Part shown: piece after piece, positions 1-64,000 of the stretch
How the letters are laid out: each line of letters begins with the position of its first letter
Numbering within the stretch: position 1 is the stretch's first letter
Source of the DNA: a virus
DNA length: 64,000 bases
Virus record (IMG/VR): IMGVR_UViG_3300032246_000761
Location: 1-64,000 of that record
Direction: 5' to 3' (one strand)
Notes under the pieces: model-generated
Databases searched by the model: none
Seen by the model: only the letters and a program-made list of their open reading frames with translations
Told to the model about the DNA's origin: nothing
Position numbers and translations under genes: made by a program

Positions 1-186
1 GATAGAACTATAAAAATTAGAAAAGGATCATTATTAGATGTTAATTCTAATACAAATTCAATAGAGTTTACAGTAAAAGGTATTAATACAAAAGCTTTTG
101 GTAGACATATTGATAATTTACCACCTGATGTTAAAAATCAAATGGAATGGGTTAAAAAAGAAGCAGAAACAAATGTTAACGAATAA
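1..186 (+). CDS. C-terminal end of an unidentified protein (partial)
   Basis: The frame is open from the first base of the window and stops with TAA at 184-186, so the start lies outside. The 61 visible residues are lysine- and asparagine-rich with no motif I recognise. The next gene starts inside its last codons (ATG at 173), the tight overlap used throughout this genome. No function can be given. Confidence 0.6.
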   Translation, partial: DRTIKIRKGSLLDVNSNTNSIEFTVKGINTKAFGRHIDNLPPDVKNQMEWVKKEAETNVNE

Positions 187-472
187 ACAAAGATTAGAAC
201 TAGCCATGACACAATACCGTAAATGGTTAAAGTCATTAGGTTTAAAGTTGAATAATAAAGGTAGAGTAATTAGTAACCATAAAGGTTTTGATATACCTGA
301 TTACAAAACAAAAGATTCTATACCAACAAGTGATAGGATAGTCGGCGATACATATAAGCGTATATACGCTACAAAGTTGCCAGCTGGTAAAACAATAGGT
401 ATTGCTTATAATAAAGGAGCGTATCAAGTTGTAGATAGTACAGATTTTAAAACAATGGGAAGAAAAATATAA
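173..472 (+). CDS. hypothetical protein, 99 aa
   Basis: Basic protein of 99 residues that I do not recognise. I chose the ATG at 173 rather than an in-frame ATG at 98, because the latter would overlap the upstream gene by about 90 bases. The stop codon overlaps the next start (TAATG), suggesting translational coupling. It has no signal peptide or membrane segment. Confidence 0.6.
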   Translation: MLTNKQRLELAMTQYRKWLKSLGLKLNNKGRVISNHKGFDIPDYKTKDSIPTSDRIVGDTYKRIYATKLPAGKTIGIAYNKGAYQVVDSTDFKTMGRKI

Positions 473-633
473 TGACAAATAAAGACCTATTTAAAGATGT
501 AAATAAAAAGAAAAGAAGTAAAGAAATTGATGGTTATTACTATGATGGCAAAAAATCATTTACTTTATACAAAGATGAAGATGGTAAAATAGAATATAAA
601 GAAACAAAACAAAAGAAAGGAAAGAAAAAATGA
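472..633 (+). CDS. small charged protein, 53 aa
   Basis: A 53-residue Lys/Asp/Tyr-rich protein ending in a poly-lysine-like tail. The start codon overlaps the stop of the upstream gene and its own stop overlaps the next ATG (630), so it belongs to a coupled run of small genes. It matches no family known to me and might bind nucleic acid through its basic tail, which is only a guess. Confidence 0.5.
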   Translation: MTNKDLFKDVNKKKRSKEIDGYYYDGKKSFTLYKDEDGKIEYKETKQKKGKKK

Positions 634-728
634 TTTGGTTCATTTTGGGACTAATAGTAGGAGTATGGGCAGGATGGAAATATGAACATGTTGTTAATGA
701 TTTTATTGAATCCTGGAAAAGTTATTAA
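630..728 (+). CDS. single-pass membrane peptide, 32 aa
   Basis: A 32-residue peptide with a hydrophobic stretch at about residues 2-16, then a short polar tail. The start overlaps the upstream stop (ATGA). It is one of about ten very small one-helix proteins in the window. Function unknown. Confidence 0.45.
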   Translation: MIWFILGLIVGVWAGWKYEHVVNDFIESWKSY

Positions 729-781
729 AAACAGTGGCTTGAAGTTATTGATTTTAAATACTTATTTCTTTATTTCAACCA

Positions 782-810
782 TTGACTTTAACATTCAGAT
801 AACGTATAAT
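782..810 (+). promoter_or_regulatory. sigma70-like promoter TTGACT-N17-TATAAT
   Basis: TTGACT at 782-787 and TATAAT at 805-810 are separated by exactly 17 bases in the non-coding gap 729-840. It would drive the run of genes starting at 841, with about 24 bases of leader. Confidence 0.75.
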
Positions 811-840
811 ATAGAGACAAACTAACTAAAAATATATATA

Positions 841-1170
841 ATGATAACCTATGATAAAGATACTCTCTTTAAAGAGTTTAGAGACGCCAAAGCAAAAGAT
901 GTTGCTTTGTCCACAAAAAAGAAATTAGAAGATAAAGAAATTGATATCTATTCAAATAGAATACAATTCTTTAAAGATCATATTAAAAATATGTCAATCA
1001 ATCCTAGAACTTATGACAATTTAGATATTAATTTTAATGAATTGTTAACTGCTTATGAAAGTGAATCTCCTAGAGATTACTTCTATACTTCAGTATTCGG
1101 TAAATCATATCAACAAAAGATGTACGAAGAAGAACTAGAATTAGATAATGAAAAACTTGCGAAATTTTAG
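841..1170 (+). CDS. hypothetical protein, 109 aa
   Basis: Acidic, probably helical and cytoplasmic protein of 109 residues, first gene after the promoter at 782-810. No domain recognised. Its last 23 bases overlap the start of the downstream lipoprotein gene. Confidence 0.6.
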   Translation: MITYDKDTLFKEFRDAKAKDVALSTKKKLEDKEIDIYSNRIQFFKDHIKNMSINPRTYDNLDINFNELLTAYESESPRDYFYTSVFGKSYQQKMYEEELELDNEKLAKF

Positions 1171-1642
1171 TTTAATTTTAATATTGTTAACTGTTACAAA
1201 CTGCGCTAATAATCGTAGTTACACTGGCGCCACTCTTGGTGCGGTAACTACGACAGCCGCTTGTTTACAATTTACAGATAACCCTATTGTTGCCGCTACA
1301 TGTGCTGTTGGTGGTGCTTTAGTTGGTGCTGACGTAATGTATAAATCAGATTATGATGTACATACAGCAGTATTTGTAGATCATTTAAACAAAGGTACTT
1401 CATCATCTTATACAAATTGGCATAATGAAGCTACTAACAATTCAGGTAGTATAAAGACATATTCAACTTATATGGAAGGCCCTATTAAGTGTAAAGATTA
1501 TGAATCTACTGTAGATATTACAAATCAATGGCCATTAATTGGTATTGGTGGTATTAATAGAAAAGTAGAATTTGGAACTGCTTGTCAACAACCAGATGGA
1601 AGGTGGGTAGAAAAAGATGTCCTTAGACAAAGAACAAATTAA
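1148..1642 (+). CDS. lipoprotein resembling the 17 kDa surface antigen family
   Basis: The N-terminus (residues 1-19) is a signal sequence ending in an imperfect lipobox with Cys19, so the mature protein is probably a lipoprotein exported to the host envelope. Residues about 26-62 are Gly/Ala-rich and hydrophobic like a glycine zipper. The C-terminus carries the pattern ACQQPDGRW, the hallmark of alphaproteobacterial 17 kDa surface-antigen outer membrane lipoproteins (aCrQpDGsW). The family match is from recalled motif knowledge. The gene overlaps both neighbours. A role in changing the infected cell surface, for example superinfection exclusion, is inference. Confidence 0.65.
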   Translation: MKNLRNFSLILILLTVTNCANNRSYTGATLGAVTTTAACLQFTDNPIVAATCAVGGALVGADVMYKSDYDVHTAVFVDHLNKGTSSSYTNWHNEATNNSGSIKTYSTYMEGPIKCKDYESTVDITNQWPLIGIGGINRKVEFGTACQQPDGRWVEKDVLRQRTN

Positions 1643-1790
1643 TATATTAAAACAAAGAGAAAAAGAAATAGTTGAAGAAATAAATTTTTTTGATCACAAT
1701 TTTCATGCTAGAAAAGCTTTAGAAGAAGAATTGTATGAAATAGTAGATACATTAAAAAAATTAGAGGTACAAATTGAACAACAAGGGTAA
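1617..1790 (+). CDS. small coiled-coil protein, 57 aa
   Basis: A 57-residue protein rich in Glu, Lys and Leu with heptad-like spacing, predicted to be one long helix. It starts inside the end of the lipoprotein gene and overlaps the next small gene. No family recognised. Confidence 0.5.
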   Translation: MSLDKEQINILKQREKEIVEEINFFDHNFHARKALEEELYEIVDTLKKLEVQIEQQG

Positions 1791-1887
1791 ACAACCAATA
1801 AGATTATTATCAGAAAAAGATATTATTAGATTCTGTATAGTTGTATTGGTAATATTATTATGTGGTATACTACAATTCAGAAGTTAA
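1774..1887 (+). CDS. small membrane protein with TTG start, 37 aa
   Basis: A TTG start at 1774 is preceded by a GAGG ribosome-binding site. The 37-residue product has one hydrophobic helix at about residues 20-33. The next gene's ATG follows the stop by two bases. The non-ATG start makes this call tentative. Confidence 0.35.
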   Translation: MNNKGKQPIRLLSEKDIIRFCIVVLVILLCGILQFRS

Positions 1888-1889
1888 CA

Positions 1890-2525
1890 ATGAAATCTTT
1901 AAATATAACAGGTAAATTTTTAAAACCTTATGCAATAGAGTTATTAGATACTTTATTATACATGACAAAAGAATTATTGTTAGTAATTAGATCAATATTA
2001 CCTAAAAAAGAATTGATTTTTGATTGGAGAAGTGGCAGACTTTTAATAAACTTTAAGAAATATTTTTTATATATTGTTTTAATTTATTTTCTTTTACATG
2101 TAGGTATTTCAAAGGTAAGAGCTAATGAAACTTTTGTTATGCCTAAAGTTGAAATGACGGAAGAAGAAAAACAACACGATAATTCTTTATACCAAAAAGT
2201 TGTTAAAGACATAGATGATTTAAATAATAAACAAACTTATGAATTAAGTAGAACTATTACACCTAAAGAGAGTGCTAATCAAAACTGTTATGTATCAGTA
2301 AAGATTACTCAAGAAGGAGATAGTGTTATTAAAAAAGAAATTTTGGAGTGTGCTGACGGTAGAAAGGGTTTAATTACACCGGGCTACTGGGAAATGTTTG
2401 CACAATTCTACTATAAAGATGTATCGGCTCCAGAATATTGTCGATATTATAGTAGACCAGATCACGCCTTTAAGTCGTTCGGAAAGACGTGCCTAAACAA
2501 GGACGGTGAATGGAGAGTGCAATAA
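1890..2525 (+). CDS. membrane-anchored exported protein with surface-antigen-like C-terminus
   Basis: 211 residues from the ATG at 1890, chosen because an in-frame ATG at 1860 would overlap the upstream small gene. A basic N-terminal region is followed by a strong hydrophobic segment at about 58-75, ending near a possible cleavage site (VRA-NE). The C-terminal part has paired cysteines and ends with TCLNKDGEW, similar to the end of the lipoprotein at 1148-1642 (ACQQPDGRW). Both may be distant 17 kDa surface-antigen relatives. Location in the envelope is inferred; function unknown. Confidence 0.55.
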   Translation: MKSLNITGKFLKPYAIELLDTLLYMTKELLLVIRSILPKKELIFDWRSGRLLINFKKYFLYIVLIYFLLHVGISKVRANETFVMPKVEMTEEEKQHDNSLYQKVVKDIDDLNNKQTYELSRTITPKESANQNCYVSVKITQEGDSVIKKEILECADGRKGLITPGYWEMFAQFYYKDVSAPEYCRYYSRPDHAFKSFGKTCLNKDGEWRVQ

Positions 2526-2665
2526 TGTTTAAAAACATTATAATCGGTACACTTTTATATATGATAGCTTTTAACGTGTCTTTTAAAGACCTTTCTAAGA
2601 CAATTAAAAAAGGTCTTGACAAGACAGAGGAAATAGTATATGATGTAAATAGGAGTGTGAAATAA
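2525..2665 (+). CDS. small membrane-associated protein, 46 aa
   Basis: 46 residues with a hydrophobic N-terminal helix (about 4-19) and a Lys/Asp-rich amphipathic tail. Starts on the last base of the preceding stop and is followed one base later by the LPP20-like lipoprotein, so it is coupled to two envelope proteins. Confidence 0.5.
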   Translation: MFKNIIIGTLLYMIAFNVSFKDLSKTIKKGLDKTEEIVYDVNRSVK

Positions 2666-2666
2666 T

Positions 2667-3290
2667 ATGATGATAAGACTAATGACGATCACAATACTTG
2701 GCATGTTGCTAGGTGCTTGTGCTAATACTGGCCTAAACCAGAACTATGAAATTAAAGCAGAAAAAGATAATACATTAACAGTTATCCCTGCTTGGTACGT
2801 TAATCAAATCAAACAAAAAGAAGTTTGTAACTTAAATTCTATTGAATCTAAAGGCACAGACAAACAATGTTTATTTGGTACAGGTACCGCTGTATCGCCA
2901 GACTTAAATCTCGCAATTGAGAAAGCAAAGATGTTAGCGAAAGCTGATATTGCTGATGTTATCAAAGGCGAAATGAATAAACAATCTAAACAGTTTATAA
3001 CTGAATTAGGCAAAACCGAACAAAAGACTATAGTATCACAAGTAGAATCTACTTTAGTTAACGTAATACAAAATACACCTGTTAGAGGGTATGAAGTATT
3101 TGCTACAGAAGTATCAACTACAAATCAAGGTTACTATAGAGCATGGGTTGGTTTAAAACTTCCTTTAGGTGAATATAATAAGATGTATCACTACAATATT
3201 GAAGAAGTAGCGAACTCTTATAAACTAAAAGAGAAGGCTGATCTAGCGTTTAAAGAAACTGTTAAGAACGTTGAAAACAAGGCTAACTAA
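2667..3290 (+). CDS. LPP20-like lipoprotein
   Basis: 207 residues beginning with a lipoprotein signal peptide; the lipobox is LGAC (Cys18 counting from the ATG at 2667; a second ATG follows immediately). The following region, with a GTG-A-SPDLNLAIEKAK pattern and many alanines, resembles the LPP20 family of bacterial envelope lipoproteins, judged from memory of the fold pattern. It is the last of several exported proteins in this run and its stop overlaps the glutaredoxin start. Confidence 0.6.
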   Translation: MMIRLMTITILGMLLGACANTGLNQNYEIKAEKDNTLTVIPAWYVNQIKQKEVCNLNSIESKGTDKQCLFGTGTAVSPDLNLAIEKAKMLAKADIADVIKGEMNKQSKQFITELGKTEQKTIVSQVESTLVNVIQNTPVRGYEVFATEVSTTNQGYYRAWVGLKLPLGEYNKMYHYNIEEVANSYKLKEKADLAFKETVKNVENKAN

Positions 3291-3574
3291 TGAGTGATAT
3301 ATCTAACATTTTATTATATTCTAAAAATAATTGTGGATATTGTGATAAGGCTAAGTTGTTATTAAATAATCTTGGCCTTACTTACACAGAAAAAAAGTTC
3401 GAAGATTTTGCTTCAACCGAAGCATTATATGAAGAAATAGGTAAAAATGTTAGATCAATGCCACAAATTAAGATTAATGGTGAATTAATTGGTGGTTATA
3501 ATCAATTAGTTGAATATCTTGTTGATAAAGAATTAGTTAATTTTGAAGGTAAAATAGTTAAATCTAATAATTAA
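3290..3574 (+). CDS. grx: glutaredoxin
   Basis: 94 residues, normal for a monothiol/dithiol glutaredoxin. The dithiol active site CGYC is at residues 15-18, followed by the cis-Pro motif SMPQI (56-60) and the GGY glutathione-site motif (68-70). It would reduce protein disulfides or glutathione mixed disulfides using glutathione in the cytoplasm; T4-like phages often carry one to supply electrons to ribonucleotide reductase. No reductase gene is in this window. It overlaps its neighbours by one base at each end. Confidence 0.9.
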   Translation: MSDISNILLYSKNNCGYCDKAKLLLNNLGLTYTEKKFEDFASTEALYEEIGKNVRSMPQIKINGELIGGYNQLVEYLVDKELVNFEGKIVKSNN

Positions 3575-4059
3575 TGACCGATAAAGATAAAGTAATTTTA
3601 TTTCCAACGGATAGAATTGTTAATAAACAAACTGCTAAAGAAGATCCAAAAGCAACTGAAAGAGTGAGAACTGAAAGAACAAAAGAATTTGTAGAAGGAA
3701 ATGTTGACGAAATAGCTATGAATATGTTGAGACAATTTGTAGAGATGGCTATGAAAACGGAAAGTCAAGCATTTACAAGAGATTTAGCATTATTAGTAGA
3801 TATTATGAGAGGTACAATTTATAGAGATTTTGACGTAGAACACCCAGCACAAAAACTTGCTGATAAAATAGTAGATGTAAAAATGTCAAGATTTGGACCT
3901 CAAGCCGTTATTGATTATAATAAAGTAATGCCAGAAATTAAACATAAACCACATAAACCTTTTAATAAAGATATTAAAGATGAAATTAAATTACAAAATG
4001 ATGGTTGGACAGACTTTGAAACAGATTTTGATTTACCTGAAGATACAAATGACAAGTAA
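3574..4059 (+). CDS. hypothetical protein, 161 aa
   Basis: Cytoplasmic, charged protein with no recognised motif. The first 40 residues look disordered, the middle (about 40-110) helical, and the C-terminus is acidic. It is coupled to the glutaredoxin gene by an overlapping stop/start. Function unknown. Confidence 0.6.
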   Translation: MTDKDKVILFPTDRIVNKQTAKEDPKATERVRTERTKEFVEGNVDEIAMNMLRQFVEMAMKTESQAFTRDLALLVDIMRGTIYRDFDVEHPAQKLADKIVDVKMSRFGPQAVIDYNKVMPEIKHKPHKPFNKDIKDEIKLQNDGWTDFETDFDLPEDTNDK

Positions 4060-4132
4060 ATTATACGAAATTCCCTATGGAATCGCCTTCGCAGGTTGTA
4101 AAATAGTAATTAAAAACAAGGAGAAAATATAA
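4049..4132 (+). CDS. possible 27-aa peptide bridging two genes
   Basis: ATG at 4049 lies within the end of the upstream gene and TAA at 4130-4132 overlaps the next ATG. The 27-residue product has no recognisable feature. The overlap pattern is like real genes here, but the length makes it weak. Confidence 0.2.
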   Translation: MTSKLYEIPYGIAFAGCKIVIKNKEKI

Positions 4133-4500
4133 TGTTTAATACATTAAAGAATCTAGTTGTTACAAAAACAACTAAAAAAGCTTCTTCTACAAGTGGTAGA
4201 AAAGCTTTATCAAAAAAAGCAAAAGTGCTAAACCTTTTATCTAAAGGTGAAAATATCGCTTGGAAAACTTTAAGATCAAGATTTGATCTTGAATCGCCAA
4301 GAGCTATGATCGATACTTTAAGATCAGAAGGATATATGATTTACGGTAACAAAGTTGCTGGTAAAACATATTACAGACTTGGTACACCAACAAGAGCAAT
4401 TATTGCTGCTGGTATCAAAGCGCTTTACGGAACTCCGTTCAAATATTCTAATCACAATGTAAGTATTAGAAAATCTGAGCTTGCTTCGATTAATGCGTAG
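4132..4500 (+). CDS. basic winged-helix-like DNA-binding protein
   Basis: 122 residues, strongly basic. Residues about 28-80 look like a winged helix: a helix with KVLNLLSKGENIAWKTL, a second helix with SPRAMIDTLRSEG, then a beta-hairpin wing with GNKVAGKTYYRL. This pattern suggests DNA binding, perhaps as a transcription regulator or a packaging-associated protein. A good ribosome-binding site (AAGGAG) precedes the ATG. A terminator follows, so this gene closes the first transcription unit. Confidence 0.55.
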   Translation: MFNTLKNLVVTKTTKKASSTSGRKALSKKAKVLNLLSKGENIAWKTLRSRFDLESPRAMIDTLRSEGYMIYGNKVAGKTYYRLGTPTRAIIAAGIKALYGTPFKYSNHNVSIRKSELASINA

Positions 4501-4512
4501 TTAGTTAATGAT

Positions 4513-4548
4513 GGAGGCGAGAAAGATATAACGCTCGCCTCCGTTTCT
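4513..4548 (+). terminator. rho-independent terminator
   Basis: A 9-bp perfect stem (GGAGGCGAG at 4513-4521 with CTCGCCTCC at 4534-4542) is followed by GTTTCTT. It separates the first gene run from the RNase H gene. Confidence 0.8.
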
Positions 4549-4556
4549 TATTCAAA

Positions 4557-5402
4557 ATGATTCTTATTGACCTTAACCAAGTTTTAATATCAAACCTTAT
4601 GGCACAGACCAGAGGCAACTCGGATATTAAACCTAACAAAGAAATGGTAAGGTATATGGTCATAAACTCTTTAAGAGGCTTTATTTTAAAATTCAAACAA
4701 CAATATGGTAATAATATTATATTGTGTGCTGACGCTGGCGATCCTTGGCGTAGAGACATTTACCCAAATTATAAACATGCTCGTAGAAAAGGTAGAGTAG
4801 ATTCTGCCACAGATTGGGATAATATATTTAAACTTATTACAGAAATTAAAAATGAAATTGCTGAAAACTTTCCTTATATAATGATGTATATAGAAAAGGC
4901 CGAGGCAGATGATATCATTGCTACTTTAGTAAAACATAATAATGAACCTATTATGATTATAAGTGGTGATAAAGATTTTATACAGTTACAAATAAAACCT
5001 ACTGTTAAACAATATAGTCCTATACAAAAGGTATTTGTTGGTGAGGGTATAGATGCTAAGAACTTTTTACATGAACAAATTATAAAAGGAGACCGTTCAG
5101 ACGGTATTCCTAATATATTAAGTCCGGATGATATCTTTTTAACAGGTGAGAAACAAAGACCTATTAATAAGAAAAGGCTTGAAGAATGGGCCAACGTTAG
5201 TAATATACCGCTTGGCAGTGAAACCAGTAAATATTATGAAAGAAATAAGAGATTAATAGACCTTTCTTGTATACCACAAGAACTAGAAGAAACTATTATA
5301 AATAAGTATAAGAACTATAAAGTACCTAGTAGATCAAAATTGCTACCGTATTTTATAGAACATAAACTAAAATCGTTAATGAGTAACATTGGTGATTTTT
5401 AA
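4557..5402 (+). CDS. rnh: RNase H / 5'-3' flap exonuclease
   Basis: 281 residues, close to the 305 of T4 RNase H. FEN-1-type metal ligands are visible: D5 in LIDLNQ, D59 in CADAG, the WRRD motif (64-67), EADD (116-119), SGDKD (136-140), and GDRSDGIPN (178-186) of the helix-hairpin-helix region. The enzyme removes RNA primers from lagging-strand fragments and trims flaps at the phage replication fork. It acts with gp32 and gp59, both encoded further along. It starts right after the terminator at 4513-4548. Confidence 0.9.
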   Translation: MILIDLNQVLISNLMAQTRGNSDIKPNKEMVRYMVINSLRGFILKFKQQYGNNIILCADAGDPWRRDIYPNYKHARRKGRVDSATDWDNIFKLITEIKNEIAENFPYIMMYIEKAEADDIIATLVKHNNEPIMIISGDKDFIQLQIKPTVKQYSPIQKVFVGEGIDAKNFLHEQIIKGDRSDGIPNILSPDDIFLTGEKQRPINKKRLEEWANVSNIPLGSETSKYYERNKRLIDLSCIPQELEETIINKYKNYKVPSRSKLLPYFIEHKLKSLMSNIGDF

Positions 5403-5427
5403 TATTCGAATATTGGAGTAAATAATT

Positions 5428-5943
5428 ATGGCAGAAATAGAACAAGCTAGACATTCTAGCTTAATGAGTAAAAAAGGAATGGCAGCAACGGCTCGTACGG
5501 CCACAAATGCTAGACCATTAGCACACGAAATATTTACACAAGTAAATAACGCAAAAGATAAACCTTTAAAAATTGAAGTATTAAGAAAACACGATAGTCA
5601 AGGTTTAAGACAATTATTAAAAGCTGCTTTTGATCCTAAGATAACTTGGGATATACCAGAAGGAACACCTCCTTACATAGCTAATGAGGCACCAGCTGGA
5701 ACAGATCATACATCTTTATTAGATGAAGTAAGAAAACTTTATCTTTTTATTAAAGGCGGTAGTAACATAGCAAAAGTAAAAAAAGAAACACTTTTTATAC
5801 AAATGTTAGAAGCTTTACATAAAGATGATGCTCAAGCACTTTTAGACATCAAAGACAAAAAATTAAATCTAGTTTATAAAGGACTTACTGAAAACGCAGT
5901 AAAAGAAGCCTTTAACTGGAATGACGATTTTTTACGTAAATAA
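5428..5943 (+). CDS. conserved T4-like phage protein of unknown function, 171 aa
   Basis: Soluble protein that resembles a hypothetical family found in T4-like marine phages (recalled, not checked). The N-terminal 30 residues are Ala/Thr/Arg-rich; the rest is helical with repeated Leu/Lys patterns. GGAG upstream of the ATG is the ribosome-binding site. It is followed directly by a terminator, so it ends the RNase H transcription unit. Confidence 0.6.
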   Translation: MAEIEQARHSSLMSKKGMAATARTATNARPLAHEIFTQVNNAKDKPLKIEVLRKHDSQGLRQLLKAAFDPKITWDIPEGTPPYIANEAPAGTDHTSLLDEVRKLYLFIKGGSNIAKVKKETLFIQMLEALHKDDAQALLDIKDKKLNLVYKGLTENAVKEAFNWNDDFLRK

Positions 5944-5952
5944 TCAATAATT

Positions 5953-5980
5953 GGGTGTTGTACATCTGCAACACCCTTTT
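5953..5980 (+). terminator. rho-independent terminator
   Basis: Stem GGGTGTTG (5953-5960) and CAACACCC (5969-5976) with an 8-base loop, followed by TTTT. It closes the RNase H unit. Confidence 0.8.
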
Positions 5981-6030
5981 AAGTAATTGATTTTAATATC
6001 ATATTTCTTCACAAACAACCAAAATAACGC

Positions 6031-6059
6031 TTGTATTAAACAAGGTTAAATGTTATTAT
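6031..6059 (+). promoter_or_regulatory. sigma70-like promoter TTGTAT-N17-TATTAT
   Basis: TTGTAT at 6031-6036 and TATTAT at 6054-6059 with a 17-base spacer, in the gap after the terminator and upstream of the gene at 6090. The -35 box is weaker than in the other promoters of this window. Confidence 0.55.
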
Positions 6060-6089
6060 ATACCATATAAACAACAAAGAATAAATATA

Positions 6090-6428
6090 ATGAGAAAATA
6101 CTTGATACTTTTATTAGCACTAGGTTTACTAGTGTATGGCCTTTTAACTGTTTTTATGAACTCGGTCAAGGCTGATGAATATAATACTGCTGTTATAGGC
6201 CATGTTATTACACAAAAGGTATCTGGCCAACCAGTTGATGCTTCTAAATTGATGGAACAAGAAATGGCACGAGCCGCTCACTTGTTTGCTCTTGATAGTA
6301 TAAACATATTACAAAAGTATTTGCCTACCATACTAGATAAGATGTCGGCAGATTTAAGAGCTGAAGTGGATAAACAATATAAATGTAGCCTGTTAAAAAA
6401 TACAAAAATACAGGACGATTGTAAATAG
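6090..6428 (+). CDS. exported or membrane-anchored protein, 112 aa
   Basis: The N-terminal 23 residues form a signal peptide or anchor, followed by a probable cleavage region (VKADE). The exported part, about 85 residues, is helical and ends in a segment with two cysteines. First gene after the promoter at 6031-6059. Not recognised; an envelope location is likely. Confidence 0.55.
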   Translation: MRKYLILLLALGLLVYGLLTVFMNSVKADEYNTAVIGHVITQKVSGQPVDASKLMEQEMARAAHLFALDSINILQKYLPTILDKMSADLRAEVDKQYKCSLLKNTKIQDDCK

Positions 6429-6431
6429 TAT

Positions 6432-6845
6432 ATGATAAAGGTAACAAAACAAAAAGTTTTATCTATCAAAAAGAAACTCAAGCCATTTCTATCTTCAAAA
6501 GAGAAATATCAAACCACATATAAAGATATTAAAAAGTATTTTAAAATTTTAAATGAAGGCCTATTTGATGATAAATTGGCACCATTTAATGATATAGAAA
6601 TTAAAAAACTTGCTAGACAAAAATGTATGGGTCAGGTTGTTACTTACGAAATGAAAAGAAAAGGCACTCGACTACATAAATTAGAAATGGACATACATTA
6701 TGACAATAAAAAAGATTTCTTGGACACTTTGGCCCATGAAATGGTACATCTATATCAATTTACACATGTAAATGATACAGGCAACCACAATAAACTATTT
6801 TATAGTTTTGAAACCAAATTTAAATACGTTGGTTTAAAATTATAA
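6432..6845 (+). CDS. SprT-like zinc metalloprotease
   Basis: 137 residues. The catalytic HExxH motif is HEMVH at 102-106, with a third likely zinc ligand at H119 (GNHN). The spacing and the preceding segment GLFDDKLAPFNDI match the SprT-like/Spartan protease domain, which cleaves proteins on DNA (DNA-protein crosslinks). T4-like marine phages commonly carry such a gene; the substrate here is not known. The C-terminal zinc ribbon of longer SprT proteins is absent. It follows the exported protein by three bases. Confidence 0.75.
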   Translation: MIKVTKQKVLSIKKKLKPFLSSKEKYQTTYKDIKKYFKILNEGLFDDKLAPFNDIEIKKLARQKCMGQVVTYEMKRKGTRLHKLEMDIHYDNKKDFLDTLAHEMVHLYQFTHVNDTGNHNKLFYSFETKFKYVGLKL

Positions 6846-6862
6846 ACAACTAAGGATATATA

Positions 6863-7192
6863 ATGACACAGGTGATGATAAAAAAGTTTAAAGACCCCTA
6901 CATAAAGCCTTTAATACTTGAAGCAGTAAATAAAGTAGAAGATTTTGCCAAGAATAAACGAAAAGGTGAACAAATTGTTTATTATGAAGGCAATTTCCAA
7001 GAAGATGTTTTAAATAATTTTTCATTAAAACAATCAGAAGAAATTTTTGAAAATATGAAAAGATTTTTAAATGATTACAGATTAATCTTTTTACAAAAAA
7101 AAGTTAAAGTATCAGAAGTAAATAATGAAATGAGTGAATTAAATGAACCAAAACATTTTTACTCATATATTGTAAGTAAACGAGTATTCTAA
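6863..7192 (+). CDS. hypothetical protein, 109 aa
   Basis: Charged helical protein with no recognised motif. AAGGA precedes the ATG. It lies between the protease and the glucosaminidase genes in the same transcription direction. Confidence 0.55.
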   Translation: MTQVMIKKFKDPYIKPLILEAVNKVEDFAKNKRKGEQIVYYEGNFQEDVLNNFSLKQSEEIFENMKRFLNDYRLIFLQKKVKVSEVNNEMSELNEPKHFYSYIVSKRVF

Positions 7193-7204
7193 TTATATAA
7201 TTAT

Positions 7205-7903
7205 ATGAAAAGACCTTGGTATTGGTATATCAGATATAAATTGCCACGTAGAATGAAATATCATTTTAGGCAAGCAATGGCTATTATGGGTATTACATTA
7301 ATTGGTTTTGGTATAGGTACGTTTTATCCTAACTTTATATCTCAACATAACGTTGAAGAAAAAGCCATAGATAAAACTATGAAATGGGCCAAAGAAATTG
7401 GTTTTATGGAACCTAAGATTGAAACTCATAATGACGAAGTTTTTATTAAAGGTATGAAAAGATGTATAGCCTATTTGAATTTGGAATTACATAAACATGA
7501 ACAAATACCTGATGAACTTATTATTGCTCAAGCCATAATTGAAAGTAACGCAGGAACAAGTAGATTTGCCAGAGAAGGAAATAATCTGTTTGGAATTAGG
7601 ATTTGGAATAGAGATAGAGGTATGTTACCACAAGGATATGGTGAAAACCTATCTTGGAGAGTGAAATCTTATCACAGTAAGTGTGCTTCCGTTAGGGATT
7701 ATATTACAATCTTAAATACCAAAGAAGCGTATTCTAAATTTAGAGAAATAAGATCGCACCAAAATAGATGGTGGGGCAGTGTTGATTCTATAGCATTAGC
7801 AAAAGGTCTTGATAACTGGAGTACTACAAAAGACTATAATCAACAAGTTATAAATATAATTAAAAAAATTAGAGAAGAAGGAAAGGTAGTTATAAAAAGA
7901 TGA
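7205..7903 (+). CDS. Bax-like glucosaminidase (GH73 type), membrane-anchored
   Basis: 232 residues. A basic start is followed by one transmembrane segment (about 23-42), so the enzyme domain should face the periplasm. The catalytic part matches the Bax/FlgJ-type N-acetylglucosaminidase pattern: AQAIIESNAGTS with the probable catalytic Glu113, then GNNLFGIR, and YHSKCASVRDYI around the second half. It would cut peptidoglycan glycan strands. Together with the T4-type lysozyme at 11755 it gives the phage two wall-degrading enzymes of different specificity. It overlaps the next gene by ATGA. Confidence 0.75.
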   Translation: MKRPWYWYIRYKLPRRMKYHFRQAMAIMGITLIGFGIGTFYPNFISQHNVEEKAIDKTMKWAKEIGFMEPKIETHNDEVFIKGMKRCIAYLNLELHKHEQIPDELIIAQAIIESNAGTSRFAREGNNLFGIRIWNRDRGMLPQGYGENLSWRVKSYHSKCASVRDYITILNTKEAYSKFREIRSHQNRWWGSVDSIALAKGLDNWSTTKDYNQQVINIIKKIREEGKVVIKR

Positions 7904-8169
7904 ACGAACTTTTATTTTTCGGAGGTTTTTCTATAGTTGTGGGATTAAGCTATTATCTCGGTCATAAAGATGGTATAAAAATAAACATGAAAATGGAAGT
8001 TAGACAATTTATTCACGATATGACGGTATCTAAAATGGCACATGATCATTTTATGAAAAAAGCACAACTTGATACAATACATTTTTTAAAATTTTTAGGT
8101 GTTAAGAATCCAAAAAATATAAAAATACCTAAAATTATAAAACCTGAGGATTTTGATAAACAAAATTAA
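7900..8169 (+). CDS. small membrane protein, 89 aa
   Basis: An N-terminal hydrophobic helix (about 4-22) is followed by a basic cytoplasmic-type domain containing a His/Met-rich stretch. It overlaps the stop of the glucosaminidase gene by ATGA and precedes the large membrane protein, so the three are probably translated together. Function unknown; a lysis accessory role is conceivable but not shown. Confidence 0.5.
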   Translation: MNELLFFGGFSIVVGLSYYLGHKDGIKINMKMEVRQFIHDMTVSKMAHDHFMKKAQLDTIHFLKFLGVKNPKNIKIPKIIKPEDFDKQN

Positions 8170-8174
8170 TTGAT

Positions 8175-9206
8175 ATGTCTTTAACTATATTATTATTTCT
8201 ATCAGGTATTGCTGTATCTATTATTGGTGCCGCCTATTCTATTATGGGGTTAGCGTCATTGTTTGCTGGTGCCTATTGGGCAGTGGTGTCAATGGGTATA
8301 ACATTAGAGATAGCAAAACTTGTAACAGTATCATGGTTGTATAGAAATTGGGAATCTAAGTTATTACCAAACTCTATAAGATATTATTTAACATCTGCTG
8401 TATTAATGTTAATGTTTATAACATCAGTAGGCATATTTGGGTTTTTATCTAAAGCTCATTTAGATCAGTCCACACCAAACACTGGTAACAGATTATTAGT
8501 TAAAAACGTTGAGAGACAAATAGATAGTGAAAAGAAATCAATAGAAGGCGCTCAAAAGATTATAAATCAATTAGACACCGCATTAGATAAAGTAATTGAT
8601 AGAGACGCAGATAAAGGTCTTTCAGAAAGACAAAAACAACAGAATGAACGAAATAGAGCTAATAACATTATATCAAACTCATCTAAAAAGATTACAGACC
8701 TATCGAATCAAAAACTTAAACTAGATAAAGACCAATTAGCAATAGATAAAGATATAGGGCCATTTAAATACGTTGCTGAATTAATATATGGCGATAGTAT
8801 GGATGGTAACTTAGATAGAGCCGTTAGATTTGTTATAGTGTGTTTAATACTTGTATTTGATCCATTGGCGGTATTGATGTTAGTGGCATTTAACGTGTCA
8901 TTAAAAGAAAAAGAATTAAATAATAAAGCATATAAAATAACATATCCTGAAGAATCCTTTGTTAAACAAAGCGATGATAAATCTAAAGACAATTCTAATA
9001 TTCAAAATATAATACTACAACAAGTAAAAGAAAAATTATCAGACAAAAATAAATCTACAAAAGAAAGAGAAAGAGATTATGAGAAATTTGTCCAAGAATT
9101 GGGTGCTAAAGAATTAAATGGTTTAAGTCCAGATGAAATTAAAATAAAACTTAATCAAATTATGGATTGGAACGAAAAGAAAGGAAAAAGTGAAAAAGAT
9201 AATTAA
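8175..9206 (+). CDS. polytopic membrane protein with long coiled coil, 343 aa
   Basis: Two hydrophobic segments lie near the N-terminus (about 3-47), one at 70-92, and one at 212-238. Between the third and fourth there is a region of about 120 residues rich in Gln, Lys and Asp with coiled-coil character, followed after the last helix by a polar tail. Proteins of this design occur in other marine T4-like phages but I know no proven function. Position next to the glucosaminidase suggests envelope work. Confidence 0.55.
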   Translation: MSLTILLFLSGIAVSIIGAAYSIMGLASLFAGAYWAVVSMGITLEIAKLVTVSWLYRNWESKLLPNSIRYYLTSAVLMLMFITSVGIFGFLSKAHLDQSTPNTGNRLLVKNVERQIDSEKKSIEGAQKIINQLDTALDKVIDRDADKGLSERQKQQNERNRANNIISNSSKKITDLSNQKLKLDKDQLAIDKDIGPFKYVAELIYGDSMDGNLDRAVRFVIVCLILVFDPLAVLMLVAFNVSLKEKELNNKAYKITYPEESFVKQSDDKSKDNSNIQNIILQQVKEKLSDKNKSTKERERDYEKFVQELGAKELNGLSPDEIKIKLNQIMDWNEKKGKSEKDN

Positions 9207-9327
9207 CATATTAATACTTTTTAGTGTGATTTCTTGTACCACAACAAATACAACAAATCAAACTGAATCTAAAACTGATTTTAATAAAATTATTGATGGT
9301 TTTAAAACAATAATTTTACCAAAATAG
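9190..9327 (+). CDS. short lipoprotein with GTG start, 45 aa
   Basis: GTG at 9190 is preceded by AGGA. The 45-residue product has a hydrophobic signal and lipobox VISC with Cys16, followed by a short Thr/Asn-rich mature chain. It overlaps the end of the membrane protein gene by 17 bases. It resembles small phage lipoproteins such as spanin outer subunits in size and layout; that is only a structural analogy, but its place near wall-degrading genes fits. Confidence 0.45.
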   Translation: MKKIINILILFSVISCTTTNTTNQTESKTDFNKIIDGFKTIILPK

Positions 9328-9330
9328 ATA

Positions 9331-9359
9331 TTGACATAACGTTAATTGAATGATATGAT
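9331..9359 (+). promoter_or_regulatory. sigma70-like promoter TTGACA-N17-TATGAT, leaderless type
   Basis: TTGACA at 9331-9336, TATGAT at 9354-9359, spacer 17. Only 8 bases separate the -10 box from the ATG at 9368, so transcription should start at or next to the start codon. Confidence 0.7.
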
Positions 9360-9367
9360 GAAAGTAT

Positions 9368-9517
9368 ATGAAATTAAACCTTACAAGTAAATTACAACAA
9401 AAACTTATAGATAACGCATTTAGAGCTTGTAAAAAAGCAGAATCTAAATGGGCACAAAAATTTTGGTTTGGTGTATGGAAAAAATTATGTCAAAAATATA
9501 AAAAAGGTATACATTAA
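9368..9517 (+). CDS. small basic protein, 49 aa
   Basis: 49 residues, rich in Lys and Trp. It is directly downstream of the promoter at 9331-9359 with no room for a ribosome-binding site, which supports the ATG at 9368 as a leaderless start. Its stop overlaps the next ATG. No family recognised. Confidence 0.5.
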   Translation: MKLNLTSKLQQKLIDNAFRACKKAESKWAQKFWFGVWKKLCQKYKKGIH

Positions 9518-9636
9518 TGATTGATTATATATTGAGTATAATTGAAAATATAGGTTTAAAACTTCAAAATTGGGCTTGGCAAAAAAGATGGGGTAAAGCC
9601 AAAGGTCATGGAAGAATACATTATAAAATCAAATGA
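9517..9636 (+). CDS. small basic protein, 39 aa
   Basis: 39 residues with an amphipathic N-terminal half and a Lys/His/Gly-rich tail. Coupled to both neighbours through overlapping stop and start codons. Function unknown. Confidence 0.45.
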   Translation: MIDYILSIIENIGLKLQNWAWQKRWGKAKGHGRIHYKIK

Positions 9637-10202
9637 ATATATTTTATTTACATAAAGATCCTATCATAGCAGCAGAAATGTCTTGCGATAAACATGTTTG
9701 TAAAATGATTATTGAATCAGCTCAAATGCTATCGACAGCACACAGAGTATTAGATGGTACAGAATTTACCGATAAGACAGCTAATGGTCGTAATATAAAA
9801 AGATGGAAACATCCTGATATCGAATTAGACAAAATATTATACAAAGCAAGTCATATTAAACACCCAAGTACACAATGGGTAATGTATAATTTACAGAATT
9901 ATGTATGGTTGTATAGACACATGATGGCATTACACTCACAATTTAAATTGAGATATAATAAATCTGAAGATCACATGACTATACAAAAACTAGGTACAAT
10001 ATTAAAAGATGCTCCTAAAAGATTGCCTGTAAGAGATTCAAAAGAACCTACACCAGCAATGCCAGATGAATGTAAAGTACCAGGAGATTCAGTAGCTAGT
10101 TATAGAAAATACTATATAATGAAGAAAAAAGATTTTGCTACTTGGAAATATCCAGCAGTAATGCCAAACTGGTACAAAAAAGGTATTGAAAATGCCATCT
10201 AA
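9633..10202 (+). CDS. conserved phage protein, 189 aa
   Basis: The start, MNIFYLHKDP then DKHVCKMIIESAQMLSTAHR, is a pattern I recall from hypothetical proteins of T4-like cyanophages and other marine phages. Conserved His/Lys/Glu residues in that block (H21, K24, E28 approximately) suggest an enzyme or nucleic-acid-binding role, but none is established to my knowledge. The protein is soluble. It overlaps the genes on both sides. Confidence 0.6.
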   Translation: MNIFYLHKDPIIAAEMSCDKHVCKMIIESAQMLSTAHRVLDGTEFTDKTANGRNIKRWKHPDIELDKILYKASHIKHPSTQWVMYNLQNYVWLYRHMMALHSQFKLRYNKSEDHMTIQKLGTILKDAPKRLPVRDSKEPTPAMPDECKVPGDSVASYRKYYIMKKKDFATWKYPAVMPNWYKKGIENAI

Positions 10203-10446
10203 AGACGATAAAGAATTAAAAGAAGTTTATAATATTGTATTTCAGGAAGTTGCTCGTTTAATACTAGTTGATAAAAAACAAGTACAAATAGTTGCCGCAA
10301 CATTGTTGGCACAAGCATTAAGATTATATAAATCTTCTTTAAATAATGATGATTTTGTTAGAATGATGAAATCAATACCAGAATCTATAGATACTATAAG
10401 ACCTTATGATGAACTAGAACCTAAGAACAAACAGACAATAAACTAA
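10192..10446 (+). CDS. hypothetical protein, 84 aa
   Basis: Soluble helical protein starting inside the end of the previous gene; a TTG six bases earlier is an alternative start. No motif recognised. Confidence 0.5.
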   Translation: MPSKDDKELKEVYNIVFQEVARLILVDKKQVQIVAATLLAQALRLYKSSLNNDDFVRMMKSIPESIDTIRPYDELEPKNKQTIN

Positions 10447-10652
10447 TGAAAATAACAAGAAAAAGAACCTTTGTTAAGGCATTAATATATAGAATATGGA
10501 TATTTACAATAACATATCTATTATTATTATTAACAGGACAATCTTGGCATGATGCTATACTACCTACAATAGGTTTTAATTTTATATTAACTTTTACCTA
10601 TTATAGTTATGACAGATTGTGGCAACGTATAAAATGGGGTATAGAAAAATGA
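10446..10652 (+). CDS. DUF2061-like membrane protein
   Basis: 68 residues with two hydrophobic helices (about 11-29 and 38-55). The basic start, the TG-x-SW segment and the C-terminal YDRLWQRIKWG pattern match the DUF2061 family of small inner membrane proteins, whose function is unknown. It overlaps the previous stop by one base and the next start by ATGA. Confidence 0.65.
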   Translation: MKITRKRTFVKALIYRIWIFTITYLLLLLTGQSWHDAILPTIGFNFILTFTYYSYDRLWQRIKWGIEK

Positions 10653-11056
10653 AAAAAATATTTTTTAAATTTTTATTATTAACATTAATAACAAATTCAG
10701 CACATTCTAATAGTAACACAGCTACAATGACTGTAACTGTTAGAGTAATTGAAAATTATGAAAAAGGTAAAATTATAAATGCCAATTATTTAATAAATGA
10801 AAATAAAATTGATTTACCAAATAATCAACCTATAATTTTATCTTTTGAAAAAGACAAGACAACAACTACACACATAATTCGTGAAATTAATTTTGACCGT
10901 TATTACTGTACTCAAAAATTTAGTGATGGCAGTTATATTGATGAACTTAAAAACTCATATTTGATGGATAAACAAACCAATAAACTAGCCGTAAATCATT
11001 TAAATCAAGATACTGGTAAAGTTATCTTTTGTCCAAAGATAAATATTAAGAAATAA
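10649..11056 (+). CDS. secreted protein with signal peptide, 135 aa
   Basis: The ATG at 10649 overlaps the DUF2061 stop and gives a classical signal peptide (residues 1-21, cleavage near AHS-NS). The mature part begins with alternating Thr/Val strands (ATMTVTVRVI) and contains two cysteines that could form a disulfide in the periplasm. The beta-rich start is like that of the secreted protein at 28468, but no family is certain. Confidence 0.5.
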   Translation: MKKIFFKFLLLTLITNSAHSNSNTATMTVTVRVIENYEKGKIINANYLINENKIDLPNNQPIILSFEKDKTTTTHIIREINFDRYYCTQKFSDGSYIDELKNSYLMDKQTNKLAVNHLNQDTGKVIFCPKINIKK

Positions 11057-11057
11057 T

Positions 11058-11369
11058 ATGCCAATATATAGTTTTGAAAACATTAAAACAGGTAAAGAAT
11101 TTACAGAACATTTAACTATGGCTGAATTAGATGCCTATTTAAAAAAGAATAAAAATATTAGACAAGTATTCACATCTCTAAATATAGTAGGTGGCGTGTC
11201 AGGATTAACACATAAACAAGATGGTGGTTGGAAAGATAATCTACAAAGAATAGCAGAGGCACATCCAGGTTCACCATTAGCTGATAGATATAAAAAGAAA
11301 TCTATTAAAGAAATTAGAACAAAAGAAGTAATAAACAAACATAGGAAACGAAATGCCAGCAAACGATAA
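11058..11369 (+). CDS. conserved T4-like phage protein, 103 aa
   Basis: Begins MPIYSFENIKTGKEF, a start I recall from small hypothetical proteins of T4-like marine phages; it resembles an FmdB-type zinc ribbon opening but has no cysteines, so it cannot bind zinc that way. The C-terminus is very basic. The next gene overlaps its end by 17 bases. Confidence 0.6.
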   Translation: MPIYSFENIKTGKEFTEHLTMAELDAYLKKNKNIRQVFTSLNIVGGVSGLTHKQDGGWKDNLQRIAEAHPGSPLADRYKKKSIKEIRTKEVINKHRKRNASKR

Positions 11370-11751
11370 TATACCAGATTATATGAGAGGGTTTGACCTC
11401 AATGATGATTGGGGAATTACTCCTGTTAATACAGCGCCAACTCAATCACAACCTGTTATCGATAATAGTTTAATAGAATCAAGTAATATAGAAATTTCAA
11501 AAATTAAATCAGATGTATCTTCTATCAAAGCAATGATGAACGAAATAATGGATATAGTAAATGAAAAAGATACAGCAACAAAAGAAGTTACAGATGCCTC
11601 AATTTTACAAAGATTTAAAGATATTGAAAAAGTTATATTACCATTTTTATATAACTTAACTAAGAGTGATGAACCATATATACATTGGCCTAATAGATCA
11701 CCTATTATTAAAGCCCAAATAGAAAAAATATTAAAACTAACAAGAGGTTAA
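11353..11751 (+). CDS. hypothetical protein, 132 aa
   Basis: Acidic protein with a disordered N-terminal third, a possible coiled coil at about 45-75, and a C-terminal block with PYIHWPNRSPII. That last block looks like a conserved T4-like phage motif, but I cannot name the family. It sits immediately before the lysozyme. Confidence 0.5.
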   Translation: MPANDNIPDYMRGFDLNDDWGITPVNTAPTQSQPVIDNSLIESSNIEISKIKSDVSSIKAMMNEIMDIVNEKDTATKEVTDASILQRFKDIEKVILPFLYNLTKSDEPYIHWPNRSPIIKAQIEKILKLTRG

Positions 11752-11754
11752 TAA

Positions 11755-12195
11755 ATGAACATAGCACAATTAAGAGAACAATTAAAGATTGATGAAGGCG
11801 TTAAATATGAAATTTATAAAGACCATTTGGGTTATGATACATTTGGTATTGGCCATTTAGTAGTTAAAGAAGATTCTGAATTTGGTAAACCAGTCGGAAC
11901 AAAAGTTAGTGAAGATAGAGTAAACGAAGTATTTGAAAAAGATGTACAGAAGATGATCAAAGAAGCAAAGATATTATTTCCAAATTTTGATAGTTTACCA
12001 GAAGAAGTACAACAAGTTATAGTTAATATGACCTTTAATATGGGTAGACCAAGATTATCTAATTTTAAGAAATTTATATCATATATTAATGAAAGCAAGT
12101 GGGAAGAAGCATCAAAAGAGATGTTAAATAGTGCTTGGGCTAAACAAGTTGGTAAAAGAGCACAAAGATTGAGTGATAGGATTAAAGTTATATAA
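11755..12195 (+). CDS. e: T4-type lysozyme (GH24 endolysin)
   Basis: 146 residues, near the 164 of T4 lysozyme. The catalytic triad aligns with T4 E11-D20-T26: E14 in KIDEG, D23 in YKDHLGY, T29 in DTFGIGH. The hydrophobic C-terminal helices end with WAKQVGKRAQR. It hydrolyses the MurNAc-GlcNAc bond of peptidoglycan at the end of infection and would need a holin to reach the wall, since there is no signal peptide. A holin-like gene is at 20343-20636. Confidence 0.92.
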   Translation: MNIAQLREQLKIDEGVKYEIYKDHLGYDTFGIGHLVVKEDSEFGKPVGTKVSEDRVNEVFEKDVQKMIKEAKILFPNFDSLPEEVQQVIVNMTFNMGRPRLSNFKKFISYINESKWEEASKEMLNSAWAKQVGKRAQRLSDRIKVI

Positions 12196-12200
12196 TAGGC

Positions 12201-12229
12201 TTGACAAACAACCTACATTATGATACATT
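12201..12229 (+). promoter_or_regulatory. possible sigma70-like promoter TTGACA-N17-TACATT
   Basis: A perfect TTGACA at 12201-12206; at 17 bases spacing the -10 would be TACATT (12224-12229), which is weak. A TATGAT at 12219 is too close. The ATG of the peroxiredoxin gene is 9 bases after the -10, as in the other leaderless-type promoters. Confidence 0.45.
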
Positions 12230-12238
12230 GGATATATT

Positions 12239-12883
12239 ATGGTTAAAATAAATGATACAGCACCAAATTTTGTAGCCCACACATCACAAGGATTGGTAGA
12301 TTTTTATAGTTATATAGATAATAGTTGGGCAATATTATTCTCGCATCCAAAAGCATTTACGCCTGTTTGTACTACTGAATTAGGCACATTACAGAAATTA
12401 CTTCCAGCATTTAAAGACAGAAATGTAAAAGTAATAGGTTTATCAGTTGACAGTCCAGATAATCATAACGTTTGGTTAAATGATATAAAAGAAACACAAG
12501 GGTATTTACCTGAATATCCTTTAATTACAGATACAGATAAAATAATATCTAAATTATATGATATGATACATGAGAATGCTAGTGATACAATGACAGTAAG
12601 AACAGTATTCATTATTGGTCCAGATAAAAAGATTAAACTTAAAATGGATTACCCTGCTAGTGCTGGTAGAAATTTTGACGAGATATTGAGAGTAGTTGAT
12701 TCATTACAATTAACTGCTAATTACAAAGTAGCAACACCAGCAAATTGGGTACAAGGTGAAGATGTTATTATTAGTGCGGCTATTAATGATGAAGAAGCAA
12801 AGAAATTATTTCCTCAAGGCTGGACAACACATAAACCATATTTAAGAACACTAAAAGATCCTACACAAGAAACTAATGCCTAA
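12239..12883 (+). CDS. 1-Cys peroxiredoxin (Prx6-like)
   Basis: 214 residues, typical of the Prx6 subfamily. The peroxidatic site is HPKAFTPVCTTELG with Cys44 and Thr41. The C-terminal extension of about 60 residues (containing NWVQGEDVII and PYLRTLKDP) is characteristic of Prx6/AhpC-like long peroxiredoxins. It reduces H2O2 and organic peroxides and would protect the infected cell, and perhaps the oxygen-sensitive Fe-S enzymes encoded later, from oxidation. A resolving cysteine is not apparent. The next gene overlaps its end. Confidence 0.88.
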   Translation: MVKINDTAPNFVAHTSQGLVDFYSYIDNSWAILFSHPKAFTPVCTTELGTLQKLLPAFKDRNVKVIGLSVDSPDNHNVWLNDIKETQGYLPEYPLITDTDKIISKLYDMIHENASDTMTVRTVFIIGPDKKIKLKMDYPASAGRNFDEILRVVDSLQLTANYKVATPANWVQGEDVIISAAINDEEAKKLFPQGWTTHKPYLRTLKDPTQETNA

Positions 12884-13571
12884 AGAATTTAAATTTTTAA
12901 AAGTTGACGCTAGTGTTTTACCTAATACAAAAGGTAAAAATATAGATGGTATAAGATTTTACGAGATAGATGGTAAGTCATATCCATCAGTTACTTCAGT
13001 ATTATCTTTACTTAAAAAAGATTCATTACAAGAGTGGAGAAACAAAGTTGGTGAATCAGTTGCCAATTGGGAAATGGGTAGAGCTGCTAGACGTGGTAAA
13101 GCAATGCACACTTTAGTTGAACAATATTTACAAAATCAAACACCATCAGTTAGAGATGTATTACCATTAGGTTTATTTAAACTGATTAGACCTTATGTAG
13201 ATCAAATCGATAACATAAAAATGTTAGAGACTATTATGTACAGTAAAAAATTAACACTTGCTGGACAGGTAGATTGTATTGCTGAATATAATGGTAAATT
13301 ATCAGTAATAGATTTCAAATCTGCCAATAAACAAAGAGAAGAAGGTTGGATTGAAAATTACTTCTTACAAACAACAGCCTATTCTATGATGTATGAAGAA
13401 TTATATGGAGAAAAAGTAGAACAGCTGGTTATTATATTAGCTTGTGAAGATGGTGTTGCTCAGACATTTATTAAAAATAGAGCAGATTACGAAAAGAAAT
13501 TAATAGAGTCAGTTGACAATTTCTATAAATATTTCAACGATAAACAGAATTTGACGTTGAAGAATAGTTAA
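12876..13571 (+). CDS. PD-(D/E)XK exonuclease (Cas4/RecB/MGME1-like)
   Basis: 231 residues. The fold motifs appear in order: RGKAMH (73-78) with the motif-I histidine, E118, D133 in AGQVD, D146-F-K148 in VIDFKSA, and the motif QTTAY starting at Q165. This is the arrangement of RecB-like single-strand exonucleases. It probably works in phage recombination, replication or host DNA breakdown. It overlaps the peroxiredoxin stop and is followed within a few bases by the tmRNA gene. Confidence 0.8.
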   Translation: MPKEFKFLKVDASVLPNTKGKNIDGIRFYEIDGKSYPSVTSVLSLLKKDSLQEWRNKVGESVANWEMGRAARRGKAMHTLVEQYLQNQTPSVRDVLPLGLFKLIRPYVDQIDNIKMLETIMYSKKLTLAGQVDCIAEYNGKLSVIDFKSANKQREEGWIENYFLQTTAYSMMYEELYGEKVEQLVIILACEDGVAQTFIKNRADYEKKLIESVDNFYKYFNDKQNLTLKNS

Positions 13572-13572
13572 T

Positions 13573-13790
13573 AATTAGTTAGGACCAGGGGGCGGTACCC
13601 TGCCACTCCACCATTTATAGAATGAAATATAGGGGGTGGAAATAGAATCGACTACTAAGTAAACCTATTTGGAGTTAAATCGCTGATAGCGTACTATCAA
13701 ATCATAGATGCTAACGAAAGTTACGCTCTTGCTGCCTAGTAATAGGTAACGGCGTTGGCCTACACGTGGCAACAGAAGTAGGCCGCTTGA
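13573..13790 (+). ncRNA. ssrA: circularly permuted two-piece tmRNA (ssrA)
   Basis: The acceptor half comes first. It has a T-arm CAGGG-GGCGGTA-CCCTG (13586-13602), the 3' acceptor strand CCACTCC (13603-13609) and an encoded ACCA (13610-13613). After a 19-base spacer the 5' half begins with GGGGTGG (13633-13639), which pairs with that strand over 7 bp. CTACTAA (13652-13658) pairs with TTAGTTAG (13575-13582) as helix P2. The tag reading frame starts at 13710 after CATAGAT and reads A-N-E-S-Y-A-L-A-A, then TAG at 13737-13739. A 7-bp helix, GGCCTAC with GTAGGCC (13757-13784), follows as a pseudoknot-type element. The order and T-loop match alphaproteobacterial permuted tmRNAs. It would rescue stalled ribosomes and tag products for proteolysis. 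The exact ends are estimates. Confidence 0.92.
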
Positions 13791-13815
13791 CAAATCAATC
13801 AAATTAGTATATAAT
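13787..13815 (+). promoter_or_regulatory. consensus sigma70 promoter TTGACA-N17-TATAAT
   Basis: Perfect boxes (13787-13792 and 13810-13815) with a 17-base spacer, overlapping the 3' edge of the tmRNA gene and driving the small membrane protein gene at 13847. Confidence 0.85.
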
Positions 13816-13846
13816 ATAATATACATTAACTAGAAAAGGAATAAAC

Positions 13847-13996
13847 ATGTTTACATATAGAAATATAGCAATTGCTGTAGTAGTATTATTTGTTTTAGTA
13901 GTAGGATTTTATACATTAGTAAAACCTTCTAAAAAGATAGATGTAACACCAGCAAAACCTGCTGTTACGCAGCCAGTTTCACCAGTAAAAAAGTAA
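13847..13996 (+). CDS. small membrane protein with Pro/Lys-rich tail, 49 aa
   Basis: 49 residues: a transmembrane helix at about 7-25 rich in Val, followed by a tail with repeated Pro, Lys and Val. It has a consensus promoter and an AAAAGGA ribosome-binding site. The tail resembles linkers that bridge the periplasm. Function unknown. Confidence 0.6.
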   Translation: MFTYRNIAIAVVVLFVLVVGFYTLVKPSKKIDVTPAKPAVTQPVSPVKK

Positions 13997-14039
13997 TTAA
14001 AGAATTTATATAGACTAGATACAATAGGGTGTTTAGTCT

Positions 14040-14047
14040 TATAAATA
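14040..14047 (+). promoter_or_regulatory. T4-type late promoter TATAAATA
   Basis: Exact late box upstream of the gene at 14083, with about 29 bases of leader that include AAGGAG. T4 late transcription needs the gp55 sigma factor, gp33 and the clamp; gp33 is encoded at 14870. Confidence 0.7.
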
Positions 14048-14082
14048 GAAGTGCTATTAACACACACACAAAGGAGAAAACA

Positions 14083-14421
14083 ATGGCAACAACATCAAAA
14101 AACGGATATGAAATCCGATCAGACTTATTAGGATTAGCGAAAGATATCGTTGATTTTAATTTTCAAGCTCAAGTAAAAGAGTACGAATACTCAATCAAAA
14201 AAGACGGCGATCAAGTAGTGCAAGAGTTTAAAGCACCAACTGTTACATCAACAGATATTATTGAAATGGCAAAACAATTCAATGAATTTGTTACTAGCGG
14301 TGATGTTATTAAACAAACGCAAGAGAACATACAGAAAGCTCAAGAAATGGTAAAACCTTATGCTGAAGCATATCAAAACACAGTAAAAGCGTTTTTTCCA
14401 AATCTAAAGAACGGTAAGTAA
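14083..14421 (+). CDS. late-expressed protein of unknown function, 112 aa
   Basis: The ATG at 14083 follows a strong AAGGAG site and a late box, so an earlier in-frame ATG at 14029 is rejected: it would put the late box inside the gene. The protein is soluble, alpha-helical, Gln/Lys-rich and phasin-like in general composition. Strong dedicated late expression suggests a structural or abundant protein. Confidence 0.6.
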   Translation: MATTSKNGYEIRSDLLGLAKDIVDFNFQAQVKEYEYSIKKDGDQVVQEFKAPTVTSTDIIEMAKQFNEFVTSGDVIKQTQENIQKAQEMVKPYAEAYQNTVKAFFPNLKNGK

Positions 14422-14422
14422 T

Positions 14423-14626
14423 ATGTTTCCATATAACCCTTGTGAAAACAAATGGTTATCTGATATTAAAAAAGATGGTCAAGTTGATAAGAAACCTGGC
14501 CATCTTTTATCAGGTCAATCTTTTATAGATTATTTAAAGCATAAATTGAATATGAATAATAACATTGATTTTGGATTTGGTTACACAGAAAAACACGATA
14601 TACTAGTTAGAAAAGACGAAATATAA
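14423..14626 (+). CDS. hypothetical protein, 67 aa
   Basis: Soluble protein starting one base after the preceding stop, containing one cysteine and a Gly/Phe-rich centre. No family recognised. Confidence 0.5.
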   Translation: MFPYNPCENKWLSDIKKDGQVDKKPGHLLSGQSFIDYLKHKLNMNNNIDFGFGYTEKHDILVRKDEI

Positions 14627-14627
14627 T

Positions 14628-14825
14628 ATGATAAGAACAATTATTGTTACCACTATATTAATACTATTAGCATTAGCAATTATAGGCGTTATACGTTCCG
14701 ATAATACAAAATTTACATTGTTAAAAGCATCACCAGAAATTGATCGTAAAGAAAAGATAGCATTTAAGTTTATGTTAATAATGATAATACTTTTTGTATT
14801 ATTGTTCATTACTTCTTGGTTCTAA
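14628..14825 (+). CDS. two-helix membrane protein, 65 aa
   Basis: Hydrophobic segments at about 2-20 and 44-63 with a charged loop between. Starts one base after the previous stop. Holin-like in size, but there is no sequence support for that function. Confidence 0.5.
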   Translation: MIRTIIVTTILILLALAIIGVIRSDNTKFTLLKASPEIDRKEKIAFKFMLIMIILFVLLFITSWF

Positions 14826-14834
14826 ACAATTTAC

Positions 14835-14863
14835 TTGACATCCTTCATAATATATGATATAAT
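14835..14863 (+). promoter_or_regulatory. consensus promoter TTGACA-N17-TATAAT, leaderless type
   Basis: TTGACA at 14835-14840 and TATAAT at 14858-14863, spacer 17. The ATG of gp33 is only 6 bases after the -10 box, predicting a leaderless transcript. Confidence 0.85.
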
Positions 14864-14869
14864 TGTATT

Positions 14870-15082
14870 ATGAACTCAAAAGAATTTTCTTTACAAATAG
14901 AACAGATAGTAAAAGAAAGAAAAGGCATATCATATATGGATGCTGTATTAAAATATTGTGAGCAAAATGATATTGATCCGTCCACAGTTTCTCCAATGCT
15001 TACAAAAGCATTGAAAGATAAAATAACTATTGAAGCACAAAATTTAAACTATATTCCTAAAACAGGCCAATTGCCAGTGTAA
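14870..15082 (+). CDS. 33: gp33-like late-transcription coactivator
   Basis: 70 residues. The block from GISYMDAVLKYCEQNDIDP to the C-terminal EAQNLNYIPKTG follows the pattern of T4 gp33 (MSYLEATTAFLEENSIPE...). gp33 bridges the RNA polymerase flap and the sliding clamp to activate late promoters. The assignment rests on pattern similarity and is supported by the many TATAAATA boxes in the window. It has its own consensus promoter, apparently leaderless, suitable for early or middle expression before late genes are switched on. gp59 follows by one base. Confidence 0.7.
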   Translation: MNSKEFSLQIEQIVKERKGISYMDAVLKYCEQNDIDPSTVSPMLTKALKDKITIEAQNLNYIPKTGQLPV

Positions 15083-15083
15083 T

Positions 15084-15692
15084 ATGTATGGAGGATTTGA
15101 AGTATTTAAAATATATTTGGCAGTTAAACTTCATTTCACTACAGATAGTTATGACTACCATAAATATGAAGGAAAAGTTAATTGTAAGTTAGAAACTTTT
15201 ACTAAAAGAAATGACCGATATTTTTTTCATAAACTTAGCACCAGATATAATAAAGATGATATATTGGAGTTTTTTGTTAGCAATTTTCTTACTGATAGTA
15301 ATAAGTGGGTAAAAAGTTTAACAGAACAGGATGGTAAAGATGTTTATACAGATTGGAAAAAACGTAATGAATCTTTTGATTACTATTTTAGAAGTGATTG
15401 TATATCTATTTTTAATGATTTTACTAACAAGCATCTTTCTTTTGATGATGGTTTTAACTCTTTTGGTGGGCAGCATCCTAGATTTTTTCAATTGGTTTTA
15501 TCAAAAAAGATATCTTATGAAACTGCTATTGTTTTTAACCACATTTTATCATATAGCAAACGTTGGGATAAAGAAATTACTGAACAAGTGGTTTGGCCTA
15601 TACACTCCAAAAGGCTAGAAAAATATACACAGTTTGTTAAGTATAATCCAACAACTGTAAAATTAATAATGAAAGAAGTATTTGTAAAATGA
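15084..15692 (+). CDS. 59: gp59-like DNA helicase loader
   Basis: 202 residues against 217 in T4. The N-terminal block with FEVFKIYLAVKLH, then RNDRYFFHKLSTRYNKDDI and FVSNFL, lines up with T4 gp59 (VYKLYLMIKQH, RRDKYFFQKLSEKYKLKEL, FISNLV). gp59 loads the replicative helicase gp41 on gp32-coated forked DNA and so coordinates leading and lagging strands. Its partner gp32 is encoded at 17847. It is translated with gp33 from the promoter at 14835. Confidence 0.75.
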   Translation: MYGGFEVFKIYLAVKLHFTTDSYDYHKYEGKVNCKLETFTKRNDRYFFHKLSTRYNKDDILEFFVSNFLTDSNKWVKSLTEQDGKDVYTDWKKRNESFDYYFRSDCISIFNDFTNKHLSFDDGFNSFGGQHPRFFQLVLSKKISYETAIVFNHILSYSKRWDKEITEQVVWPIHSKRLEKYTQFVKYNPTTVKLIMKEVFVK

Positions 15693-15916
15693 ATAAAATA
15701 AAATGGATAGCAGCATCAATTAATATTACAGCTTCCTTAATTCAATCTACAGCTATCATTTCATTGCAATGGATTGCATGGGCACTCTTAATAACTTCTG
15801 TACTTGTTTGGGGGTATGTTGCTTATAAAGAAAAAGATTTTGCCAGATTAACACAACAAACCGTTTTTATTACAATTGCAAGTATAGCATTATATAATTG
15901 GTTTAAAATTAGATGA
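15689..15916 (+). CDS. small multi-pass membrane protein, 75 aa
   Basis: Three hydrophobic stretches (about 5-24, 27-46, 55-71). Overlaps the stop of gp59 and the start of the next gene by ATGA. In layout it resembles the protein at 34303-34530, which may be a distant relative. Function unknown. Confidence 0.5.
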   Translation: MNKIKWIAASINITASLIQSTAIISLQWIAWALLITSVLVWGYVAYKEKDFARLTQQTVFITIASIALYNWFKIR

Positions 15917-16752
15917 GTAAAGTATTTTTAATAGGTAATGGTGAGAGTAGAAAAGGTTTTGATTTAAATATATTAAAACCGTATGGAAAGATATATGGTT
16001 GTAATGCTATCTATAGAGAATATACACCAGATGTTTTAGTATCAGTTGATCATGGTATAATGCACGAGATATATCATAGTGGTTATTGTTATAAGAATGA
16101 AACTTGGTTTAGAGATTGGACTAGATGTCCAGACTTTATGTATGAAAATTTGGTTTACGCTGGACTATCTAAAGTTGATATAGATGAATTAAAAAAATGG
16201 CATGTTAAGAATGAAAATACAAAAACAGATGAAAAAGAATTTGTAATGCACGGTGCGAATTTATCAGGCATAATTAAAATATTACATAGAGATAACAATA
16301 AGATAGAAGAAAAGAATATTAATTCAAATCAATTGGCCATTAGTTGGGTAAAGTATAATGACAAAGCAAATAACATAAATGATATAATGCCTAACAATGT
16401 AGATTTTGGATGGGCAGCAGGACCAACTTCAGGTTATATATCGGTTATAAAAGAATCACCAACAGAAGTATTTTTAATAGGACATGATTTAAATAGTACC
16501 AATAACTTTGTAAACAATTTATACAAAGGCACTAAACACTACGTTATATCTGAACATAGTCATACACCTAGTGTTAATTGGATAATACAATGGAAAGCAT
16601 TATTTAACAAATACCCTAATATTATCTTTTATAAAGTAAATACTGAAGTTAATGGTAATGATAGTGTTAATATGTCTATTGGTGAATGGCAAGAGATAAA
16701 GAACTTAAAGTATATTGATTATAAAACACTTGACAAACATTTAGGATTCTGA
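15913..16752 (+). CDS. Rossmann-like conserved phage protein (possible DUF115/MptE-like)
   Basis: 279 residues. The opening VFLIGNGESRKGFDLN, then YGCNAIYRE and PDVLVSVD, is a nucleotide-binding-like start seen in marine phage proteins and in DUF115/MptE-like or sugar-related enzymes. The second half has HDLNSTNN and another strand-rich block. This suggests a transferase acting on a sugar or nucleotide, but no substrate can be given. It overlaps the previous gene, and the next gene's promoter lies in its last codons. Confidence 0.5.
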   Translation: MSKVFLIGNGESRKGFDLNILKPYGKIYGCNAIYREYTPDVLVSVDHGIMHEIYHSGYCYKNETWFRDWTRCPDFMYENLVYAGLSKVDIDELKKWHVKNENTKTDEKEFVMHGANLSGIIKILHRDNNKIEEKNINSNQLAISWVKYNDKANNINDIMPNNVDFGWAAGPTSGYISVIKESPTEVFLIGHDLNSTNNFVNNLYKGTKHYVISEHSHTPSVNWIIQWKALFNKYPNIIFYKVNTEVNGNDSVNMSIGEWQEIKNLKYIDYKTLDKHLGF

Positions 16753-16758
16753 TATATT
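16730..16758 (+). promoter_or_regulatory. sigma70-like promoter TTGACA-N17-TATATT, leaderless type
   Basis: TTGACA at 16730-16735 lies inside the end of the preceding gene; TATATT at 16753-16758; spacer 17. The ATG at 16766 is 7 bases further, so the mRNA should begin at about the start codon. Confidence 0.75.
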
Positions 16759-16765
16759 ATAATAC

Positions 16766-17539
16766 ATGATTAAAAATATATTAATAGCATTGTGGTTGTT
16801 AACAAGTGTGGCGTTGGCCAACCCTATAGATGATAAATGCCCACAACATGTTTATAAAGGCGCACCAGTTAGTCCTATACATATAGATGATCAGTATCTA
16901 TGTAGAACTAATTATGCTGTACATTATAGATACGATACAAGAACAGCAGAATATGTTGTTGAACATGTAACTAAAAAATCAGTATCAGGCAAAGCAAAAA
17001 GACAAGACGATTTTAGACCAGATCCTGAAATTAAAAAAGAACACCAATCATTATTATCCGATTATAAAGGACACCCTTATGATAGAGGTCATTTAGCCCC
17101 TGCTGGTAATAATACTCAAAACGATAAGATTATGAGTGAAAGTTTTTTACTATCTAACATGGTGCCACAAGAACCAAATAACAATAGAGGTATTTGGAAA
17201 CAATTAGAAACCTATGTTAGAGAATGGGCATTAAAAGGTATGGATATCTATGTTGTAAGCGGAACAATTTACAGTAGAAACAGTAAAACAATAGGTGATA
17301 ATAAAGTAGGCGTACCTGATAAGATATGGAAAGTTATAATAGATAAGAATACAGAACAATCTATTGCTTTTATATTTCCTAATACTGAATTGCCAGTAGG
17401 TGATTTATTAAAATATGCTACTAATGTAAAAGTTGTGGAAGATTATACTGCCATTAAATTTATGCCAAGTTTAACAGATGTAAAAAATAAAACTACTTTT
17501 AACATTGAAAATTGGCCTGAATTAAGTTTAATTAAATAA
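16766..17539 (+). CDS. secreted DNA/RNA non-specific endonuclease (NucA/Serratia type)
   Basis: 257 residues. A signal peptide (1-18, ending ALA-NP) sends the protein to the periplasm or outside. The DRGH motif of the family is at 106-109 with the catalytic His109, and the metal-binding Asn region NNNRGIW is at 138-144. Cys25 and Cys46 could form a disulfide. The enzyme cuts single- and double-stranded DNA and RNA. Export means it cannot readily attack host chromosome in the cytoplasm; it may destroy incoming DNA of competing phages or degrade nucleic acid after lysis. It has its own apparently leaderless promoter. Confidence 0.88.
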   Translation: MIKNILIALWLLTSVALANPIDDKCPQHVYKGAPVSPIHIDDQYLCRTNYAVHYRYDTRTAEYVVEHVTKKSVSGKAKRQDDFRPDPEIKKEHQSLLSDYKGHPYDRGHLAPAGNNTQNDKIMSESFLLSNMVPQEPNNNRGIWKQLETYVREWALKGMDIYVVSGTIYSRNSKTIGDNKVGVPDKIWKVIIDKNTEQSIAFIFPNTELPVGDLLKYATNVKVVEDYTAIKFMPSLTDVKNKTTFNIENWPELSLIK

Positions 17540-17540
17540 T

Positions 17541-17630
17541 ATGATAATAGGATCAATAATAACTTTTAGTATAATAGTTATACTTGTTGTTTTTTGGATA
17601 TATCTTATAAAAGATATTTTTATAAAATAA
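17541..17630 (+). CDS. single-helix membrane peptide, 29 aa
   Basis: Almost entirely hydrophobic peptide (residues 2-22 Ile/Val/Leu-rich) ending in a few charged residues. It begins one base after the nuclease stop. Very short, so tentative. Confidence 0.35.
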   Translation: MIIGSIITFSIIVILVVFWIYLIKDIFIK

Positions 17631-17631
17631 C

Positions 17632-17660
17632 TTGACATTATATTAAGATTGTGATATATT
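17632..17660 (+). promoter_or_regulatory. sigma70-like promoter TTGACA-N17-TATATT, leaderless type
   Basis: TTGACA at 17632-17637 and TATATT at 17655-17660, spacer 17, with the ATG at 17667 six bases after the -10 box. Confidence 0.75.
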
Positions 17661-17666
17661 GGAAAT

Positions 17667-17795
17667 ATGTATATTAGAATATTAGATTATTTAATTGGTA
17701 AATTGACCAATTTAAGAGAAAAAGCAAGAACACCAGACCTTAAAGGTATGACTGTTAAGGAATGGGCAGCTAAAAGAAAAAAGTCATATAAATAA
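17667..17795 (+). CDS. small basic protein, 42 aa
   Basis: 42 residues, basic, with the C-terminal segment MTVKEWAAKRKKS. It has a dedicated promoter ending six bases before its ATG. A late promoter for gp32 overlaps its last codons. Function unknown. Confidence 0.5.
   Translation: MYIRILDYLIGKLTNLREKARTPDLKGMTVKEWAAKRKKSYK
17787..17794 (+). promoter_or_regulatory. T4-type late promoter TATAAATA upstream of gene 32
   Basis: Exact late box 52 bases before the gp32 start, overlapping the stop of the preceding small gene. Confidence 0.6.
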
Positions 17796-17846
17796 TAATG
17801 ATAGCGATTATACAGCTAACACAAATACAAACATACGGAGAATACA

Positions 17847-18743
17847 ATGGACTTTAATACATTAAAAACTAGTCATTCTAACTTTGATAAACTTACCAAA
17901 GCACTAGAAGCTAACCTCAATCCTGAGGACGTTAACAAACAATCAAAAGACAAATACGCTGACGACAGAATATGGAAACCTGAACTAGATAAAACTGGTA
18001 GTGGTTATGCCGTTATTCGTTTCTTACCTGCTTCTGAAAAAGAGGAAATGCCATGGGTAAGAGTTTGGTCTCATGCTTTCCAAGATAAAGGTGGTTGGTA
18101 TATCGAGAACTCATTAACAACTCTTAATCAAAAAGATCCTGTTAGTGAAGAAAACACTAGACTATGGAATTCAGGTGTTGAATCTGATAAAGAAATAGCA
18201 AGAAAAAGAAAAAGAAAATTATCTTATTTCTCTAACATATTAGTTGTTAGTGATCCTGCTCATCCAGCAAACGAAGGTAAAGTATTCATATTCAAATTCG
18301 GTAAAAAGATATTTGATAAGATTACAGAAGCAATGCAACCAGCATTTGAAGATGAACAACCAATTAACCCATTTGATTTTTGGAAAGGAGCAAACTTTAA
18401 ACTGAAAATCAGAAAAGTGGATGGTTATTGGAACTATGACAAGTCTGAATTTGAGACTGTTAAAGCAATTGCTGATAATGACGAAAGTATTAAAGCAATT
18501 TGGTCTAAACAGTACCCTCTAACACCTTTCTTGGCCCCTAGTAATTTTAAGACCTATGATGAACTCAAAGAGAAACTGAATAGGGTAATTACGGGAACTA
18601 GAAATACCTCAACTGTTGAAAGTACTGAACTCCCTCCAGTAAAGTCTAACGGTGCGGTAAAAAGTAATGGTAAAACTACTACAGCTGCTAGTGATGATGA
18701 CGATACGTTGTCTTACTTTAGTAAATTGGCAGATGACGAGTAG
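17847..18743 (+). CDS. 32: single-stranded DNA-binding protein gp32
   Basis: 298 residues against 301 in T4. The OB-fold core shows KRKLSYFSNILVVSDPAHP and NEGKVFIFKFGKKIFDKI, matching T4 gp32 closely, and the C-terminus is acidic (a run of Asp, then LADDE) as needed for partner binding. It coats ssDNA at the fork and in recombination. The zinc-binding Cys/His residues of T4 gp32 (about residues 64-90) are missing; the corresponding region contains DPVSEENTRLW and no cysteine. GGAG precedes the ATG, and a strong terminator follows. Confidence 0.93.
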   Translation: MDFNTLKTSHSNFDKLTKALEANLNPEDVNKQSKDKYADDRIWKPELDKTGSGYAVIRFLPASEKEEMPWVRVWSHAFQDKGGWYIENSLTTLNQKDPVSEENTRLWNSGVESDKEIARKRKRKLSYFSNILVVSDPAHPANEGKVFIFKFGKKIFDKITEAMQPAFEDEQPINPFDFWKGANFKLKIRKVDGYWNYDKSEFETVKAIADNDESIKAIWSKQYPLTPFLAPSNFKTYDELKEKLNRVITGTRNTSTVESTELPPVKSNGAVKSNGKTTTAASDDDDTLSYFSKLADDE

Positions 18744-18765
18744 AATCTCTCTCTACTAGTACTTT

Positions 18766-18793
18766 AAAAGGCCATTCGAAAGGGTGGCCTTTT
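18766..18793. terminator. bidirectional terminator between convergent genes
   Basis: AAAAGGCCA (18766-18774) pairs with TGGCCTTTT (18785-18793), giving U-runs on both strands. It ends the gp32 transcript on the plus strand and the tail operon on the minus strand, whose last stop codon touches it. Confidence 0.85.
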
Positions 18794-20338
18794 TTAAATC
18801 ATCATTGTACTTAAATTTTTATAAGTACGATCAAAATTAGCAATCTCAGTAGTTATAACGTTGGTAGAACTTTGATTAACATTTGATATATTATTTCTTG
18901 GTGCTATTACATTGTTAACATTAGGTTTTTCTTTAGGAGTAATAAATTCTTTATTCATTTCTGTAAATTGATCAGCAGTAGGTAAAGATTTTTTTTCTAA
19001 TGGCGCACTTTCTCTCATAGGTTTTATTTTTTCATAATTAGGACTAGCAGCACCTGCTATAGGGTTACCCATTTCATCATATTGTCCTTCTACCAAATTC
19101 TGTTTTGCGGCATTTGGATTTTCTTTATGAGAATCATACACACTTTTAGCACCATAACCTAAAGCGCCAACACCAGCTATGGCCGCTGCCCCACCCAATA
19201 CATATGGATTTGTTAATAATTTACCAATACCTCCCATCAATCCCCCACCTCCACCCATACTAGACATACCTTTTAAGAAAGTACTAATACCAGATGTAAA
19301 ATTTCCTGCTAATGATTTAACACTGTTACCTATAAAATTAAATGATTTGTTTAAAGGTGTTATACTTTTTGTCAAAGAAGATATTTCTCCTCCTAATCCT
19401 TTAAGACCAGAAAACATTTCTTTAGGAAAAGATAAAGTATCAACAAATGATTGTTTCATATCCGTAAACATTCTACCAATCGGTCCTTGTACCTTTTCTT
19501 CTGTACCAATACCTGCTGTTTCTTTTTTCTTTGCTAAATCTTTTTCTAATTTTATTAATTTTTCTTTTCTTTTAATAACTTCTTTTTGTTCATCAGTATC
19601 TAAAGTTTGTTTATTTAAGTACTGATTAATTTCTTTGTTTATTTGTTTTTTTTGAATTTCTAAATTACGTTCATCTATAGAAATTTGTTTTTTAAATTCT
19701 TTTTCTTGTCTAAATGTTAAAACTTTTAAAGTATTTGTTTTTTCATCTAAATGTGTATTGATGCCTTGTTGTCTCAAATTATCTCTTTGAGCTAAACGTT
19801 CTTCTTTTATTTTTTCTTTAACGTCATTTTCTTTAGAAATAAGTTCTTTTTGAAACTTAGCATTGTTAATCATCTTATCTATATTAGTACCCATAATTTG
19901 AGCAATTTGTTTAATATCAAGACCAAATGCTTTTTCCAATTCTTCAGCTCTATCTAAACCAGATTCTCTAGCATCTTCATTGGTAGATGTTAATAACTGT
20001 ATAACTCTTTTAACTTCTACATCAATTGGTAGAAATTGTTTCATTATAGATTTTGTAAGTGATTGTGTTTCTAATATTACAGAAGATTGTAAAGATTTAA
20101 ATAAATCGGTTATCTCTTTAGTACCTAAAGAATTTTGACCTTGTGATTCAGAAATTGATTTAAATGATTTTACCAAATCTAATTTAGGTAATGATTGTTT
20201 TATTTTAAAAACATCTTTATCGGCTTTATCTTGTTTTTTTTCAATATTAGTAATTTGTCTGCTCATTTTACCGCCCAATACAGACTTTGCCGCTTCTCTT
20301 GTTAGTATCTCATCCATATCGTCTATAAAATCAGCCAT
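18794..20338 (-). CDS. tape-measure candidate (gp29 position), 514 aa
   Basis: The first 160 residues are charged and helical, about 170-285 form a long Lys/Glu/Gln coiled coil, about 310-400 are Gly/Ala/hydrophobic (including a run of five Gly) with a membrane-like segment, and the last 110 are polar and Asn-rich. This is the layout of a tail tape-measure or baseplate hub protein. T4 gp29 has 590 residues. Position supports it: gp26 and a -1 frame gp51-like extension, the usual tape-measure chaperones, are encoded just upstream. No direct sequence match was recognised. Confidence 0.55.
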   Translation of the reverse strand: MADFIDDMDEILTREAAKSVLGGKMSRQITNIEKKQDKADKDVFKIKQSLPKLDLVKSFKSISESQGQNSLGTKEITDLFKSLQSSVILETQSLTKSIMKQFLPIDVEVKRVIQLLTSTNEDARESGLDRAEELEKAFGLDIKQIAQIMGTNIDKMINNAKFQKELISKENDVKEKIKEERLAQRDNLRQQGINTHLDEKTNTLKVLTFRQEKEFKKQISIDERNLEIQKKQINKEINQYLNKQTLDTDEQKEVIKRKEKLIKLEKDLAKKKETAGIGTEEKVQGPIGRMFTDMKQSFVDTLSFPKEMFSGLKGLGGEISSLTKSITPLNKSFNFIGNSVKSLAGNFTSGISTFLKGMSSMGGGGGLMGGIGKLLTNPYVLGGAAAIAGVGALGYGAKSVYDSHKENPNAAKQNLVEGQYDEMGNPIAGAASPNYEKIKPMRESAPLEKKSLPTADQFTEMNKEFITPKEKPNVNNVIAPRNNISNVNQSSTNVITTEIANFDRTYKNLSTMMI

Positions 20339-20342
20339 TTAA

Positions 20343-20636
20343 TTAATTTGTTTCTTCTTGTTGAGCTTGTAATTTTTTATCTTCTATTTTCTCTTGTGTT
20401 CTACCATAAGCAGATATACCTAATACAGCACCCATACAGATATGGAAGAATCCAGCCCCCTGTAAAGTTAATGGTTGCCATTGTGTAAAAACAATATTTT
20501 TAAGATATGTTGCTTGTGCTATATTCCAAAGTATAGGAAATATAACAAAATCAAAAGCACATACTCCAAGATATAACCAACCCATAGCAGGACGCCATTT
20601 GGTATTGAAACTTGTTTCTTTATTCTGTGTACTCAT
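20343..20636 (-). CDS. holin-like membrane protein (GTA 3-TM holin type)
   Basis: 97 residues with hydrophobic segments at about 18-36, 38-52 and 60-78 and a charged Gln/Glu/Lys C-terminus. The start KWRPAMGWLYL resembles the 3-transmembrane holin family of gene transfer agents and phages. A holin would open the inner membrane for the lysozyme encoded at 11755. Its location between the tail chaperone gene and the tape-measure candidate is unusual. Its ATG overlaps the stop of the -1 frame gp51-like region (TAATG). Confidence 0.5.
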   Translation of the reverse strand: MSTQNKETSFNTKWRPAMGWLYLGVCAFDFVIFPILWNIAQATYLKNIVFTQWQPLTLQGAGFFHICMGAVLGISAYGRTQEKIEDKKLQAQQEETN

Positions 20637-20818
20637 TACTTCTCCCTTTGTTTTTTATCGTTTTCTTCTTTAATATAGTTAACTAATAAAGATACGTAAA
20701 TATCTCTTTCCCACGGTATCATATTTTCAATCTCAGATAATGAATATTTATGATGTTGAACTAACGCAAAGTTTATTTCGAAGTATGCCTCTAGCGTATT
20801 GTGGGCGAGGCTAATTCG
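20636..20818 (-). CDS. 51: gp51-like extension reached by -1 frameshift from gene 26
   Basis: An open frame of 60 codons, overlapping the end of gene 26 in the -1 frame, with no ATG, GTG or TTG start before its middle. Its content (FALVQHHKYSLSEIENMIPW then ERDIYVSLLVNY) is clearly protein-like and recalls the small hub-assembly protein that follows gp26 in T4-like marine phages. A slippery TTTTTTC lies exactly at the point where both frames are open. I infer that it is made as a gp26-gp51 fusion of about 297 residues, analogous to lambda gpG-GT. Confidence 0.7.
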   Translation of the reverse strand, partial: RISLAHNTLEAYFEINFALVQHHKYSLSEIENMIPWERDIYVSLLVNYIKEENDKKQREK

Positions 20819-21528
20819 AAAAAATCAGATATTCCTGATAATTTAACTTTGTTAACAACATTAGTTTTAGGGTTTTTAACCTCAATCTCTTGCTGTAATT
20901 TAGGCATAGTATCAAAGAATTTCTTAATCTTAACAAACGAATCTTGTGGCAGATTTTCAATAAATTCTTTTAATTCATTTCTAGTTACATCTTTTGAAGG
21001 ATATATTTTATCTTCTTCATAGATATGATCTATACAATCAATTAAGATGTTAAAAAAAGATTCTACTTCTACATTTTGTATATCTTTACCTACATCATAA
21101 TTTTTTAATGTAGGATATTTTAAAACTAAACCTAGATTTCTTTTATCATCTATTAGTATTTTGTTTGTATGAGTATCATCAACATGAACTTCTACTTTAG
21201 TTAAATCAATTTCAGTTTCAGCATACGTTATACCATCATCTTGGCATATAGTCCTAAACTTAACAATCTCCGATACTGATTTTGCTCTGATATTTAAAAA
21301 TATATATTCTATATCAAAAATTGGTAATTGATCTACATTTAAAGATTTGAATGTACAAGCGTCAACTATTTCTTTTAATGCTTGAACCATTTGTTTATTA
21401 TCTCCTGTTTCTAAAGCAATAAACAATATTTTTTCTTCTTTAACTAGAAATGGTCTATATTTAACTTTTATGTCTTGTGATGGTAGTATCAACTCATATG
21501 TTGGTATTTCCACTTTTGGTAATGTCAT
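20791..21528 (-). CDS. 26: baseplate hub/tape-measure chaperone gp26
   Basis: 245 residues. The start with VEIPTYELILPSQ then KYRPFLVKEEKILFIALETGD is the signature of the T4 baseplate protein family (PF12322-type, gp26). In T4, gp26 is needed for assembly of the hub and tail but is not a mature virion part, so it is treated as a tape-measure chaperone. AAGGAG lies just before the ATG. The last codons carry a -1 frameshift site leading into the gp51-like frame. Confidence 0.85.
   Translation of the reverse strand: MTLPKVEIPTYELILPSQDIKVKYRPFLVKEEKILFIALETGDNKQMVQALKEIVDACTFKSLNVDQLPIFDIEYIFLNIRAKSVSEIVKFRTICQDDGITYAETEIDLTKVEVHVDDTHTNKILIDDKRNLGLVLKYPTLKNYDVGKDIQNVEVESFFNILIDCIDHIYEEDKIYPSKDVTRNELKEFIENLPQDSFVKIKKFFDTMPKLQQEIEVKNPKTNVVNKVKLSGISDFFELASPTIR
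20818..20824 (-). promoter_or_regulatory. -1 ribosomal frameshift site T TTT TTC
   Basis: On the minus strand the gp26 codons GAT TTT TTC contain the canonical X XXY YYZ heptamer TTTTTTC. In the -1 frame a TGA stands immediately before it and the frame is then open to 20636. The zero frame stops 8 codons later (20791-20793). Confidence 0.7.
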
Positions 21529-21557
21529 AATTAACTCCTTATATTATTATATATTTA

Positions 21558-22559
21558 TTATAAATTTAAAGGCGGAAAATTACCAAATGGAGGAAATACT
21601 CTTCCACCAGTAATACCGCCAATAGGTATTCTTCGTTTTAGTCCTTGTAGAACTTCTACACCAGCTCTTCGTAATTCAGGTGGTAATTTATTTAATATAT
21701 CACCAAAGGCACCGTAACCACTTTTAACGTTTACATCTCTAAAGTTTGGTGAACCTAATTCTATATTGCCTGATTTATCTAAGAAATAATTGATCCAATA
21801 TCTAAATGTAAAAGTAACTGTAAATGTTTGAACAGCATTATTTTCATAACTATATTCAACAGGACCGATTACTTTAGGAAAACATTCAAATAGTTTTACA
21901 GCATAAGTCATATCATCTCTTTCATTTCTACTTTGAAAACTACCTAATTGAAATATATTAACATCTGATACATAATTGTCATAATAATTGTAATTATGAG
22001 ATTTGGTACTAAATGCTGCTGCTTGCCATAATTCAAAATATGATCTTTCTCTTAAAAACTTATCACAATAAAATGTTGCTTGTATATCTTCCGATTTATA
22101 ATCGAAAGCAATTTTTCTAGCAGGGCCGTGTGTTCTAATTTCTTTAGTTTCAATTGATCTATTAGGCATGGCAATAGCACTACAGAATGCTCTAACTCTA
22201 CGACCATTTGCAGTTTGAACACTTGTAAGTTGAGATTGATCTAAAAATGTTTGTGAAGCTTCACCTGTTGTAGCAGAAACACCTATTTGACCAACATCAT
22301 CAATGCCTTGTAAATTACCTAATAATCCTTGATTGTTGCCTTTTGGTAATTGAAATTCAACATAAAATCTTGCCTTACGAGCAAATCCTTCTGCCTCATT
22401 AACATAAGATTGAAAACGGCCAATAGTAGTTTCTGGATTACCACCAGCCTTTTGTCTAAAACGTGGATCTGATTCAACGTTGTCTAAAGAAGTGTCTCTA
22501 GGCAGACCTATTCTAATATCCATTCCAGCTACTCTTATACCGCCTCTTAATATAGCCAT
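21558..22559 (-). CDS. 54: baseplate tail-tube initiator gp54-like
   Basis: 333 residues, near the 320 of T4 gp54. The block with AIAMPNRSIETKEIRTHGPA, the segment DIQATFYCDKFLRERSYFELWQ, and the C-terminal part ECFPKVIGPVEYSYE followed by FTVTFTFRYW match the tube-like fold of gp54/gp19 family proteins. It would sit on top of gp48 on the baseplate and start polymerisation of the tail tube. It overlaps the stop of the upstream gene. Confidence 0.75.
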   Translation of the reverse strand: MAILRGGIRVAGMDIRIGLPRDTSLDNVESDPRFRQKAGGNPETTIGRFQSYVNEAEGFARKARFYVEFQLPKGNNQGLLGNLQGIDDVGQIGVSATTGEASQTFLDQSQLTSVQTANGRRVRAFCSAIAMPNRSIETKEIRTHGPARKIAFDYKSEDIQATFYCDKFLRERSYFELWQAAAFSTKSHNYNYYDNYVSDVNIFQLGSFQSRNERDDMTYAVKLFECFPKVIGPVEYSYENNAVQTFTVTFTFRYWINYFLDKSGNIELGSPNFRDVNVKSGYGAFGDILNKLPPELRRAGVEVLQGLKRRIPIGGITGGRVFPPFGNFPPLNL

Positions 22560-23113
22560 TAGATCATTCCTTTAGATGCTGAATATACTCCAGTATCAGA
22601 ACGTTTTTGAAATTGTTGAACTGGTAAATAAACTGCTATCGCTGCTTGTGTTACATCAATTTTTAAAAACCTTGATCTGACATGTTTGTATAGATATTTT
22701 TTAATAGTTGGTTTAACTAAAGGTATATTTTTTACCCTTTTCCAACTAACATCAAATTTTGTTGTAGAATCCATTTTATTATTTGTTGCCCATCTTTGCA
22801 TTTGTTCCAATAATCTAAATCTTAATGATGGAGGTAAATAGTGAAAGTTTAATCCACTAAAACCACCTTCTATAGCCTCTAAAGGCAACACCAATGGAAA
22901 AGTATCATAAAAAGGTAATGTCTTTTTATATTTTGGATCATAAAAAAACATATTTAATAATCCTACATTAGGACGACCTGTTAATTTTCCTTGCGTCATC
23001 AATTTGTTAGCAGTTATTTTATCTGCCATTGAAGCAATAGCATTTTTGTACCAAGAAGCTGATTTCTGAGTATCTCCTTGCTTATTTGCTAGAGTGTCTA
23101 ATATACTTGCCAT
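22559..23113 (-). CDS. conserved T4-like phage structural-region protein, 184 aa
   Basis: Contains NMFFYDPKYKKTLPFYDTFP followed by LVLPLE, a motif I recall from marine T4-like phages without a firm gene name. Soluble, basic C-terminal half. Located between gp54 and gp4 and overlapping gp54, so a role in tail or head completion is likely. A late-like box CATAAATA lies 6 bases before its ATG on the minus strand. Confidence 0.55.
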   Translation of the reverse strand: MASILDTLANKQGDTQKSASWYKNAIASMADKITANKLMTQGKLTGRPNVGLLNMFFYDPKYKKTLPFYDTFPLVLPLEAIEGGFSGLNFHYLPPSLRFRLLEQMQRWATNNKMDSTTKFDVSWKRVKNIPLVKPTIKKYLYKHVRSRFLKIDVTQAAIAVYLPVQQFQKRSDTGVYSASKGMI

Positions 23114-23128
23114 TTACTATATTTATGT

Positions 23129-23563
23129 CTAATTATAGACGCCTATATCTTTTTCAGTGAAGATTTTGAACTCTAAATCATTACCCTCACAATAGGTTTT
23201 GGCCGCTGTCCATTTGGCCTGATTTTTAAGATACTCTAACTGTTCACGTATAAAGTACCTGCTTTGTTTTTTAGGTGCTTTTGGGGGGAAACATTGTTTA
23301 TATGGTTTAATCTCAACCATATATTTCTTGCCAGTTTTTAACTTGAAAATGAAATCAGGAAAGTATCTATGAATACGATAATCAATAGGCGACCTATACA
23401 TAATAGGCAATTCTTCACTTGCCCAAAATTCAATTTGATCATTTTTATCCAAATAAACCATCATACGTCTCTCCAATAATGAACGATATACTATTCTATT
23501 TGGATCTCCAATGTATTTTTTGGGATTAATGGGTTTAAATATTCCTTTATAACTTGCTTTCAT
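23129..23563 (-). CDS. 4: head completion protein gp4
   Basis: 144 residues against 150 in T4 gp4 (gp50). The sequence GDPNRIVYRSLLERRMMVYL, then MYRSPIDYRIHRYFPDF and YMVEIKPYKQ, aligns with T4 gp4. The D...E-x-K arrangement (PDF, VEIK) is a PD-(D/E)XK nuclease-type fold related to TnsA. gp4 completes the filled head so that the tail can attach. It is divergent from gene 48. Confidence 0.85.
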   Translation of the reverse strand: MKASYKGIFKPINPKKYIGDPNRIVYRSLLERRMMVYLDKNDQIEFWASEELPIMYRSPIDYRIHRYFPDFIFKLKTGKKYMVEIKPYKQCFPPKAPKKQSRYFIREQLEYLKNQAKWTAAKTYCEGNDLEFKIFTEKDIGVYN

Positions 23564-23569
23564 ATCACA

Positions 23570-23577
23570 TATAAATA
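23570..23577 (+). promoter_or_regulatory. T4-type late promoter TATAAATA
   Basis: Exact late box in the short gap between the divergent genes 4 (-) and 48 (+), 31 bases before the gp48 start. Confidence 0.65.
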
Positions 23578-23608
23578 TTACTATTAATCATAAAGGTATT
23601 TATCGAGT

Positions 23609-24808
23609 ATGGGTGTATCAGATATAATCAAAAAGAATTTAGGTAATCTTACAGGCGGTGGCGCATTAGGTGTAGCAGCTGGAATAGCAGGTAGTTTTAT
23701 GAGTGCTGCTACAAATTCAATACAGACAAATGCTGCCGCTGCTAAAATATTAGGAAAATCTCCATTAGAATTAAACGATAATAGTCCTACTTCTCATATG
23801 AAACAAAATCCATATGAATATGGTACTGTTTATTATCCTCTTGATGTAGCAAATTTAGGTACAGGTCATTACATCTTATTTGATATTATTATAAATGACA
23901 AAACAGTTTATCAAAATGCTACATATCAAAATAATAAAATTAGTCCAAATTTTGTTAATGGTAAATTAGGTAGATTAACAGCAGAAGATGGTGGCATAGG
24001 CAATTTAGGATGGGGGGCTGTAGCGGGGCAATCTGGTTTTGGAAAACAACGTATTAAAAACATTAAAAGTAATGGCATAACAGAAAGTAGAATCACCAAT
24101 GTATCATCAGGGTTACAAAGAAAAGGTGCCTTTGGTGTTGGACAATATACGCACAATCACGTTAGTGATACAATAGTTTTATATACGCCTCCGGGATTAA
24201 AAACTACTTACAATGTAACGCATGAAGGAACAGAAACAGGCTCAGTATTAGGTCAAGCAGCAGGACTTTTAGGATTAGATTTTGGTGCTGGAGTAGGTGG
24301 CTTAAAAGCATTAGCTATCGAAGCAGCTGCTATAGCAACATCATTAACACCAGGAGGTGGAGATTTAAAAGCATTATTACAAAAAACAGGTCCATTTAAA
24401 GGCACAGCACTTAATAATAATTTAGAAATGGCATTTAGAGGTGTACCTATGAGAGAATTTAATTACTCTTTTGAATTTACACCTAGAAATAAAAAAGAAT
24501 TAGAAAGTGCTCAAAAGATAATCAATCTATTTAAATTTCATATGCACCCAGAATTGAACTGGCAAAATCAATTTGTTACACCATCAGAATTTCAAATAAC
24601 TTATATGTACTTAGAAAATAGAAATTCATATATTCCTAAAATTAGCCGTTGTGTTTTAAAATCTATGGAGTTACAACATGGCGATGAAGGAGTATTCAGT
24701 ACATTTGTTGCTGATGAATTAGGCGCTTCTCCTGTTTATACTAAAATGACATTAAGTTTTGCCGAAACAGAAATTATGACTAAACAGACAATTGCTGAAG
24801 GATTTTAA
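23609..24808 (+). CDS. 48: baseplate tube-associated protein gp48
   Basis: 399 residues against 364 in T4. The C-terminal half, with FRGVPMREFNYSFEFTPRNK, SAQKIINLFKFH and GASPVYTKMTLSFAETEIMT, matches gp48 (WDLTPRS, AIINIYQYF, LEITMREI). The N-terminus has a Gly/Ala-rich amphipathic segment. gp48 sits on the central hub and prepares it for gp54 and the tail tube. It heads the plus-strand baseplate cluster, behind a late promoter, and overlaps gp53 by one base. Confidence 0.85.
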   Translation: MGVSDIIKKNLGNLTGGGALGVAAGIAGSFMSAATNSIQTNAAAAKILGKSPLELNDNSPTSHMKQNPYEYGTVYYPLDVANLGTGHYILFDIIINDKTVYQNATYQNNKISPNFVNGKLGRLTAEDGGIGNLGWGAVAGQSGFGKQRIKNIKSNGITESRITNVSSGLQRKGAFGVGQYTHNHVSDTIVLYTPPGLKTTYNVTHEGTETGSVLGQAAGLLGLDFGAGVGGLKALAIEAAAIATSLTPGGGDLKALLQKTGPFKGTALNNNLEMAFRGVPMREFNYSFEFTPRNKKELESAQKIINLFKFHMHPELNWQNQFVTPSEFQITYMYLENRNSYIPKISRCVLKSMELQHGDEGVFSTFVADELGASPVYTKMTLSFAETEIMTKQTIAEGF

Positions 24809-25341
24809 TGTACTTTTCATATTTTCCAAAAGGTCTATACGATTTAAAAGGCGACAATAATTATAAACTTGTTACCGATTTAATGAGACGTGTTAAAGTA
24901 AGATCAAAAATAATTAATGAATCAAGTTTATATGATCTATACGATATACCTGAAGGAGAAACTCCAGAAACAACATCATTTAAACATTTTGGTAGTACAA
25001 TGTATCATTGGGTTATTTTAATGACTAATAATATCACAGATAGATATTATGGTTGGCCATTAACGACATATGAATTTGAAAAATATTTAAATGACAAATA
25101 CGAAAATCCTGGTGGTATACATCATTACGAAATTGCACAATCAAGTGGTGCTACTACAAGTAATGGTCCAAGTGATTATGATTATTTAATTGAAGTTAAT
25201 AGTGATACACCTAATGCTGTACCAGTATCTAATACACAATACGAAGAAAGATTACAAGACCAAAAAAGACAAATAAAATTATTGAATGTAGCATATCTTC
25301 CCATTTTATTGGAAGAATTTCAAAATTTGATGGTGGAATAA
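24808..25341 (+). CDS. 53: baseplate wedge protein gp53
   Basis: 177 residues (T4: 196). The opening YFSYFPKGLYDL, the block RSKIINESSLYDLYDIPEGE, and HWVILMTNNITDRYYGWPL are characteristic of gp53. This wedge protein allows wedges to join around the hub. It is followed after three bases by the gp27-like hub gene. Confidence 0.9.
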   Translation: MYFSYFPKGLYDLKGDNNYKLVTDLMRRVKVRSKIINESSLYDLYDIPEGETPETTSFKHFGSTMYHWVILMTNNITDRYYGWPLTTYEFEKYLNDKYENPGGIHHYEIAQSSGATTSNGPSDYDYLIEVNSDTPNAVPVSNTQYEERLQDQKRQIKLLNVAYLPILLEEFQNLMVE

Positions 25342-25344
25342 ATT

Positions 25345-26829
25345 ATGAGTACAATATATGACTCACTGGATACTACGGTATTAAAAAAAGCAGGTGATTA
25401 CGTTTTAAGTGAAATATCTTTAATATCTTATGTAAGCGGTGATAGAAGCAGCGAACCATCCAAAGTATCAATCCAATCACAAGTAGTTGATTTAAACATT
25501 TATGAAAGTATATTCAATAAAACTTTATCAGGCAATATTGTAGTTGTTGATACGGAAAATGTTATTGGTAATTTGCCTTTGACAGGTAATGAAAGAATAG
25601 AATTTAAATTATATACACCATCATCAGGCAGAGGTTATGATTTTACGATTAAATCAGGCCATCCAATGTACATTTATAAAATATCTAACAGAACTGAAAT
25701 ATCACCTAGATCACAATTATACACATTGCATTTTTGTAGTAAAGAAATGTTAATAAATGAACAAAAATCTGTTTCTTACGCTTCATTAGATACTTACTCA
25801 AATATGGTTGCTGATATAGTAAGAGATTCTGATTTATTGTCAACAACAAAAAATGTTTACTATGAACCATCTATTGGGTTACGTAAACATGTTTTTAATA
25901 ATGTAAAACCATTTGATGCTATAGATCAATTATCTTTAGTTACTCAAAGTTTAAAGTTTGACAATGCTGGTTATTATTTTTATGAAACATCATCAGGTTT
26001 TAATTATAGATCATTAGAGAGTATGATGGCAGTAGAACAAAACACAGCAAGACCTGTTGTAGGTAGATTTTTACCAAAACCATATAATGTAAGACAAGGT
26101 GGTAATAAAGACATACTAAGTGAAATGCAAATTGTATCAGACTTTAGAGTTGTAAGTCAATTTGATACACTAAAAAATTTAAGAAACGGCGTCTATGGTA
26201 GTAAGTTAATTACACATGATCAATTAAACAAAACATACGAAGAAACTACTTTTGATTATCACATAGAATATGAAAAGAATTTTCATACTGAATATGGCAA
26301 AAATGGTTCTAAAACAGACAATCAAGGTATACTACCTTTTTATTTAATGGAAGGCAAAACATTATCCGATCATCCAGACGGCACAATTTATGTTTGGCCA
26401 AACACTTCAAATACACATTATACACCACAGAATAATCCAGTAGAAGCGGCAGCATATAAAGATATATTACAAAAGAGATTATCACAGCGATTGGCGTTTA
26501 CTACATTGACAATTAATATAACAGTACCAGGTTATACTGGAATACAAGCAGGCGATCTAATTAACTTCGAGATGCCTTCATACGAACCAGCTAACAAATC
26601 CAACCCATTGGATAGAGATCCTTACCTATCAGGACGATATTTAATAACTTCGATAAGACATAAACTCGACCGTAAGAAAAGCACACATTGGATGATTTTA
26701 GAGTGTATGAAAGATAGTGTTCATACTTCTTACCCAGAAGAAAATATAGACACATTTATTAATAAAGAAAGAGTAGAGGCAGGAGCAATAGATTTATACG
26801 AATTAGATAAAATTGTATTTAACTCTTAA
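25345..26829 (+). CDS. baseplate hub protein, gp27-like
   Basis: 494 residues. Beta-rich N-terminal domain (VSIQSQVVDLNIYESIF, GNIVVVDTENVIG) followed by a LysM-free hub fold and C-terminal PGYTGIQAGDLINFEMPS, then YLITSIRH. These are patterns of phage hub proteins of the gp27/gpD type, often called phage late control D. Position between gp53 and gp5 supports the hub role; T4 gp27 forms a trimeric ring that binds gp5. T4 gp27 has 391 residues, so this one is longer. Confidence 0.65.
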   Translation: MSTIYDSLDTTVLKKAGDYVLSEISLISYVSGDRSSEPSKVSIQSQVVDLNIYESIFNKTLSGNIVVVDTENVIGNLPLTGNERIEFKLYTPSSGRGYDFTIKSGHPMYIYKISNRTEISPRSQLYTLHFCSKEMLINEQKSVSYASLDTYSNMVADIVRDSDLLSTTKNVYYEPSIGLRKHVFNNVKPFDAIDQLSLVTQSLKFDNAGYYFYETSSGFNYRSLESMMAVEQNTARPVVGRFLPKPYNVRQGGNKDILSEMQIVSDFRVVSQFDTLKNLRNGVYGSKLITHDQLNKTYEETTFDYHIEYEKNFHTEYGKNGSKTDNQGILPFYLMEGKTLSDHPDGTIYVWPNTSNTHYTPQNNPVEAAAYKDILQKRLSQRLAFTTLTINITVPGYTGIQAGDLINFEMPSYEPANKSNPLDRDPYLSGRYLITSIRHKLDRKKSTHWMILECMKDSVHTSYPEENIDTFINKERVEAGAIDLYELDKIVFNS

Positions 26830-27264
26830 CTTATGAGAATTGCTCAGAGTCCGATCGCTCCGAGACCGAAATTTTTTAGAGCTATGTAGATATTACTATA
26901 TTGGCTGGCCACCTTACAATATAAGAGAGGATGGCCCACTAAATATTAGAGATTAACTATGAAACAAGTGAATATATAATACAAATGAATATAGATATCA
27001 TAAGACTATGTAAGATATAATCTCCGATAGGTTATGTAAGATCATATTCCAATGGTATCAAAGGAGGCCAACGAGATGGTACAGAGTTTAATATATCTAA
27101 GAGATAAAGTCATGCTAGCGCATGCCTGGTTCATAGATAATATAGAATTGGCAAGTGTTTTAGTATTTACAGCGGTGGCCAGATGGCCTGCGTAGAACTG
27201 GAGAAATGGTTAAATATGACGTATGTTGAAGTGTTATTATCAGGCGAGCTAACGAGAAAATTTT
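26830..27264. other. long intergenic region upstream of gp5, GGCC-rich
   Basis: 435 bases without a long gene in a genome that otherwise has almost no gaps. Five GGCC occur here. GGCCACCT (from about 26907) can pair with AGGATGGCC (to about 26936) with one bulge. TATGTAAGAT occurs twice (27007-27016 and 27033-27042). One small gene with a strong ribosome-binding site lies inside (27076-27195). An 18-codon frame at 27216-27272 overlaps the gp5 start and could be a coupling leader. I see no clear promoter. Confidence 0.5.
27076..27195 (+). CDS. possible small membrane-associated protein, 39 aa
   Basis: ATG at 27076 is preceded by AAGGAGG at 27061-27067, one of the strongest ribosome-binding sites in the window. 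The 39 residues are mostly hydrophobic in the second half. No family recognised; the signal is the Shine-Dalgarno sequence. Confidence 0.4.
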   Translation: MVQSLIYLRDKVMLAHAWFIDNIELASVLVFTAVARWPA

Positions 27265-28248
27265 ATGTATAACGAAAACTTTATGGGTCTATCCGGCTTC
27301 GTCTGGTTCGTGGGCGTTGTAGAAGATCGTCAAGATCCACTCAAAGCAGGCCGTGTTCGAGTAAGAGCATTGGGTCATCATACAGATCATTTAGATTTAT
27401 TACCTACGGCCGATTTACCTTGGGCCAATGTTATGTTACCTATAACGGCCAGCGGTGTATCTGGGATTGGCCAGTCGGCGACCGGACTACTCGAAGGAAG
27501 TTGGGTGTTAGGATATTTTAGAGATGGTGATAGAAGGCAAGAACCGGTTATATTAGGTAGTTTACCAGGAAGGCCTACTCAAGCAGCAAATAACCCACAG
27601 GGCTCAAATAAAGGATTTTCTGATCCAAACGGGGTTTACCCAAAATATATAAATGAACCAGATGTTAATCGTCTGGCCGTTAACAATGGTGAGAAACCAC
27701 ATCCAAGTCTGGCCACAGATGCGGATACAAGGGTTACAGGAATACAGGCCTATAACTCGGAATGGGATCAGCCGGCCAGTACCTACGGAGCAATCTATCC
27801 ATACAATCAAGTATACGAAAGCGAATCAGGTCATATCGTAGAGTTTGATGATACGCCAGATGCGGAAAGAATCCACATCCGCCATAGATCCGGTACTCGC
27901 CTTGAAATCACGGCCAATGGCGACCAACTGGCCATTACCAAAGGCGACAACTATATAATCATAGATGGTAACAATAAGGTCTATATCAAAGGCAACTCCG
28001 ATATCACTGTACAAGGCAATGCTAATGTAAAGGCCGGAGGGGAGGCCAATGTTCTGGCCAATACCATCAACGCAACGGCCAATACCAATATCAATATGAC
28101 GGCCTCTAATGTCAATGTAACAGGCAACGTATTAATTAATGGAACGTTGGACGTGATGCAAAACGTTAGCTTAGAGGCCGATCTATTAGTACAAGGCGAC
28201 ACATCACTAGAAGGCGAGAATACAATACACGGTTACGATAAACCATAG
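27265..28248 (+). CDS. 5: baseplate hub/spike protein gp5 without lysozyme domain
   Basis: 327 residues. Residues about 8-110 form the OB-fold of gp5/gpV (GVVEDRQDPLKAGRVRVRALG, LPWANVMLPI, GSWVLGYFRDGDRRQEPVILG). Residues about 180-325 give the triple-stranded beta-helix needle with short repeats (GDNYIIIDGNNKVYIKGN, then INATANTNINM). The lysozyme domain of T4 gp5 is absent, as in many other myoviruses. It forms the membrane-piercing spike below the hub. Its base composition is unlike its neighbours: GC is visibly higher and GGCC occurs 18 times in 984 bases by my count. Confidence 0.88.
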   Translation: MYNENFMGLSGFVWFVGVVEDRQDPLKAGRVRVRALGHHTDHLDLLPTADLPWANVMLPITASGVSGIGQSATGLLEGSWVLGYFRDGDRRQEPVILGSLPGRPTQAANNPQGSNKGFSDPNGVYPKYINEPDVNRLAVNNGEKPHPSLATDADTRVTGIQAYNSEWDQPASTYGAIYPYNQVYESESGHIVEFDDTPDAERIHIRHRSGTRLEITANGDQLAITKGDNYIIIDGNNKVYIKGNSDITVQGNANVKAGGEANVLANTINATANTNINMTASNVNVTGNVLINGTLDVMQNVSLEADLLVQGDTSLEGENTIHGYDKP

Positions 28249-28250
28249 AG

Positions 28251-28410
28251 ACGGCCAGACAGTAGCTGGAGCAAAAAGTTAATCTATAAAGTGATGTAAT
28301 GGTGTATCACAACTAAGACAGGCCGTTATTCTAAAGCAGGCCCTTATGATATTCCAATAGGAAACCTCGGAAGCTCCAGAACCAGTTAAAAGATTGATAG
28401 TATCTTTAGC
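28251..28410 (+). ncRNA. possible structured RNA downstream of gp5
   Basis: The gap 28249-28431 has no gene. Pairings visible: ACGGCC (28251-28256) with GGCCGT (28321-28326); CTGGAGC (28266-28272) with GCTCCAG (28373-28379), which crosses the first and would make a pseudoknot; hairpin GTGAT/ATCAC (28291-28310); hairpin AAAGAT/ATCTTT (28389-28407). No promoter or U-run was found. It may be only a 3' UTR. Confidence 0.3.
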
Positions 28411-28431
28411 GTAAAAAAATTCCCTGGTATA

Positions 28432-28460
28432 TTGACATTGTTCCAGGTTTGATGTATAAT
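28432..28460 (+). promoter_or_regulatory. consensus promoter TTGACA-N17-TATAAT, leaderless type
   Basis: TTGACA at 28432-28437 and TATAAT at 28455-28460, spacer 17. The -35 box lies between CCTGG (28423-28427) and CCAGG (28443-28447), an inverted repeat that could be an operator. The ATG used is at 28468, seven bases after the -10. Confidence 0.8.
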
Positions 28461-28467
28461 GGTGGTT

Positions 28468-28683
28468 ATGAAATATCTTATTATACTCTTGTTATTCTGT
28501 TTCAATGTTATGGCAGGAACATCTACTGGTACATTAACGGCCACTGCTACGGTATCTCCTAAAATAGTACCTACTCATATTACAGTATCTAATGGTACTA
28601 TCATTACAAAGTATCTTCCTATTGGCACTAAGGTTACTACAGTGATCAACGGCAATACAACAACTATTACTTTCATCTACTAA
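28468..28683 (+). CDS. secreted beta-rich protein, 71 aa
   Basis: The ATG at 28468 is chosen because an in-frame ATG at 28459 overlaps the -10 box. A signal peptide (1-15, ending VMA) precedes a Thr/Val/Ile-rich mature chain of about 55 residues with alternating strand pattern. It resembles the secreted protein at 10649 in design. No family recognised. Confidence 0.6.
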   Translation: MKYLIILLLFCFNVMAGTSTGTLTATATVSPKIVPTHITVSNGTIITKYLPIGTKVTTVINGNTTTITFIY

Positions 28684-28691
28684 ATATTGGC

Positions 28692-29024
28692 ATGGCCGAT
28701 ATTATTACTTTAACAGATAAAGCAAAAGCACATCTAATTAAACAGATGGCCATTCATAGAAAGAGTCATGTCTTTTTACAGGCCAAAGGTGGTGGTTGTG
28801 CGGGGTTTAAATATGACTGGTCTTTTCCTGAAGAGGCTGATTTAGATAAACAAGACACCTATATTCAATTAGATGAAAATTATCAATTAGTAATAGATCG
28901 TTATAGTGCGTTTAAATTAATAGGTATGAATATTGATTACATTGAAAGTATATCAGGTTCTACTTTAGAGATCAGTAATCCAAACGCTACATCTACATGC
29001 GGATGTGGTGAATCATTTAATTAG
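28692..29024 (+). CDS. A-type Fe-S cluster carrier (IscA/ErpA/HesB family)
   Basis: 110 residues, the family's usual size. The three conserved cysteines are Cys36 in GGGCAGFKY and Cys103/Cys105 in TCGCGESF. These proteins receive an iron-sulfur cluster from the scaffold and pass it to target enzymes. HesB-like genes are known from marine T4-like phages. In this genome it could supply [4Fe-4S] clusters to the five radical SAM proteins; that link is inference. It lies after the small secreted protein and before a lipoprotein. Confidence 0.88.
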   Translation: MADIITLTDKAKAHLIKQMAIHRKSHVFLQAKGGGCAGFKYDWSFPEEADLDKQDTYIQLDENYQLVIDRYSAFKLIGMNIDYIESISGSTLEISNPNATSTCGCGESFN

Positions 29025-29026
29025 TA

Positions 29027-29254
29027 ATGAAAGATAAATTGAAAAATCGTATTATTAGATGTTCAATTTATGTATTAATATTTTTTATAATTACTTCTGT
29101 ATTATTAGGTTGTTCTAATGTACGAATGGCCTGCACTATGAATGAAAGTAAATATATAGATAAAAAAGACGCTAAAGAAAACACACCTACAATCTCTGAT
29201 AAAGCAAAAGACTGTGTTAATAATCCAACTGTAATTGTATTTAAAGAATTTTAA
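29027..29254 (+). CDS. small lipoprotein, 75 aa
   Basis: Basic start, hydrophobic segment, and lipobox VLLGC with Cys29, followed by a short polar mature chain with two more cysteines. It ends convergently, overlapping by a few bases the end of the minus-strand hydroxylase gene. Function unknown. Confidence 0.6.
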   Translation: MKDKLKNRIIRCSIYVLIFFIITSVLLGCSNVRMACTMNESKYIDKKDAKENTPTISDKAKDCVNNPTVIVFKEF

Positions 29255-29820
29255 GGATTGTTTGGCGACTTAGGTACATCAAATATAAAAGCAATACGTT
29301 CTGCTGGCCCTATATTTTCTGCCATGTGATTCTTCTTATTATCAAACCAAAAGAATACTCCTGGTTCTACTGTAATAATTTCTTTAGTTGAATCGTCATC
29401 GCCATCGTCCCAAACTGTATAACGATATAGACCTTTAATAGATAAATGATAACGATCTTTAGTTAGGTAATAATTGCCTTGATCAATATGTTTGCCTGTA
29501 ATTTTACCTGCTGGTGTATTTAAAAAAGCACAACGGCCTACTTTTAATGATTTAGATGCCAACCACTGTTGAATGGCGATATGTCTTGTTGTTGCTTCTG
29601 TTGGTACACAGATTTCTGTATCACCTATAAATTCTTCTGGTTTAGAAATACCACCCATTACTAATTGTAGTACATCTGCTGTTACAAGTTTACTATGAGG
29701 GTCTTGACGATCAACACCTTTTAAACGGCTAGCATTACCCCAATCTTGAGGATATTGTTCCAACTGTTCACGTATTTTAGATACGTCTATATTCTTTTCA
29801 ATAATACGAATGTTTTTCAT
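29251..29820 (-). CDS. aspartyl/asparaginyl beta-hydroxylase-like 2OG-Fe(II) oxygenase
   Basis: 189 residues. The iron triad fits H111-x-D113 (GKHIDQG) and H165 (NHMAENIG); R175 (AERIAFIF) would bind 2-oxoglutarate. The segment RYHLSIKG before VWDDGD is typical of the Asp/Asn hydroxylase family (PF05118 type). It hydroxylates an unknown target. It is translated with the tiny membrane protein gene upstream (TGA/ATG overlap). Confidence 0.75.
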   Translation of the reverse strand: MKNIRIIEKNIDVSKIREQLEQYPQDWGNASRLKGVDRQDPHSKLVTADVLQLVMGGISKPEEFIGDTEICVPTEATTRHIAIQQWLASKSLKVGRCAFLNTPAGKITGKHIDQGNYYLTKDRYHLSIKGLYRYTVWDDGDDDSTKEIITVEPGVFFWFDNKKNHMAENIGPAERIAFIFDVPKSPNNP

Positions 29821-29918
29821 TTACGTAATATATCTGTTATCATTATTATCCAAAGTACCACAACTACAACCATACCTGAAACAAATGCTGATAAAATTAT
29901 TAATGATATTAAGTTCAT
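29817..29918 (-). CDS. single-helix membrane peptide, 33 aa
   Basis: 33 residues, almost all hydrophobic with a short charged end (TDILRK). Its ATG lies six bases after the -10 box of the promoter at 29925-29953, and its TGA overlaps the ATG of the hydroxylase gene, so it acts as the leader cistron of that gene. Confidence 0.55.
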   Translation of the reverse strand: MNLISLIILSAFVSGMVVVVVLWIIMITDILRK

Positions 29919-29924
29919 TACTCC

Positions 29925-29953
29925 ATAATATACTTATTCGTTCAAATTGTCAA
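29925..29953 (-). promoter_or_regulatory. sigma70-like promoter TTGACA-N17-TATTAT, leaderless type
   Basis: On the minus strand TTGACA (29953-29948) and TATTAT (29930-29925) with a 17-base spacer; the ATG at 29918 follows six bases later. The -35 box is inside the last codons of the neighbouring minus-strand gene. Confidence 0.75.
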
Positions 29954-30486
29954 GCTGTTCTATCTAATGATGGTACGTTATAATCAAAGGTCATTACACG
30001 TCTATTTACATTATCCGTGTTAATATTACCTTTATGTTTAAAAGCATCACTCACATTTAACATAAACAAATCACCTTTTTTAGGAAATAGATTAAATTCT
30101 TCTGCTGTAGTTCTAATATCAAACCCGTTATTATGTTCTTTAGTATCATCTAAGTATAAATTAAATACTAAAGATATGTTTAAAGATGCCCAAGTATCTC
30201 TATCATCATGCCATTTGCGAGCTTTAGCATGACAACCATTTACGGCCAATTTACGTAGATTTGTAAAATTGGAACCAAAGAAACTTACATATTTTTGTTC
30301 TATTAATAACCGAAATTCATCTATTATAGTAATTAGTCTTTCATCATTAATATAAACATAATCATCTGGTTGATTGCCAACCTTAATAAAGTTATAATTG
30401 TCGTAATTATATTTAAATGCTTCTTTAAATGGTAGTATAATATAACCATTAATATAAAAATTATTTAAATTTTCAGTAGTCAACAT
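29950..30486 (-). CDS. 2OG-Fe(II) oxygenase-like protein
   Basis: 178 residues. H93-x-D95 in KWHDDRD, H151 in FKHKGN and R162/R163 in NRRVMTFDY fit the iron and 2-oxoglutarate ligands of prolyl-hydroxylase or phytanoyl-CoA dioxygenase-like enzymes. LVFNLYLDD is the core strand. Substrate unknown. A late promoter ends seven bases before the ATG, so it is expressed late and apparently without a leader. Confidence 0.7.
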   Translation of the reverse strand: MLTTENLNNFYINGYIILPFKEAFKYNYDNYNFIKVGNQPDDYVYINDERLITIIDEFRLLIEQKYVSFFGSNFTNLRKLAVNGCHAKARKWHDDRDTWASLNISLVFNLYLDDTKEHNNGFDIRTTAEEFNLFPKKGDLFMLNVSDAFKHKGNINTDNVNRRVMTFDYNVPSLDRTA

Positions 30487-30493
30487 GTATTAT

Positions 30494-30505
30494 TATTTAT
30501 AAATA
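30494..30505. promoter_or_regulatory. palindromic bidirectional late promoter TATTTATAAATA
   Basis: The 12-base palindrome contains TATAAATA on the plus strand (30498-30505) and on the minus strand (30501-30494). It can serve the divergent genes at 30532 (+) and 30486 (-). Confidence 0.65.
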
Positions 30506-30531
30506 GTATTACCAACAACTAAGGAGTGTGT

Positions 30532-30705
30532 ATGGTAAAAAAGAAAACTAAAACTCCTGAAGATATCATTGAATCTATAAAAGAAAAACAATCTGAAATT
30601 GACGATTTATTGTGGGACTTAGAGGACACTATAAATGTTTCTTCTGATTCGAACATTTCCGACTTTGACGAGGACGAGGAAATAGACGAGACAGACGAAG
30701 AATAA
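30532..30705 (+). CDS. small protein with acidic tail, 57 aa
   Basis: Basic N-terminal ten residues, a helical middle, and a strongly acidic C-terminus of alternating Asp and Glu. It has AAGGAG and a late promoter, and is closed by its own terminator, so it is a single-gene late unit. The acidic tail recalls DNA-mimic or chaperone-like proteins; function unknown. Confidence 0.6.
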   Translation: MVKKKTKTPEDIIESIKEKQSEIDDLLWDLEDTINVSSDSNISDFDEDEEIDETDEE

Positions 30706-30719
30706 TAATCTATATTTCA

Positions 30720-30746
30720 GGTGCCTAGGTAACTAGGCACCCTTTG
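30720..30746 (+). terminator. hairpin terminator
   Basis: Nine-base-pair stem GGTGCCTAG (30720-30728) and CTAGGCACC (30733-30741) with a GTAA loop, followed by CTTTG. The U-run is short. Confidence 0.6.
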
Positions 30747-30763
30747 ACACAACAAGGGGGTAA

Positions 30764-30934
30764 ATGGATAACAGATATGCTGGCCTAATTATCTTAGGTG
30801 TTATATTTTCATTTCTAGCGTGGTTGTATCTTTCAATCTATTGTCAATCAAAACGTTATATTAAAAAAATTAAACGATTAAACAAATTAAAGATACTAAC
30901 ACAAAGAATTAGGAGAAAAAATGTTCGGTATTAA
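30764..30934 (+). CDS. small membrane protein with basic tail, 56 aa
   Basis: One transmembrane helix at about 6-26, then a Lys/Arg-rich cytoplasmic-type tail. A GGGGG stretch lies just upstream of the ATG. Its end overlaps the start of the next gene by 14 bases. Function unknown. Confidence 0.5.
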   Translation: MDNRYAGLIILGVIFSFLAWLYLSIYCQSKRYIKKIKRLNKLKILTQRIRRKNVRY

Positions 30935-31166
30935 GAAAAGAAAACCAAATTTAAAAACATTAAAGAAAAAAGCACCAAAGATACCAGACTTCACTTGTCC
31001 TCATATAGATGCAATTGTAGATTCTATTGAAAAATTAGATGTATTGAAAAGAGGTCAGTTGTATAAGTTTAAACGTGGTATGGAAAAACTTCGTAACTCC
31101 AACGATAAACTAAGAGATAGTGGAATTTATTGGTATGGTGCAACTAAAGATTTACTGGACAAATAA
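30921..31166 (+). CDS. hypothetical basic protein, 81 aa
   Basis: Basic protein with a single CPH segment and a helical Lys-rich middle; AGGAG precedes its ATG. It is the last plus-strand gene before the convergent TonB-dependent receptor gene. The following gap (31167-31227) holds nothing clear. Confidence 0.55.
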   Translation: MFGIKKRKPNLKTLKKKAPKIPDFTCPHIDAIVDSIEKLDVLKRGQLYKFKRGMEKLRNSNDKLRDSGIYWYGATKDLLDK

Positions 31167-31227
31167 ATAGAAATATTAGATATTATTATTGTTGTTTGGT
31201 TTACTATTATGATTTGTTATGTGTTAA

Positions 31228-32967
31228 TTAAAAATTTTGTCTAAATCCTATTAGAAAATTTCTACCTAATTGAGAATACCCATCAGGTCTTTGATAAATT
31301 TTATCAGTAATGTTATTTAATTTACCATAAAGAATTGTATTACCTAATGTATAATCAGCTCCTAAATCAAAAGTACTAACTGCTGGCATATTTTTATTAT
31401 CAAAAGTAACGCTATCAACATCTATATGAGAACCATAGTAATTCCAATTTGCCTTTAAAGATGTATTTTTAATTTTGTTATAAGATGTTTCTAAATTGTT
31501 TACCCATTTAGGACGTCTTACCAATTCATTACCATTACTATCTTCAGCAATTAGAAATGTATTTGAGTTTTTAAAGTCTATATCTGATATACTATAATTC
31601 AATTTAGTTTCAATACCTTTTCTTATACTTGTTCCAGTATCGTTTACATAGGTATTATTTTTATAAACAAATAAATGTTTTATATCACTTTGAAATAATG
31701 CGATATCTATAATCTTATTTTTATAACCTACTTCATATGTAACGCTTTCTTCAGGTATTAATTTTGAATTACCTAAGAATCCATAATTGTCTTTACCATA
31801 CATTTCATATAACGTAGGCATCTTATAACCCGTTGATACACTAGTTCTAAATCCATTGTAGTAAGCACCAACTCTTTCAGTTAATTGATTATCAAAATTA
31901 CTAGGCATATCATAACGGCCTCCGGCTGTTACAAAAAAATCTTCTGATAAAAATTTAGTTGCATTAGTATAATAAGCATGATCTTCTCTTTTCTTATCCA
32001 CAGAAGAAAAATAATCATCTATGTTAGTATTAAATTTACCATGAGTAAATGTGTGTTCTGAACCAAGACTAATATCCGCAAACGTATGAATAGTTGTTTT
32101 AGTTAATAATGTTTTATTGTTACTATCGTAAGTATCTTTTACTCCATTTTTATTATAATCTCTATTATGATCGGTATTATTAATTGTTAACTCATTATCT
32201 TTATTTTGTAATGATAGATATTGATTTGAAAATTCGTATAGTCCATTATAGTTGCGAGTATCTTCTCCTATACCATCTAAATTAGTATGATTGGTTTGAT
32301 TTATAAAATTTGATTTTAAATTATAACCACTATCTAATAATGATTGAGTTTGAAACATATAGTTTCTAAAATGATAAGGATCTTTTTCAGAACCATTAGG
32401 ATAGACACTTATATTTTTACTACTTTCATTTTCGCCTTGAAAGTCTATTATAGTTTTACCTATTGTTTGTCCTAATTTAATTTTTTCATTCCATGTATTA
32501 TTAGAACCATAAGATAGATCAATCCAATTCTTATCATTAGGTTGAGTTACCATATTTACAACCCCACCAATTGCATCTGGTCCATAAACACTACTCATAG
32601 GACCTTTTATAATTTCTAATGATTGAACACCTGAAAAACTATGTTGGGTTAAATCATCGCTTCCTGTTGGTGTACTGGCATCTTTAATAGGAATACCATT
32701 TAAAGTAAATAATGTATGATTTGAATTTGTACCACGAGTAAAGGTACTACTGAATTGTTGTTTAGGTCCGCTTTGAATTATATTTAAACTAGATAATGAC
32801 TTTATATTGTTTGGTTCTATAACGTCATAAGAATACGTTAATGGTAGATGTTCCTCTGCCGTTCTAAATGCTTGTATTGTAATTTGTGGAATATTTTCGT
32901 AAGAATATTGTGAATACGAAGTATTGGTTACAAATATGAATAATAATAATTTAATGAATAACCGCAT
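31228..32967 (-). CDS. TonB-dependent outer membrane receptor (BtuB-like)
   Basis: 579 residues, intact. A signal peptide (1-19) is followed by a possible TonB box (QITIQAF, about 28-34). The plug domain has FTRGTNSNHTLFTLNGIP, then GVQSLEIIKGPMSSVYG and PDAIGGVVNMVT, which are classic plug motifs. About 430 residues of amphipathic beta-barrel follow, ending GRNFLIGFRQNF with a terminal Phe. Size and plug are closest to BtuB-type (vitamin B12) receptors, but the ligand cannot be fixed from sequence. Such a receptor is very unusual in a phage. The gene follows a 36-codon gene with an overlapping stop/start and a phage-type promoter. Confidence 0.9.
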   Translation of the reverse strand: MRLFIKLLLFIFVTNTSYSQYSYENIPQITIQAFRTAEEHLPLTYSYDVIEPNNIKSLSSLNIIQSGPKQQFSSTFTRGTNSNHTLFTLNGIPIKDASTPTGSDDLTQHSFSGVQSLEIIKGPMSSVYGPDAIGGVVNMVTQPNDKNWIDLSYGSNNTWNEKIKLGQTIGKTIIDFQGENESSKNISVYPNGSEKDPYHFRNYMFQTQSLLDSGYNLKSNFINQTNHTNLDGIGEDTRNYNGLYEFSNQYLSLQNKDNELTINNTDHNRDYNKNGVKDTYDSNNKTLLTKTTIHTFADISLGSEHTFTHGKFNTNIDDYFSSVDKKREDHAYYTNATKFLSEDFFVTAGGRYDMPSNFDNQLTERVGAYYNGFRTSVSTGYKMPTLYEMYGKDNYGFLGNSKLIPEESVTYEVGYKNKIIDIALFQSDIKHLFVYKNNTYVNDTGTSIRKGIETKLNYSISDIDFKNSNTFLIAEDSNGNELVRRPKWVNNLETSYNKIKNTSLKANWNYYGSHIDVDSVTFDNKNMPAVSTFDLGADYTLGNTILYGKLNNITDKIYQRPDGYSQLGRNFLIGFRQNF

Positions 32968-33061
32968 AAGCCAGACACCATAGTTCTAGGCCTAATTTGT
33001 ATAATAAAAAAACAACAACAGGACCTAATAATAAACTCAAATACAGATATTTTTCTTCCAT
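32951..33061 (-). CDS. single-helix membrane peptide, 36 aa, leader cistron of the receptor
   Basis: 36 residues with a hydrophobic helix at about 6-24. Its TAA overlaps the first codons of the receptor gene, implying translational coupling. The promoter at 33072-33100 ends ten bases before its ATG. Confidence 0.5.
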   Translation of the reverse strand: MEEKYLYLSLLLGPVVVFLLYKLGLELWCLAYAVIH

Positions 33062-33071
33062 ATGTTTATTT

Positions 33072-33100
33072 ATTGTATCACAAATTGTTCAAATTGTCAA
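33072..33100 (-). promoter_or_regulatory. sigma70-like promoter TTGACA-N17-TACAAT
   Basis: On the minus strand TTGACA (33100-33095) and TACAAT (33077-33072), spacer 17. It would transcribe the small membrane gene and the TonB-dependent receptor. It is divergent from the promoter at 33124-33152. Confidence 0.75.
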
Positions 33101-33123
33101 CTTATTTACATCAATAAATAGTG

Positions 33124-33152
33124 TTGACATTAAGTATATTTTAATGTATAAA
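33124..33152 (+). promoter_or_regulatory. sigma70-like promoter TTGACA-N17-TATAAA, leaderless type
   Basis: TTGACA at 33124-33129 and TATAAA at 33147-33152, spacer 17; the ATG at 33160 is seven bases later. Confidence 0.7.
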
Positions 33153-33159
33153 AAGAGAA

Positions 33160-34146
33160 ATGTTATTACAATTAATCAAACCTTTTATAAAAGATTCTAA
33201 AGTAGAAGAAAGTAACACAATGTTACTTATTAGAAATAAGGACAGAGCGTCTTTACAAGAAAATATAGAAAAATTTTTTAAAAGTAAAAAAATTAAATAT
33301 ACTCAATTAAAAAAACCAACAGAACTATCTATACAAGGTTCAAAACAAAAATTAGTATTTAAACCAATGAAAGCAAAAGGTGTTGGAGGATTAAAATTTG
33401 AAGCACAGTTAGTAAGTGATTTTAATGAATGGTTTGATGGAGCTGATGAAGATGAGTTAAAACACGGCGATACTATAAAAGAAGTTATTAAATTGATGAA
33501 GTTTAAACAAACTAAAAAAAATAAATGTACAGGTATAGGAAAAGCAAATACAAAAAGGCCTCCTTTATTTTCAGGTTCTTCTAAAGTTACGGTACAAAAT
33601 AATCAAAAAGGAAATGTTGGTGATATACAATTTAATATAGATGGTAAAATTATTTTTGCATCTTTAAAATTTTCAAATTCTTTTTATATATACAATGCTA
33701 CGGTAATAGATTATTTTAAATCTAATAATGAAAAAACAAGAAAAGATATAAATGAATTTTTTGGTTTTAATGGAGCTGATGTTGCTGAAGGATTTGGAAA
33801 AGAATATTATGTTAGTACTGTAAAAAATCCAAATTATGGTTCTATCAAAACAAGATTGGAAGATCTAATAAAACAAGCTTTAGGTCCTGATATTCTTTTA
33901 ATTACAAAAATTAATCAAAATAAAAATTATGTAAATTATATTGAAGGATTTAATCATAAGATAACTATTACAAGTTTAAGTAAAAATTCTTATTCGTATG
34001 CTCAAAAAAATGTTAGAAAATATATGGTAATTCAAACTAAAGGAAGTATAAATGGACACGAATATAATGTCGATTTTCAATTTAGAGGAACAACATCAAC
34101 TGATACTGGACCCAGATATTTAAGAATATTATTAAAACCTAAATAA
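33160..34146 (+). CDS. possible PD-(D/E)XK nuclease-like protein, 328 aa
   Basis: I do not recognise the family. After about 75 residues, GGLKFEAQLVSDFNEWF contains a possible motif-I Glu, followed about 75 residues later by GDIQFNIDGKIIFASLKF, where Asp and the S-L-K give a PD-(D/E)XK-like signature. The C-terminal 60 residues are beta-rich (YMVIQTKGS, RYLRILLK). It could be a DNA endonuclease. The start at 33160 is set by the promoter seven bases upstream. Divergent from the receptor gene. Confidence 0.4.
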   Translation: MLLQLIKPFIKDSKVEESNTMLLIRNKDRASLQENIEKFFKSKKIKYTQLKKPTELSIQGSKQKLVFKPMKAKGVGGLKFEAQLVSDFNEWFDGADEDELKHGDTIKEVIKLMKFKQTKKNKCTGIGKANTKRPPLFSGSSKVTVQNNQKGNVGDIQFNIDGKIIFASLKFSNSFYIYNATVIDYFKSNNEKTRKDINEFFGFNGADVAEGFGKEYYVSTVKNPNYGSIKTRLEDLIKQALGPDILLITKINQNKNYVNYIEGFNHKITITSLSKNSYSYAQKNVRKYMVIQTKGSINGHEYNVDFQFRGTTSTDTGPRYLRILLKPK

Positions 34147-34157
34147 TATTAGATTAA

Positions 34158-34310
34158 CTAATTATCTTTAGTAGATAGATCATCTACTTCTTTACACCAA
34201 TCATTAATTTCTTCTTTTAACATTACGTTAGAAAATCCTTTGTATTTAACAAGGTAACATTTACCCCAAACTCCAACGTAATTGATATCTATAATTTCTG
34301 GTTTATCCAT
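34158..34310 (-). CDS. small hypothetical protein, 50 aa
   Basis: Soluble acidic protein with GVWGKCYLVKYKG in the middle. It overlaps the end of the upstream minus-strand membrane protein gene by eight bases and is the last gene of that minus-strand run. Function unknown. Confidence 0.5.
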   Translation of the reverse strand: MDKPEIIDINYVGVWGKCYLVKYKGFSNVMLKEEINDWCKEVDDLSTKDN

Positions 34311-34530
34311 TAAAATAATATATAATAAGACCTATTGTAGTAACAACGGCAAATATAAGATTAGTAACAATTAAAGACATTTCTTTCCACATAATACTTA
34401 CTATTAACCATACAATAGCACCTAGTCCTAATATCATTGGACCGGCAGGATAATAACCAAGTGAATTGACTAAACTACCAACAATTAATATACCGGTAGC
34501 AACCCATTTTAAAATTTGATCTGTTTTCAT
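34303..34530 (-). CDS. small multi-pass membrane protein, 75 aa
   Basis: Three hydrophobic segments (about 7-25, 27-46 and 51-72) and almost no loops. Similar in layout to the 75-residue protein at 15689-15916. Function unknown. Confidence 0.55.
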   Translation of the reverse strand: MKTDQILKWVATGILIVGSLVNSLGYYPAGPMILGLGAIVWLIVSIMWKEMSLIVTNLIFAVVTTIGLIIYYFNG

Positions 34531-34532
34531 AA

Positions 34533-34823
34533 TTATCTTTCGTAAATAGCAAACGTATCGGCATAAGTTCTATGAACGTAGTCTCTAGGCCTACGGTAAT
34601 ATCTATAACCATTAGGAAGATATTTACTAGAACCTCTATAACGTATTCTTAAAGGTTGAACCATTTTAGAATAAGAATAAAATATGCCTAAAAATTGTAT
34701 AGGTATTCCTTTAGCAACGGAACGTTCATAATCTGATGAACGATATTGTTTGATAAGGCCTTCAGCCGACAATAATACATCTTTAAACTTTTGTGTATTC
34801 ATAATTTTATCAGCGTATTTCAT
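34533..34823 (-). CDS. hypothetical Arg/Tyr-rich protein, 96 aa
   Basis: The start at 34823 overlaps the stop of the preceding gene (TAATG), preferred over an ATG three codons upstream. The C-terminal half is rich in Arg and Tyr, which suggests binding to nucleic acid or a structural role. Not recognised. Confidence 0.5.
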   Translation of the reverse strand: MKYADKIMNTQKFKDVLLSAEGLIKQYRSSDYERSVAKGIPIQFLGIFYSYSKMVQPLRIRYRGSSKYLPNGYRYYRRPRDYVHRTYADTFAIYER

Positions 34824-34957
34824 TAAATACAACCTATAATACAGTTAGCAGTACCATAAGCAACCATATATTTTGCTCCAATGTAAAATAAAGCGTAACT
34901 TCCTAGTACAATAGCAGCAACAAGTAACAATGATTTAACATCTTCTTTAGTAAACAT
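34823..34957 (-). CDS. small membrane protein, 44 aa
   Basis: One hydrophobic helix at about 9-30 followed by a short tail with two cysteines. First gene of the minus-strand run 34957-34158. No convincing promoter: only an AT-rich stretch with a TATATT-like box upstream. Confidence 0.5.
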   Translation of the reverse strand: MFTKEDVKSLLLVAAIVLGSYALFYIGAKYMVAYGTANCIIGCI

Positions 34958-35103
34958 TTATTTTATTTTTTTGTTGTTAATATACATATAATATACACTG
35001 TATTTTTACTTAAAACAAGCGAAAAAGGCATTTTTTTAAAGAAATAAGGCAACAAAATCAGTAACTTAAATCAATGTTGTAAAAATACAACAACAAAAAT
35101 CAG

Positions 35104-35111
35104 TATAAATA
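35104..35111 (+). promoter_or_regulatory. T4-type late promoter TATAAATA, leaderless type
   Basis: Exact late box eight bases before the ATG at 35120. The roughly 140 bases upstream (34958-35103) are AT-rich and hold no gene. Confidence 0.65.
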
Positions 35112-35119
35112 GTAAATAT

Positions 35120-35251
35120 ATGATTGATTTTGACAAAATTGATGATTTATCGTTTATGATTGATGATATTGATTCGAAAAAACTAAAAAAGGCAAAAAAT
35201 TATGGCAAGAAAAGTAGCAGGAAACACAAACGCATCAAAAAAAGTAAGTAA
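35120..35251 (+). CDS. small protein with basic tail, 43 aa
   Basis: Acidic first half (IDD repeats) and a very basic second half ending in Lys/Arg/Ser. Directly behind a late promoter. Its last 50 bases are also read in another frame by the next gene. Perhaps a minor virion or nucleoid-binding protein. Confidence 0.5.
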   Translation: MIDFDKIDDLSFMIDDIDSKKLKKAKNYGKKSSRKHKRIKKSK

Positions 35252-35351
35252 ACCAAAAAGAACAAGCATTGGCCGTGGATTCCACAGTAAATGTATGATG
35301 AACAAACATAAAAGAAGAAGTTTTAAGAAGTATAGAGGCCAAGGAAGATAA
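35202..35351 (+). CDS. small very basic protein, 49 aa
   Basis: Lys, Arg, Gly and Ser make up most of the protein, which ends RGQGR. It starts inside the previous gene in a different frame. The charge suggests DNA or RNA binding, for instance an internal head or histone-like protein. A late box precedes the pair. Confidence 0.5.
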   Translation: MARKVAGNTNASKKVSKPKRTSIGRGFHSKCMMNKHKRRSFKKYRGQGR

Positions 35352-35396
35352 TCTTTACAATTATTGTAGTGTTTAGTAAATCTTTTAAAAAAAACA

Positions 35397-35404
35397 TATA
35401 AATA
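35397..35404 (+). promoter_or_regulatory. T4-type late promoter TATAAATA upstream of gene 25
   Basis: Exact late box nine bases before the gp25 ATG, predicting a leader of only two or three bases. Confidence 0.7.
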
Positions 35405-35413
35405 TTAACACTT

Positions 35414-35848
35414 ATGCCAAATTACGATGCCTCAGGTACTATAGCGTTAAACAATAGCAAAAGAGCTACAGTAAAATATAAAGATTTAGATTTGGATTTT
35501 GGTCGTAATACTGTAACAGGTGATGTAAATAAATTAACGGATGTTGAAGCTGTTAAAAGAAGTGTTAGAAATTTAATCAATACATCACACTTTGAAAGGC
35601 CTTTTCATCCTGAAATAGGTTCTAGTGTTAGAGCAATGTTATTTGAGTTGATGACACCGCTTACAGCATTAAATATTCAAAGAAAAGTACAAGAAGTTTT
35701 AGTTAATTATGAACCAAGAATTAAATTGGTACAAATAGCTGCTAAACCAAATTATGATAGTAATGCTTATGATTTAAGTATCTACTTTTATATCATGGGG
35801 TCCAATGAATTGGTGAATGTAGAAACATTTTTAGAAAGATTAAGATAA
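35414..35848 (+). CDS. 25: baseplate wedge protein gp25
   Basis: 144 residues (T4: 132). The gp25/IraD-like fold is shown by DVEAVKRSVRNLINTS then HFERPFHPEIGSSVRAMLFE and the EPRI motif (NYEPRIKL). gp25 forms the core bundle of the wedge with gp6 and gp7 and nucleates the sheath. The gene is followed after one base by gene 6. Confidence 0.93.
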   Translation: MPNYDASGTIALNNSKRATVKYKDLDLDFGRNTVTGDVNKLTDVEAVKRSVRNLINTSHFERPFHPEIGSSVRAMLFELMTPLTALNIQRKVQEVLVNYEPRIKLVQIAAKPNYDSNAYDLSIYFYIMGSNELVNVETFLERLR

Positions 35849-35849
35849 T

Positions 35850-37730
35850 ATGGCAAGTAATAAATTAGAAGTATCAGATTTTGATTTTGATAATATAAAG
35901 TCCAATTTAAAAACATTTTTACAAAGTCAACCAGAATTTTCCGATTACAATTTTGAAGGTTCAGGTTTTGCGGTTCTTTTAGATATCTTAGCTTACAATA
36001 CACACTATCTTGGTTTCAATGCTAACATGTTAGCAAATGAAATGTATTTGGACAGTGCCGATATTAGAAAAAATATTGTATCTATAGCTAAAATGTTGGG
36101 TTACACTCCATCTTCAGTTCGTTCTCCTACTGCTAGCATATCTGTTCAAATAAATGATGCTACAGGTTCTACTTTAACATTACCAATGGGAACGGTTTTT
36201 TCAACATTAATTTCTGGAACATCATATCAATTTTTAACTTTACAAGATTATACAATTACACCCACAAATGGTGTTTATCTTTTTTCTAACGTAGATATTT
36301 ACGAAGGAACTTTGGTTACTTTTAGATATGTGGTTGATTCTACAGATCCAGATCAAAAATTTATTATACCAAGTTCTAATGCCGATATTTCAACACTATC
36401 AGTAGCGGTTCAAAATAGTTCAACAGATACAACTACTAATATTTTCAATTTATTGGATATTGTTGTTGAGAATGATACCGTTCATCCTCAAGTATCTGGA
36501 GGTTCAAACGTTTTTTTAATACAAGAAGGCGATGAAGGAAAATTTGAAGTTTATTTTGGCGATGGTACCATAGGTAGAAAATTAGATGACGGAAATATAG
36601 TTATACTTAAATATGTTGTAACTAATAATATTGGAGCTAATGGTGCTTCTATTTTTAATTTAACTAATAGTATTGAAGGATTTTCAGATTTTACTGTAAT
36701 AACAAATTCTGCGGCTCAAGGCGGGTCTTTAGCTGAATCTAAAGAGTCTATAAGATTCAATGCTCCATTATTTTACAACGCTCAAAACAGAGCAGTTACT
36801 ACATCAGATTATGAAGTTTTGACTAGAGATATTTACCCTAATGCTTTAGCAGTAAGAGCCTGGGGCGGAGAAGAAGATGAAAATCCTGTTTATGGTACTG
36901 TTAAGATTGCCATTAAAGCAGCAAGCGGTTCAACATTAACTACAAAAACTAAAGCCGATATTGTTAAAGGTTTAAAACCTTACAATGTTGCTTCTGTAAG
37001 ACCTATAATTGTTGATCCTGAAATAACTTATATATTATTAACAAGTAATGTTAAATTTGATTCTCGTTTAACTTCTAAATCTTCTGATACATTACAATCC
37101 GATATTATTAGTTTGATATCAAATTATAATGATACAACATTACAAAGATTTGATGGTATTTTCAGATATTCGAAAATTGTAAATTTAATTGATAGTACGG
37201 ATAAGAGTATTTTAGGCAATATTACAAAGTTAAAAATTAAAAAAACATTTAAACCTACAATAAACACATCTGCAAAATATAATATATATTTTAGAAATTC
37301 TTTATTTAATCCTGTTACAGGTTATAATTCGGTTAATGGGGGTATATTGGAATCATCAGGTTTTAAAATAAACGGAGATACAACTAATGTTTATTACTTA
37401 GATGATGATGGTAATGGAAATATTAGAAGATATAGAATATCAGGTACAGGTTTAAGATCGTATGTTAATAATACTCAAGGTAAAATATATTATTCAACAG
37501 GTGAAATTATATTAAATTCTTTAAACATAACAAACATACAAGATATTCGTGGAGAAGCATCTGAAGTAATAGAAATCATTGTTAAACCAAAATCTAATGA
37601 TATTATTCCTGTGAGAGATCAAATTATAGAAATAGATATTGCTAATTCAAATATAACAGCTGAAATAGATAATTTTGTAAACGGTACGTCAAACTCTGAA
37701 ACAGGTTATAATACAACTTCTAGCTATTAA
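35850..37730 (+). CDS. 6: baseplate wedge protein gp6
   Basis: 626 residues (T4: 660). The start with KLEVSDFDFDNIKSNLKTFL and GSGFAVLLDILAYNTHYLGF then NANMLANEMYLDSA is the gp6/gpJ signature, and NALAVRAWGGEED in the middle is a conserved gpJ-like motif. Two gp6 chains per wedge form the inner ring of the baseplate. It lies between gp25 and the gp7-position gene, as in T4. Confidence 0.93.
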   Translation: MASNKLEVSDFDFDNIKSNLKTFLQSQPEFSDYNFEGSGFAVLLDILAYNTHYLGFNANMLANEMYLDSADIRKNIVSIAKMLGYTPSSVRSPTASISVQINDATGSTLTLPMGTVFSTLISGTSYQFLTLQDYTITPTNGVYLFSNVDIYEGTLVTFRYVVDSTDPDQKFIIPSSNADISTLSVAVQNSSTDTTTNIFNLLDIVVENDTVHPQVSGGSNVFLIQEGDEGKFEVYFGDGTIGRKLDDGNIVILKYVVTNNIGANGASIFNLTNSIEGFSDFTVITNSAAQGGSLAESKESIRFNAPLFYNAQNRAVTTSDYEVLTRDIYPNALAVRAWGGEEDENPVYGTVKIAIKAASGSTLTTKTKADIVKGLKPYNVASVRPIIVDPEITYILLTSNVKFDSRLTSKSSDTLQSDIISLISNYNDTTLQRFDGIFRYSKIVNLIDSTDKSILGNITKLKIKKTFKPTINTSAKYNIYFRNSLFNPVTGYNSVNGGILESSGFKINGDTTNVYYLDDDGNGNIRRYRISGTGLRSYVNNTQGKIYYSTGEIILNSLNITNIQDIRGEASEVIEIIVKPKSNDIIPVRDQIIEIDIANSNITAEIDNFVNGTSNSETGYNTTSSY

Positions 37731-37733
37731 CAT

Positions 37734-40553
37734 ATGGCTAATTTTAAAAATAAGATATCAAATCTTGTAAATTCTCAGGTTCCTGAATTTGTATTACAAG
37801 ATCATCCTAAATTTGTTGAATTTTTAAAAACATATTACATCTTTATGGAATCTGCCTTGTTAGAAGTAACAAGTGTTGAAACAACAGATGGAATACAATT
37901 AGAATCTCAAACAGGTCAAACTAATCTTTTATTATTAAATGGTACAGGAATATCTTCCGATATTACTATATCAAATGATGGAGATAAAATAATTTTAGAA
38001 AGTTCTGCTTTTGGTAAATTTACTAGAGGAGAAATAGTAGTAGGACAAACTTCAAAAGCAACTTCTACTATACTTGCTGAAGATTTAAATAATAATAGAT
38101 TATTTATCACATCACAAGATAAATTTATTACTGGCGAAACAATACTTGGTCAATCATCAAACGCTAGTGCTGTTGTTAACAATTACAAACCAAATCCAGT
38201 ATCTTCTATACAAGATTTATTAAATTTTAGAGATCCTGATAAAGTCATAGATAATTTCTTTTCTCATTTTAAATATGAATTTTTATCAACCATTCCTGAT
38301 GAATTACATTCAACAATAGACAAAAGAAGTTTAGTTAAAAACATTAAATATTTTTACGGATTAAAAGGCACTAAAGAAGGACACAATTTATTATTTAGAG
38401 CATTGTTTAATGAAAAAGCAGAAACGATTTATCCAAGAGAACAACTTTTAAGAGTATCCGATGGTAAATGGAATACAAATAAAATATTAAAAACAATAAA
38501 TTCTTTAAGCGATAATGTAGATACACATGATTTAATAGGAAGAACAATTACTGGTTCTGTTTCAGGCGCAACAGCTATAGTAGAAAATGTATTTGTTTCT
38601 ATTGTTAATGATATTTCTATTTCGGAATTTGTTTTAAATGTTGAAAGTATTTCGGGTACTTTTTTAGTAGATGAAGAAATTTACGGAACAAAAACTGATG
38701 AAGATGATATTTTATTAATGTCAACCGTAACTGGTATACCAACTTCCTTCGTTATTACGGATGGAGGTTCTTTATATAATAGTCAACAATCTGTAAAAAT
38801 TTCAGGCGGAGGCACTGATTGTATAATACAAACAAAAACGATTAGTTCCGGAAAGATTTCAAATGTAATAATAGATAATCCTGGTTTAGGTTATTCAATT
38901 GGAGATGAATTAGTATTTGATAATACAAATACAAATGGAGGCGGAGCCGCAGGATTTGTTAAAATTGTGAATGGAGGATTATTAACTGAAGATGAAGATC
39001 GTATAGTATTAGAAGATTATACAACAACAGGAGATCCTTATACAGGAAATGTTATCGTGCAAGAAATAGGAACAGGTGTTTCTGAAATTACAGATGTGTA
39101 TCTTTATAATAGTGGTTCAAATTATACAAGTTTACCTACTGTAACTGTCAAGAGTAATACTGGAACAAATTCTATTTTAAAACTTTGGAGCGACAGTATT
39201 GGAAAAATAATTGATTTAAAAATTGTAGAACCAGGTATTGAATATCAAAATTTACCATCACCAACTCTTACATTTTATGAAAATTTAATTTTAGTACAAA
39301 CATCAGGATCATTTTTAAAAGATGAAATTGTTAAAACTAGTCAAAATGCAAAAGCTAAAGTAGTTGATTGGGATAATACTAGAGGGTTGATCATTATAAA
39401 AGACGTTGTTCCAAAAATATTTAGTTCTACGTGGGATTATGAAACTAATTATCGAATTGGAGATGAAGTAGACATTCCAGATGATTATGATTCAATAACT
39501 GGACCTTTCTCTGGAATTTTTCAAGATTTTTATAATAATCCAGCAACTGATTATCCTCATATTTACAGATATATTGCTACTGCTGATAGTATAGGAAAAG
39601 ATCCTCGCACAACAAGTGGATATTGGGAAGTTCAGGAACCACTATATAGAATTTATATTATTTTTTACTCCGAATATGATTTTCAATATGTTGGTACTGA
39701 TATTCGAGGGGTAACATCTGGGGCAACTGGAACTATTGGCGACAGTAGTGTGTTTGTTCCTGGAATAGGATATCCTGTAGGTATATCTAAAGCAACGGCA
39801 GATGTTGTAGTTGGTTCAGTTTTGGATATGGATGGATCGTACATAAATCAAGACGGATTATTAGATGAACAAACAATGAAAATTCAAGATAGTTTATACT
39901 ATCAAGATTTTTCTTATGTTATAAAAGTTGGCAGATCAATAAAAGAATGGAGAGAAGATTTTAAAAGAACTGTGCATACAGCTGGATTTTATTTTACAGG
40001 TCAGGTTGATATTTCTTCAAAATTGAATGTCAAAGTTAAAACTCCTATTATAGGCCAAATATCGGAAGTTGTAAAAGATCCTATTTTCTTAATATTGAAT
40101 ACATTGTTCACAACAGTATTTGGAAGAAGATTGGGAACCGTAGATGATGGTACTACTTTAAGAACTAATCCATCATTAGGTTCAGGAGAAGATTTTGATA
40201 CATCAACTTTGTCTCCTTTTTCTAATACAACTAGAGATGTTACTTTATATAGACAAGGTTTAAAAATTGATTATCTATCAAGAAAAAGAGAGAATGTTGG
40301 TGATGTTACTATAGTAAAAGGATTTGTTTATGCTGGACCTAGATATGAAACTATCAATAGAGAAATATTTAGAACTTTTGCTAAAACAACGGATACTAAT
40401 TATTCTATTGCAGAATTAAGTAAAAATGTAACTTTTGGTACGAATACTTCTTATGATGGTCAAGATAATACACTATATTTTTGTTCATCTCCTATAACCA
40501 GAGGTATAAAAACAAAATTAACTATGCCAGCTGAAATAACAATTACATCATAA
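37734..40553 (+). CDS. large baseplate wedge/structural protein in the gp7 position
   Basis: 939 residues (T4 gp7: 1032). The start QVPEFVLQDHPKFVEFLKTY and the block FLSTIPDELHSTIDKRSLVK are typical of this large protein in marine T4-like phages. The middle (about 330-520) has repeated beta segments of the type FVITDGGSLYNS and IDNPGLGYSIGD, found in phage tail proteins. The C-terminal part (about 740-830) contains KEWREDFKRTVHTAGFYFTG. The gp7 call is by position between genes 6 and 8; sequence similarity to T4 gp7 was not evident to me. Confidence 0.6.
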   Translation: MANFKNKISNLVNSQVPEFVLQDHPKFVEFLKTYYIFMESALLEVTSVETTDGIQLESQTGQTNLLLLNGTGISSDITISNDGDKIILESSAFGKFTRGEIVVGQTSKATSTILAEDLNNNRLFITSQDKFITGETILGQSSNASAVVNNYKPNPVSSIQDLLNFRDPDKVIDNFFSHFKYEFLSTIPDELHSTIDKRSLVKNIKYFYGLKGTKEGHNLLFRALFNEKAETIYPREQLLRVSDGKWNTNKILKTINSLSDNVDTHDLIGRTITGSVSGATAIVENVFVSIVNDISISEFVLNVESISGTFLVDEEIYGTKTDEDDILLMSTVTGIPTSFVITDGGSLYNSQQSVKISGGGTDCIIQTKTISSGKISNVIIDNPGLGYSIGDELVFDNTNTNGGGAAGFVKIVNGGLLTEDEDRIVLEDYTTTGDPYTGNVIVQEIGTGVSEITDVYLYNSGSNYTSLPTVTVKSNTGTNSILKLWSDSIGKIIDLKIVEPGIEYQNLPSPTLTFYENLILVQTSGSFLKDEIVKTSQNAKAKVVDWDNTRGLIIIKDVVPKIFSSTWDYETNYRIGDEVDIPDDYDSITGPFSGIFQDFYNNPATDYPHIYRYIATADSIGKDPRTTSGYWEVQEPLYRIYIIFYSEYDFQYVGTDIRGVTSGATGTIGDSSVFVPGIGYPVGISKATADVVVGSVLDMDGSYINQDGLLDEQTMKIQDSLYYQDFSYVIKVGRSIKEWREDFKRTVHTAGFYFTGQVDISSKLNVKVKTPIIGQISEVVKDPIFLILNTLFTTVFGRRLGTVDDGTTLRTNPSLGSGEDFDTSTLSPFSNTTRDVTLYRQGLKIDYLSRKRENVGDVTIVKGFVYAGPRYETINREIFRTFAKTTDTNYSIAELSKNVTFGTNTSYDGQDNTLYFCSSPITRGIKTKLTMPAEITITS

Positions 40554-40557
40554 TGAG

Positions 40558-40578
40558 TATAAATATCTTGTATAAATA
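40558..40578 (+). promoter_or_regulatory. two T4-type late boxes upstream of gene 8
   Basis: TATAAATA occurs at 40558-40565 and again at 40571-40578 in the gap before gp8 (ATG at 40600). Confidence 0.65.
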
Positions 40579-40599
40579 TAACTAAAGAAACTAGAAATT

Positions 40600-42069
40600 A
40601 TGCCAGCAATTATAACAAATAAGTTTAGAATACACAATAGTGAACAATTTGCGGAATCTTTTTCAGAAGCTTCACCAACAGTTTATTATCTAGGAATTGG
40701 TAGACCTCAACCATTTGACACATCTACAAGAGGAGATTTGAGAACAGAAAACGAAGGAACAGATACAACAGCTATAACTCCTTCAGACAGTGTTTATGAA
40801 GAATTTAATACTTTTCAAGATTTACTTGCTGTTAAAAAAATAGTGAGTTCTGGTGTTTCTTATTGTATACCAAGAAGAAATTGGATTACAGGAACGGTTT
40901 ATGATTATTATAGACATGATTATGGAAATTACATTCCTAATTCAACAACTTCAAGAACAGCTAATAGTGGAGCAACAACTTTATTTGATTCAAAATTTTA
41001 TATTTTAAATTCAGAAAACAACGTTTACAAATGTTTAGATAATAATAATAATTCAGCATCAACTTCAGAACCAACAGGAACATCAACTTCAATAATTCAA
41101 ACAGGAGATAATTACAAGTGGAAATATATGTACACATTATCTTCAACACAATTATTGAATTTTTTATCAACAGATTTTATGGCTGTTTCTACAAATTCAA
41201 CAGTTTCATCAGTAGCTGTTGATGGAACAATTAATATTATAAAAATTGTAGATGGAGGTTCTTCAGGAACAAACGGAACATATACAGGAATTCCTATCAG
41301 AGGTAATGGTACTGGAGGAACAGTTACAGTAGGTGTTTCAGGTAATGCTGTTTCTTCTATAACAATAACAAATGTTGGATCAGGTTACACTTATGCTTAT
41401 ATAAAAAATTCTGATATAGTTTCCGCAGGTTCAACAGGATTAACTGGATCTAAATTAGATTGTATTATTGGACCTAAAGGCGGCCATGGTTTTGATGCTG
41501 TAAAAGAATTGGGTGGATTCTTTGTAATGTTAAATGTAAGTTTAGAAGGAAAAGAAACATCAAACACAGGAGATTTTACTTCTGTAAATGATTTTAGAAG
41601 AATAGTATTAATAAGAGATCCTAAATCTAATGGATCTGCCGCATCTTCAACAACTTTAAGAGCAACTAAAGCTGTTCATTTTGCCGCATCTCCTACTCCA
41701 GGAACATTTTTAGTAGATGAAACTATCACTCAAACTACAACAGGGGCTACAGGAAAAGTTGTTGAATGGGACGCTACAAATAGAATATTATATTATATAC
41801 AAACAAGATTTAATAATGCTGGTGTAGATAGTAATGGTAATCTAACAGCATTTAGTGGAGTAAACGTTATTACTGGTTCCACTTCAAGCGCTACAGGAAC
41901 TCCAAGTTCTGTTGCAAGCGAAACCGTAAATCAAGTTACGTTTACAAATGGATATGTTATTTCGGAAATTGACGCAAATAGTGGTGATGTATTATATATT
42001 GAAAATAGAGCACCAATAAACAGAGCTGCGGATCAAACTGAGAATATTAAATTAGTAATTGAGTTTTAG
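40600..42069 (+). CDS. 8: baseplate wedge protein gp8
   Basis: 489 residues (T4: 334). The opening ITNKFRIHNSEQFAESFSEA, then YYLGIGRPQPFD and YCIPRRNWITGTVYDYYRHD, matches gp8. Residues about 205-270 form an inserted beta repeat with Gly-rich turns (ITITNVGSGYTYAYI), and another insertion follows, which explains the extra length. gp8 is a dimer near the wedge centre. Confidence 0.88.
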   Translation: MPAIITNKFRIHNSEQFAESFSEASPTVYYLGIGRPQPFDTSTRGDLRTENEGTDTTAITPSDSVYEEFNTFQDLLAVKKIVSSGVSYCIPRRNWITGTVYDYYRHDYGNYIPNSTTSRTANSGATTLFDSKFYILNSENNVYKCLDNNNNSASTSEPTGTSTSIIQTGDNYKWKYMYTLSSTQLLNFLSTDFMAVSTNSTVSSVAVDGTINIIKIVDGGSSGTNGTYTGIPIRGNGTGGTVTVGVSGNAVSSITITNVGSGYTYAYIKNSDIVSAGSTGLTGSKLDCIIGPKGGHGFDAVKELGGFFVMLNVSLEGKETSNTGDFTSVNDFRRIVLIRDPKSNGSAASSTTLRATKAVHFAASPTPGTFLVDETITQTTTGATGKVVEWDATNRILYYIQTRFNNAGVDSNGNLTAFSGVNVITGSTSSATGTPSSVASETVNQVTFTNGYVISEIDANSGDVLYIENRAPINRAADQTENIKLVIEF

Positions 42070-42077
42070 GTAGAAAT

Positions 42078-45000
42078 ATGCCAAGTCCAACAGACTTTAA
42101 CCAATCACCTTATTTTGATGATTATAATCAGGATAAAAAGTTTCATAGAGTACTATTTCGTCCAGGTTATGCTGTACAAGCAAGAGAATTAACACAGTCT
42201 CAATCGATACTTCAAAATCAAGTAGAAAGAATATCCGACCATCTTTTCCAAAAAGGTGCAATGATAATTCCAGGTGAAATTGGATTTGATCTAAATTACT
42301 ATGCTGTTAAATTAACATCTAAAACATATTCAGATATATCATCTTATATTGGTAAAAAATTAACAGGTGTAACTTCAGGTGTTGTTGCTACTTGTATTAA
42401 TGCTTCCACAACTGATGGAACAGATCCTGATACTTTATATGTAAAATATACTTCCACAGGAACTAATAATTCTGCAATTTTTTTTTCTGATGGAGAAACT
42501 ATTAATGCTACAGAAATAGAAAATGTAACAGTTTTAGCAACTGCCATTGTAAATACAACAGCCACCGGTTCTGCTGCTAATATTGCTGCTGGTGTTTATT
42601 ATATTAATGGATTTCACGTATCGGTTTTAGAACAAACAATTATTTTAGACAAATATACAAATACGCCAAGTTATAGAATTGGTTTAGAAATTGAAGATAG
42701 TGTTGTAACTCCCAATGACGATTCTTCTTTAAATGATAACGCTCAAGGTTCTTCAAATTTCAATGCACCTGGTGCTTGGAGATTTAAAATAGATTTAGTA
42801 TTATCAAAAAGAACATTAACATCAACAGATGATGCTAACTTTGTAGAATTATTAAGATTATCAAATGGTATAAGATTAAATCAAGTTACATCTACTGCAT
42901 ATAATGTATTAGAAGATACTTTAGCAAGAAGAACATATGATGAATCTGGAGATTATATTGTAAAAGATTTTGACATTGATATGAGAGAACATTTATTGAT
43001 AGGAAATAACAGAGGTATATACACTTCACCTACAGGAGATGCGAATCTATTAGCTGCTGGACTTTCTCCAGGAAAAGCATATGTAAAAGGTTATGAAATA
43101 GAAAAAATTGGAACAACTTATGTTGAAGTAGATAAGGCTAGAGATTACGCTACGGAAAATAATTTTAAAACAAGATTTAATCTACAAAATTATGTAAACG
43201 TTACAAATATTTATGGTACACCAGATATAGGTTATGTTTCTGGTGATGTTGAGGCATTTAAAAATGTAAATTTATTTGACACTGCAACATCAGCAAGAGG
43301 AACACAACAATCAACTACAGGGGCTAAAGTACCTCAAATAGGTAGAGCTAAATCAAAAGGTTTTGAATTAAATAATGGAACAGCATCATCATTTATATTT
43401 GCAAGTTCTAGTTTAACAAGTTCTGTTTATAAACATTATCTATTTGATATAGAAATGTTTACACACTTAAACGTAACTACTGCACCTTCATTTACTGATG
43501 GAGAAAAGATTTCAGGAGGAACTTCTGGCGCTTATGGTTATAAACAATCTATTACATCTACTAAATCAGCAACAATATCAGCAGTTACAAAAGCAAATCC
43601 AGGTGTTGTAACAGCAACCGCACATACATTTAAAGAAGGACAACAAGTTACAATTTCAAGTGTTGTTGGTATGACACAATTAAATAGCAATGTTTACACT
43701 GTAAGAAATCCTGCAACAGATACTTTTGAATTATATTCTACAGATGGCACAACTAAAGTTGATACTACAGGTTATACAACTTATACTTCGGGTGGTACAG
43801 CAACTCATGGTGTTATCGTTCTTAATAACGTAACAGGAACATTTATAGCTGGAGAAACTATTACTGGTGCTACATCTTCAGTTACAGCAGTTATTCAATC
43901 AAACGCAGTTAATTTTAAAGGTGTACAGAAATTTGATTTTTCACAAGTAAAACAAATTGGTATGTCAGGTTCTCCTACATTTACTGCTGATACATCTACA
44001 GATTCAGTATATGGAAATTCTTATCAACTATATGGTAATTTTTCAGTAGCAAATAGTGGAACAACAGTTACAGGATTTGGTACACTATTTACTACAGAAT
44101 TAAGAATAGGAGATTCTGTTACATTTACTAATGATGCAGGTTCTTCAGTTACTCGTATAATAGAATCTATTACATCTAATACAAATTTAGAATTTTCTGT
44201 TGCAGTTGGTGGAAGTGATGTATCAACTAAAACAACTGGATTTAGAAAAAGAACTTTATTACAAGGATCAAATTTAAATACTTCTATCTTCAAATTACCA
44301 TACAAAAGAATTAAAACATTAAAGACCGCTACAAATAGTGGATCTTCTGATACAAGTCTTTACATAAGACGACATTATACAGCAACATTATCTTCAGGTT
44401 CAGCTACAATAACTGCTGGAACAAACGAAACATTTGTTAGTTTAACTGAAAAAGATTTCTCAGTATCTATTATGTCTGGTGCTGGTTCAGGAACTACGGG
44501 TGATATTATGAGTTTATCTGGTAATAATGGAAATGGTAATCCAATATTTGTATTAGGTGGTTCTCCAACAGGAAAAACATTAACACTAGATTTTGGTTCA
44601 GCATATTCAAATTCAAAAATTAAAATACTTGCAACAGTTTCAAGATCAGTTACAAATGAAAAATCTAAAACATTAAACTCTGGTTCTACAATTGCAATTT
44701 CAAGTCAAACTACAATTCAATCAGGAGTTATCGGTTTAGGTAAAGCAGACGTTTATAAAATAAACAGTATTTACATGTCTCCAGATTTTAGTACGCCTGC
44801 AACAACAAGTCATACGGTTGTTACTTCAAGATTTAATTTAGACAATGGACAAAGAGATAATTTTTATGACATTGGTAGAATAAAATTAAAAACAGGCGCA
44901 ATAGCTCCAACAGGAAGATTATTAATTAATTTTGATTATTTTTCTCACGGATCAGGAGATTATTTTAGCGTTGATTCTTATTCAGGTGTAATAGATTATA

Positions 45001-48000
45001 CAAATATAACAAGTTATACTTCAGATACTACAGGAACTGTTTATGATCTAAGAGATTGTTTAGACTTTAGACCAAGAGTTGATGATGCGTCAACTGTATT
45101 AAGTGCTACACAAGATAGACAATATAGTGGAACAGGAGCTTCAACAATAGATGCGGTTCAATTCAATTCAGATGTAACTGCTGATTTTGAATACTATTTA
45201 CCTAGAGTTGATAAAATATTTTTAGATAAAGATGGAAATTTTAAAGTTTCACAAGGTTCAAGTTCTTTAAATCCACAATTACCTAAAAACATAGACAATG
45301 CTATGCAAATAGCAACTATTTTTTTAAATGCTTATACTTTAAATACTACAGACTTATCAATTCAAAAAGTGGATAATAAACGTTACACTATGAGAGACAT
45401 AGGTCGTTTAGAAAGTAGAATTGCTAATGTAGAATACTATACTCAATTATCTTTATTAGAATCAAACGCACAATCTTTACAAATACAAGATGCTGAAGGA
45501 TTTGATAGATTTAAAAATGGTTTTATTGTAGATAATTTTACAGGCCACGGTGTTGGCGATGTAACAAATTTGGATTACAAAGTTTCTATGGATATGGCTA
45601 ATGGTTTAATGAGACCAACTTACAACTCGGATTCTGTTAAATTTATTGAAGCTGCTAGTGATGGAACTACTATAACAGATGAAAAAAGAACATTAAACAA
45701 TTATCAAAGAACAGGTGATTTAATTACTTTACCTTATACAGAAGTTACTACAATAGAACAACCTTATGCAAGTCGTTATATCAATGTAAATCCTTTTAAT
45801 GTTTTTACATGGGCAGGCTCTGTTAATTTAGATCCATCAAGTGATGAATGGAAAGAAACAAATAGAATTCCTGATTTAATAATAAATCAACAAGGTTCTT
45901 TTGATACGATGGTTGCTAATTTAGGAAATCCAAATTTACAAGATATTGAAATCAGTACTGTATGGAATGAATGGCAAGATTTTTGGGCAGGAACGCCAGT
46001 TGAAACTACAGCCGGCGGAGATGCTTATAGAGGAAGAAATGCAGAAGCCGGAAATGGAAGAGGGGCAGGTGGTTGGACAGTTTTAGCTAGAGATATTACA
46101 ACAACATCATCACAACAAGTTTCACAAACTAGATCAGGTATTAGAACAGCTATAGTTCCTCAAATAGTTCAAACATCTTTAGGAGATAGAGTTTTAAGTG
46201 TTGCTTTTATTCCTTTTATTAGAAGTAGAACGATTAACTTTACATCAACAAGATTGAAACCTAATACTAGAGTTTATCCTTTCTTTGATAATGTTTCAAT
46301 TTCTTCTTACATAACACCAACAGGTGGTTCATTAGGAGGAAATTTAATAACAGATTCTAATGGTGCTGTATCGGGAACATTTACAATACCAGATCCTACA
46401 AATGATTCAAATCCTAGATGGAGAACAGGAACTAAAGTATTTCGTTTAACAAGTTCTTCTACAAATAGTAATATAGAAGTGGAAACTTCTGCTGAATCTA
46501 ATTATGTTGCTCAAGGTTCTTTAGAAACTGTACAAGGCAGTGTAATATCTACAAGAAATGCTCAGACAGTTAGACAAACAGTTACAGATACTCAAAATAT
46601 TGTTAGAGCATCTACAAGAACAACACAAGAAATTATACAGTGGATTGATCCTATTGCACAAACTTTTTTAATTGATGATACGGGCGGTGTATTTATAACC
46701 TCTATTGAAACATATTTTAAATCAAAAGATGCGAACATTCCTGTTACAATGCAAATAAGAGAAGTTGTAAATGGTTATCCATCAAGAACACTTATACCTT
46801 TTGGTGAAGTTGTTTTAAATCCTAGTGAAGTAAATATCAGTGATAATGCTACTGTAGCTACTAAATTTACTTTTCCTTCTCCTGTTTATTTACAAGAGAA
46901 AACGGAATATGCTTTTTGTCTATTAAGTAACTGTAATAGTTATAATGCTTATGTTGCTGGTATTGGTGAAACTCAAATAGATTCGGATAGAACTATATCT
47001 GAAAATCCTTATGCTGGTGTTTTATTTAAATCACAAAACGGTTCTACATGGACAGCAGATCAAACAACAGATATAAAATTTAAAATTAATAGAGCAGAAT
47101 TTAATAATAATATTGGTACAGTTACATTAGTAAACAATACTTTACCTACAAAAACTTTACCAAACAATTCATTAAGAACAACTAATACTTCAGGTGTTAT
47201 TAGAGTATTCCATAGAAATCATGGTATGCACGGAACAGAAAACAGTGTTACTATTTCCGGTGTTGCTGCTGGAACTTATAATGGTATAGTTCATACAGCA
47301 ATCAATGGAACATATACAAGTATTTCTAATGTAACTTTAGATAGTTATGATATAACAACAGCTGGTACAGCTACCGCTTCGGGGGATATAGGTGGAACAA
47401 CAGTTCAGGTAACTCAAAATAGATTATTTGATGTTGCAAATTTAAATATTCAAACATTAACGGTTTCTAACACTTATATAAGTTATGGTATGCAAACCAC
47501 ATCTGGTAAATCCATACATGGTTCTGAGACAGAATTTAATTTAACGGCTTTATCTAATTCTTTAAGTATAATTCCAGGAAGCAATATATATTTTACATCA
47601 CCTCAAATGGTTGCTAGCCAAATTAATGAAACAAATCACATGAGTGGTTCTAAATCATTATTTGTCAATCTATCTTTATATACAGATAATACAAAAGTTT
47701 CTCCTGTAATTGATACCTCGAGAATGAGTATGGTTACAGTACAAAACAGATTAAATTCACCAACATCTGGTAATACACCTAATTTTATTGATGCGACAGC
47801 TCCTTCGGGATCTTCATCAGCTGCAATATATGTAACAAGACCTGTTATTTTGGAAAATGTTTCTACAGCTTTAGATGTTAGACTTACTGCAAATGTAAGA
47901 TCAAGTTCTACTATAAAAGTTTACTATAGAATTACAGGTGCTTCTGAAGTTAGAAATATAACTGATTTATCTTGGACACCATTTAATACGGATGGTTCTG

Positions 48001-48173
48001 AAGATGTTGCCGTAACTCCTGCTTTAAATGACAGTATATTTAATGAATACAAATATTCATCAAATAACATTACAGGATTTACAGCATTTCAAATTAAAAT
48101 AGTATTAAAAGGAACTAATTCTTCTTATCCTCCAATTGTAAAAGATTTAAGGGGAATAGCATTAGCACTTTAG
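42078..48173 (+). CDS. giant tail/baseplate protein with DUF4815-like N-terminus (gp10 position)
   Basis: 2031 residues, the longest gene here. The N-terminus with YFDDYNQDKKFHRVLFRPGY then AVQARELTQSQSILQNQVER is the DUF4815 pattern of marine T4-like tail proteins. An Ub-E1 FCCH-like beta module lies at about 500-580 (VTATAHTFKEGQQVTISSVV), and a related module at about 1700-1780. The middle and end are strand-rich and Ser/Thr-rich like fibre shafts. It occupies the place of gp9/gp10 and probably attaches fibres to the baseplate. The function is inferred from position and family. Confidence 0.65.
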   Translation: MPSPTDFNQSPYFDDYNQDKKFHRVLFRPGYAVQARELTQSQSILQNQVERISDHLFQKGAMIIPGEIGFDLNYYAVKLTSKTYSDISSYIGKKLTGVTSGVVATCINASTTDGTDPDTLYVKYTSTGTNNSAIFFSDGETINATEIENVTVLATAIVNTTATGSAANIAAGVYYINGFHVSVLEQTIILDKYTNTPSYRIGLEIEDSVVTPNDDSSLNDNAQGSSNFNAPGAWRFKIDLVLSKRTLTSTDDANFVELLRLSNGIRLNQVTSTAYNVLEDTLARRTYDESGDYIVKDFDIDMREHLLIGNNRGIYTSPTGDANLLAAGLSPGKAYVKGYEIEKIGTTYVEVDKARDYATENNFKTRFNLQNYVNVTNIYGTPDIGYVSGDVEAFKNVNLFDTATSARGTQQSTTGAKVPQIGRAKSKGFELNNGTASSFIFASSSLTSSVYKHYLFDIEMFTHLNVTTAPSFTDGEKISGGTSGAYGYKQSITSTKSATISAVTKANPGVVTATAHTFKEGQQVTISSVVGMTQLNSNVYTVRNPATDTFELYSTDGTTKVDTTGYTTYTSGGTATHGVIVLNNVTGTFIAGETITGATSSVTAVIQSNAVNFKGVQKFDFSQVKQIGMSGSPTFTADTSTDSVYGNSYQLYGNFSVANSGTTVTGFGTLFTTELRIGDSVTFTNDAGSSVTRIIESITSNTNLEFSVAVGGSDVSTKTTGFRKRTLLQGSNLNTSIFKLPYKRIKTLKTATNSGSSDTSLYIRRHYTATLSSGSATITAGTNETFVSLTEKDFSVSIMSGAGSGTTGDIMSLSGNNGNGNPIFVLGGSPTGKTLTLDFGSAYSNSKIKILATVSRSVTNEKSKTLNSGSTIAISSQTTIQSGVIGLGKADVYKINSIYMSPDFSTPATTSHTVVTSRFNLDNGQRDNFYDIGRIKLKTGAIAPTGRLLINFDYFSHGSGDYFSVDSYSGVIDYTNITSYTSDTTGTVYDLRDCLDFRPRVDDASTVLSATQDRQYSGTGASTIDAVQFNSDVTADFEYYLPRVDKIFLDKDGNFKVSQGSSSLNPQLPKNIDNAMQIATIFLNAYTLNTTDLSIQKVDNKRYTMRDIGRLESRIANVEYYTQLSLLESNAQSLQIQDAEGFDRFKNGFIVDNFTGHGVGDVTNLDYKVSMDMANGLMRPTYNSDSVKFIEAASDGTTITDEKRTLNNYQRTGDLITLPYTEVTTIEQPYASRYINVNPFNVFTWAGSVNLDPSSDEWKETNRIPDLIINQQGSFDTMVANLGNPNLQDIEISTVWNEWQDFWAGTPVETTAGGDAYRGRNAEAGNGRGAGGWTVLARDITTTSSQQVSQTRSGIRTAIVPQIVQTSLGDRVLSVAFIPFIRSRTINFTSTRLKPNTRVYPFFDNVSISSYITPTGGSLGGNLITDSNGAVSGTFTIPDPTNDSNPRWRTGTKVFRLTSSSTNSNIEVETSAESNYVAQGSLETVQGSVISTRNAQTVRQTVTDTQNIVRASTRTTQEIIQWIDPIAQTFLIDDTGGVFITSIETYFKSKDANIPVTMQIREVVNGYPSRTLIPFGEVVLNPSEVNISDNATVATKFTFPSPVYLQEKTEYAFCLLSNCNSYNAYVAGIGETQIDSDRTISENPYAGVLFKSQNGSTWTADQTTDIKFKINRAEFNNNIGTVTLVNNTLPTKTLPNNSLRTTNTSGVIRVFHRNHGMHGTENSVTISGVAAGTYNGIVHTAINGTYTSISNVTLDSYDITTAGTATASGDIGGTTVQVTQNRLFDVANLNIQTLTVSNTYISYGMQTTSGKSIHGSETEFNLTALSNSLSIIPGSNIYFTSPQMVASQINETNHMSGSKSLFVNLSLYTDNTKVSPVIDTSRMSMVTVQNRLNSPTSGNTPNFIDATAPSGSSSAAIYVTRPVILENVSTALDVRLTANVRSSSTIKVYYRITGASEVRNITDLSWTPFNTDGSEDVAVTPALNDSIFNEYKYSSNNITGFTAFQIKIVLKGTNSSYPPIVKDLRGIALAL

Positions 48174-48179
48174 GAACTT

Positions 48180-48398
48180 ATGAGATTAAAGGTTGAAGGA
48201 CATGATTCATTGGTTAGAGATGTTAATTCTAATGCTATCATTAATACATCTAAAACTGATTATGAATTTTATTTAAAAAGAGTTAAATCAAGAGAACAAC
48301 AAGGTGATGAAATAAGAAATGCGGTTAAAGAAATAAATACTTTAAAGACAGAGTTAGAAGAAATTAAAGTTTTATTAAAAGAGGTTTTAAAAAAATAA
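48180..48398 (+). CDS. small coiled-coil tail-associated protein, 72 aa
   Basis: The start MRLKVEGHDSLVRDVNSNAI followed by NTSKTDYEFY is conserved in small proteins between large tail genes of marine T4-like phages. The C-terminal half (about 38-72) is a Leu/Lys/Glu coiled coil. Likely a fibre-assembly or minor tail protein. Confidence 0.6.
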   Translation: MRLKVEGHDSLVRDVNSNAIINTSKTDYEFYLKRVKSREQQGDEIRNAVKEINTLKTELEEIKVLLKEVLKK

Positions 48399-48401
48399 CA
48401 A

Positions 48402-49802
48402 ATGGCATATACAATAATTAATACTACAGATACACTAGAACAAATGCGAGTTAAGTTAAACAACTTGACTACAAATGATTTTGGCAATCCTGCTTTATTG
48501 GCGCCAGCTGGTATAGCATCAACATCTATTGTTGGTGCTGTTATAGAATTAGCAGCAATTGCTTATTCTGGCGCAGGTTGGTCGGTTAAAGATTCAGCAA
48601 ATAACATTCAAGGTATTGGTTCGGGAGAAACATTAAGAGTATTAGGAACAACAAATCAAATTAATGCTGTTGTAAGCGCTACAGATACTTTAACTTTAAG
48701 TTTACCAACAAATGTTATTATATCTGGTTATTTTCAAGGTAGTAACTTTTCCACAAGTTCAGGAAACATAACAGCTAGCGGAACATTACACACATTAGGT
48801 ACAATAGAAATCAGTGGTAATAATATTAGATCAACAGATTCTACTACAGTTAGAATTAATGATTCTTTAAGTATTAATGGTACTGTGTCGGCAACTTCAA
48901 TATCTTCAACAGGATCTATTTCGGGAACCACTATTACAGGTACTGGTGCTGTTTCTGGAACAACTATTACAGGTTCATCTACAATTCAAGGTTCTGATTT
49001 AGTTTTAACAGGTTCATTAGGAATTCAATTTGAAGGATCTACCGCAGATAATTTTGAAACAACTTTAGTTGTTGTTGATCCAACAGCTGATAGAACAATT
49101 ACATTACCAAATGTAACGGGTACGGTTGTTACTACAGGTGATGTAGGTACTGTTACGAGTACTATGATTGCTGATGGTACTATTAATAATGATGATATTG
49201 CTGATGGAACTATTAGAGGTTCTAAATTAAATTTAGCTTCAGATTCAGTAACATTTGGTACAGTTACAGCATCTAATTTTATAGGAACATCATTAATTGC
49301 TTCTACTATAGCATTAAGTTCTGATAATAGTTCTAATACTACAAACTATTTAACTTTTTCTGCTACTGCAACAGGAAATCAAAGTTTAAAAACAGATACA
49401 GATTTATCTTACAATCCTTCTACAAATGTTTTATCTACAACTGCTACTGCAGCAAGATATGCCGATTTAGCCGAGATTTATGAAACGGATGAAGAATATG
49501 AAGTTGGTACTGTTATAATGATTGGTGGAGAAAAAGAAGTTACAAAATCTTTTGTTGGTTGTAGAGCAATTGGTGTTATATCGGAAAGACCTGCTTTTTT
49601 GATGAACGCAGAAGGAAAAGGTCAACCAGTTGCATTAAAAGGTCGTGTTAAAGTAAAAGTTTCAGGTCCTGTTAAAAAAGGAGATGAATTGGTTGCTGGT
49701 AATGACGGTTATGCTGCTACTATTAGTGAAGAATTTACAAAAGTATTTGCGATAGCATTAGAAGATAATGACAAAGGCTTAATCGAGGCAATTATACTAT
49801 AA
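48402..49802 (+). CDS. tail fibre-like protein
   Basis: 466 residues. Residues about 150-200 have short direct repeats (SGTTITG units, also visible as near-identical DNA repeats at about 48918-48975), typical of a fibre shaft; then a phage fibre segment with NVTGTVVTTGDVGTVTSTMI. The C-terminus from RYADLAEIYETDEEYEVGTV onward resembles the tail-fibre domain often labelled peptidase G2-like in marine phages. It probably contributes to host recognition. The post-translational modification island begins right after it. Confidence 0.75.
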   Translation: MAYTIINTTDTLEQMRVKLNNLTTNDFGNPALLAPAGIASTSIVGAVIELAAIAYSGAGWSVKDSANNIQGIGSGETLRVLGTTNQINAVVSATDTLTLSLPTNVIISGYFQGSNFSTSSGNITASGTLHTLGTIEISGNNIRSTDSTTVRINDSLSINGTVSATSISSTGSISGTTITGTGAVSGTTITGSSTIQGSDLVLTGSLGIQFEGSTADNFETTLVVVDPTADRTITLPNVTGTVVTTGDVGTVTSTMIADGTINNDDIADGTIRGSKLNLASDSVTFGTVTASNFIGTSLIASTIALSSDNSSNTTNYLTFSATATGNQSLKTDTDLSYNPSTNVLSTTATAARYADLAEIYETDEEYEVGTVIMIGGEKEVTKSFVGCRAIGVISERPAFLMNAEGKGQPVALKGRVKVKVSGPVKKGDELVAGNDGYAATISEEFTKVFAIALEDNDKGLIEAIIL

Positions 49803-49826
49803 TTTAATCGTACTAAATATTACAGT

Positions 49827-50276
49827 ATGATTGATGCTTTAACTGATGAAATTTTATCTTTCCCTAGATACGAAAACAATCAAATAATTTATATAGATAA
49901 GGAAGGTAAAGACTATAAAGTTAAAGAAAAAATAACTTATGGTACTTGGATCAAAACCTACAAAGATATTCCTAATATAAAAATTGAAGGTTTAGAAGAT
50001 AAATCATTTCATTTAAAAATATTAAAAAATTTTAAATTAAATCATAAAGTAAATAGTGTTCATTTGTTTTACAATCAATATGGTGGATTTTCTTTTCCTG
50101 AACATGCGGATGACACTAACGTTCTTTTATATATTGTAAAAGGATCAAAAAAAGTTTATATAGATAAACATCCAGTTTTAGTAAAAGAAGAACAAGCTGT
50201 TTTTATACCAAAAGGATTAAAACACGAGGTTGATAGTTTACCAAACACTTGGGCATTAAGTATAGGATTTAACTAA
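49827..50276 (+). CDS. cupin-domain protein
   Basis: 149 residues. The second half is a cupin barrel: HLFYNQYGGFSFPEHADD (first motif) and AVFIPKGLKHEVDS (second motif) with metal-binding-type His/Asp residues. Cupins of this kind are often Fe- or Mn-dependent oxygenases or binding proteins. It is the first gene of the radical SAM/2OG island and overlaps the radical SAM gene by one base, so it may assist or modify the same substrate. Confidence 0.7.
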   Translation: MIDALTDEILSFPRYENNQIIYIDKEGKDYKVKEKITYGTWIKTYKDIPNIKIEGLEDKSFHLKILKNFKLNHKVNSVHLFYNQYGGFSFPEHADDTNVLLYIVKGSKKVYIDKHPVLVKEEQAVFIPKGLKHEVDSLPNTWALSIGFN

Positions 50277-51313
50277 TGAATTGGATGTTTTATTTAAAGA
50301 CAACGGAAACTTGTCAATTAAATTGCAAACACTGTTTTACTAGTGGTATAAACGGTAAAAAAATTTACTTTGATCATTTCAAAACAATAGATTTTATAAA
50401 AAGATTTAGACAATATTTTAATAAAGATGAAGATACTATTCATTTAGAATTTCATGGAGGCGAACCATTTTTAGCGCCTGTATCTCATATGAACAAAGTA
50501 TATGAAGAATGTAAAGACTTGTGGCCAAGTATGTCATGGGGTATAACTTCAAATCTTGTTTTTAAATTAAAAGATGAACATTACGAATTTATAAAAGGAC
50601 CTTTAAACAATCGTATAGGTACTAGTTGGGATCCTAAGATACGATTTGAAAATGATGCACAATATAATTTATGGGAAAAAAATGTAAAAGATTTGTTAAA
50701 TCTCGGTGTTACAATTAAATTATTTATCAGTGTAACTAAAGATACTATAACAATGGAACCAATTAAATTATTAAAGTGGATCAAAGAGTTGGGAGTACAA
50801 GAGATATCATTTGAACGATTAACAGGTAATGGTAATGCTAAATTACATCCTGAGATATTTCCTGATAATATAGAACAAGATAAATGGTTTCTTAAAATGC
50901 ACAATCAGTCTAAACAGTTTGATTGTAGGAGTTGGTTTGATAATGAAACATTAGAAGTGATATACAGTAAATTTGAAACAGGGTTTTTAAAAGGTGGTAC
51001 GTTTTGTAGAGACTGTGAACAGAAGATATTTACAATAAACGCAGATGGTACAATATCTGGATGCCCCAATTCTGCACCGGAGTTCTCGTTTGGTACTATA
51101 AATGACGATATACAAACCGTTATAAATAGTCCAGTTAGAATAGAAAACATTGCTTGTGAACGTTCAAGAAATCCTATATGTTTTTCTTGTGATGTTTTTG
51201 AGTTTTGTGGAGGCGATTGCCACCAACTTGCTTGGCAAGGTGATATATGTGGCGCACCTAAGAGTTTAATGAAGGAATTAAAAAGTAATATAAAATATGA
51301 CAACGTTAAATAA
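50276..51313 (+). CDS. radical SAM-SPASM maturase no. 1
   Basis: 345 residues. The [4Fe-4S] SAM-cleaving motif is C13-x3-C17-x2-C20 (CQLNCKHC), and the GGE motif follows (FHGGEPF). The C-terminal third has a SPASM-type set of cysteines (CRDC, GCPN, CFSC, FCGGDCH), which bind auxiliary Fe-S clusters, as in sulfatase maturases and RiPP-modifying enzymes such as PqqE-like proteins. The stop overlaps the start of the (CHxS)3 tail protein, so this enzyme is the best candidate for acting on it. Substrate inferred from context only. Confidence 0.88.
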   Translation: MNWMFYLKTTETCQLNCKHCFTSGINGKKIYFDHFKTIDFIKRFRQYFNKDEDTIHLEFHGGEPFLAPVSHMNKVYEECKDLWPSMSWGITSNLVFKLKDEHYEFIKGPLNNRIGTSWDPKIRFENDAQYNLWEKNVKDLLNLGVTIKLFISVTKDTITMEPIKLLKWIKELGVQEISFERLTGNGNAKLHPEIFPDNIEQDKWFLKMHNQSKQFDCRSWFDNETLEVIYSKFETGFLKGGTFCRDCEQKIFTINADGTISGCPNSAPEFSFGTINDDIQTVINSPVRIENIACERSRNPICFSCDVFEFCGGDCHQLAWQGDICGAPKSLMKELKSNIKYDNVK

Positions 51314-51869
51314 TCCAATTACACCACAAAATATTGTGGATAGATTTAAAGATTTTGTAACAGATACAGCAAATTCAACTATTATTTGGGGAACAGATAG
51401 TAAACCTTTTTCTCAAATGCCTGACGCCACGTTTGAAGGTACAACTGCTGGAACTACGATAACATCTACAGGTTCTTCTATAGGTACAAGTGGCGGTATA
51501 ATTACAGCTGTTAATATTGTAAATGCTTTACTTACTGAAACTGCTCTTTATACTAACATAAGAAATTTAAGAGCATTATTAAATGTTACAGGTGGTGGTG
51601 GAAATAATGGAAGTTATGGATCTCCTGGTATAATTTATGATGCTACTAGTAAGGCAAATTTAAATATTACATATAGACAAACTTTAAATTCTGTTAATGT
51701 ATCAAGTGTGAGTACAAATAATACTATAACATCATCTAATTTGGAAACATTTTTTACAAATTTACAAACAGAATATAGCACACAATCTGCTAATACACAA
51801 ACAATACAAGTGGACGTATGCCATGCAAGTTGTCATAGTTCATGCCACAGCAACAGAGGAAGAAGATAA
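51297..51869 (+). CDS. tail-like protein with C-terminal (C-H-x-S/N)x3 motif, candidate substrate
   Basis: 190 residues. The N-terminal part starts TTLNNPITPQNIVDRFKDFV and looks like a small tail or fibre protein (Gly/Thr/Ser-rich, strand-forming). The last 16 residues hold CHAS (175-178), CHSS (179-182) and CHSN (183-186), followed by RGRR. These are the only cysteines in the protein. Such a repeated Cys/His/Ser end next to SPASM enzymes looks like the core of a ribosomally made, modified peptide; His-Xaa-Ser repeat (Hxs) systems are a known analogue with radical SAM partners. Alternatively the motif could simply bind metal. It overlaps genes on both sides. Confidence 0.65.
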   Translation: MTTLNNPITPQNIVDRFKDFVTDTANSTIIWGTDSKPFSQMPDATFEGTTAGTTITSTGSSIGTSGGIITAVNIVNALLTETALYTNIRNLRALLNVTGGGGNNGSYGSPGIIYDATSKANLNITYRQTLNSVNVSSVSTNNTITSSNLETFFTNLQTEYSTQSANTQTIQVDVCHASCHSSCHSNRGRR

Positions 51870-52561
51870 TGCAAATAATTGAAACAACGGCACCAATATC
51901 AATAGAAGATTTAAAAAAATATTTTACAAATAAAGACACCTTTTATATAATTGATTGTTCTAAAAGTCAAATGAAAGGATCAAAATTATTAACATATTTA
52001 AGTAATTTGGATTTACCTGTAGATATAAAAGAACCAGATTTAGAATTACTTAAAGAATATTTTAATAGTATTTCTTTAGTAAATATCAATTCATTAGAAA
52101 ATATTGCGATTAATGTTTTATTACAATATAAAGGTTTAGTTAAAGAAAATAATTATAAAGATTTTATTGAACAAAACAAAGAAATTATTTCTAAATGGTC
52201 TGATAAATTAGACAGTTTAACAATATTCAATGCTTACATTGTAAATTCTGATTTATTAAGAGATTATGCAAAAACTTTTCCAAAGGATGATACTAAAGAT
52301 TTAACAGGTGTTAATTTTTTAAGCCTATTAAAACATGAAAGATTTTATTCGTTTTATAATAAATTAAATAAAAATGTAAAATTTTATACTCATTATTTTG
52401 ATGATTATATGTTTAGAGGTAAAAATTTGTTCAGTTTTTGGGGCAATCTAAATAATCCTATGTTTTTATTGACACTGGCAGTATCTCAAGGAAAAAATAA
52501 AGATTATATAACAGCAAAAAAACAAGATAAGGAATTAATAAAAAATGTTACATCTATTTAA
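51869..52561 (+). CDS. unknown protein of the radical SAM island, 230 aa
   Basis: The ATG at 51869 overlaps the stop of the tail-like protein (TAATG); an earlier in-frame start at 51842 would read through its CHxS end. The protein is soluble and helical with many Lys, Asn and Leu, and has a single Cys. No family recognised. Its strict coupling to the candidate substrate suggests a chaperone, recognition element or structural partner. Confidence 0.55.
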   Translation: MQIIETTAPISIEDLKKYFTNKDTFYIIDCSKSQMKGSKLLTYLSNLDLPVDIKEPDLELLKEYFNSISLVNINSLENIAINVLLQYKGLVKENNYKDFIEQNKEIISKWSDKLDSLTIFNAYIVNSDLLRDYAKTFPKDDTKDLTGVNFLSLLKHERFYSFYNKLNKNVKFYTHYFDDYMFRGKNLFSFWGNLNNPMFLLTLAVSQGKNKDYITAKKQDKELIKNVTSI

Positions 52562-53693
52562 AAAAATTTATTTAGAACATGACGTAAATATAGATTATAA
52601 TTACGATAGAGTAGTTATATCCGAATTAAATGGTGTTCAAAATTGGAGTGAAATAGAAAAAATTTCAAGCGGAAAACTCATATCTTATGGTAAAAATTTA
52701 AATAGTTTAAATGGAATAGTTTCCTTTATAAATTTACTTGACACAGTTAATCAACAAACAATACAAACTAATAAACCAGTTTACATTTATGCTGATAAAA
52801 ATAACTATTACAAGATAATAAGTTTGTGGTATAAAATTATATTACCAAACGCTTCTTTAGAAGATGTAATATCTTATGTTAAATTAAATTTTGCTTATAA
52901 AAATTTTTGGAAATATGTAAGAAGAAATAAAGAAATGATTTCAGATAATTTTTTATTTGATGAAACAAAACTAATAACAGAATATAATGCTATTTTCGTT
53001 GACAGAAATGAATATTTGTCTTTTATTGATGATAACGTAGGAAGTTTTAGTATTGAATTATTATTATCTTCTTATATGTATAATGGTTCAAGAAAAGAAG
53101 AATTAAAAAAATCACTATTAACATTAATTAAAATAGAAATATCAAGATGTCTTTATGAATATAAAGAACTTCTATTAATGAATTTAGCAGATAATGATTA
53201 TTTAAATTCTTTAGGTGCAAATAAAAATTATACTATTGATAATCTTCTTGAAATAGTTGAAGATCAATCTCCTATATTAAAAACAATGTTTGATCCAAAT
53301 ATTTGGAAAATTGTAGGAAATGGAGTATATGATATAACTACAAATCTTTTAAATACAAATTCAGATGATATGATTTATTTTAAAAATATAACTGACACTG
53401 ATATTGATAATATAGAAAGATTTTTAAATATAACTAGTGGTAATAATCCTAACGTAAACGGATTTGCTTTGATCGAAATAATTTTGAATACTTTAAAAAT
53501 AATTAAAAAAGGTTCTATTACCGATTCTGAATTAGATGAAATTTTAGATCACCAAACTTCACAAGGTGTTATGCACACAACTGGTGTTTTTTATAGTTCA
53601 AGCCATCCAACAGTCAACACTTACTTTATACAACATATTTTTAAATTGGTTAAAAACGAAAATATTATTCCATTAGGTTCATATGTCATATAA
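52545..53693 (+). CDS. unknown protein of the radical SAM island, 382 aa
   Basis: Long soluble protein, helical in the middle (about 170-330), with no motif I recognise; the C-terminus contains QGVMHTTGVFYSSSHPTVNT with a His and Ser cluster. It overlaps the previous gene by 17 bases. Either a new enzyme or a partner protein of the modification system. Confidence 0.5.
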   Translation: MLHLFKKIYLEHDVNIDYNYDRVVISELNGVQNWSEIEKISSGKLISYGKNLNSLNGIVSFINLLDTVNQQTIQTNKPVYIYADKNNYYKIISLWYKIILPNASLEDVISYVKLNFAYKNFWKYVRRNKEMISDNFLFDETKLITEYNAIFVDRNEYLSFIDDNVGSFSIELLLSSYMYNGSRKEELKKSLLTLIKIEISRCLYEYKELLLMNLADNDYLNSLGANKNYTIDNLLEIVEDQSPILKTMFDPNIWKIVGNGVYDITTNLLNTNSDDMIYFKNITDTDIDNIERFLNITSGNNPNVNGFALIEIILNTLKIIKKGSITDSELDEILDHQTSQGVMHTTGVFYSSSHPTVNTYFIQHIFKLVKNENIIPLGSYVI

Positions 53694-53701
53694 AGGTGAA
53701 A

Positions 53702-54739
53702 ATGCAAGAAGATATATCATTTTACAAAGTAATAGATAAAAAAGTTATAGATTGGTCTGAAATTGTTTTATGTTTATTTGAGCATTGCAATTTATTATGT
53801 GCCTTTTGTCCACAAGATCATTCAAGTATATTGGGTGCCTCAGAAGAAGAAATCTTAAATAAAGTTTCAACAATAACTCGTTACATTGAACGAAACAATA
53901 GATCAAAACATTTTATCATTAATACTATGGGTGGCGAACTGTTACAAGATACCTGGACAGATAAAGGATTCTTAAATATATATTCTAAATTTATAAAACA
54001 AGTTAGAGAAAAGGTTTCTTCTGATAAAACAATTGTATTTAATTTTGTTACCAATCTTGTATTTGATAGAACAGATTTAATATTAGATTTTGTTAAAAAA
54101 AATAATATTGTATTATCGGTTTCTTATGACATTATAGGTAGATTTAATGCAACAACGTTAGAAATTTTTAAAAAAAATATAGATATTTTTAAGCCTTATA
54201 TAAAAACAATTAGTTGTGTTTTAACAAAACAAAACATAGAAAAAATAATTGAAGGAGATGAATATTTTGATTACTTATATGAAAATTTTAAAACAATATA
54301 TTTTGATTCTTTATTACCAAGTGTAACTAGAAAAACAAATATTTTTATGATGCCCGCAGAATCAGAAACATTTAAATTCTATAAGTTATGTGTTGACAAA
54401 TATCCCAAAATTTTAAACATAGAACCATTTTTAAATGGTAAAACAAATAATAAAATGACTTGCACAAAAGGGAATAGTTTAACTATTATGCCTGATGGAA
54501 GTATACCTAAAGGATGTTCAGGTGCGGTACTATTAAAAGACGCAACTCAAAATACAGAAGATTTAGGCGGTACTAAAATTATTGAAAACTTTATGAAAAA
54601 ATATAATTGTTTTGAATGTGAGTTTTTTCAAAGATGCCCTTTTACTTGCTTTATAAAACAAGATTTTAAATTTATTGAACATGATATGAAAGAATGTGTG
54701 TTTAAGGAAACATTTAGATATGCTGATTCAAAAAAGTAA
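53702..54739 (+). CDS. radical SAM-SPASM protein no. 2
   Basis: 345 residues from the ATG at 53702, which has AAGGTG as ribosome-binding site (a GTG two codons earlier is possible). Cluster motif C29-x3-C33-x2-C36 (CNLLCAFC), GGE in TMGGELL, and a C-terminal SPASM-like cysteine set (CTKG, GCSG, CFECEFFQRC, then CFIK). Probably modifies a protein or peptide; substrate unknown. It overlaps the next radical SAM gene. Confidence 0.85.
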   Translation: MQEDISFYKVIDKKVIDWSEIVLCLFEHCNLLCAFCPQDHSSILGASEEEILNKVSTITRYIERNNRSKHFIINTMGGELLQDTWTDKGFLNIYSKFIKQVREKVSSDKTIVFNFVTNLVFDRTDLILDFVKKNNIVLSVSYDIIGRFNATTLEIFKKNIDIFKPYIKTISCVLTKQNIEKIIEGDEYFDYLYENFKTIYFDSLLPSVTRKTNIFMMPAESETFKFYKLCVDKYPKILNIEPFLNGKTNNKMTCTKGNSLTIMPDGSIPKGCSGAVLLKDATQNTEDLGGTKIIENFMKKYNCFECEFFQRCPFTCFIKQDFKFIEHDMKECVFKETFRYADSKK

Positions 54740-56387
54740 AATTGCATTTGTAAATCCGCCTCACGCTGATTGGGCTTTAGCAAATAATATGACTTATTTA
54801 ATGATGCAAAGTCATTATAAAAGATTTGGCAAATACTATAATAAATTTGAATGGTTAGAAGCCCCATATAGATTCAATCAATATAAAAATGTAGAGGAAA
54901 TATATAACGAAATACCGAATGCAAATATCTATTTGATTAGTAGTTATGTTTGGAATTATGATCTATGCGATTTATTTGTGGAACACATTAAGAAAGTAAA
55001 CAAAGATGCAATATGTATTTTAGGTGGTCCTCATATAGGTACAAACGATACTGAGTTTTTCAAAACAAGACCAAACTACGATTTTATATGTCAGCCCACA
55101 AAACCTGGTGAAGTTTTTATAGAAGATTTTTTAAATTCTTATATAGACAATAAAGGTAAAGTTAACAAACAAGATATTAGTTGGGAAATCAATAGTAAAA
55201 AACAAACTAAATGTGGGTTACCTGATTACTCAATATACGAAGAACATTTTGATTACTTGAAAAAAACATGTGATTATTCTAAACAAAATAAATTGGAATC
55301 TTCCCTTGTTTTAGAAACTACAAGAGGTTGTCCATACAAATGTGTTTATTGTGAATGGGGGGGAGGATTAGATACTAAAATTATAACTAAAAAAGTTGAT
55401 ATTGTTAAAAAAGATATTGTTGCCATAAAACTTGCAGGTTATACTAATGCCTTTTTAACTGATGCTAATTTTGGCGCCTTTGAAAACCGAGATTTGGAAA
55501 TATTTAAATTTGCTTGGGAACAAGGAGTAAATCTTACAGATATATCTACAATAAAGTCTAAAGATTTAGATAGAAGAAAACGTTTGGTGGATTGTTGGTT
55601 TGAAATAGTAGTTCCTAAAAAAGAAAACAGAAATGCTAAATATGCGAAAGATGGTATTTTTATTGTGCCTACTGTTGCGATTCAAAGCATATCAGATGAG
55701 GCCATGAAAGTGGCTAAACGAGTTGATCTAACGTCAGAAGATAAAATTAAATTGAGTAAATACATAGAAAAACAATGTAGAGAAAAAGGTTATCCTGTTC
55801 CTGCATTAGAATTAATATTAGGAATGCCAGGTTCTACACTAAAAGATTTCTATGATGAAATGGAATTAATATGGGATTTTAAAGCATTTAGTCAAAATAG
55901 ACATGACTATATGATTTTACCAGATAGTGTTCTAAGTAAAAAAGAATACTTGGATGAATACAAAATTCAACCAGTAAAAGTTTATACAGATTTAATTGAC
56001 GAAGATGGTGTAGATAATCTTTATAGTTTATATAAAACAAAAAAGAATTACTTTTATACCATACAAAGCTGTTATAGTTTTACTAAAGAAGATATGCACG
56101 AAATGTGGTTTATGAATCAAGCGTGTAATATATTATTTGAATTGATTTATCCTTTATATAAAAATCAAATATGTCCAAGTGATTTTTGTAAAGAATGTTA
56201 TAAGATATTAAAAATATTACCTGAATTTAGAGAGATAAATAATTACATAATTGATTTGTTAGATATTAATACTGAACCTAAAAGTATTAAAAAAATAAAT
56301 GGTAAATTAAGAACGGATGTTTTTAATGAAATTGTTTCAAATAATAAAAGTATTGTAATAAGTGAACTATTTAAAAAATTAAATTAA
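54723..56387 (+). CDS. B12-binding-type radical SAM protein no. 3
   Basis: 554 residues from the ATG at 54723, inside the end of the previous gene. Residues about 5-150 look like the Rossmann-type B12-binding domain common in BchE-type radical SAM enzymes (IAFVNPPHADW, CILGGPHIG), but the DxHxxG motif for base-off cobalamin is not visible. The radical SAM motif is C204-x3-C208-x2-C211 (TRGCPYKCVYC). The C-terminal 100 residues are helical. Family enzymes do methylations, cyclisations or other difficult C-H chemistry. The cobalamin requirement is uncertain. Confidence 0.8.
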   Translation: MIQKSKIAFVNPPHADWALANNMTYLMMQSHYKRFGKYYNKFEWLEAPYRFNQYKNVEEIYNEIPNANIYLISSYVWNYDLCDLFVEHIKKVNKDAICILGGPHIGTNDTEFFKTRPNYDFICQPTKPGEVFIEDFLNSYIDNKGKVNKQDISWEINSKKQTKCGLPDYSIYEEHFDYLKKTCDYSKQNKLESSLVLETTRGCPYKCVYCEWGGGLDTKIITKKVDIVKKDIVAIKLAGYTNAFLTDANFGAFENRDLEIFKFAWEQGVNLTDISTIKSKDLDRRKRLVDCWFEIVVPKKENRNAKYAKDGIFIVPTVAIQSISDEAMKVAKRVDLTSEDKIKLSKYIEKQCREKGYPVPALELILGMPGSTLKDFYDEMELIWDFKAFSQNRHDYMILPDSVLSKKEYLDEYKIQPVKVYTDLIDEDGVDNLYSLYKTKKNYFYTIQSCYSFTKEDMHEMWFMNQACNILFELIYPLYKNQICPSDFCKECYKILKILPEFREINNYIIDLLDINTEPKSIKKINGKLRTDVFNEIVSNNKSIVISELFKKLN

Positions 56388-56388
56388 T

Positions 56389-56910
56389 ATGAAAGAATTG
56401 AATTTATTTCCAACAAAAATATATACAGATAATATTGATAAAGAGTATTGTCTTTTATTATCTTCTTGGTCTTTACAACAAACATTATATTTTTCAGATG
56501 AAGATGATAATTGGACTATTGAAGATGTTAAACAAAAATTGAATGATCCTATTTTAAAAAATTTATTTAATAAAACTAAAGGAGTAATTAGAGATATTTG
56601 GTTAAGAAACGAACATGATCATTTTGATTTACATTGTGATGATCATCACAATACTACTCATATAGCTATCGTTTGGGTTAGTGGAGAAAATAATAAAGGA
56701 GGAGATTTAATATTATATGATCCACTTTGGAGAAATCCTCAAAAATTAAAAAAAAATGAGTGTACTTTTACTCATACTATAAAATTTGAAATTGGTAAAA
56801 TAGTTATTTTTCCTAGTAATGTATGGCATAAAGTAACAAAATATAATGGTAATGAAAAAAGATTAGTAATTAATGTTGCATTGGATTTGAAAAATGGATT
56901 TGATAATTAA
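56389..56910 (+). CDS. 2OG-Fe(II) oxygenase (prolyl-hydroxylase-like)
   Basis: 173 residues. Ligands: H82-x-D84 (LHCDD), H147 (FPSNVWHKV) and R158 (EKRLVINVAL) for 2-oxoglutarate. GGDLILYDPL is the conserved core strand. It would hydroxylate a protein residue using Fe(II), O2 and 2-oxoglutarate. The gene is placed between two radical SAM genes, two bases after the first and overlapping the second by 17 bases. Confidence 0.78.
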   Translation: MKELNLFPTKIYTDNIDKEYCLLLSSWSLQQTLYFSDEDDNWTIEDVKQKLNDPILKNLFNKTKGVIRDIWLRNEHDHFDLHCDDHHNTTHIAIVWVSGENNKGGDLILYDPLWRNPQKLKKNECTFTHTIKFEIGKIVIFPSNVWHKVTKYNGNEKRLVINVALDLKNGFDN

Positions 56911-57985
56911 ACCTACTGAACTATGTAACTTTAAATGTACTTTTTGTTCTAGTACAAAGATATCTGAAAACAGAAAAGACGAACTATCTCACGATTATAT
57001 ATTTTCATTTTTAAAACGTTTTCCTGAAACAAAAACTATTATAGTTAATGGTGGAGATCCTTTAATGATGGAACCTGAATATTATTGGAAAATTATTAGG
57101 TGGTTGGATGAACATGATTATGATACTTCTATTGCATTAACTACAAATCTATGGCCGTTTTATAAAAAACCAGAGAAGTGGTCTGATCTATTTAATAATG
57201 AAAGAGTTGGCATAACTACTTCGTTTCAATATGGTGGTGGCCGTCTTAAAGGTGATTTAACAGAATTTACGGAAGAAGATTTTTGGAAATGTTCAGACGC
57301 AATGTTGAAACATTGTGGTTATAGACCAGATTTTATATCTGTTATTGTTCCTGAAAATGAAAAAGACGCAATTAAAAATGTAGAGCTTGCTAAACGTATG
57401 AGTGAAAATGTTACGCCCGATGGAACATTACATAACTTTTCACGTAATAGTAAGACTGGTGTTGAATGTAAATTAAACTATGCAATGGCCAGCGGCGAAC
57501 AAGGTAAACCTTATTTGCTAAGTAAGATATATCAAATCTATGTAGAAATATGGAAACGTGGTCTTGCGCCTTGGGAATTTAATACAAAACAAATGATACA
57601 AAGATTAACTGGTGGAAGAACATCATGTCCTCAAAATCGTAAATGTGATAGTGGTATTCGTGCATTAAATCCTAGTGGTGATTATTATTCTTGTGGATCG
57701 TTTGGTGATGATAAAGATAAATCTATAGATTTTGATAAAGAAATGGAAGGTGAGTTTTTTACACCGTTACAAGATGATATTAATCTTATTAGTATGAAGA
57801 AGTCCTGTTTTACTTGTCCTATGTTTGAGATATGTAATGGTTGCCGAAAGACTGTTAAGGATTTGAAACAACATAATATGGTAGAAGAACATTGTAAGTT
57901 AATGAAATCTATTGCACCAGATATACTTAAATCTAACGGACTAAATATAGAAGTAACACCTTATATAAATGAAAGTATATTATGA
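56894..57985 (+). CDS. radical SAM-SPASM protein no. 4
   Basis: 363 residues. Cluster motif C11-x3-C15-x2-C18 (LCNFKCTFC), GGDP at about 54-57 as the GGE-like motif, and a C-terminal SPASM-like region (CPQNRKCDSG, YSCGSFGDD, CFTCPMFEICNGC). Similar in design to radical SAM proteins no. 1 and 2, so the island has several diverged members of the same class. Substrate unknown. Overlaps the next gene by ATGA. Confidence 0.85.
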   Translation: MDLIIKPTELCNFKCTFCSSTKISENRKDELSHDYIFSFLKRFPETKTIIVNGGDPLMMEPEYYWKIIRWLDEHDYDTSIALTTNLWPFYKKPEKWSDLFNNERVGITTSFQYGGGRLKGDLTEFTEEDFWKCSDAMLKHCGYRPDFISVIVPENEKDAIKNVELAKRMSENVTPDGTLHNFSRNSKTGVECKLNYAMASGEQGKPYLLSKIYQIYVEIWKRGLAPWEFNTKQMIQRLTGGRTSCPQNRKCDSGIRALNPSGDYYSCGSFGDDKDKSIDFDKEMEGEFFTPLQDDINLISMKKSCFTCPMFEICNGCRKTVKDLKQHNMVEEHCKLMKSIAPDILKSNGLNIEVTPYINESIL

Positions 57986-58566
57986 AAAACTACAAAACAA
58001 ATTATGGAAAAGTAATTGCAGGTATTGATACAGATGATAATGACAAATATTTTTCTATTACAGTTAGTCCTTATGAGCCAAATTTTGAAGATAATTTAGA
58101 AGAAGGAATAAAAGAAGTCGTATTTGCTTTCTTGAATAAAAATTATATGACTATTAATAGTTGCGAAGGACACGATTCTGGATGGGATAGTCCTTATATA
58201 ACTTTGGCCTTTGTAGAAGAAAATGAAAGAAAAGATATAATAAAAAAAATAGAAAAAATACCTTTTATTACATTTGAATTAAAAAAATATATTTTTAATA
58301 TTAAATTTGTAGAAAAAAATAATAAAAAATTTAAAATAATAGATGAAAGTGAATATGACGTTAAATTAGAAGCGCAATCCGTTAACAATTTATATTTTAA
58401 AAAATATAAAAATTATTGTTATTTAGAAATAGTATTTTTTAAATATAGTGATAATTTGTTTCAAAGATATTTTATGCTTTTTATGAAACGATTGTTTTTT
58501 AAAATTATTAAAAATAAACTAATAAGTATAATAAAAAGTAAAGAATTTTCTGTTTATGACAAATAA
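57982..58566 (+). CDS. unknown protein, 194 aa
   Basis: The N-terminal 100 residues show a compact alpha/beta pattern with TINSCEGHDSGWDSPYITLA; the Cys/His pair there may bind metal. The C-terminal half is very basic with Phe/Tyr/Lys-rich helices and may contact membrane or nucleic acid. No family recognised. Base composition is even more AT-rich than its neighbours. Confidence 0.45.
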   Translation: MKNYKTNYGKVIAGIDTDDNDKYFSITVSPYEPNFEDNLEEGIKEVVFAFLNKNYMTINSCEGHDSGWDSPYITLAFVEENERKDIIKKIEKIPFITFELKKYIFNIKFVEKNNKKFKIIDESEYDVKLEAQSVNNLYFKKYKNYCYLEIVFFKYSDNLFQRYFMLFMKRLFFKIIKNKLISIIKSKEFSVYDK

Positions 58567-59149
58567 TATGAATGAAGGATTAAATTATAGTTGGCCTACA
58601 CCAATATTAAAAGATACTATCACTGATAAAAGTATATTAGATAATGTTGTCAATCATATCTTATCTAATTACAATTCTGAAGATTTAAAAATTTCATTAA
58701 GTATTAAAGATCAAAATCTATTTGATGATAAACAATTTGATACTTTTAAAGAAAAGATTGTTATACCTTCTTTCCAAAAATACATAGAATTACAAAATTT
58801 TAATATTAATCTATCTCAAAAAGAATTTCATTTGAAGGCATGGATAACAGGTAACAAGTCATCTTATTTTGTTCCAAAGCATAATCATTCTGGCGCTCAT
58901 TTGTGTGCTGTATTTTATTTGCTTTGCGAAGAACAAAATCAAGGTGGCGCATTAGCAATACATGACCCTAGACATAATGCAAATAGAGGATATACTTCTG
59001 AGTTTAATGAATGGTTTAAAGCTATAAGATTTTTTCCTAAATCAGGCGACATAGTTGTATTTCCAAGCTTTGCGTATCATAGTGTAGAAACTTTTTTTGG
59101 AAAAATGAGATTGGCTGTGCCTGTAGATTTATTTTTAAAAGATGATTAA
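58556..59149 (+). CDS. 2OG-Fe(II) oxygenase-like protein (PF13759 type), paralogue A
   Basis: 197 residues (a second ATG at 58568 is an alternative start). KHNHSGAHLCAVFYL with H109/H111, GGALAIHDPR, and FPSFAYHSVETFFGK with H175 followed by R185 (MRLAVP) fit the putative 2OG-Fe(II) oxygenase family 5 that is frequent in marine T4-like phages. The iron site seems intact. Paralogue B is at 59645-60217. Confidence 0.72.
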   Translation: MTNNMNEGLNYSWPTPILKDTITDKSILDNVVNHILSNYNSEDLKISLSIKDQNLFDDKQFDTFKEKIVIPSFQKYIELQNFNINLSQKEFHLKAWITGNKSSYFVPKHNHSGAHLCAVFYLLCEEQNQGGALAIHDPRHNANRGYTSEFNEWFKAIRFFPKSGDIVVFPSFAYHSVETFFGKMRLAVPVDLFLKDD

Positions 59150-59648
59150 TATTGAACTACATAAATATAATTTTATTACAAAAGGATTTACAGTATTCCA
59201 AGGTAAAAAATATACTGATCTTGTAAATCTTGATACTATTGAATGGAATTTTCCTGGCACAGATAACGACTATCATCCTACTGGAGATACTAAACAATTA
59301 GATAAGGCTTTAATGGCCATACATTTTAATATTTCAAATGAGATAGTACAACCTATGTTTGGTCAACACATTATAGGAGATCGTCAAATGTGGGAAGGAA
59401 TTTATAACAAAGCAAGTAAATGGCATAATGATATAGAAGAATGTAATTTCTTTTTTATATTATATTTTTCGGAAATGAGAAAATATAAACAAGGAGAAAT
59501 TGAATTTAAAACAGATAAAGATAAGTGGACATTTTATCCAAGCGTGGGTTCATTAATATTGGTTAACAATGACACAAAATTTCAGCATAGAGCAGGTAAA
59601 ACGGATAAACAAAGAATACAAGCTTCTTTCTATTTTAATTATATATGA
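59142..59648 (+). CDS. 2OG-Fe(II) oxygenase
   Basis: 168 residues. H95-x-D97 in KWHNDIEE, H149 in FQHRAGKT and R158 in KQRIQASFYF give the complete iron and 2-oxoglutarate set. GSLILVNND is the strand before the distal His. Overlaps both neighbours by a few bases. Probably a protein hydroxylase. Confidence 0.75.
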   Translation: MINIELHKYNFITKGFTVFQGKKYTDLVNLDTIEWNFPGTDNDYHPTGDTKQLDKALMAIHFNISNEIVQPMFGQHIIGDRQMWEGIYNKASKWHNDIEECNFFFILYFSEMRKYKQGEIEFKTDKDKWTFYPSVGSLILVNNDTKFQHRAGKTDKQRIQASFYFNYI

Positions 59649-60217
59649 TAAACAAAGGTTTTAATAACTGCTGGCCAACACCTATACTAAAAGATTGTAT
59701 AAAAGATAAAAAATTATTAAATCTTATAGTTAGTTATATTCATTTAAATTACATTAATAAAGATATTACAGATAAAAATATACTTGAAGATACATTTTTT
59801 AATTCATTGGTTGATAATGAAATATTGCCTATATTTAATAAATATTTAAATTCTATTAATATAGAATTAACAGAAGAACAATATTTTTTAAGAGGAACCG
59901 TAATAGGTTCTAATATTATTAATACTGTACCCACTCACAATCAATATGATTCTCATATTACCGGTTTGTTTTATTTATTATCTGATGAGAAAGAAACTGG
60001 TGGCACTTTAACACTTAAAGACCCCAGATTTAATGCGGATAGAGGATATCATTTAAATAAAAAATTTAAAAATTGGTTTCAGACAAAAATTATAACTCCT
60101 CAAACAACAGATGTTATTATTTTTCCTAGTTTTGCGTATAATAATATTGATATATCTTATGGTAAAATAAAATTGATTATGCAAATCGAATTAACATTAT
60201 TAAAAGATTATGAATAA
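59645..60217 (+). CDS. 2OG oxygenase-like paralogue B with altered iron site
   Basis: 190 residues, clearly related to the protein at 58556: both start N-x-x-WPTPILKD and share GG-x-L, DPR-x-NA-x-RGY and FPSFAY. The iron ligands differ: HNH of paralogue A is HNQ here (98-100), the distal AYH is AYN (Asn166), and the Arg is replaced by Lys (about 176). It may be a catalytically dead partner or regulator of paralogue A. The frame itself is intact. Confidence 0.65.
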   Translation: MINKGFNNCWPTPILKDCIKDKKLLNLIVSYIHLNYINKDITDKNILEDTFFNSLVDNEILPIFNKYLNSINIELTEEQYFLRGTVIGSNIINTVPTHNQYDSHITGLFYLLSDEKETGGTLTLKDPRFNADRGYHLNKKFKNWFQTKIITPQTTDVIIFPSFAYNNIDISYGKIKLIMQIELTLLKDYE

Positions 60218-61136
60218 TATAAAAATATCTATAAATCCTAGTTACTTTTGTAATTTTAGATGCGACTTTTGTTATCTTACACCTGAACAATTAGGAGATC
60301 AAAAAAAAATACCACTTAAAATACTTGATCAGAGACTTAAAGAAATTAGTAAAATTAGAAAGATTGATTGGGTAGATTTGTATGGCGGTGAAATAGGTGC
60401 GTTAAAAAAAGATTATTTCTATGGATTAAAAGATGTTATAAGAAAATACTATAAAGACAAAATTAATATAATAACAAATCTTTCAATGCTACATGAAGGG
60501 TTTTTTCAATCAGATTTTTATTTGGGCGTAAGTTATGATTTTGAAGCTAGAGAAAAGTCTGATTTGGTTTACAATAATATGTTTCATAGTCCTGTACCAA
60601 TTGCTGTATTAATACTTGCTAGTCAAAAAGTATTAGAGATGAATGTAGATGATATGATACAAAAAATGAATTTATGTTCCAGTATAGAAAGTGTAGAGAT
60701 TAAACCATATTCTATAAATCAAGCCAATTCTCAAACAGTTACTCATAAAGATTTTGAATTATTTGTAAAAAAATGGATAGAAAGTCCTATTAAAAAAAGA
60801 TTTGATTTTATAAATGAAGGTAACATAATTAGAAGTTTAAAAAAAGAATATAACGCTTTTTCAAACAACCATGTTTATATAACACCTAATGGAAATTTTG
60901 CTGTATTGGAGTTTGATAAAAATGATAAAGAATATTTTTTAGAATTAAATTCAATTAAAGAATATGTAAAATGGGCTGAACAAGAACCTATCAACAATGT
61001 TTCAGATATATGTAGAAAGTGTAAATATTATGGCCATTGTTTAACGGAACATTATCGCTATGTAAAAGACTTGGATAATGGTTGTAATGGATATAAAGGA
61101 TTATTAGATTATTATGAAAAAAGAATGGAAAATTAG
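60210..61136 (+). CDS. radical SAM protein no. 5
   Basis: 308 residues. Cluster motif C14-x3-C18-x2-C21 (FCNFRCDFC), then DLYGGEIG as the GGE motif. The C-terminus has CRKCKYYGHC, then a later CNGYKG, a shortened SPASM/twitch-like site. Start overlaps the stop of paralogue B and its end overlaps the next gene. Probably a peptide- or protein-modifying enzyme like the others. Confidence 0.82.
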   Translation: MNNIKISINPSYFCNFRCDFCYLTPEQLGDQKKIPLKILDQRLKEISKIRKIDWVDLYGGEIGALKKDYFYGLKDVIRKYYKDKINIITNLSMLHEGFFQSDFYLGVSYDFEAREKSDLVYNNMFHSPVPIAVLILASQKVLEMNVDDMIQKMNLCSSIESVEIKPYSINQANSQTVTHKDFELFVKKWIESPIKKRFDFINEGNIIRSLKKEYNAFSNNHVYITPNGNFAVLEFDKNDKEYFLELNSIKEYVKWAEQEPINNVSDICRKCKYYGHCLTEHYRYVKDLDNGCNGYKGLLDYYEKRMEN

Positions 61137-61524
61137 ACAAGAATTATATCATAGAATGGTTACAGATCATGCTGATGATCTTAATAAAATACCAGTAGAA
61201 TTTTCTAATGATGTGGTTGAAAATGCTGTAAAATATTTTTATAGTAAAGATATGCCTTTTATATATCCTTCTAAAAGTTATGTAGTAGCTATATGTTATG
61301 CCTATTGGCTATCAAAAGATTTTGGTGAAGATTTTTATGAATTATTGAATGATAGTGATTTGTTGTATGGAAACGATCCTTATTTTAAGATTTATGATGA
61401 AGATATAAATACCTATGACAGTATATTAAATAAAATTATGCCTTTAAATGAAACCAAAGGTATCGTTCCTGATATAAAACAATATTACAAGAAAGAATTT
61501 TTAATAGATGAATCTCAATTTTGA
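61114..61524 (+). CDS. unknown protein, 136 aa
   Basis: Soluble, acidic, Tyr/Asp-rich, predicted helical, with one cysteine. Overlaps radical SAM no. 5 by 23 bases and the next oxygenase by 17, so it belongs to the island. Not recognised; it could be a substrate-recognition or partner protein. Confidence 0.5.
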   Translation: MKKEWKIRQELYHRMVTDHADDLNKIPVEFSNDVVENAVKYFYSKDMPFIYPSKSYVVAICYAYWLSKDFGEDFYELLNDSDLLYGNDPYFKIYDEDINTYDSILNKIMPLNETKGIVPDIKQYYKKEFLIDESQF

Positions 61525-62269
61525 TATTAAGTTTGACGTTTTTAAATTTCACGAAATAGGCTTTAATGTTGGATTATTACCTAATGATGTTGTTCAAGAA
61601 GCAAAATCTATAATTAAAAATACAAAATTTAAAAATTTTGTAGAAGTGAATGAAAAAAAGAAAATTGAAGATATAAATTTAAATAATCAATTTCCTGTTG
61701 CAGCTTCTTGGTCGCAAATGCCTTATGATACTTTAACAACTATAATGTCTCCAAACAATTCTACCGAATTAAAAGAAATATTTACTATTAATGATTTTCC
61801 ATATGAAGAAAGATTGAGAGAATTATATTGTTTTAATAACGCACCATTAGAAGTTAAAAATTTAGCAAATAAGGTGATTACAATGGATTTTTTTAAACCT
61901 TTAAGAGAGAGTTTTGTTAGAGAACAACATAAAAATACTTCCTGGTTAAGAACAATAAAATCATTTACATATGGTCTTTGGAATGGAACAGAAGATTTAC
62001 CTTGGCATAATGATACTGATGATTGCTGTAATATGATGTTATTAATATATTTCAACGATTATAATGAATGGAAACCAGAATGGAATGGCCAAATATGTTT
62101 TGGTAAAGAACAAGAAGATGGAAGTGTTAAAGAAATACATCAACATTATCCTACTGATGGTACGTTTGTTTGTATCAATAATTACAATCCTTTAATGAGA
62201 CATAAAACAATAGCAAACAACCATACTAAAAACAGATATACGTTTAATTTTAAATTTAAGTTTGAATAG
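61508..62269 (+). CDS. 2OG-Fe(II) oxygenase
   Basis: 253 residues. H167-x-D169 in PWHNDTDD, H232 in RHKTIA and R243 in NRYTFNFKF give a complete active site. The N-terminal 140 residues are an additional helical domain. Last enzyme of the island; a late promoter follows. Confidence 0.78.
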   Translation: MNLNFDIKFDVFKFHEIGFNVGLLPNDVVQEAKSIIKNTKFKNFVEVNEKKKIEDINLNNQFPVAASWSQMPYDTLTTIMSPNNSTELKEIFTINDFPYEERLRELYCFNNAPLEVKNLANKVITMDFFKPLRESFVREQHKNTSWLRTIKSFTYGLWNGTEDLPWHNDTDDCCNMMLLIYFNDYNEWKPEWNGQICFGKEQEDGSVKEIHQHYPTDGTFVCINNYNPLMRHKTIANNHTKNRYTFNFKFKFE

Positions 62270-62271
62270 TA

Positions 62272-62279
62272 TATAAATA
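62272..62279 (+). promoter_or_regulatory. T4-type late promoter TATAAATA
   Basis: Exact late box immediately after the island, 28 bases before the ATG at 62308. Confidence 0.65.
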
Positions 62280-62307
62280 ATAGTATAACAACATAAAGGT
62301 GAATGAT

Positions 62308-62520
62308 ATGACAATTAATATAAACGGTAAAGAATATGACGAAACTAAGTTTGACGACATATTAAAAAATTACATTATAGCTAGACAAGAAATACAAAAT
62401 AGTAGAATTAGAATAGTTATGGAACTTGAAAAAATTGATGTTCTTACAAACTATTATAATTCTAAAATTAATGAAGAATTAAAAAAATTAGAAGAACCAA
62501 AAGAAAATAATAAAGAATAA
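62308..62520 (+). CDS. small coiled-coil protein, 70 aa
   Basis: The ATG at 62308 has AAGGTG at a good distance; an in-frame GTG at 62299 overlaps that site and is less likely. The C-terminal 50 residues form a Leu/Lys/Glu coiled coil. It is driven by the late promoter and precedes a structural protein, so it may be a small tail component. Confidence 0.55.
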   Translation: MTININGKEYDETKFDDILKNYIIARQEIQNSRIRIVMELEKIDVLTNYYNSKINEELKKLEEPKENNKE

Positions 62521-62523
62521 AAA

Positions 62524-62871
62524 ATGGCAGGTATAGCAAACTTATCAATAGACGCTGGCGCTACATTTACAAGTGATGTATTGGTACAAAATGATGATGG
62601 TACGGCTTTTAACTTAGCGGGTTACACAGCTCAAGGCAAAATGTCAAAGGGGTATTCTGCTACTTACGATAGGGTATATTTTGATATTACTGTCTATGAA
62701 GCTGACGGAATTGTAACTATAAAATTGGATCCAGCTACAACAGCTCTATTGGAAGATGGACGTTGGGTGTATGATGTAGAGATAACTAATGTTGATGATA
62801 GTACAGTAACTCGTGTAGTTGAAGGTATTATTACTGTTTATCCTGGCGTAGTTTCTACTTACACTGTATAA
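62524..62871 (+). CDS. small beta-sandwich structural protein, 115 aa
   Basis: The start IANLSIDAGATFTSDVLVQN, then DGTAFNLAGYTAQGKMSKGY, is the pattern of small Ig-like proteins in phage tails and fibres (baseplate upper-protein type). Strand-rich throughout, no cysteine. Expressed from the late promoter at 62272. Its end overlaps the convergent glycosyltransferase gene by 13 bases. Confidence 0.65.
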   Translation: MAGIANLSIDAGATFTSDVLVQNDDGTAFNLAGYTAQGKMSKGYSATYDRVYFDITVYEADGIVTIKLDPATTALLEDGRWVYDVEITNVDDSTVTRVVEGIITVYPGVVSTYTV

Positions 62872-64000
62872 TTAAAAAATTTGTTTGTAGGTAATTTTAT
62901 TTCGGTATTGTTTTTTGAAAAATGATAATCTCCATCTGGGCCATTATCACAAAAAGGTCCTGAAATTAATCTAAAACCTAAATCTTCAACATACTTAATT
63001 ACTTCATCTCTTAAAGGTGCGCCTTTATTATATTCTACTATTTGTAATTCTAATATTAAATCTTTACAATGTTTTAAAGCTTCTTTAGATCCTTTTAAAA
63101 CATCCAGTTCAGCACCTTGTACATCTATTTTTATTAAATCTGGCATAGGTAGATTTCTTGAACTTATAATACTATCTAAAGTTTTAGTTTTATATAATTT
63201 TTTATTACTTTCATTATACAATCTATTAGATTCGGAACTAATTTGTTCGTTTTCTTTATAATAACTATTTCCACCAGGATGATAAGTGTTTTGATAAAAA
63301 TTAACTTCTTTATCTGTTCTATCACTTAGCACACCTATATGGTATTGTAAATTGTTTTCTTTATATAAAAATTCACATTCAGGCATTGCTTCAAAAACTA
63401 CATACTCAGCATTTGGCCATATTGTTTTAGCTTCACTTGTCCAATGTAAAACACAAGCGCCTATGTCATAAATTACTTTTGGTGATATGTTTAAGCTTTT
63501 TAAATAATCTACGTGTATTTGAGGTAGCAATCTTTTGGTTGATAAATCTTTCAATCTATCAGGTATATTAATTTCATTTTTTTTTATAGTTGGTGTATTA
63601 GATGTACTTTCTACTTTAAAAATTGTATTGCCTATATGTTCACAATGTACTGTTGTATCAGCAAATATTTGAAAACCTTTTGTTTTAACTTTTCTACAAA
63701 AATCAACATCTTCTGATATTGTGTTTTTATGATCTATTGCTGAGTGATAAACAAAATGAGGATAAGGTATTGATCTAAAAACATCTCCTTTAATTAATAC
63801 ACAGCCCATACCACATGCTACTAATTCCACTAATGGAATATCTTTTATTTTTTCAAATGGTATATTTGAACATCCGCCTTTTTCATTAGGTTCATAAACT
63901 TCTAATATATGTTCGTTTTGTTTTCTTTGTATATAAAGGCCAGATACCATATCTTTATTATGACTTAAAAGTTTTTTAAGTGTATCTGGTGTAAATGAAA
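62859..64000 (-). CDS. glycosyltransferase-FkbM methyltransferase fusion (5' end outside window)
   Basis: The reading frame stays open to the window edge beyond an internal ATG at 63950, so the start lies outside. The visible N-terminal part looks like the end of a family-2 glycosyltransferase (CGMGCVLIKGDVF, SEDVDFCRKVKTKGFQIFAD). From about 165 residues after that ATG an FkbM methyltransferase domain follows (VIYDIGACVLHW, LIKIDVQGAELDVLKGS). A two-domain enzyme of this kind would transfer a sugar and methylate a glycan, perhaps on the host surface or on virion glycans. Confidence 0.75.
   Translation of the reverse strand, partial: SFTPDTLKKLLSHNKDMVSGLYIQRKQNEHILEVYEPNEKGGCSNIPFEKIKDIPLVELVACGMGCVLIKGDVFRSIPYPHFVYHSAIDHKNTISEDVDFCRKVKTKGFQIFADTTVHCEHIGNTIFKVESTSNTPTIKKNEINIPDRLKDLSTKRLLPQIHVDYLKSLNISPKVIYDIGACVLHWTSEAKTIWPNAEYVVFEAMPECEFLYKENNLQYHIGVLSDRTDKEVNFYQNTYHPGGNSYYKENEQISSESNRLYNESNKKLYKTKTLDSIISSRNLPMPDLIKIDVQGAELDVLKGSKEALKHCKDLILELQIVEYNKGAPLRDEVIKYVEDLGFRLISGPFCDNGPDGDYHFSKNNTEIKLPTNKFFNYTV

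What the first reader, a model, noticed from the sequence alone, without database searches (positions are those of the whole stretch)
13573..13790. Permuted, two-piece tmRNA encoded by a T4-like phage
Seen: acceptor half with T-arm and ACCA placed before the 5' half, a 7-bp acceptor stem and a P2 helix formed between the halves, a resume codon at 13710 and tag A-N-E-S-Y-A-L-A-A. Known: this permuted order, with a GGCRGUA-type T-loop, is characteristic of alphaproteobacterial ssrA as I recall it. Inference: the gene came from the host lineage and supports an alphaproteobacterial host. It may rescue ribosomes during host mRNA decay, or its tag may compete with that of the host.
Basis: partly seen in the sequence, partly recalled or inferred. 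Interest (0 to 1): 0.85.

Follow-up and report, generated by a model that had tools for sequence, protein, structure and literature searches.

The report
SAR11-type split tmRNA in T4-like phage
A T4-like phage, probably infecting SAR11-type ocean or lake bacteria, carries a complete, intact-looking copy of the bacterial RNA that rescues stalled ribosomes; it has the host's own degradation tag, and close relatives of this gene are already known in such phages.

Summary
A permuted, two-piece-type tmRNA gene lies at 13550-13786 (+): Rfam alpha_tmRNA 105 bits, E 1e-27; ARAGORN tag ANESYALAA. Both acceptor strands, the G3-U70 pair, T-arm, ACCA, P2 pairing and a resume codon at 13710 are present. 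Across 11 phage relatives 97.8% of pair cells pair, and 15 of 37 pairs change on both sides. The phage (69-kb partial IMG/VR record) is T4-like and closest to Pelagibacter phage Mosig, whose annotated tmRNA lies between the same exonuclease and gp59 genes. The tag is letter for letter the dominant SAR11 tag. Trees place the viral tmRNAs with SAR11, apart from other alphaproteobacteria (100/100), as one viral clade. Such phage tmRNAs are published (Mosig, Melnitz), so this is a new member of a known kind. Tag competition is weakened because the tags are identical; I infer that it supplements the host's SmpB-dependent rescue. Three less ordinary facts emerged: the tmRNA is a discrete cassette, present in about a third of relatives; two relatives have the whole tRNA-like domain replaced as one ~75-bp block with G3-U70 kept; one has a LAGLIDADG endonuclease gene in the intervening sequence between the halves.

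The parts
13550..13613 (+). acceptor piece of the tmRNA (3' part of the tRNA-like domain, first in the gene), ending in encoded ACCA (13610-13613)
   Evidence: cmscan RF01849/RF04321; left homology breakpoint at 13549/13550 against relatives without tmRNA
13586..13602 (+). T-arm, stem CAGGG/CCCUG, loop GGCGGUA
   Evidence: sequence
13603..13609 (+). acceptor stem, 3' strand CCACUCC
   Evidence: pairs 7 of 7 with 13633-13639 including G3-U70
13614..13632 (+). intervening sequence, 19 nt, predicted to be removed in processing
   Evidence: processing itself not tested
13633..13786 (+). 5'/coding piece: acceptor 5' strand GGGGUGG (13633-13639), D-like loop, P2 strands, tag frame, 3' hairpin 13757-13784
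   Evidence: cmscan, cofold, pair counts
13563..13582 (+). P2 5' strands AAUAG and UAG-U-UAG, pairing with CUAUU (13665-13669) and CUACUA (13652-13657)
   Evidence: helices 2 and 3: changes on both sides at 3 of 5 and 3 of 6 pairs
13553..13559 (+). closing helix GACGUUG, pairing with CGGCGUU (13750-13756)
   Evidence: cofold; 94.8% of cells paired but no two-sided changes
13710..13745 (+). tag reading frame GCU AAC GAA AGU UAC GCU CUU GCU GCC = ANESYALAA, then TAG TAA TAG
   Evidence: ARAGORN; identical to the dominant SAR11 tag
13787..13815 (+). perfect sigma-70-type promoter match TTGACA-17-TATAAT directly downstream; right edge of the tmRNA cassette, would drive downstream genes
   Evidence: 12 of 12 match; homology to relatives without tmRNA resumes at 13787
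12876..13571 (+). T4-type exonuclease, PD-(D/E)XK superfamily, directly upstream; its 3' end overlaps the start of the tmRNA block
   Evidence: phrog_298 3.9e-64, PF12705; 62% identical to the gene in the same place in Mosig
12201..12229 (+). promoter-like site (10 of 12) upstream of the peroxiredoxin-exonuclease-tmRNA run; possible source of the tmRNA transcript
   Evidence: weak, consensus match only
15084..15692 (+). gp59 helicase loader, syntenic marker of the T4-like neighbourhood
   Evidence: PF08993/PF08994; 58% identical to Mosig
17847..18743 (+). gp32 single-strand DNA-binding protein, T4-like marker
   Evidence: PF08804, phrog_224

Best explanation
The locus is a functional phage-borne ssrA gene of the permuted alphaproteobacterial type, taken long ago from the SAR11 lineage and kept in part of a group of T4-like pelagimyophages. 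One transcript, probably read through from the exonuclease operon, is folded and cut by the host's tRNA-processing enzymes into an acceptor piece and a coding piece held together by P2 and the acceptor stem. Host alanyl-tRNA synthetase charges it through G3-U70, host SmpB carries it to stalled ribosomes, and the nascent chain receives the same ANESYALAA tag that the host uses, so host proteases can read it. The net effect is extra ribosome-rescue capacity while phage and host nucleases produce broken mRNAs. Shown: gene anatomy, conserved pairing, identity of the tag, kinship with SAR11, absence of smpB in this record. Inferred: transcription, processing, charging, and benefit to the phage.
For: Covariance-model and ARAGORN matches. 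G3-U70 in every parsed sequence: 58 viral, 136 SAR11, 21 other alphaproteobacterial. Pairs conserved through two-sided changes on 11 relatives. Tag ANESYALAA in 18 of 20 relatives that ARAGORN found through the exonuclease, a search blind to the tag, and dominant in SAR11; other alphaproteobacteria sampled have ANDN... tags. Viral tmRNAs one clade at 100/100, joined with SAR11 at 100/100. Same neighbourhood as annotated tmRNAs in Mosig and Melnitz. No SmpB gene in the record, so host SmpB would be needed.
Against: No RNA data. No strong promoter directly upstream. The gene is missing from about two thirds of close relatives, so it is dispensable. The host already has the same RNA, so the benefit is not obvious. 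G000 is a partial record (69 kb), so a phage smpB elsewhere is not excluded.
Confidence: 0.72

Rival explanations
1. The gene is selfish or neutral cargo: a small, structured cassette that spreads through the phages' module-exchange sites and is maintained because it is harmless, without helping the phage much.
For: Sharp replacement edges: relatives without tmRNA match up to 13549 and again from 13787, with other small genes between. Present in 24 of 72 usable relatives. One relative holds a homing-endonuclease-like gene inside it.
Against: Cargo without function would lose pairing, G3-U70 and the tag frame; all are kept, even where the whole tRNA-like domain was exchanged.
Confidence: 0.15
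2. It works as a regulator or decoy: it draws off host SmpB or alanine and so dampens or redirects host trans-translation, as proposed for tag-less tmRNA fragments such as that of mycobacteriophage DS6A.
For: Phage DS6A carries little more than the tRNA-like domain, and a similar molecule inhibits tmRNA (PMC4131195, PMC11915505). A phage copy would add to the host pool.
Against: Here the full tag frame and stop codons are kept and identical to the host's, which a decoy would not need.
Confidence: 0.08
3. The tag differs in use from the host's and marks proteins for a phage purpose (competition of tags, or tagging host proteins for recycling, as suggested for Melnitz).
For: Proposed for Melnitz without a test (PMC9004378). 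Mosig (GEDNFALAA) and Melnitz (ANDNYVPVDYALAA) do have tags unlike SAR11's.
Against: The tag here is identical to the dominant SAR11 tag.
Confidence: 0.05

Closest known systems
tmRNA (SsrA) of Pelagibacter phage Mosig EXVC030M (MT647606.1, Mosig_00148)
   Same: Permuted tmRNA in a T4-like phage (Kyanoviridae), after the PD-(D/E)XK exonuclease and before gp59 and gp32; exonuclease 62% and gp59 58% identical to the window's.
   Different: Tag GEDNFALAA instead of ANESYALAA; 44-nt intervening sequence instead of 19; T-loop UGCAACU; annotated gp33 follows in Mosig, while the small ORFs here show no match to it.
tmRNA of Methylophilales phages Melnitz (MZ577097.1 and kin)
   Same: Permuted alphaproteobacterial-type tmRNA in the same gene neighbourhood; described in PMC9004378.
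   Different: Host OM43, not SAR11; tag ANDNYVPVDYALAA; 142-nt intervening sequence.
SAR11 (Pelagibacterales) chromosomal ssrA
   Same: Permuted order, G3-U70, T-loop of GGCRGUA type, tag ANESYALAA.
   Different: SAR11 acceptor pairs 5-6 are G-C, U-A in 136 of 136; the window has U-A, G-C. Alpha model 225-230 bits in three intact SAR11 genes, 105 in the phage. The exact 32-nt T-arm/acceptor stretch is in none of the genome contigs held.
Mycobacteriophage (Bxz1 group) and Bacillus phage G tmRNAs
   Same: Complete tmRNA genes on phages (PMC4131195).
   Different: From memory these are the ordinary one-piece form from other phyla; not compared here.

Membership tests
permuted (two-piece) tmRNA, RF04321 / alpha_tmRNA RF01849 | scores over the curated cut-off of the covariance model | tested here: met
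   105.2 bits (cut-off 50) and 91.5 bits (cut-off 47)
permuted (two-piece) tmRNA, RF04321 / alpha_tmRNA RF01849 | acceptor half encoded before the coding half, separated by an intervening sequence | tested here: met
   13550-13613, 19-nt gap, 13633-13786
permuted (two-piece) tmRNA, RF04321 / alpha_tmRNA RF01849 | alanine identity: G3-U70, A73, CCA end | tested here: met
   G3-U70 and ACCA encoded; charging itself not testable
permuted (two-piece) tmRNA, RF04321 / alpha_tmRNA RF01849 | open tag frame beginning with a resume codon and ending in a degron such as ALAA, then stop | tested here: met
   ANESYALAA plus three stops
permuted (two-piece) tmRNA, RF04321 / alpha_tmRNA RF01849 | P2 and acceptor helices between the halves conserved | tested here: met
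   two-sided changes in P2, T-stem and acceptor stem; 95-100% of cells paired
permuted (two-piece) tmRNA, RF04321 / alpha_tmRNA RF01849 | transcript is cut into two RNAs | not testable with these tools
   needs RNA ends from infected cells
permuted (two-piece) tmRNA, RF04321 / alpha_tmRNA RF01849 | works with SmpB in trans-translation | not testable with these tools
   no smpB in the 69-kb record; host SmpB assumed
pelagimyophage ssrA (Mosig/Melnitz type) | same gene neighbourhood in a T4-like phage | tested here: met
   exonuclease - tmRNA - gp59 - gp32
pelagimyophage ssrA (Mosig/Melnitz type) | one lineage of tmRNA, related to SAR11 | tested here: met
   viral rows one clade, with SAR11, 100/100 (without Mosig and Melnitz); Mosig and Melnitz fall in the viral set at 97/95 but on long branches
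pelagimyophage ssrA (Mosig/Melnitz type) | glutamine riboswitch linked to the tmRNA (described for Melnitz) | tested here: not met
   no riboswitch over the gathering score in the window; PMC9004378 calls it common but not defining, so this does not exclude membership

The most novel reading that the evidence does not exclude
In these phages the permuted gene order makes the whole tRNA-like domain, both acceptor strands included, one contiguous block of about 75 bp. Short recombination tracts can then replace the tRNA-like domain without breaking its pairing (L322, L327 against the window), and the discarded spacer between the halves can house a homing-endonuclease gene (L218). Permuted tmRNA would then be an exchangeable, parasitised module in T4-like pelagimyophages.
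Probability: 0.35. Interest if true: 0.6.

Novelty: new member of a known kind. Interest (0 to 1): 0.42.

Why it matters
It adds a well-supported phage tmRNA whose tag equals the host's, which argues that such phages supplement host ribosome rescue rather than redirect it. It shows that the gene is a cassette gained and lost between nearly identical phages, so pairs with and without it exist in nature for a direct test. It is also a host clue for a partial viral genome, with the caution that Melnitz breaks the simple link between tmRNA type and host.

Tried and rejected
Chance structure: rejected. Recent capture from the host: the exact 32-nt T-arm/acceptor stretch is in no genome contig, and the viral sequences form one clade. 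Whether the viral clade lies inside SAR11 or beside it could not be settled (AU p 0.38). Origin from another alphaproteobacterial order: rejected by tag and tree. gp33 right after the tmRNA, as in Mosig: the two candidate small ORFs show no match. Phage smpB or clpP in the record: none found. Late promoter TATAAATA at 13524: lies inside codons of the exonuclease, and such sites are fewer than chance in the window, so not claimed. Further copies of the homing-endonuclease gene of L218: none in viral contigs. Donor of the exchanged tRNA-like domain of L322/L327: not found outside these two contigs.

Full report
What is there. The window holds a complete permuted tmRNA gene on the + strand. Rfam's alphaproteobacterial model matches 13509-13787 with 105.2 bits (E 1.1e-27), and the general permuted model gives 91.5 bits. 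ARAGORN calls it independently, with tag ANESYALAA. The acceptor piece (13550-13613, ending ACCA) comes first, then 19 nt of intervening sequence, then the coding piece (13633-13786). The acceptor stem GGGGUGG/CCACUCC pairs 7 of 7 with G3-U70; the T-loop is GGCGGUA. Folding the two pieces together gives the acceptor stem, T-stem and terminal hairpin and a closing helix 13553-13559/13750-13756; P2 is taken from the covariance-model alignment.

Is it more than chance? Yes. On 11 related phage sequences from the same site, 97.8% of pair cells form a standard pair (shuffled mean 88.8%; slid structures 30-50%), and 15 of 37 pairs show changes on both sides (shuffled mean 6.9, none of 500 shuffles as high). 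Some of these changes are not independent, because two of the rows received their tRNA-like domain as one block (see below).

Whose genome. G000 is a partial 69,098-bp IMG/VR record. The window has gp59, gp32, T4-type tail tube, baseplate wedge, exonuclease and other T4-like genes. Three protein searches put Pelagibacter phage Mosig first, with 37% (tail protein), 58% (gp59) and 62% (exonuclease) identity. In Mosig and in Melnitz an annotated tmRNA lies after the exonuclease and upstream of gp59 and gp32.

Origin. The tag ANESYALAA is the dominant tag in SAR11 genomes. The set was itself found with a tag pattern, but loci fetched by DNA similarity to the phage tmRNA also mostly carry ANESYALAA or near variants. 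Other alphaproteobacteria sampled have tags beginning ANDN. In a tree of 47 tmRNAs the viral sequences form one clade (100/100) that joins SAR11, apart from other alphaproteobacteria (100/100); whether they nest inside SAR11 is not decided (AU p 0.38). An earlier tree with Mosig and Melnitz agrees, but those two rows are on long branches. SAR11 acceptor pairs 5-6 are G-C, U-A in 136 of 136, while the window has U-A, G-C. The simplest reading is an old acquisition from the SAR11 lineage followed by life in phages.

Cassette. Starting from the exonuclease, without regard to tmRNA, I fetched 80 viral loci. Of 72 with enough downstream sequence (546 nt or less was taken as too short), 24 have a tmRNA: 20 by ARAGORN, three more by cmscan (L322, L327, L352) and L218 by eye. 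The remaining loci gave no hit over the cut-off. In seven relatives without it, homology runs to 13544-13549 (exactly 13549 in six) and resumes at 13787, which is the first base of a perfect TTGACA-17-TATAAT promoter. Between these edges the relatives carry other small genes, for example a frame beginning MIERLKDLI, and in L330 also a longer gene. So the unit gained or lost is the tmRNA gene itself.

Two unusual kinds of relative. L322 is 98-100% identical to the window in most 20-base bins on both sides, but 13578-13655, the contiguous tRNA-like domain, is only about 65% identical. Its acceptor stem is GGGCCAG/CUGGUCC, fully paired, with G3-U70 kept. L327 has the same domain. In a permuted gene both acceptor strands lie side by side, so one short recombination tract can replace the domain whole. 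L218 has a 463-nt intervening sequence with a 132-codon frame that matches LAGLIDADG_3 (E 9.3e-10, over the curated cut-off) and, weakly, I-MsoI and I-CreI. L352 has the same acceptor half and the same start of the intervening sequence without the frame, which makes the frame look like an insertion into the spacer hairpin. I found no second copy, so L218 rests on one metagenomic contig. The tmRNA database paper reports such endonuclease genes in tmRNA group I introns, a tRNA gene in one permuted spacer and a repeat in another (PMC11915505); in the passages I read it does not report an endonuclease gene in a permuted spacer.

How it most likely works. By its anatomy it should be transcribed, cut in two by host tRNA enzymes, charged with alanine, and used with host SmpB to free stalled ribosomes; no smpB or clpP was found in the record. 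The identical tag means that host proteases would read it as their own. T4-like phages degrade host DNA and RNA early in infection (established knowledge of T4), so extra rescue capacity is a plausible benefit. None of the steps from transcription on was tested here.

Known or new. Two-piece tmRNAs in pelagimyophages were described with Melnitz; that paper counts 53 two-piece structures among 133 phage tmRNA structures and 17 tmRNA carriers among 47 Melnitz-like contigs (PMC9004378). This case is a new member of that kind. The exchanged tRNA-like domain and the endonuclease gene in the spacer are, as far as this search shows, not described, but each rests on one or two contigs.

Noticed in passing
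L218:2250-2712: 463-nt intervening sequence of a permuted phage tmRNA encodes a 132-aa LAGLIDADG-type protein (2309-2707); L352 looks like the counterpart without it. The ends of the spacer can form a long helix that reaches into the acceptor 5' strand (duplex -33 kcal/mol).
   Followed up: partly
L322:1683-1934 and L327:1387-1637: tRNA-like domain exchanged as one ~75-bp block in phages otherwise nearly identical to the window; G3-U70 and full pairing kept; ARAGORN misses both.
   Followed up: partly
L014:788-1161: A contig with the window's exact 32-nt T-arm/acceptor stretch but a different remainder and a 24-residue predicted tag (ANKRFVSEVTIPANFLVGSELVAA), next to a frame resembling a cold-shock protein.
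   Followed up: no
L352:1180-1445: Phage tmRNA whose tag reads ANEQFALAA, the same as in two Pelagibacterales-order genomes (L150, L151): phage tags may follow host subclades.
   Followed up: no
window:13787-13815: Perfect sigma-70-type promoter exactly at the right edge of the cassette; L337 carries further copies of this promoter region nearby, suggesting that it is a recombination edge.
   Followed up: partly
window:12239-12883: Peroxiredoxin gene (AhpC-TSA plus 1-cysPrx_C) directly upstream of the exonuclease, unusual phage cargo.
   Followed up: no
window:16766-17539: Non-specific DNA/RNA endonuclease (Endonuclease_NS, E 1.1e-49) near the tmRNA; could itself produce broken mRNAs.
   Followed up: no
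L330:4824 onward: A longer gene of roughly 900 bp, rhodanese-like by eye (not searched), stands at the tmRNA site in a relative.
   Followed up: no
L028:11454-11661 and 27575-27628: Mosig has a manA RNA and a glutamine riboswitch; the window shows neither over the cut-off.
   Followed up: no
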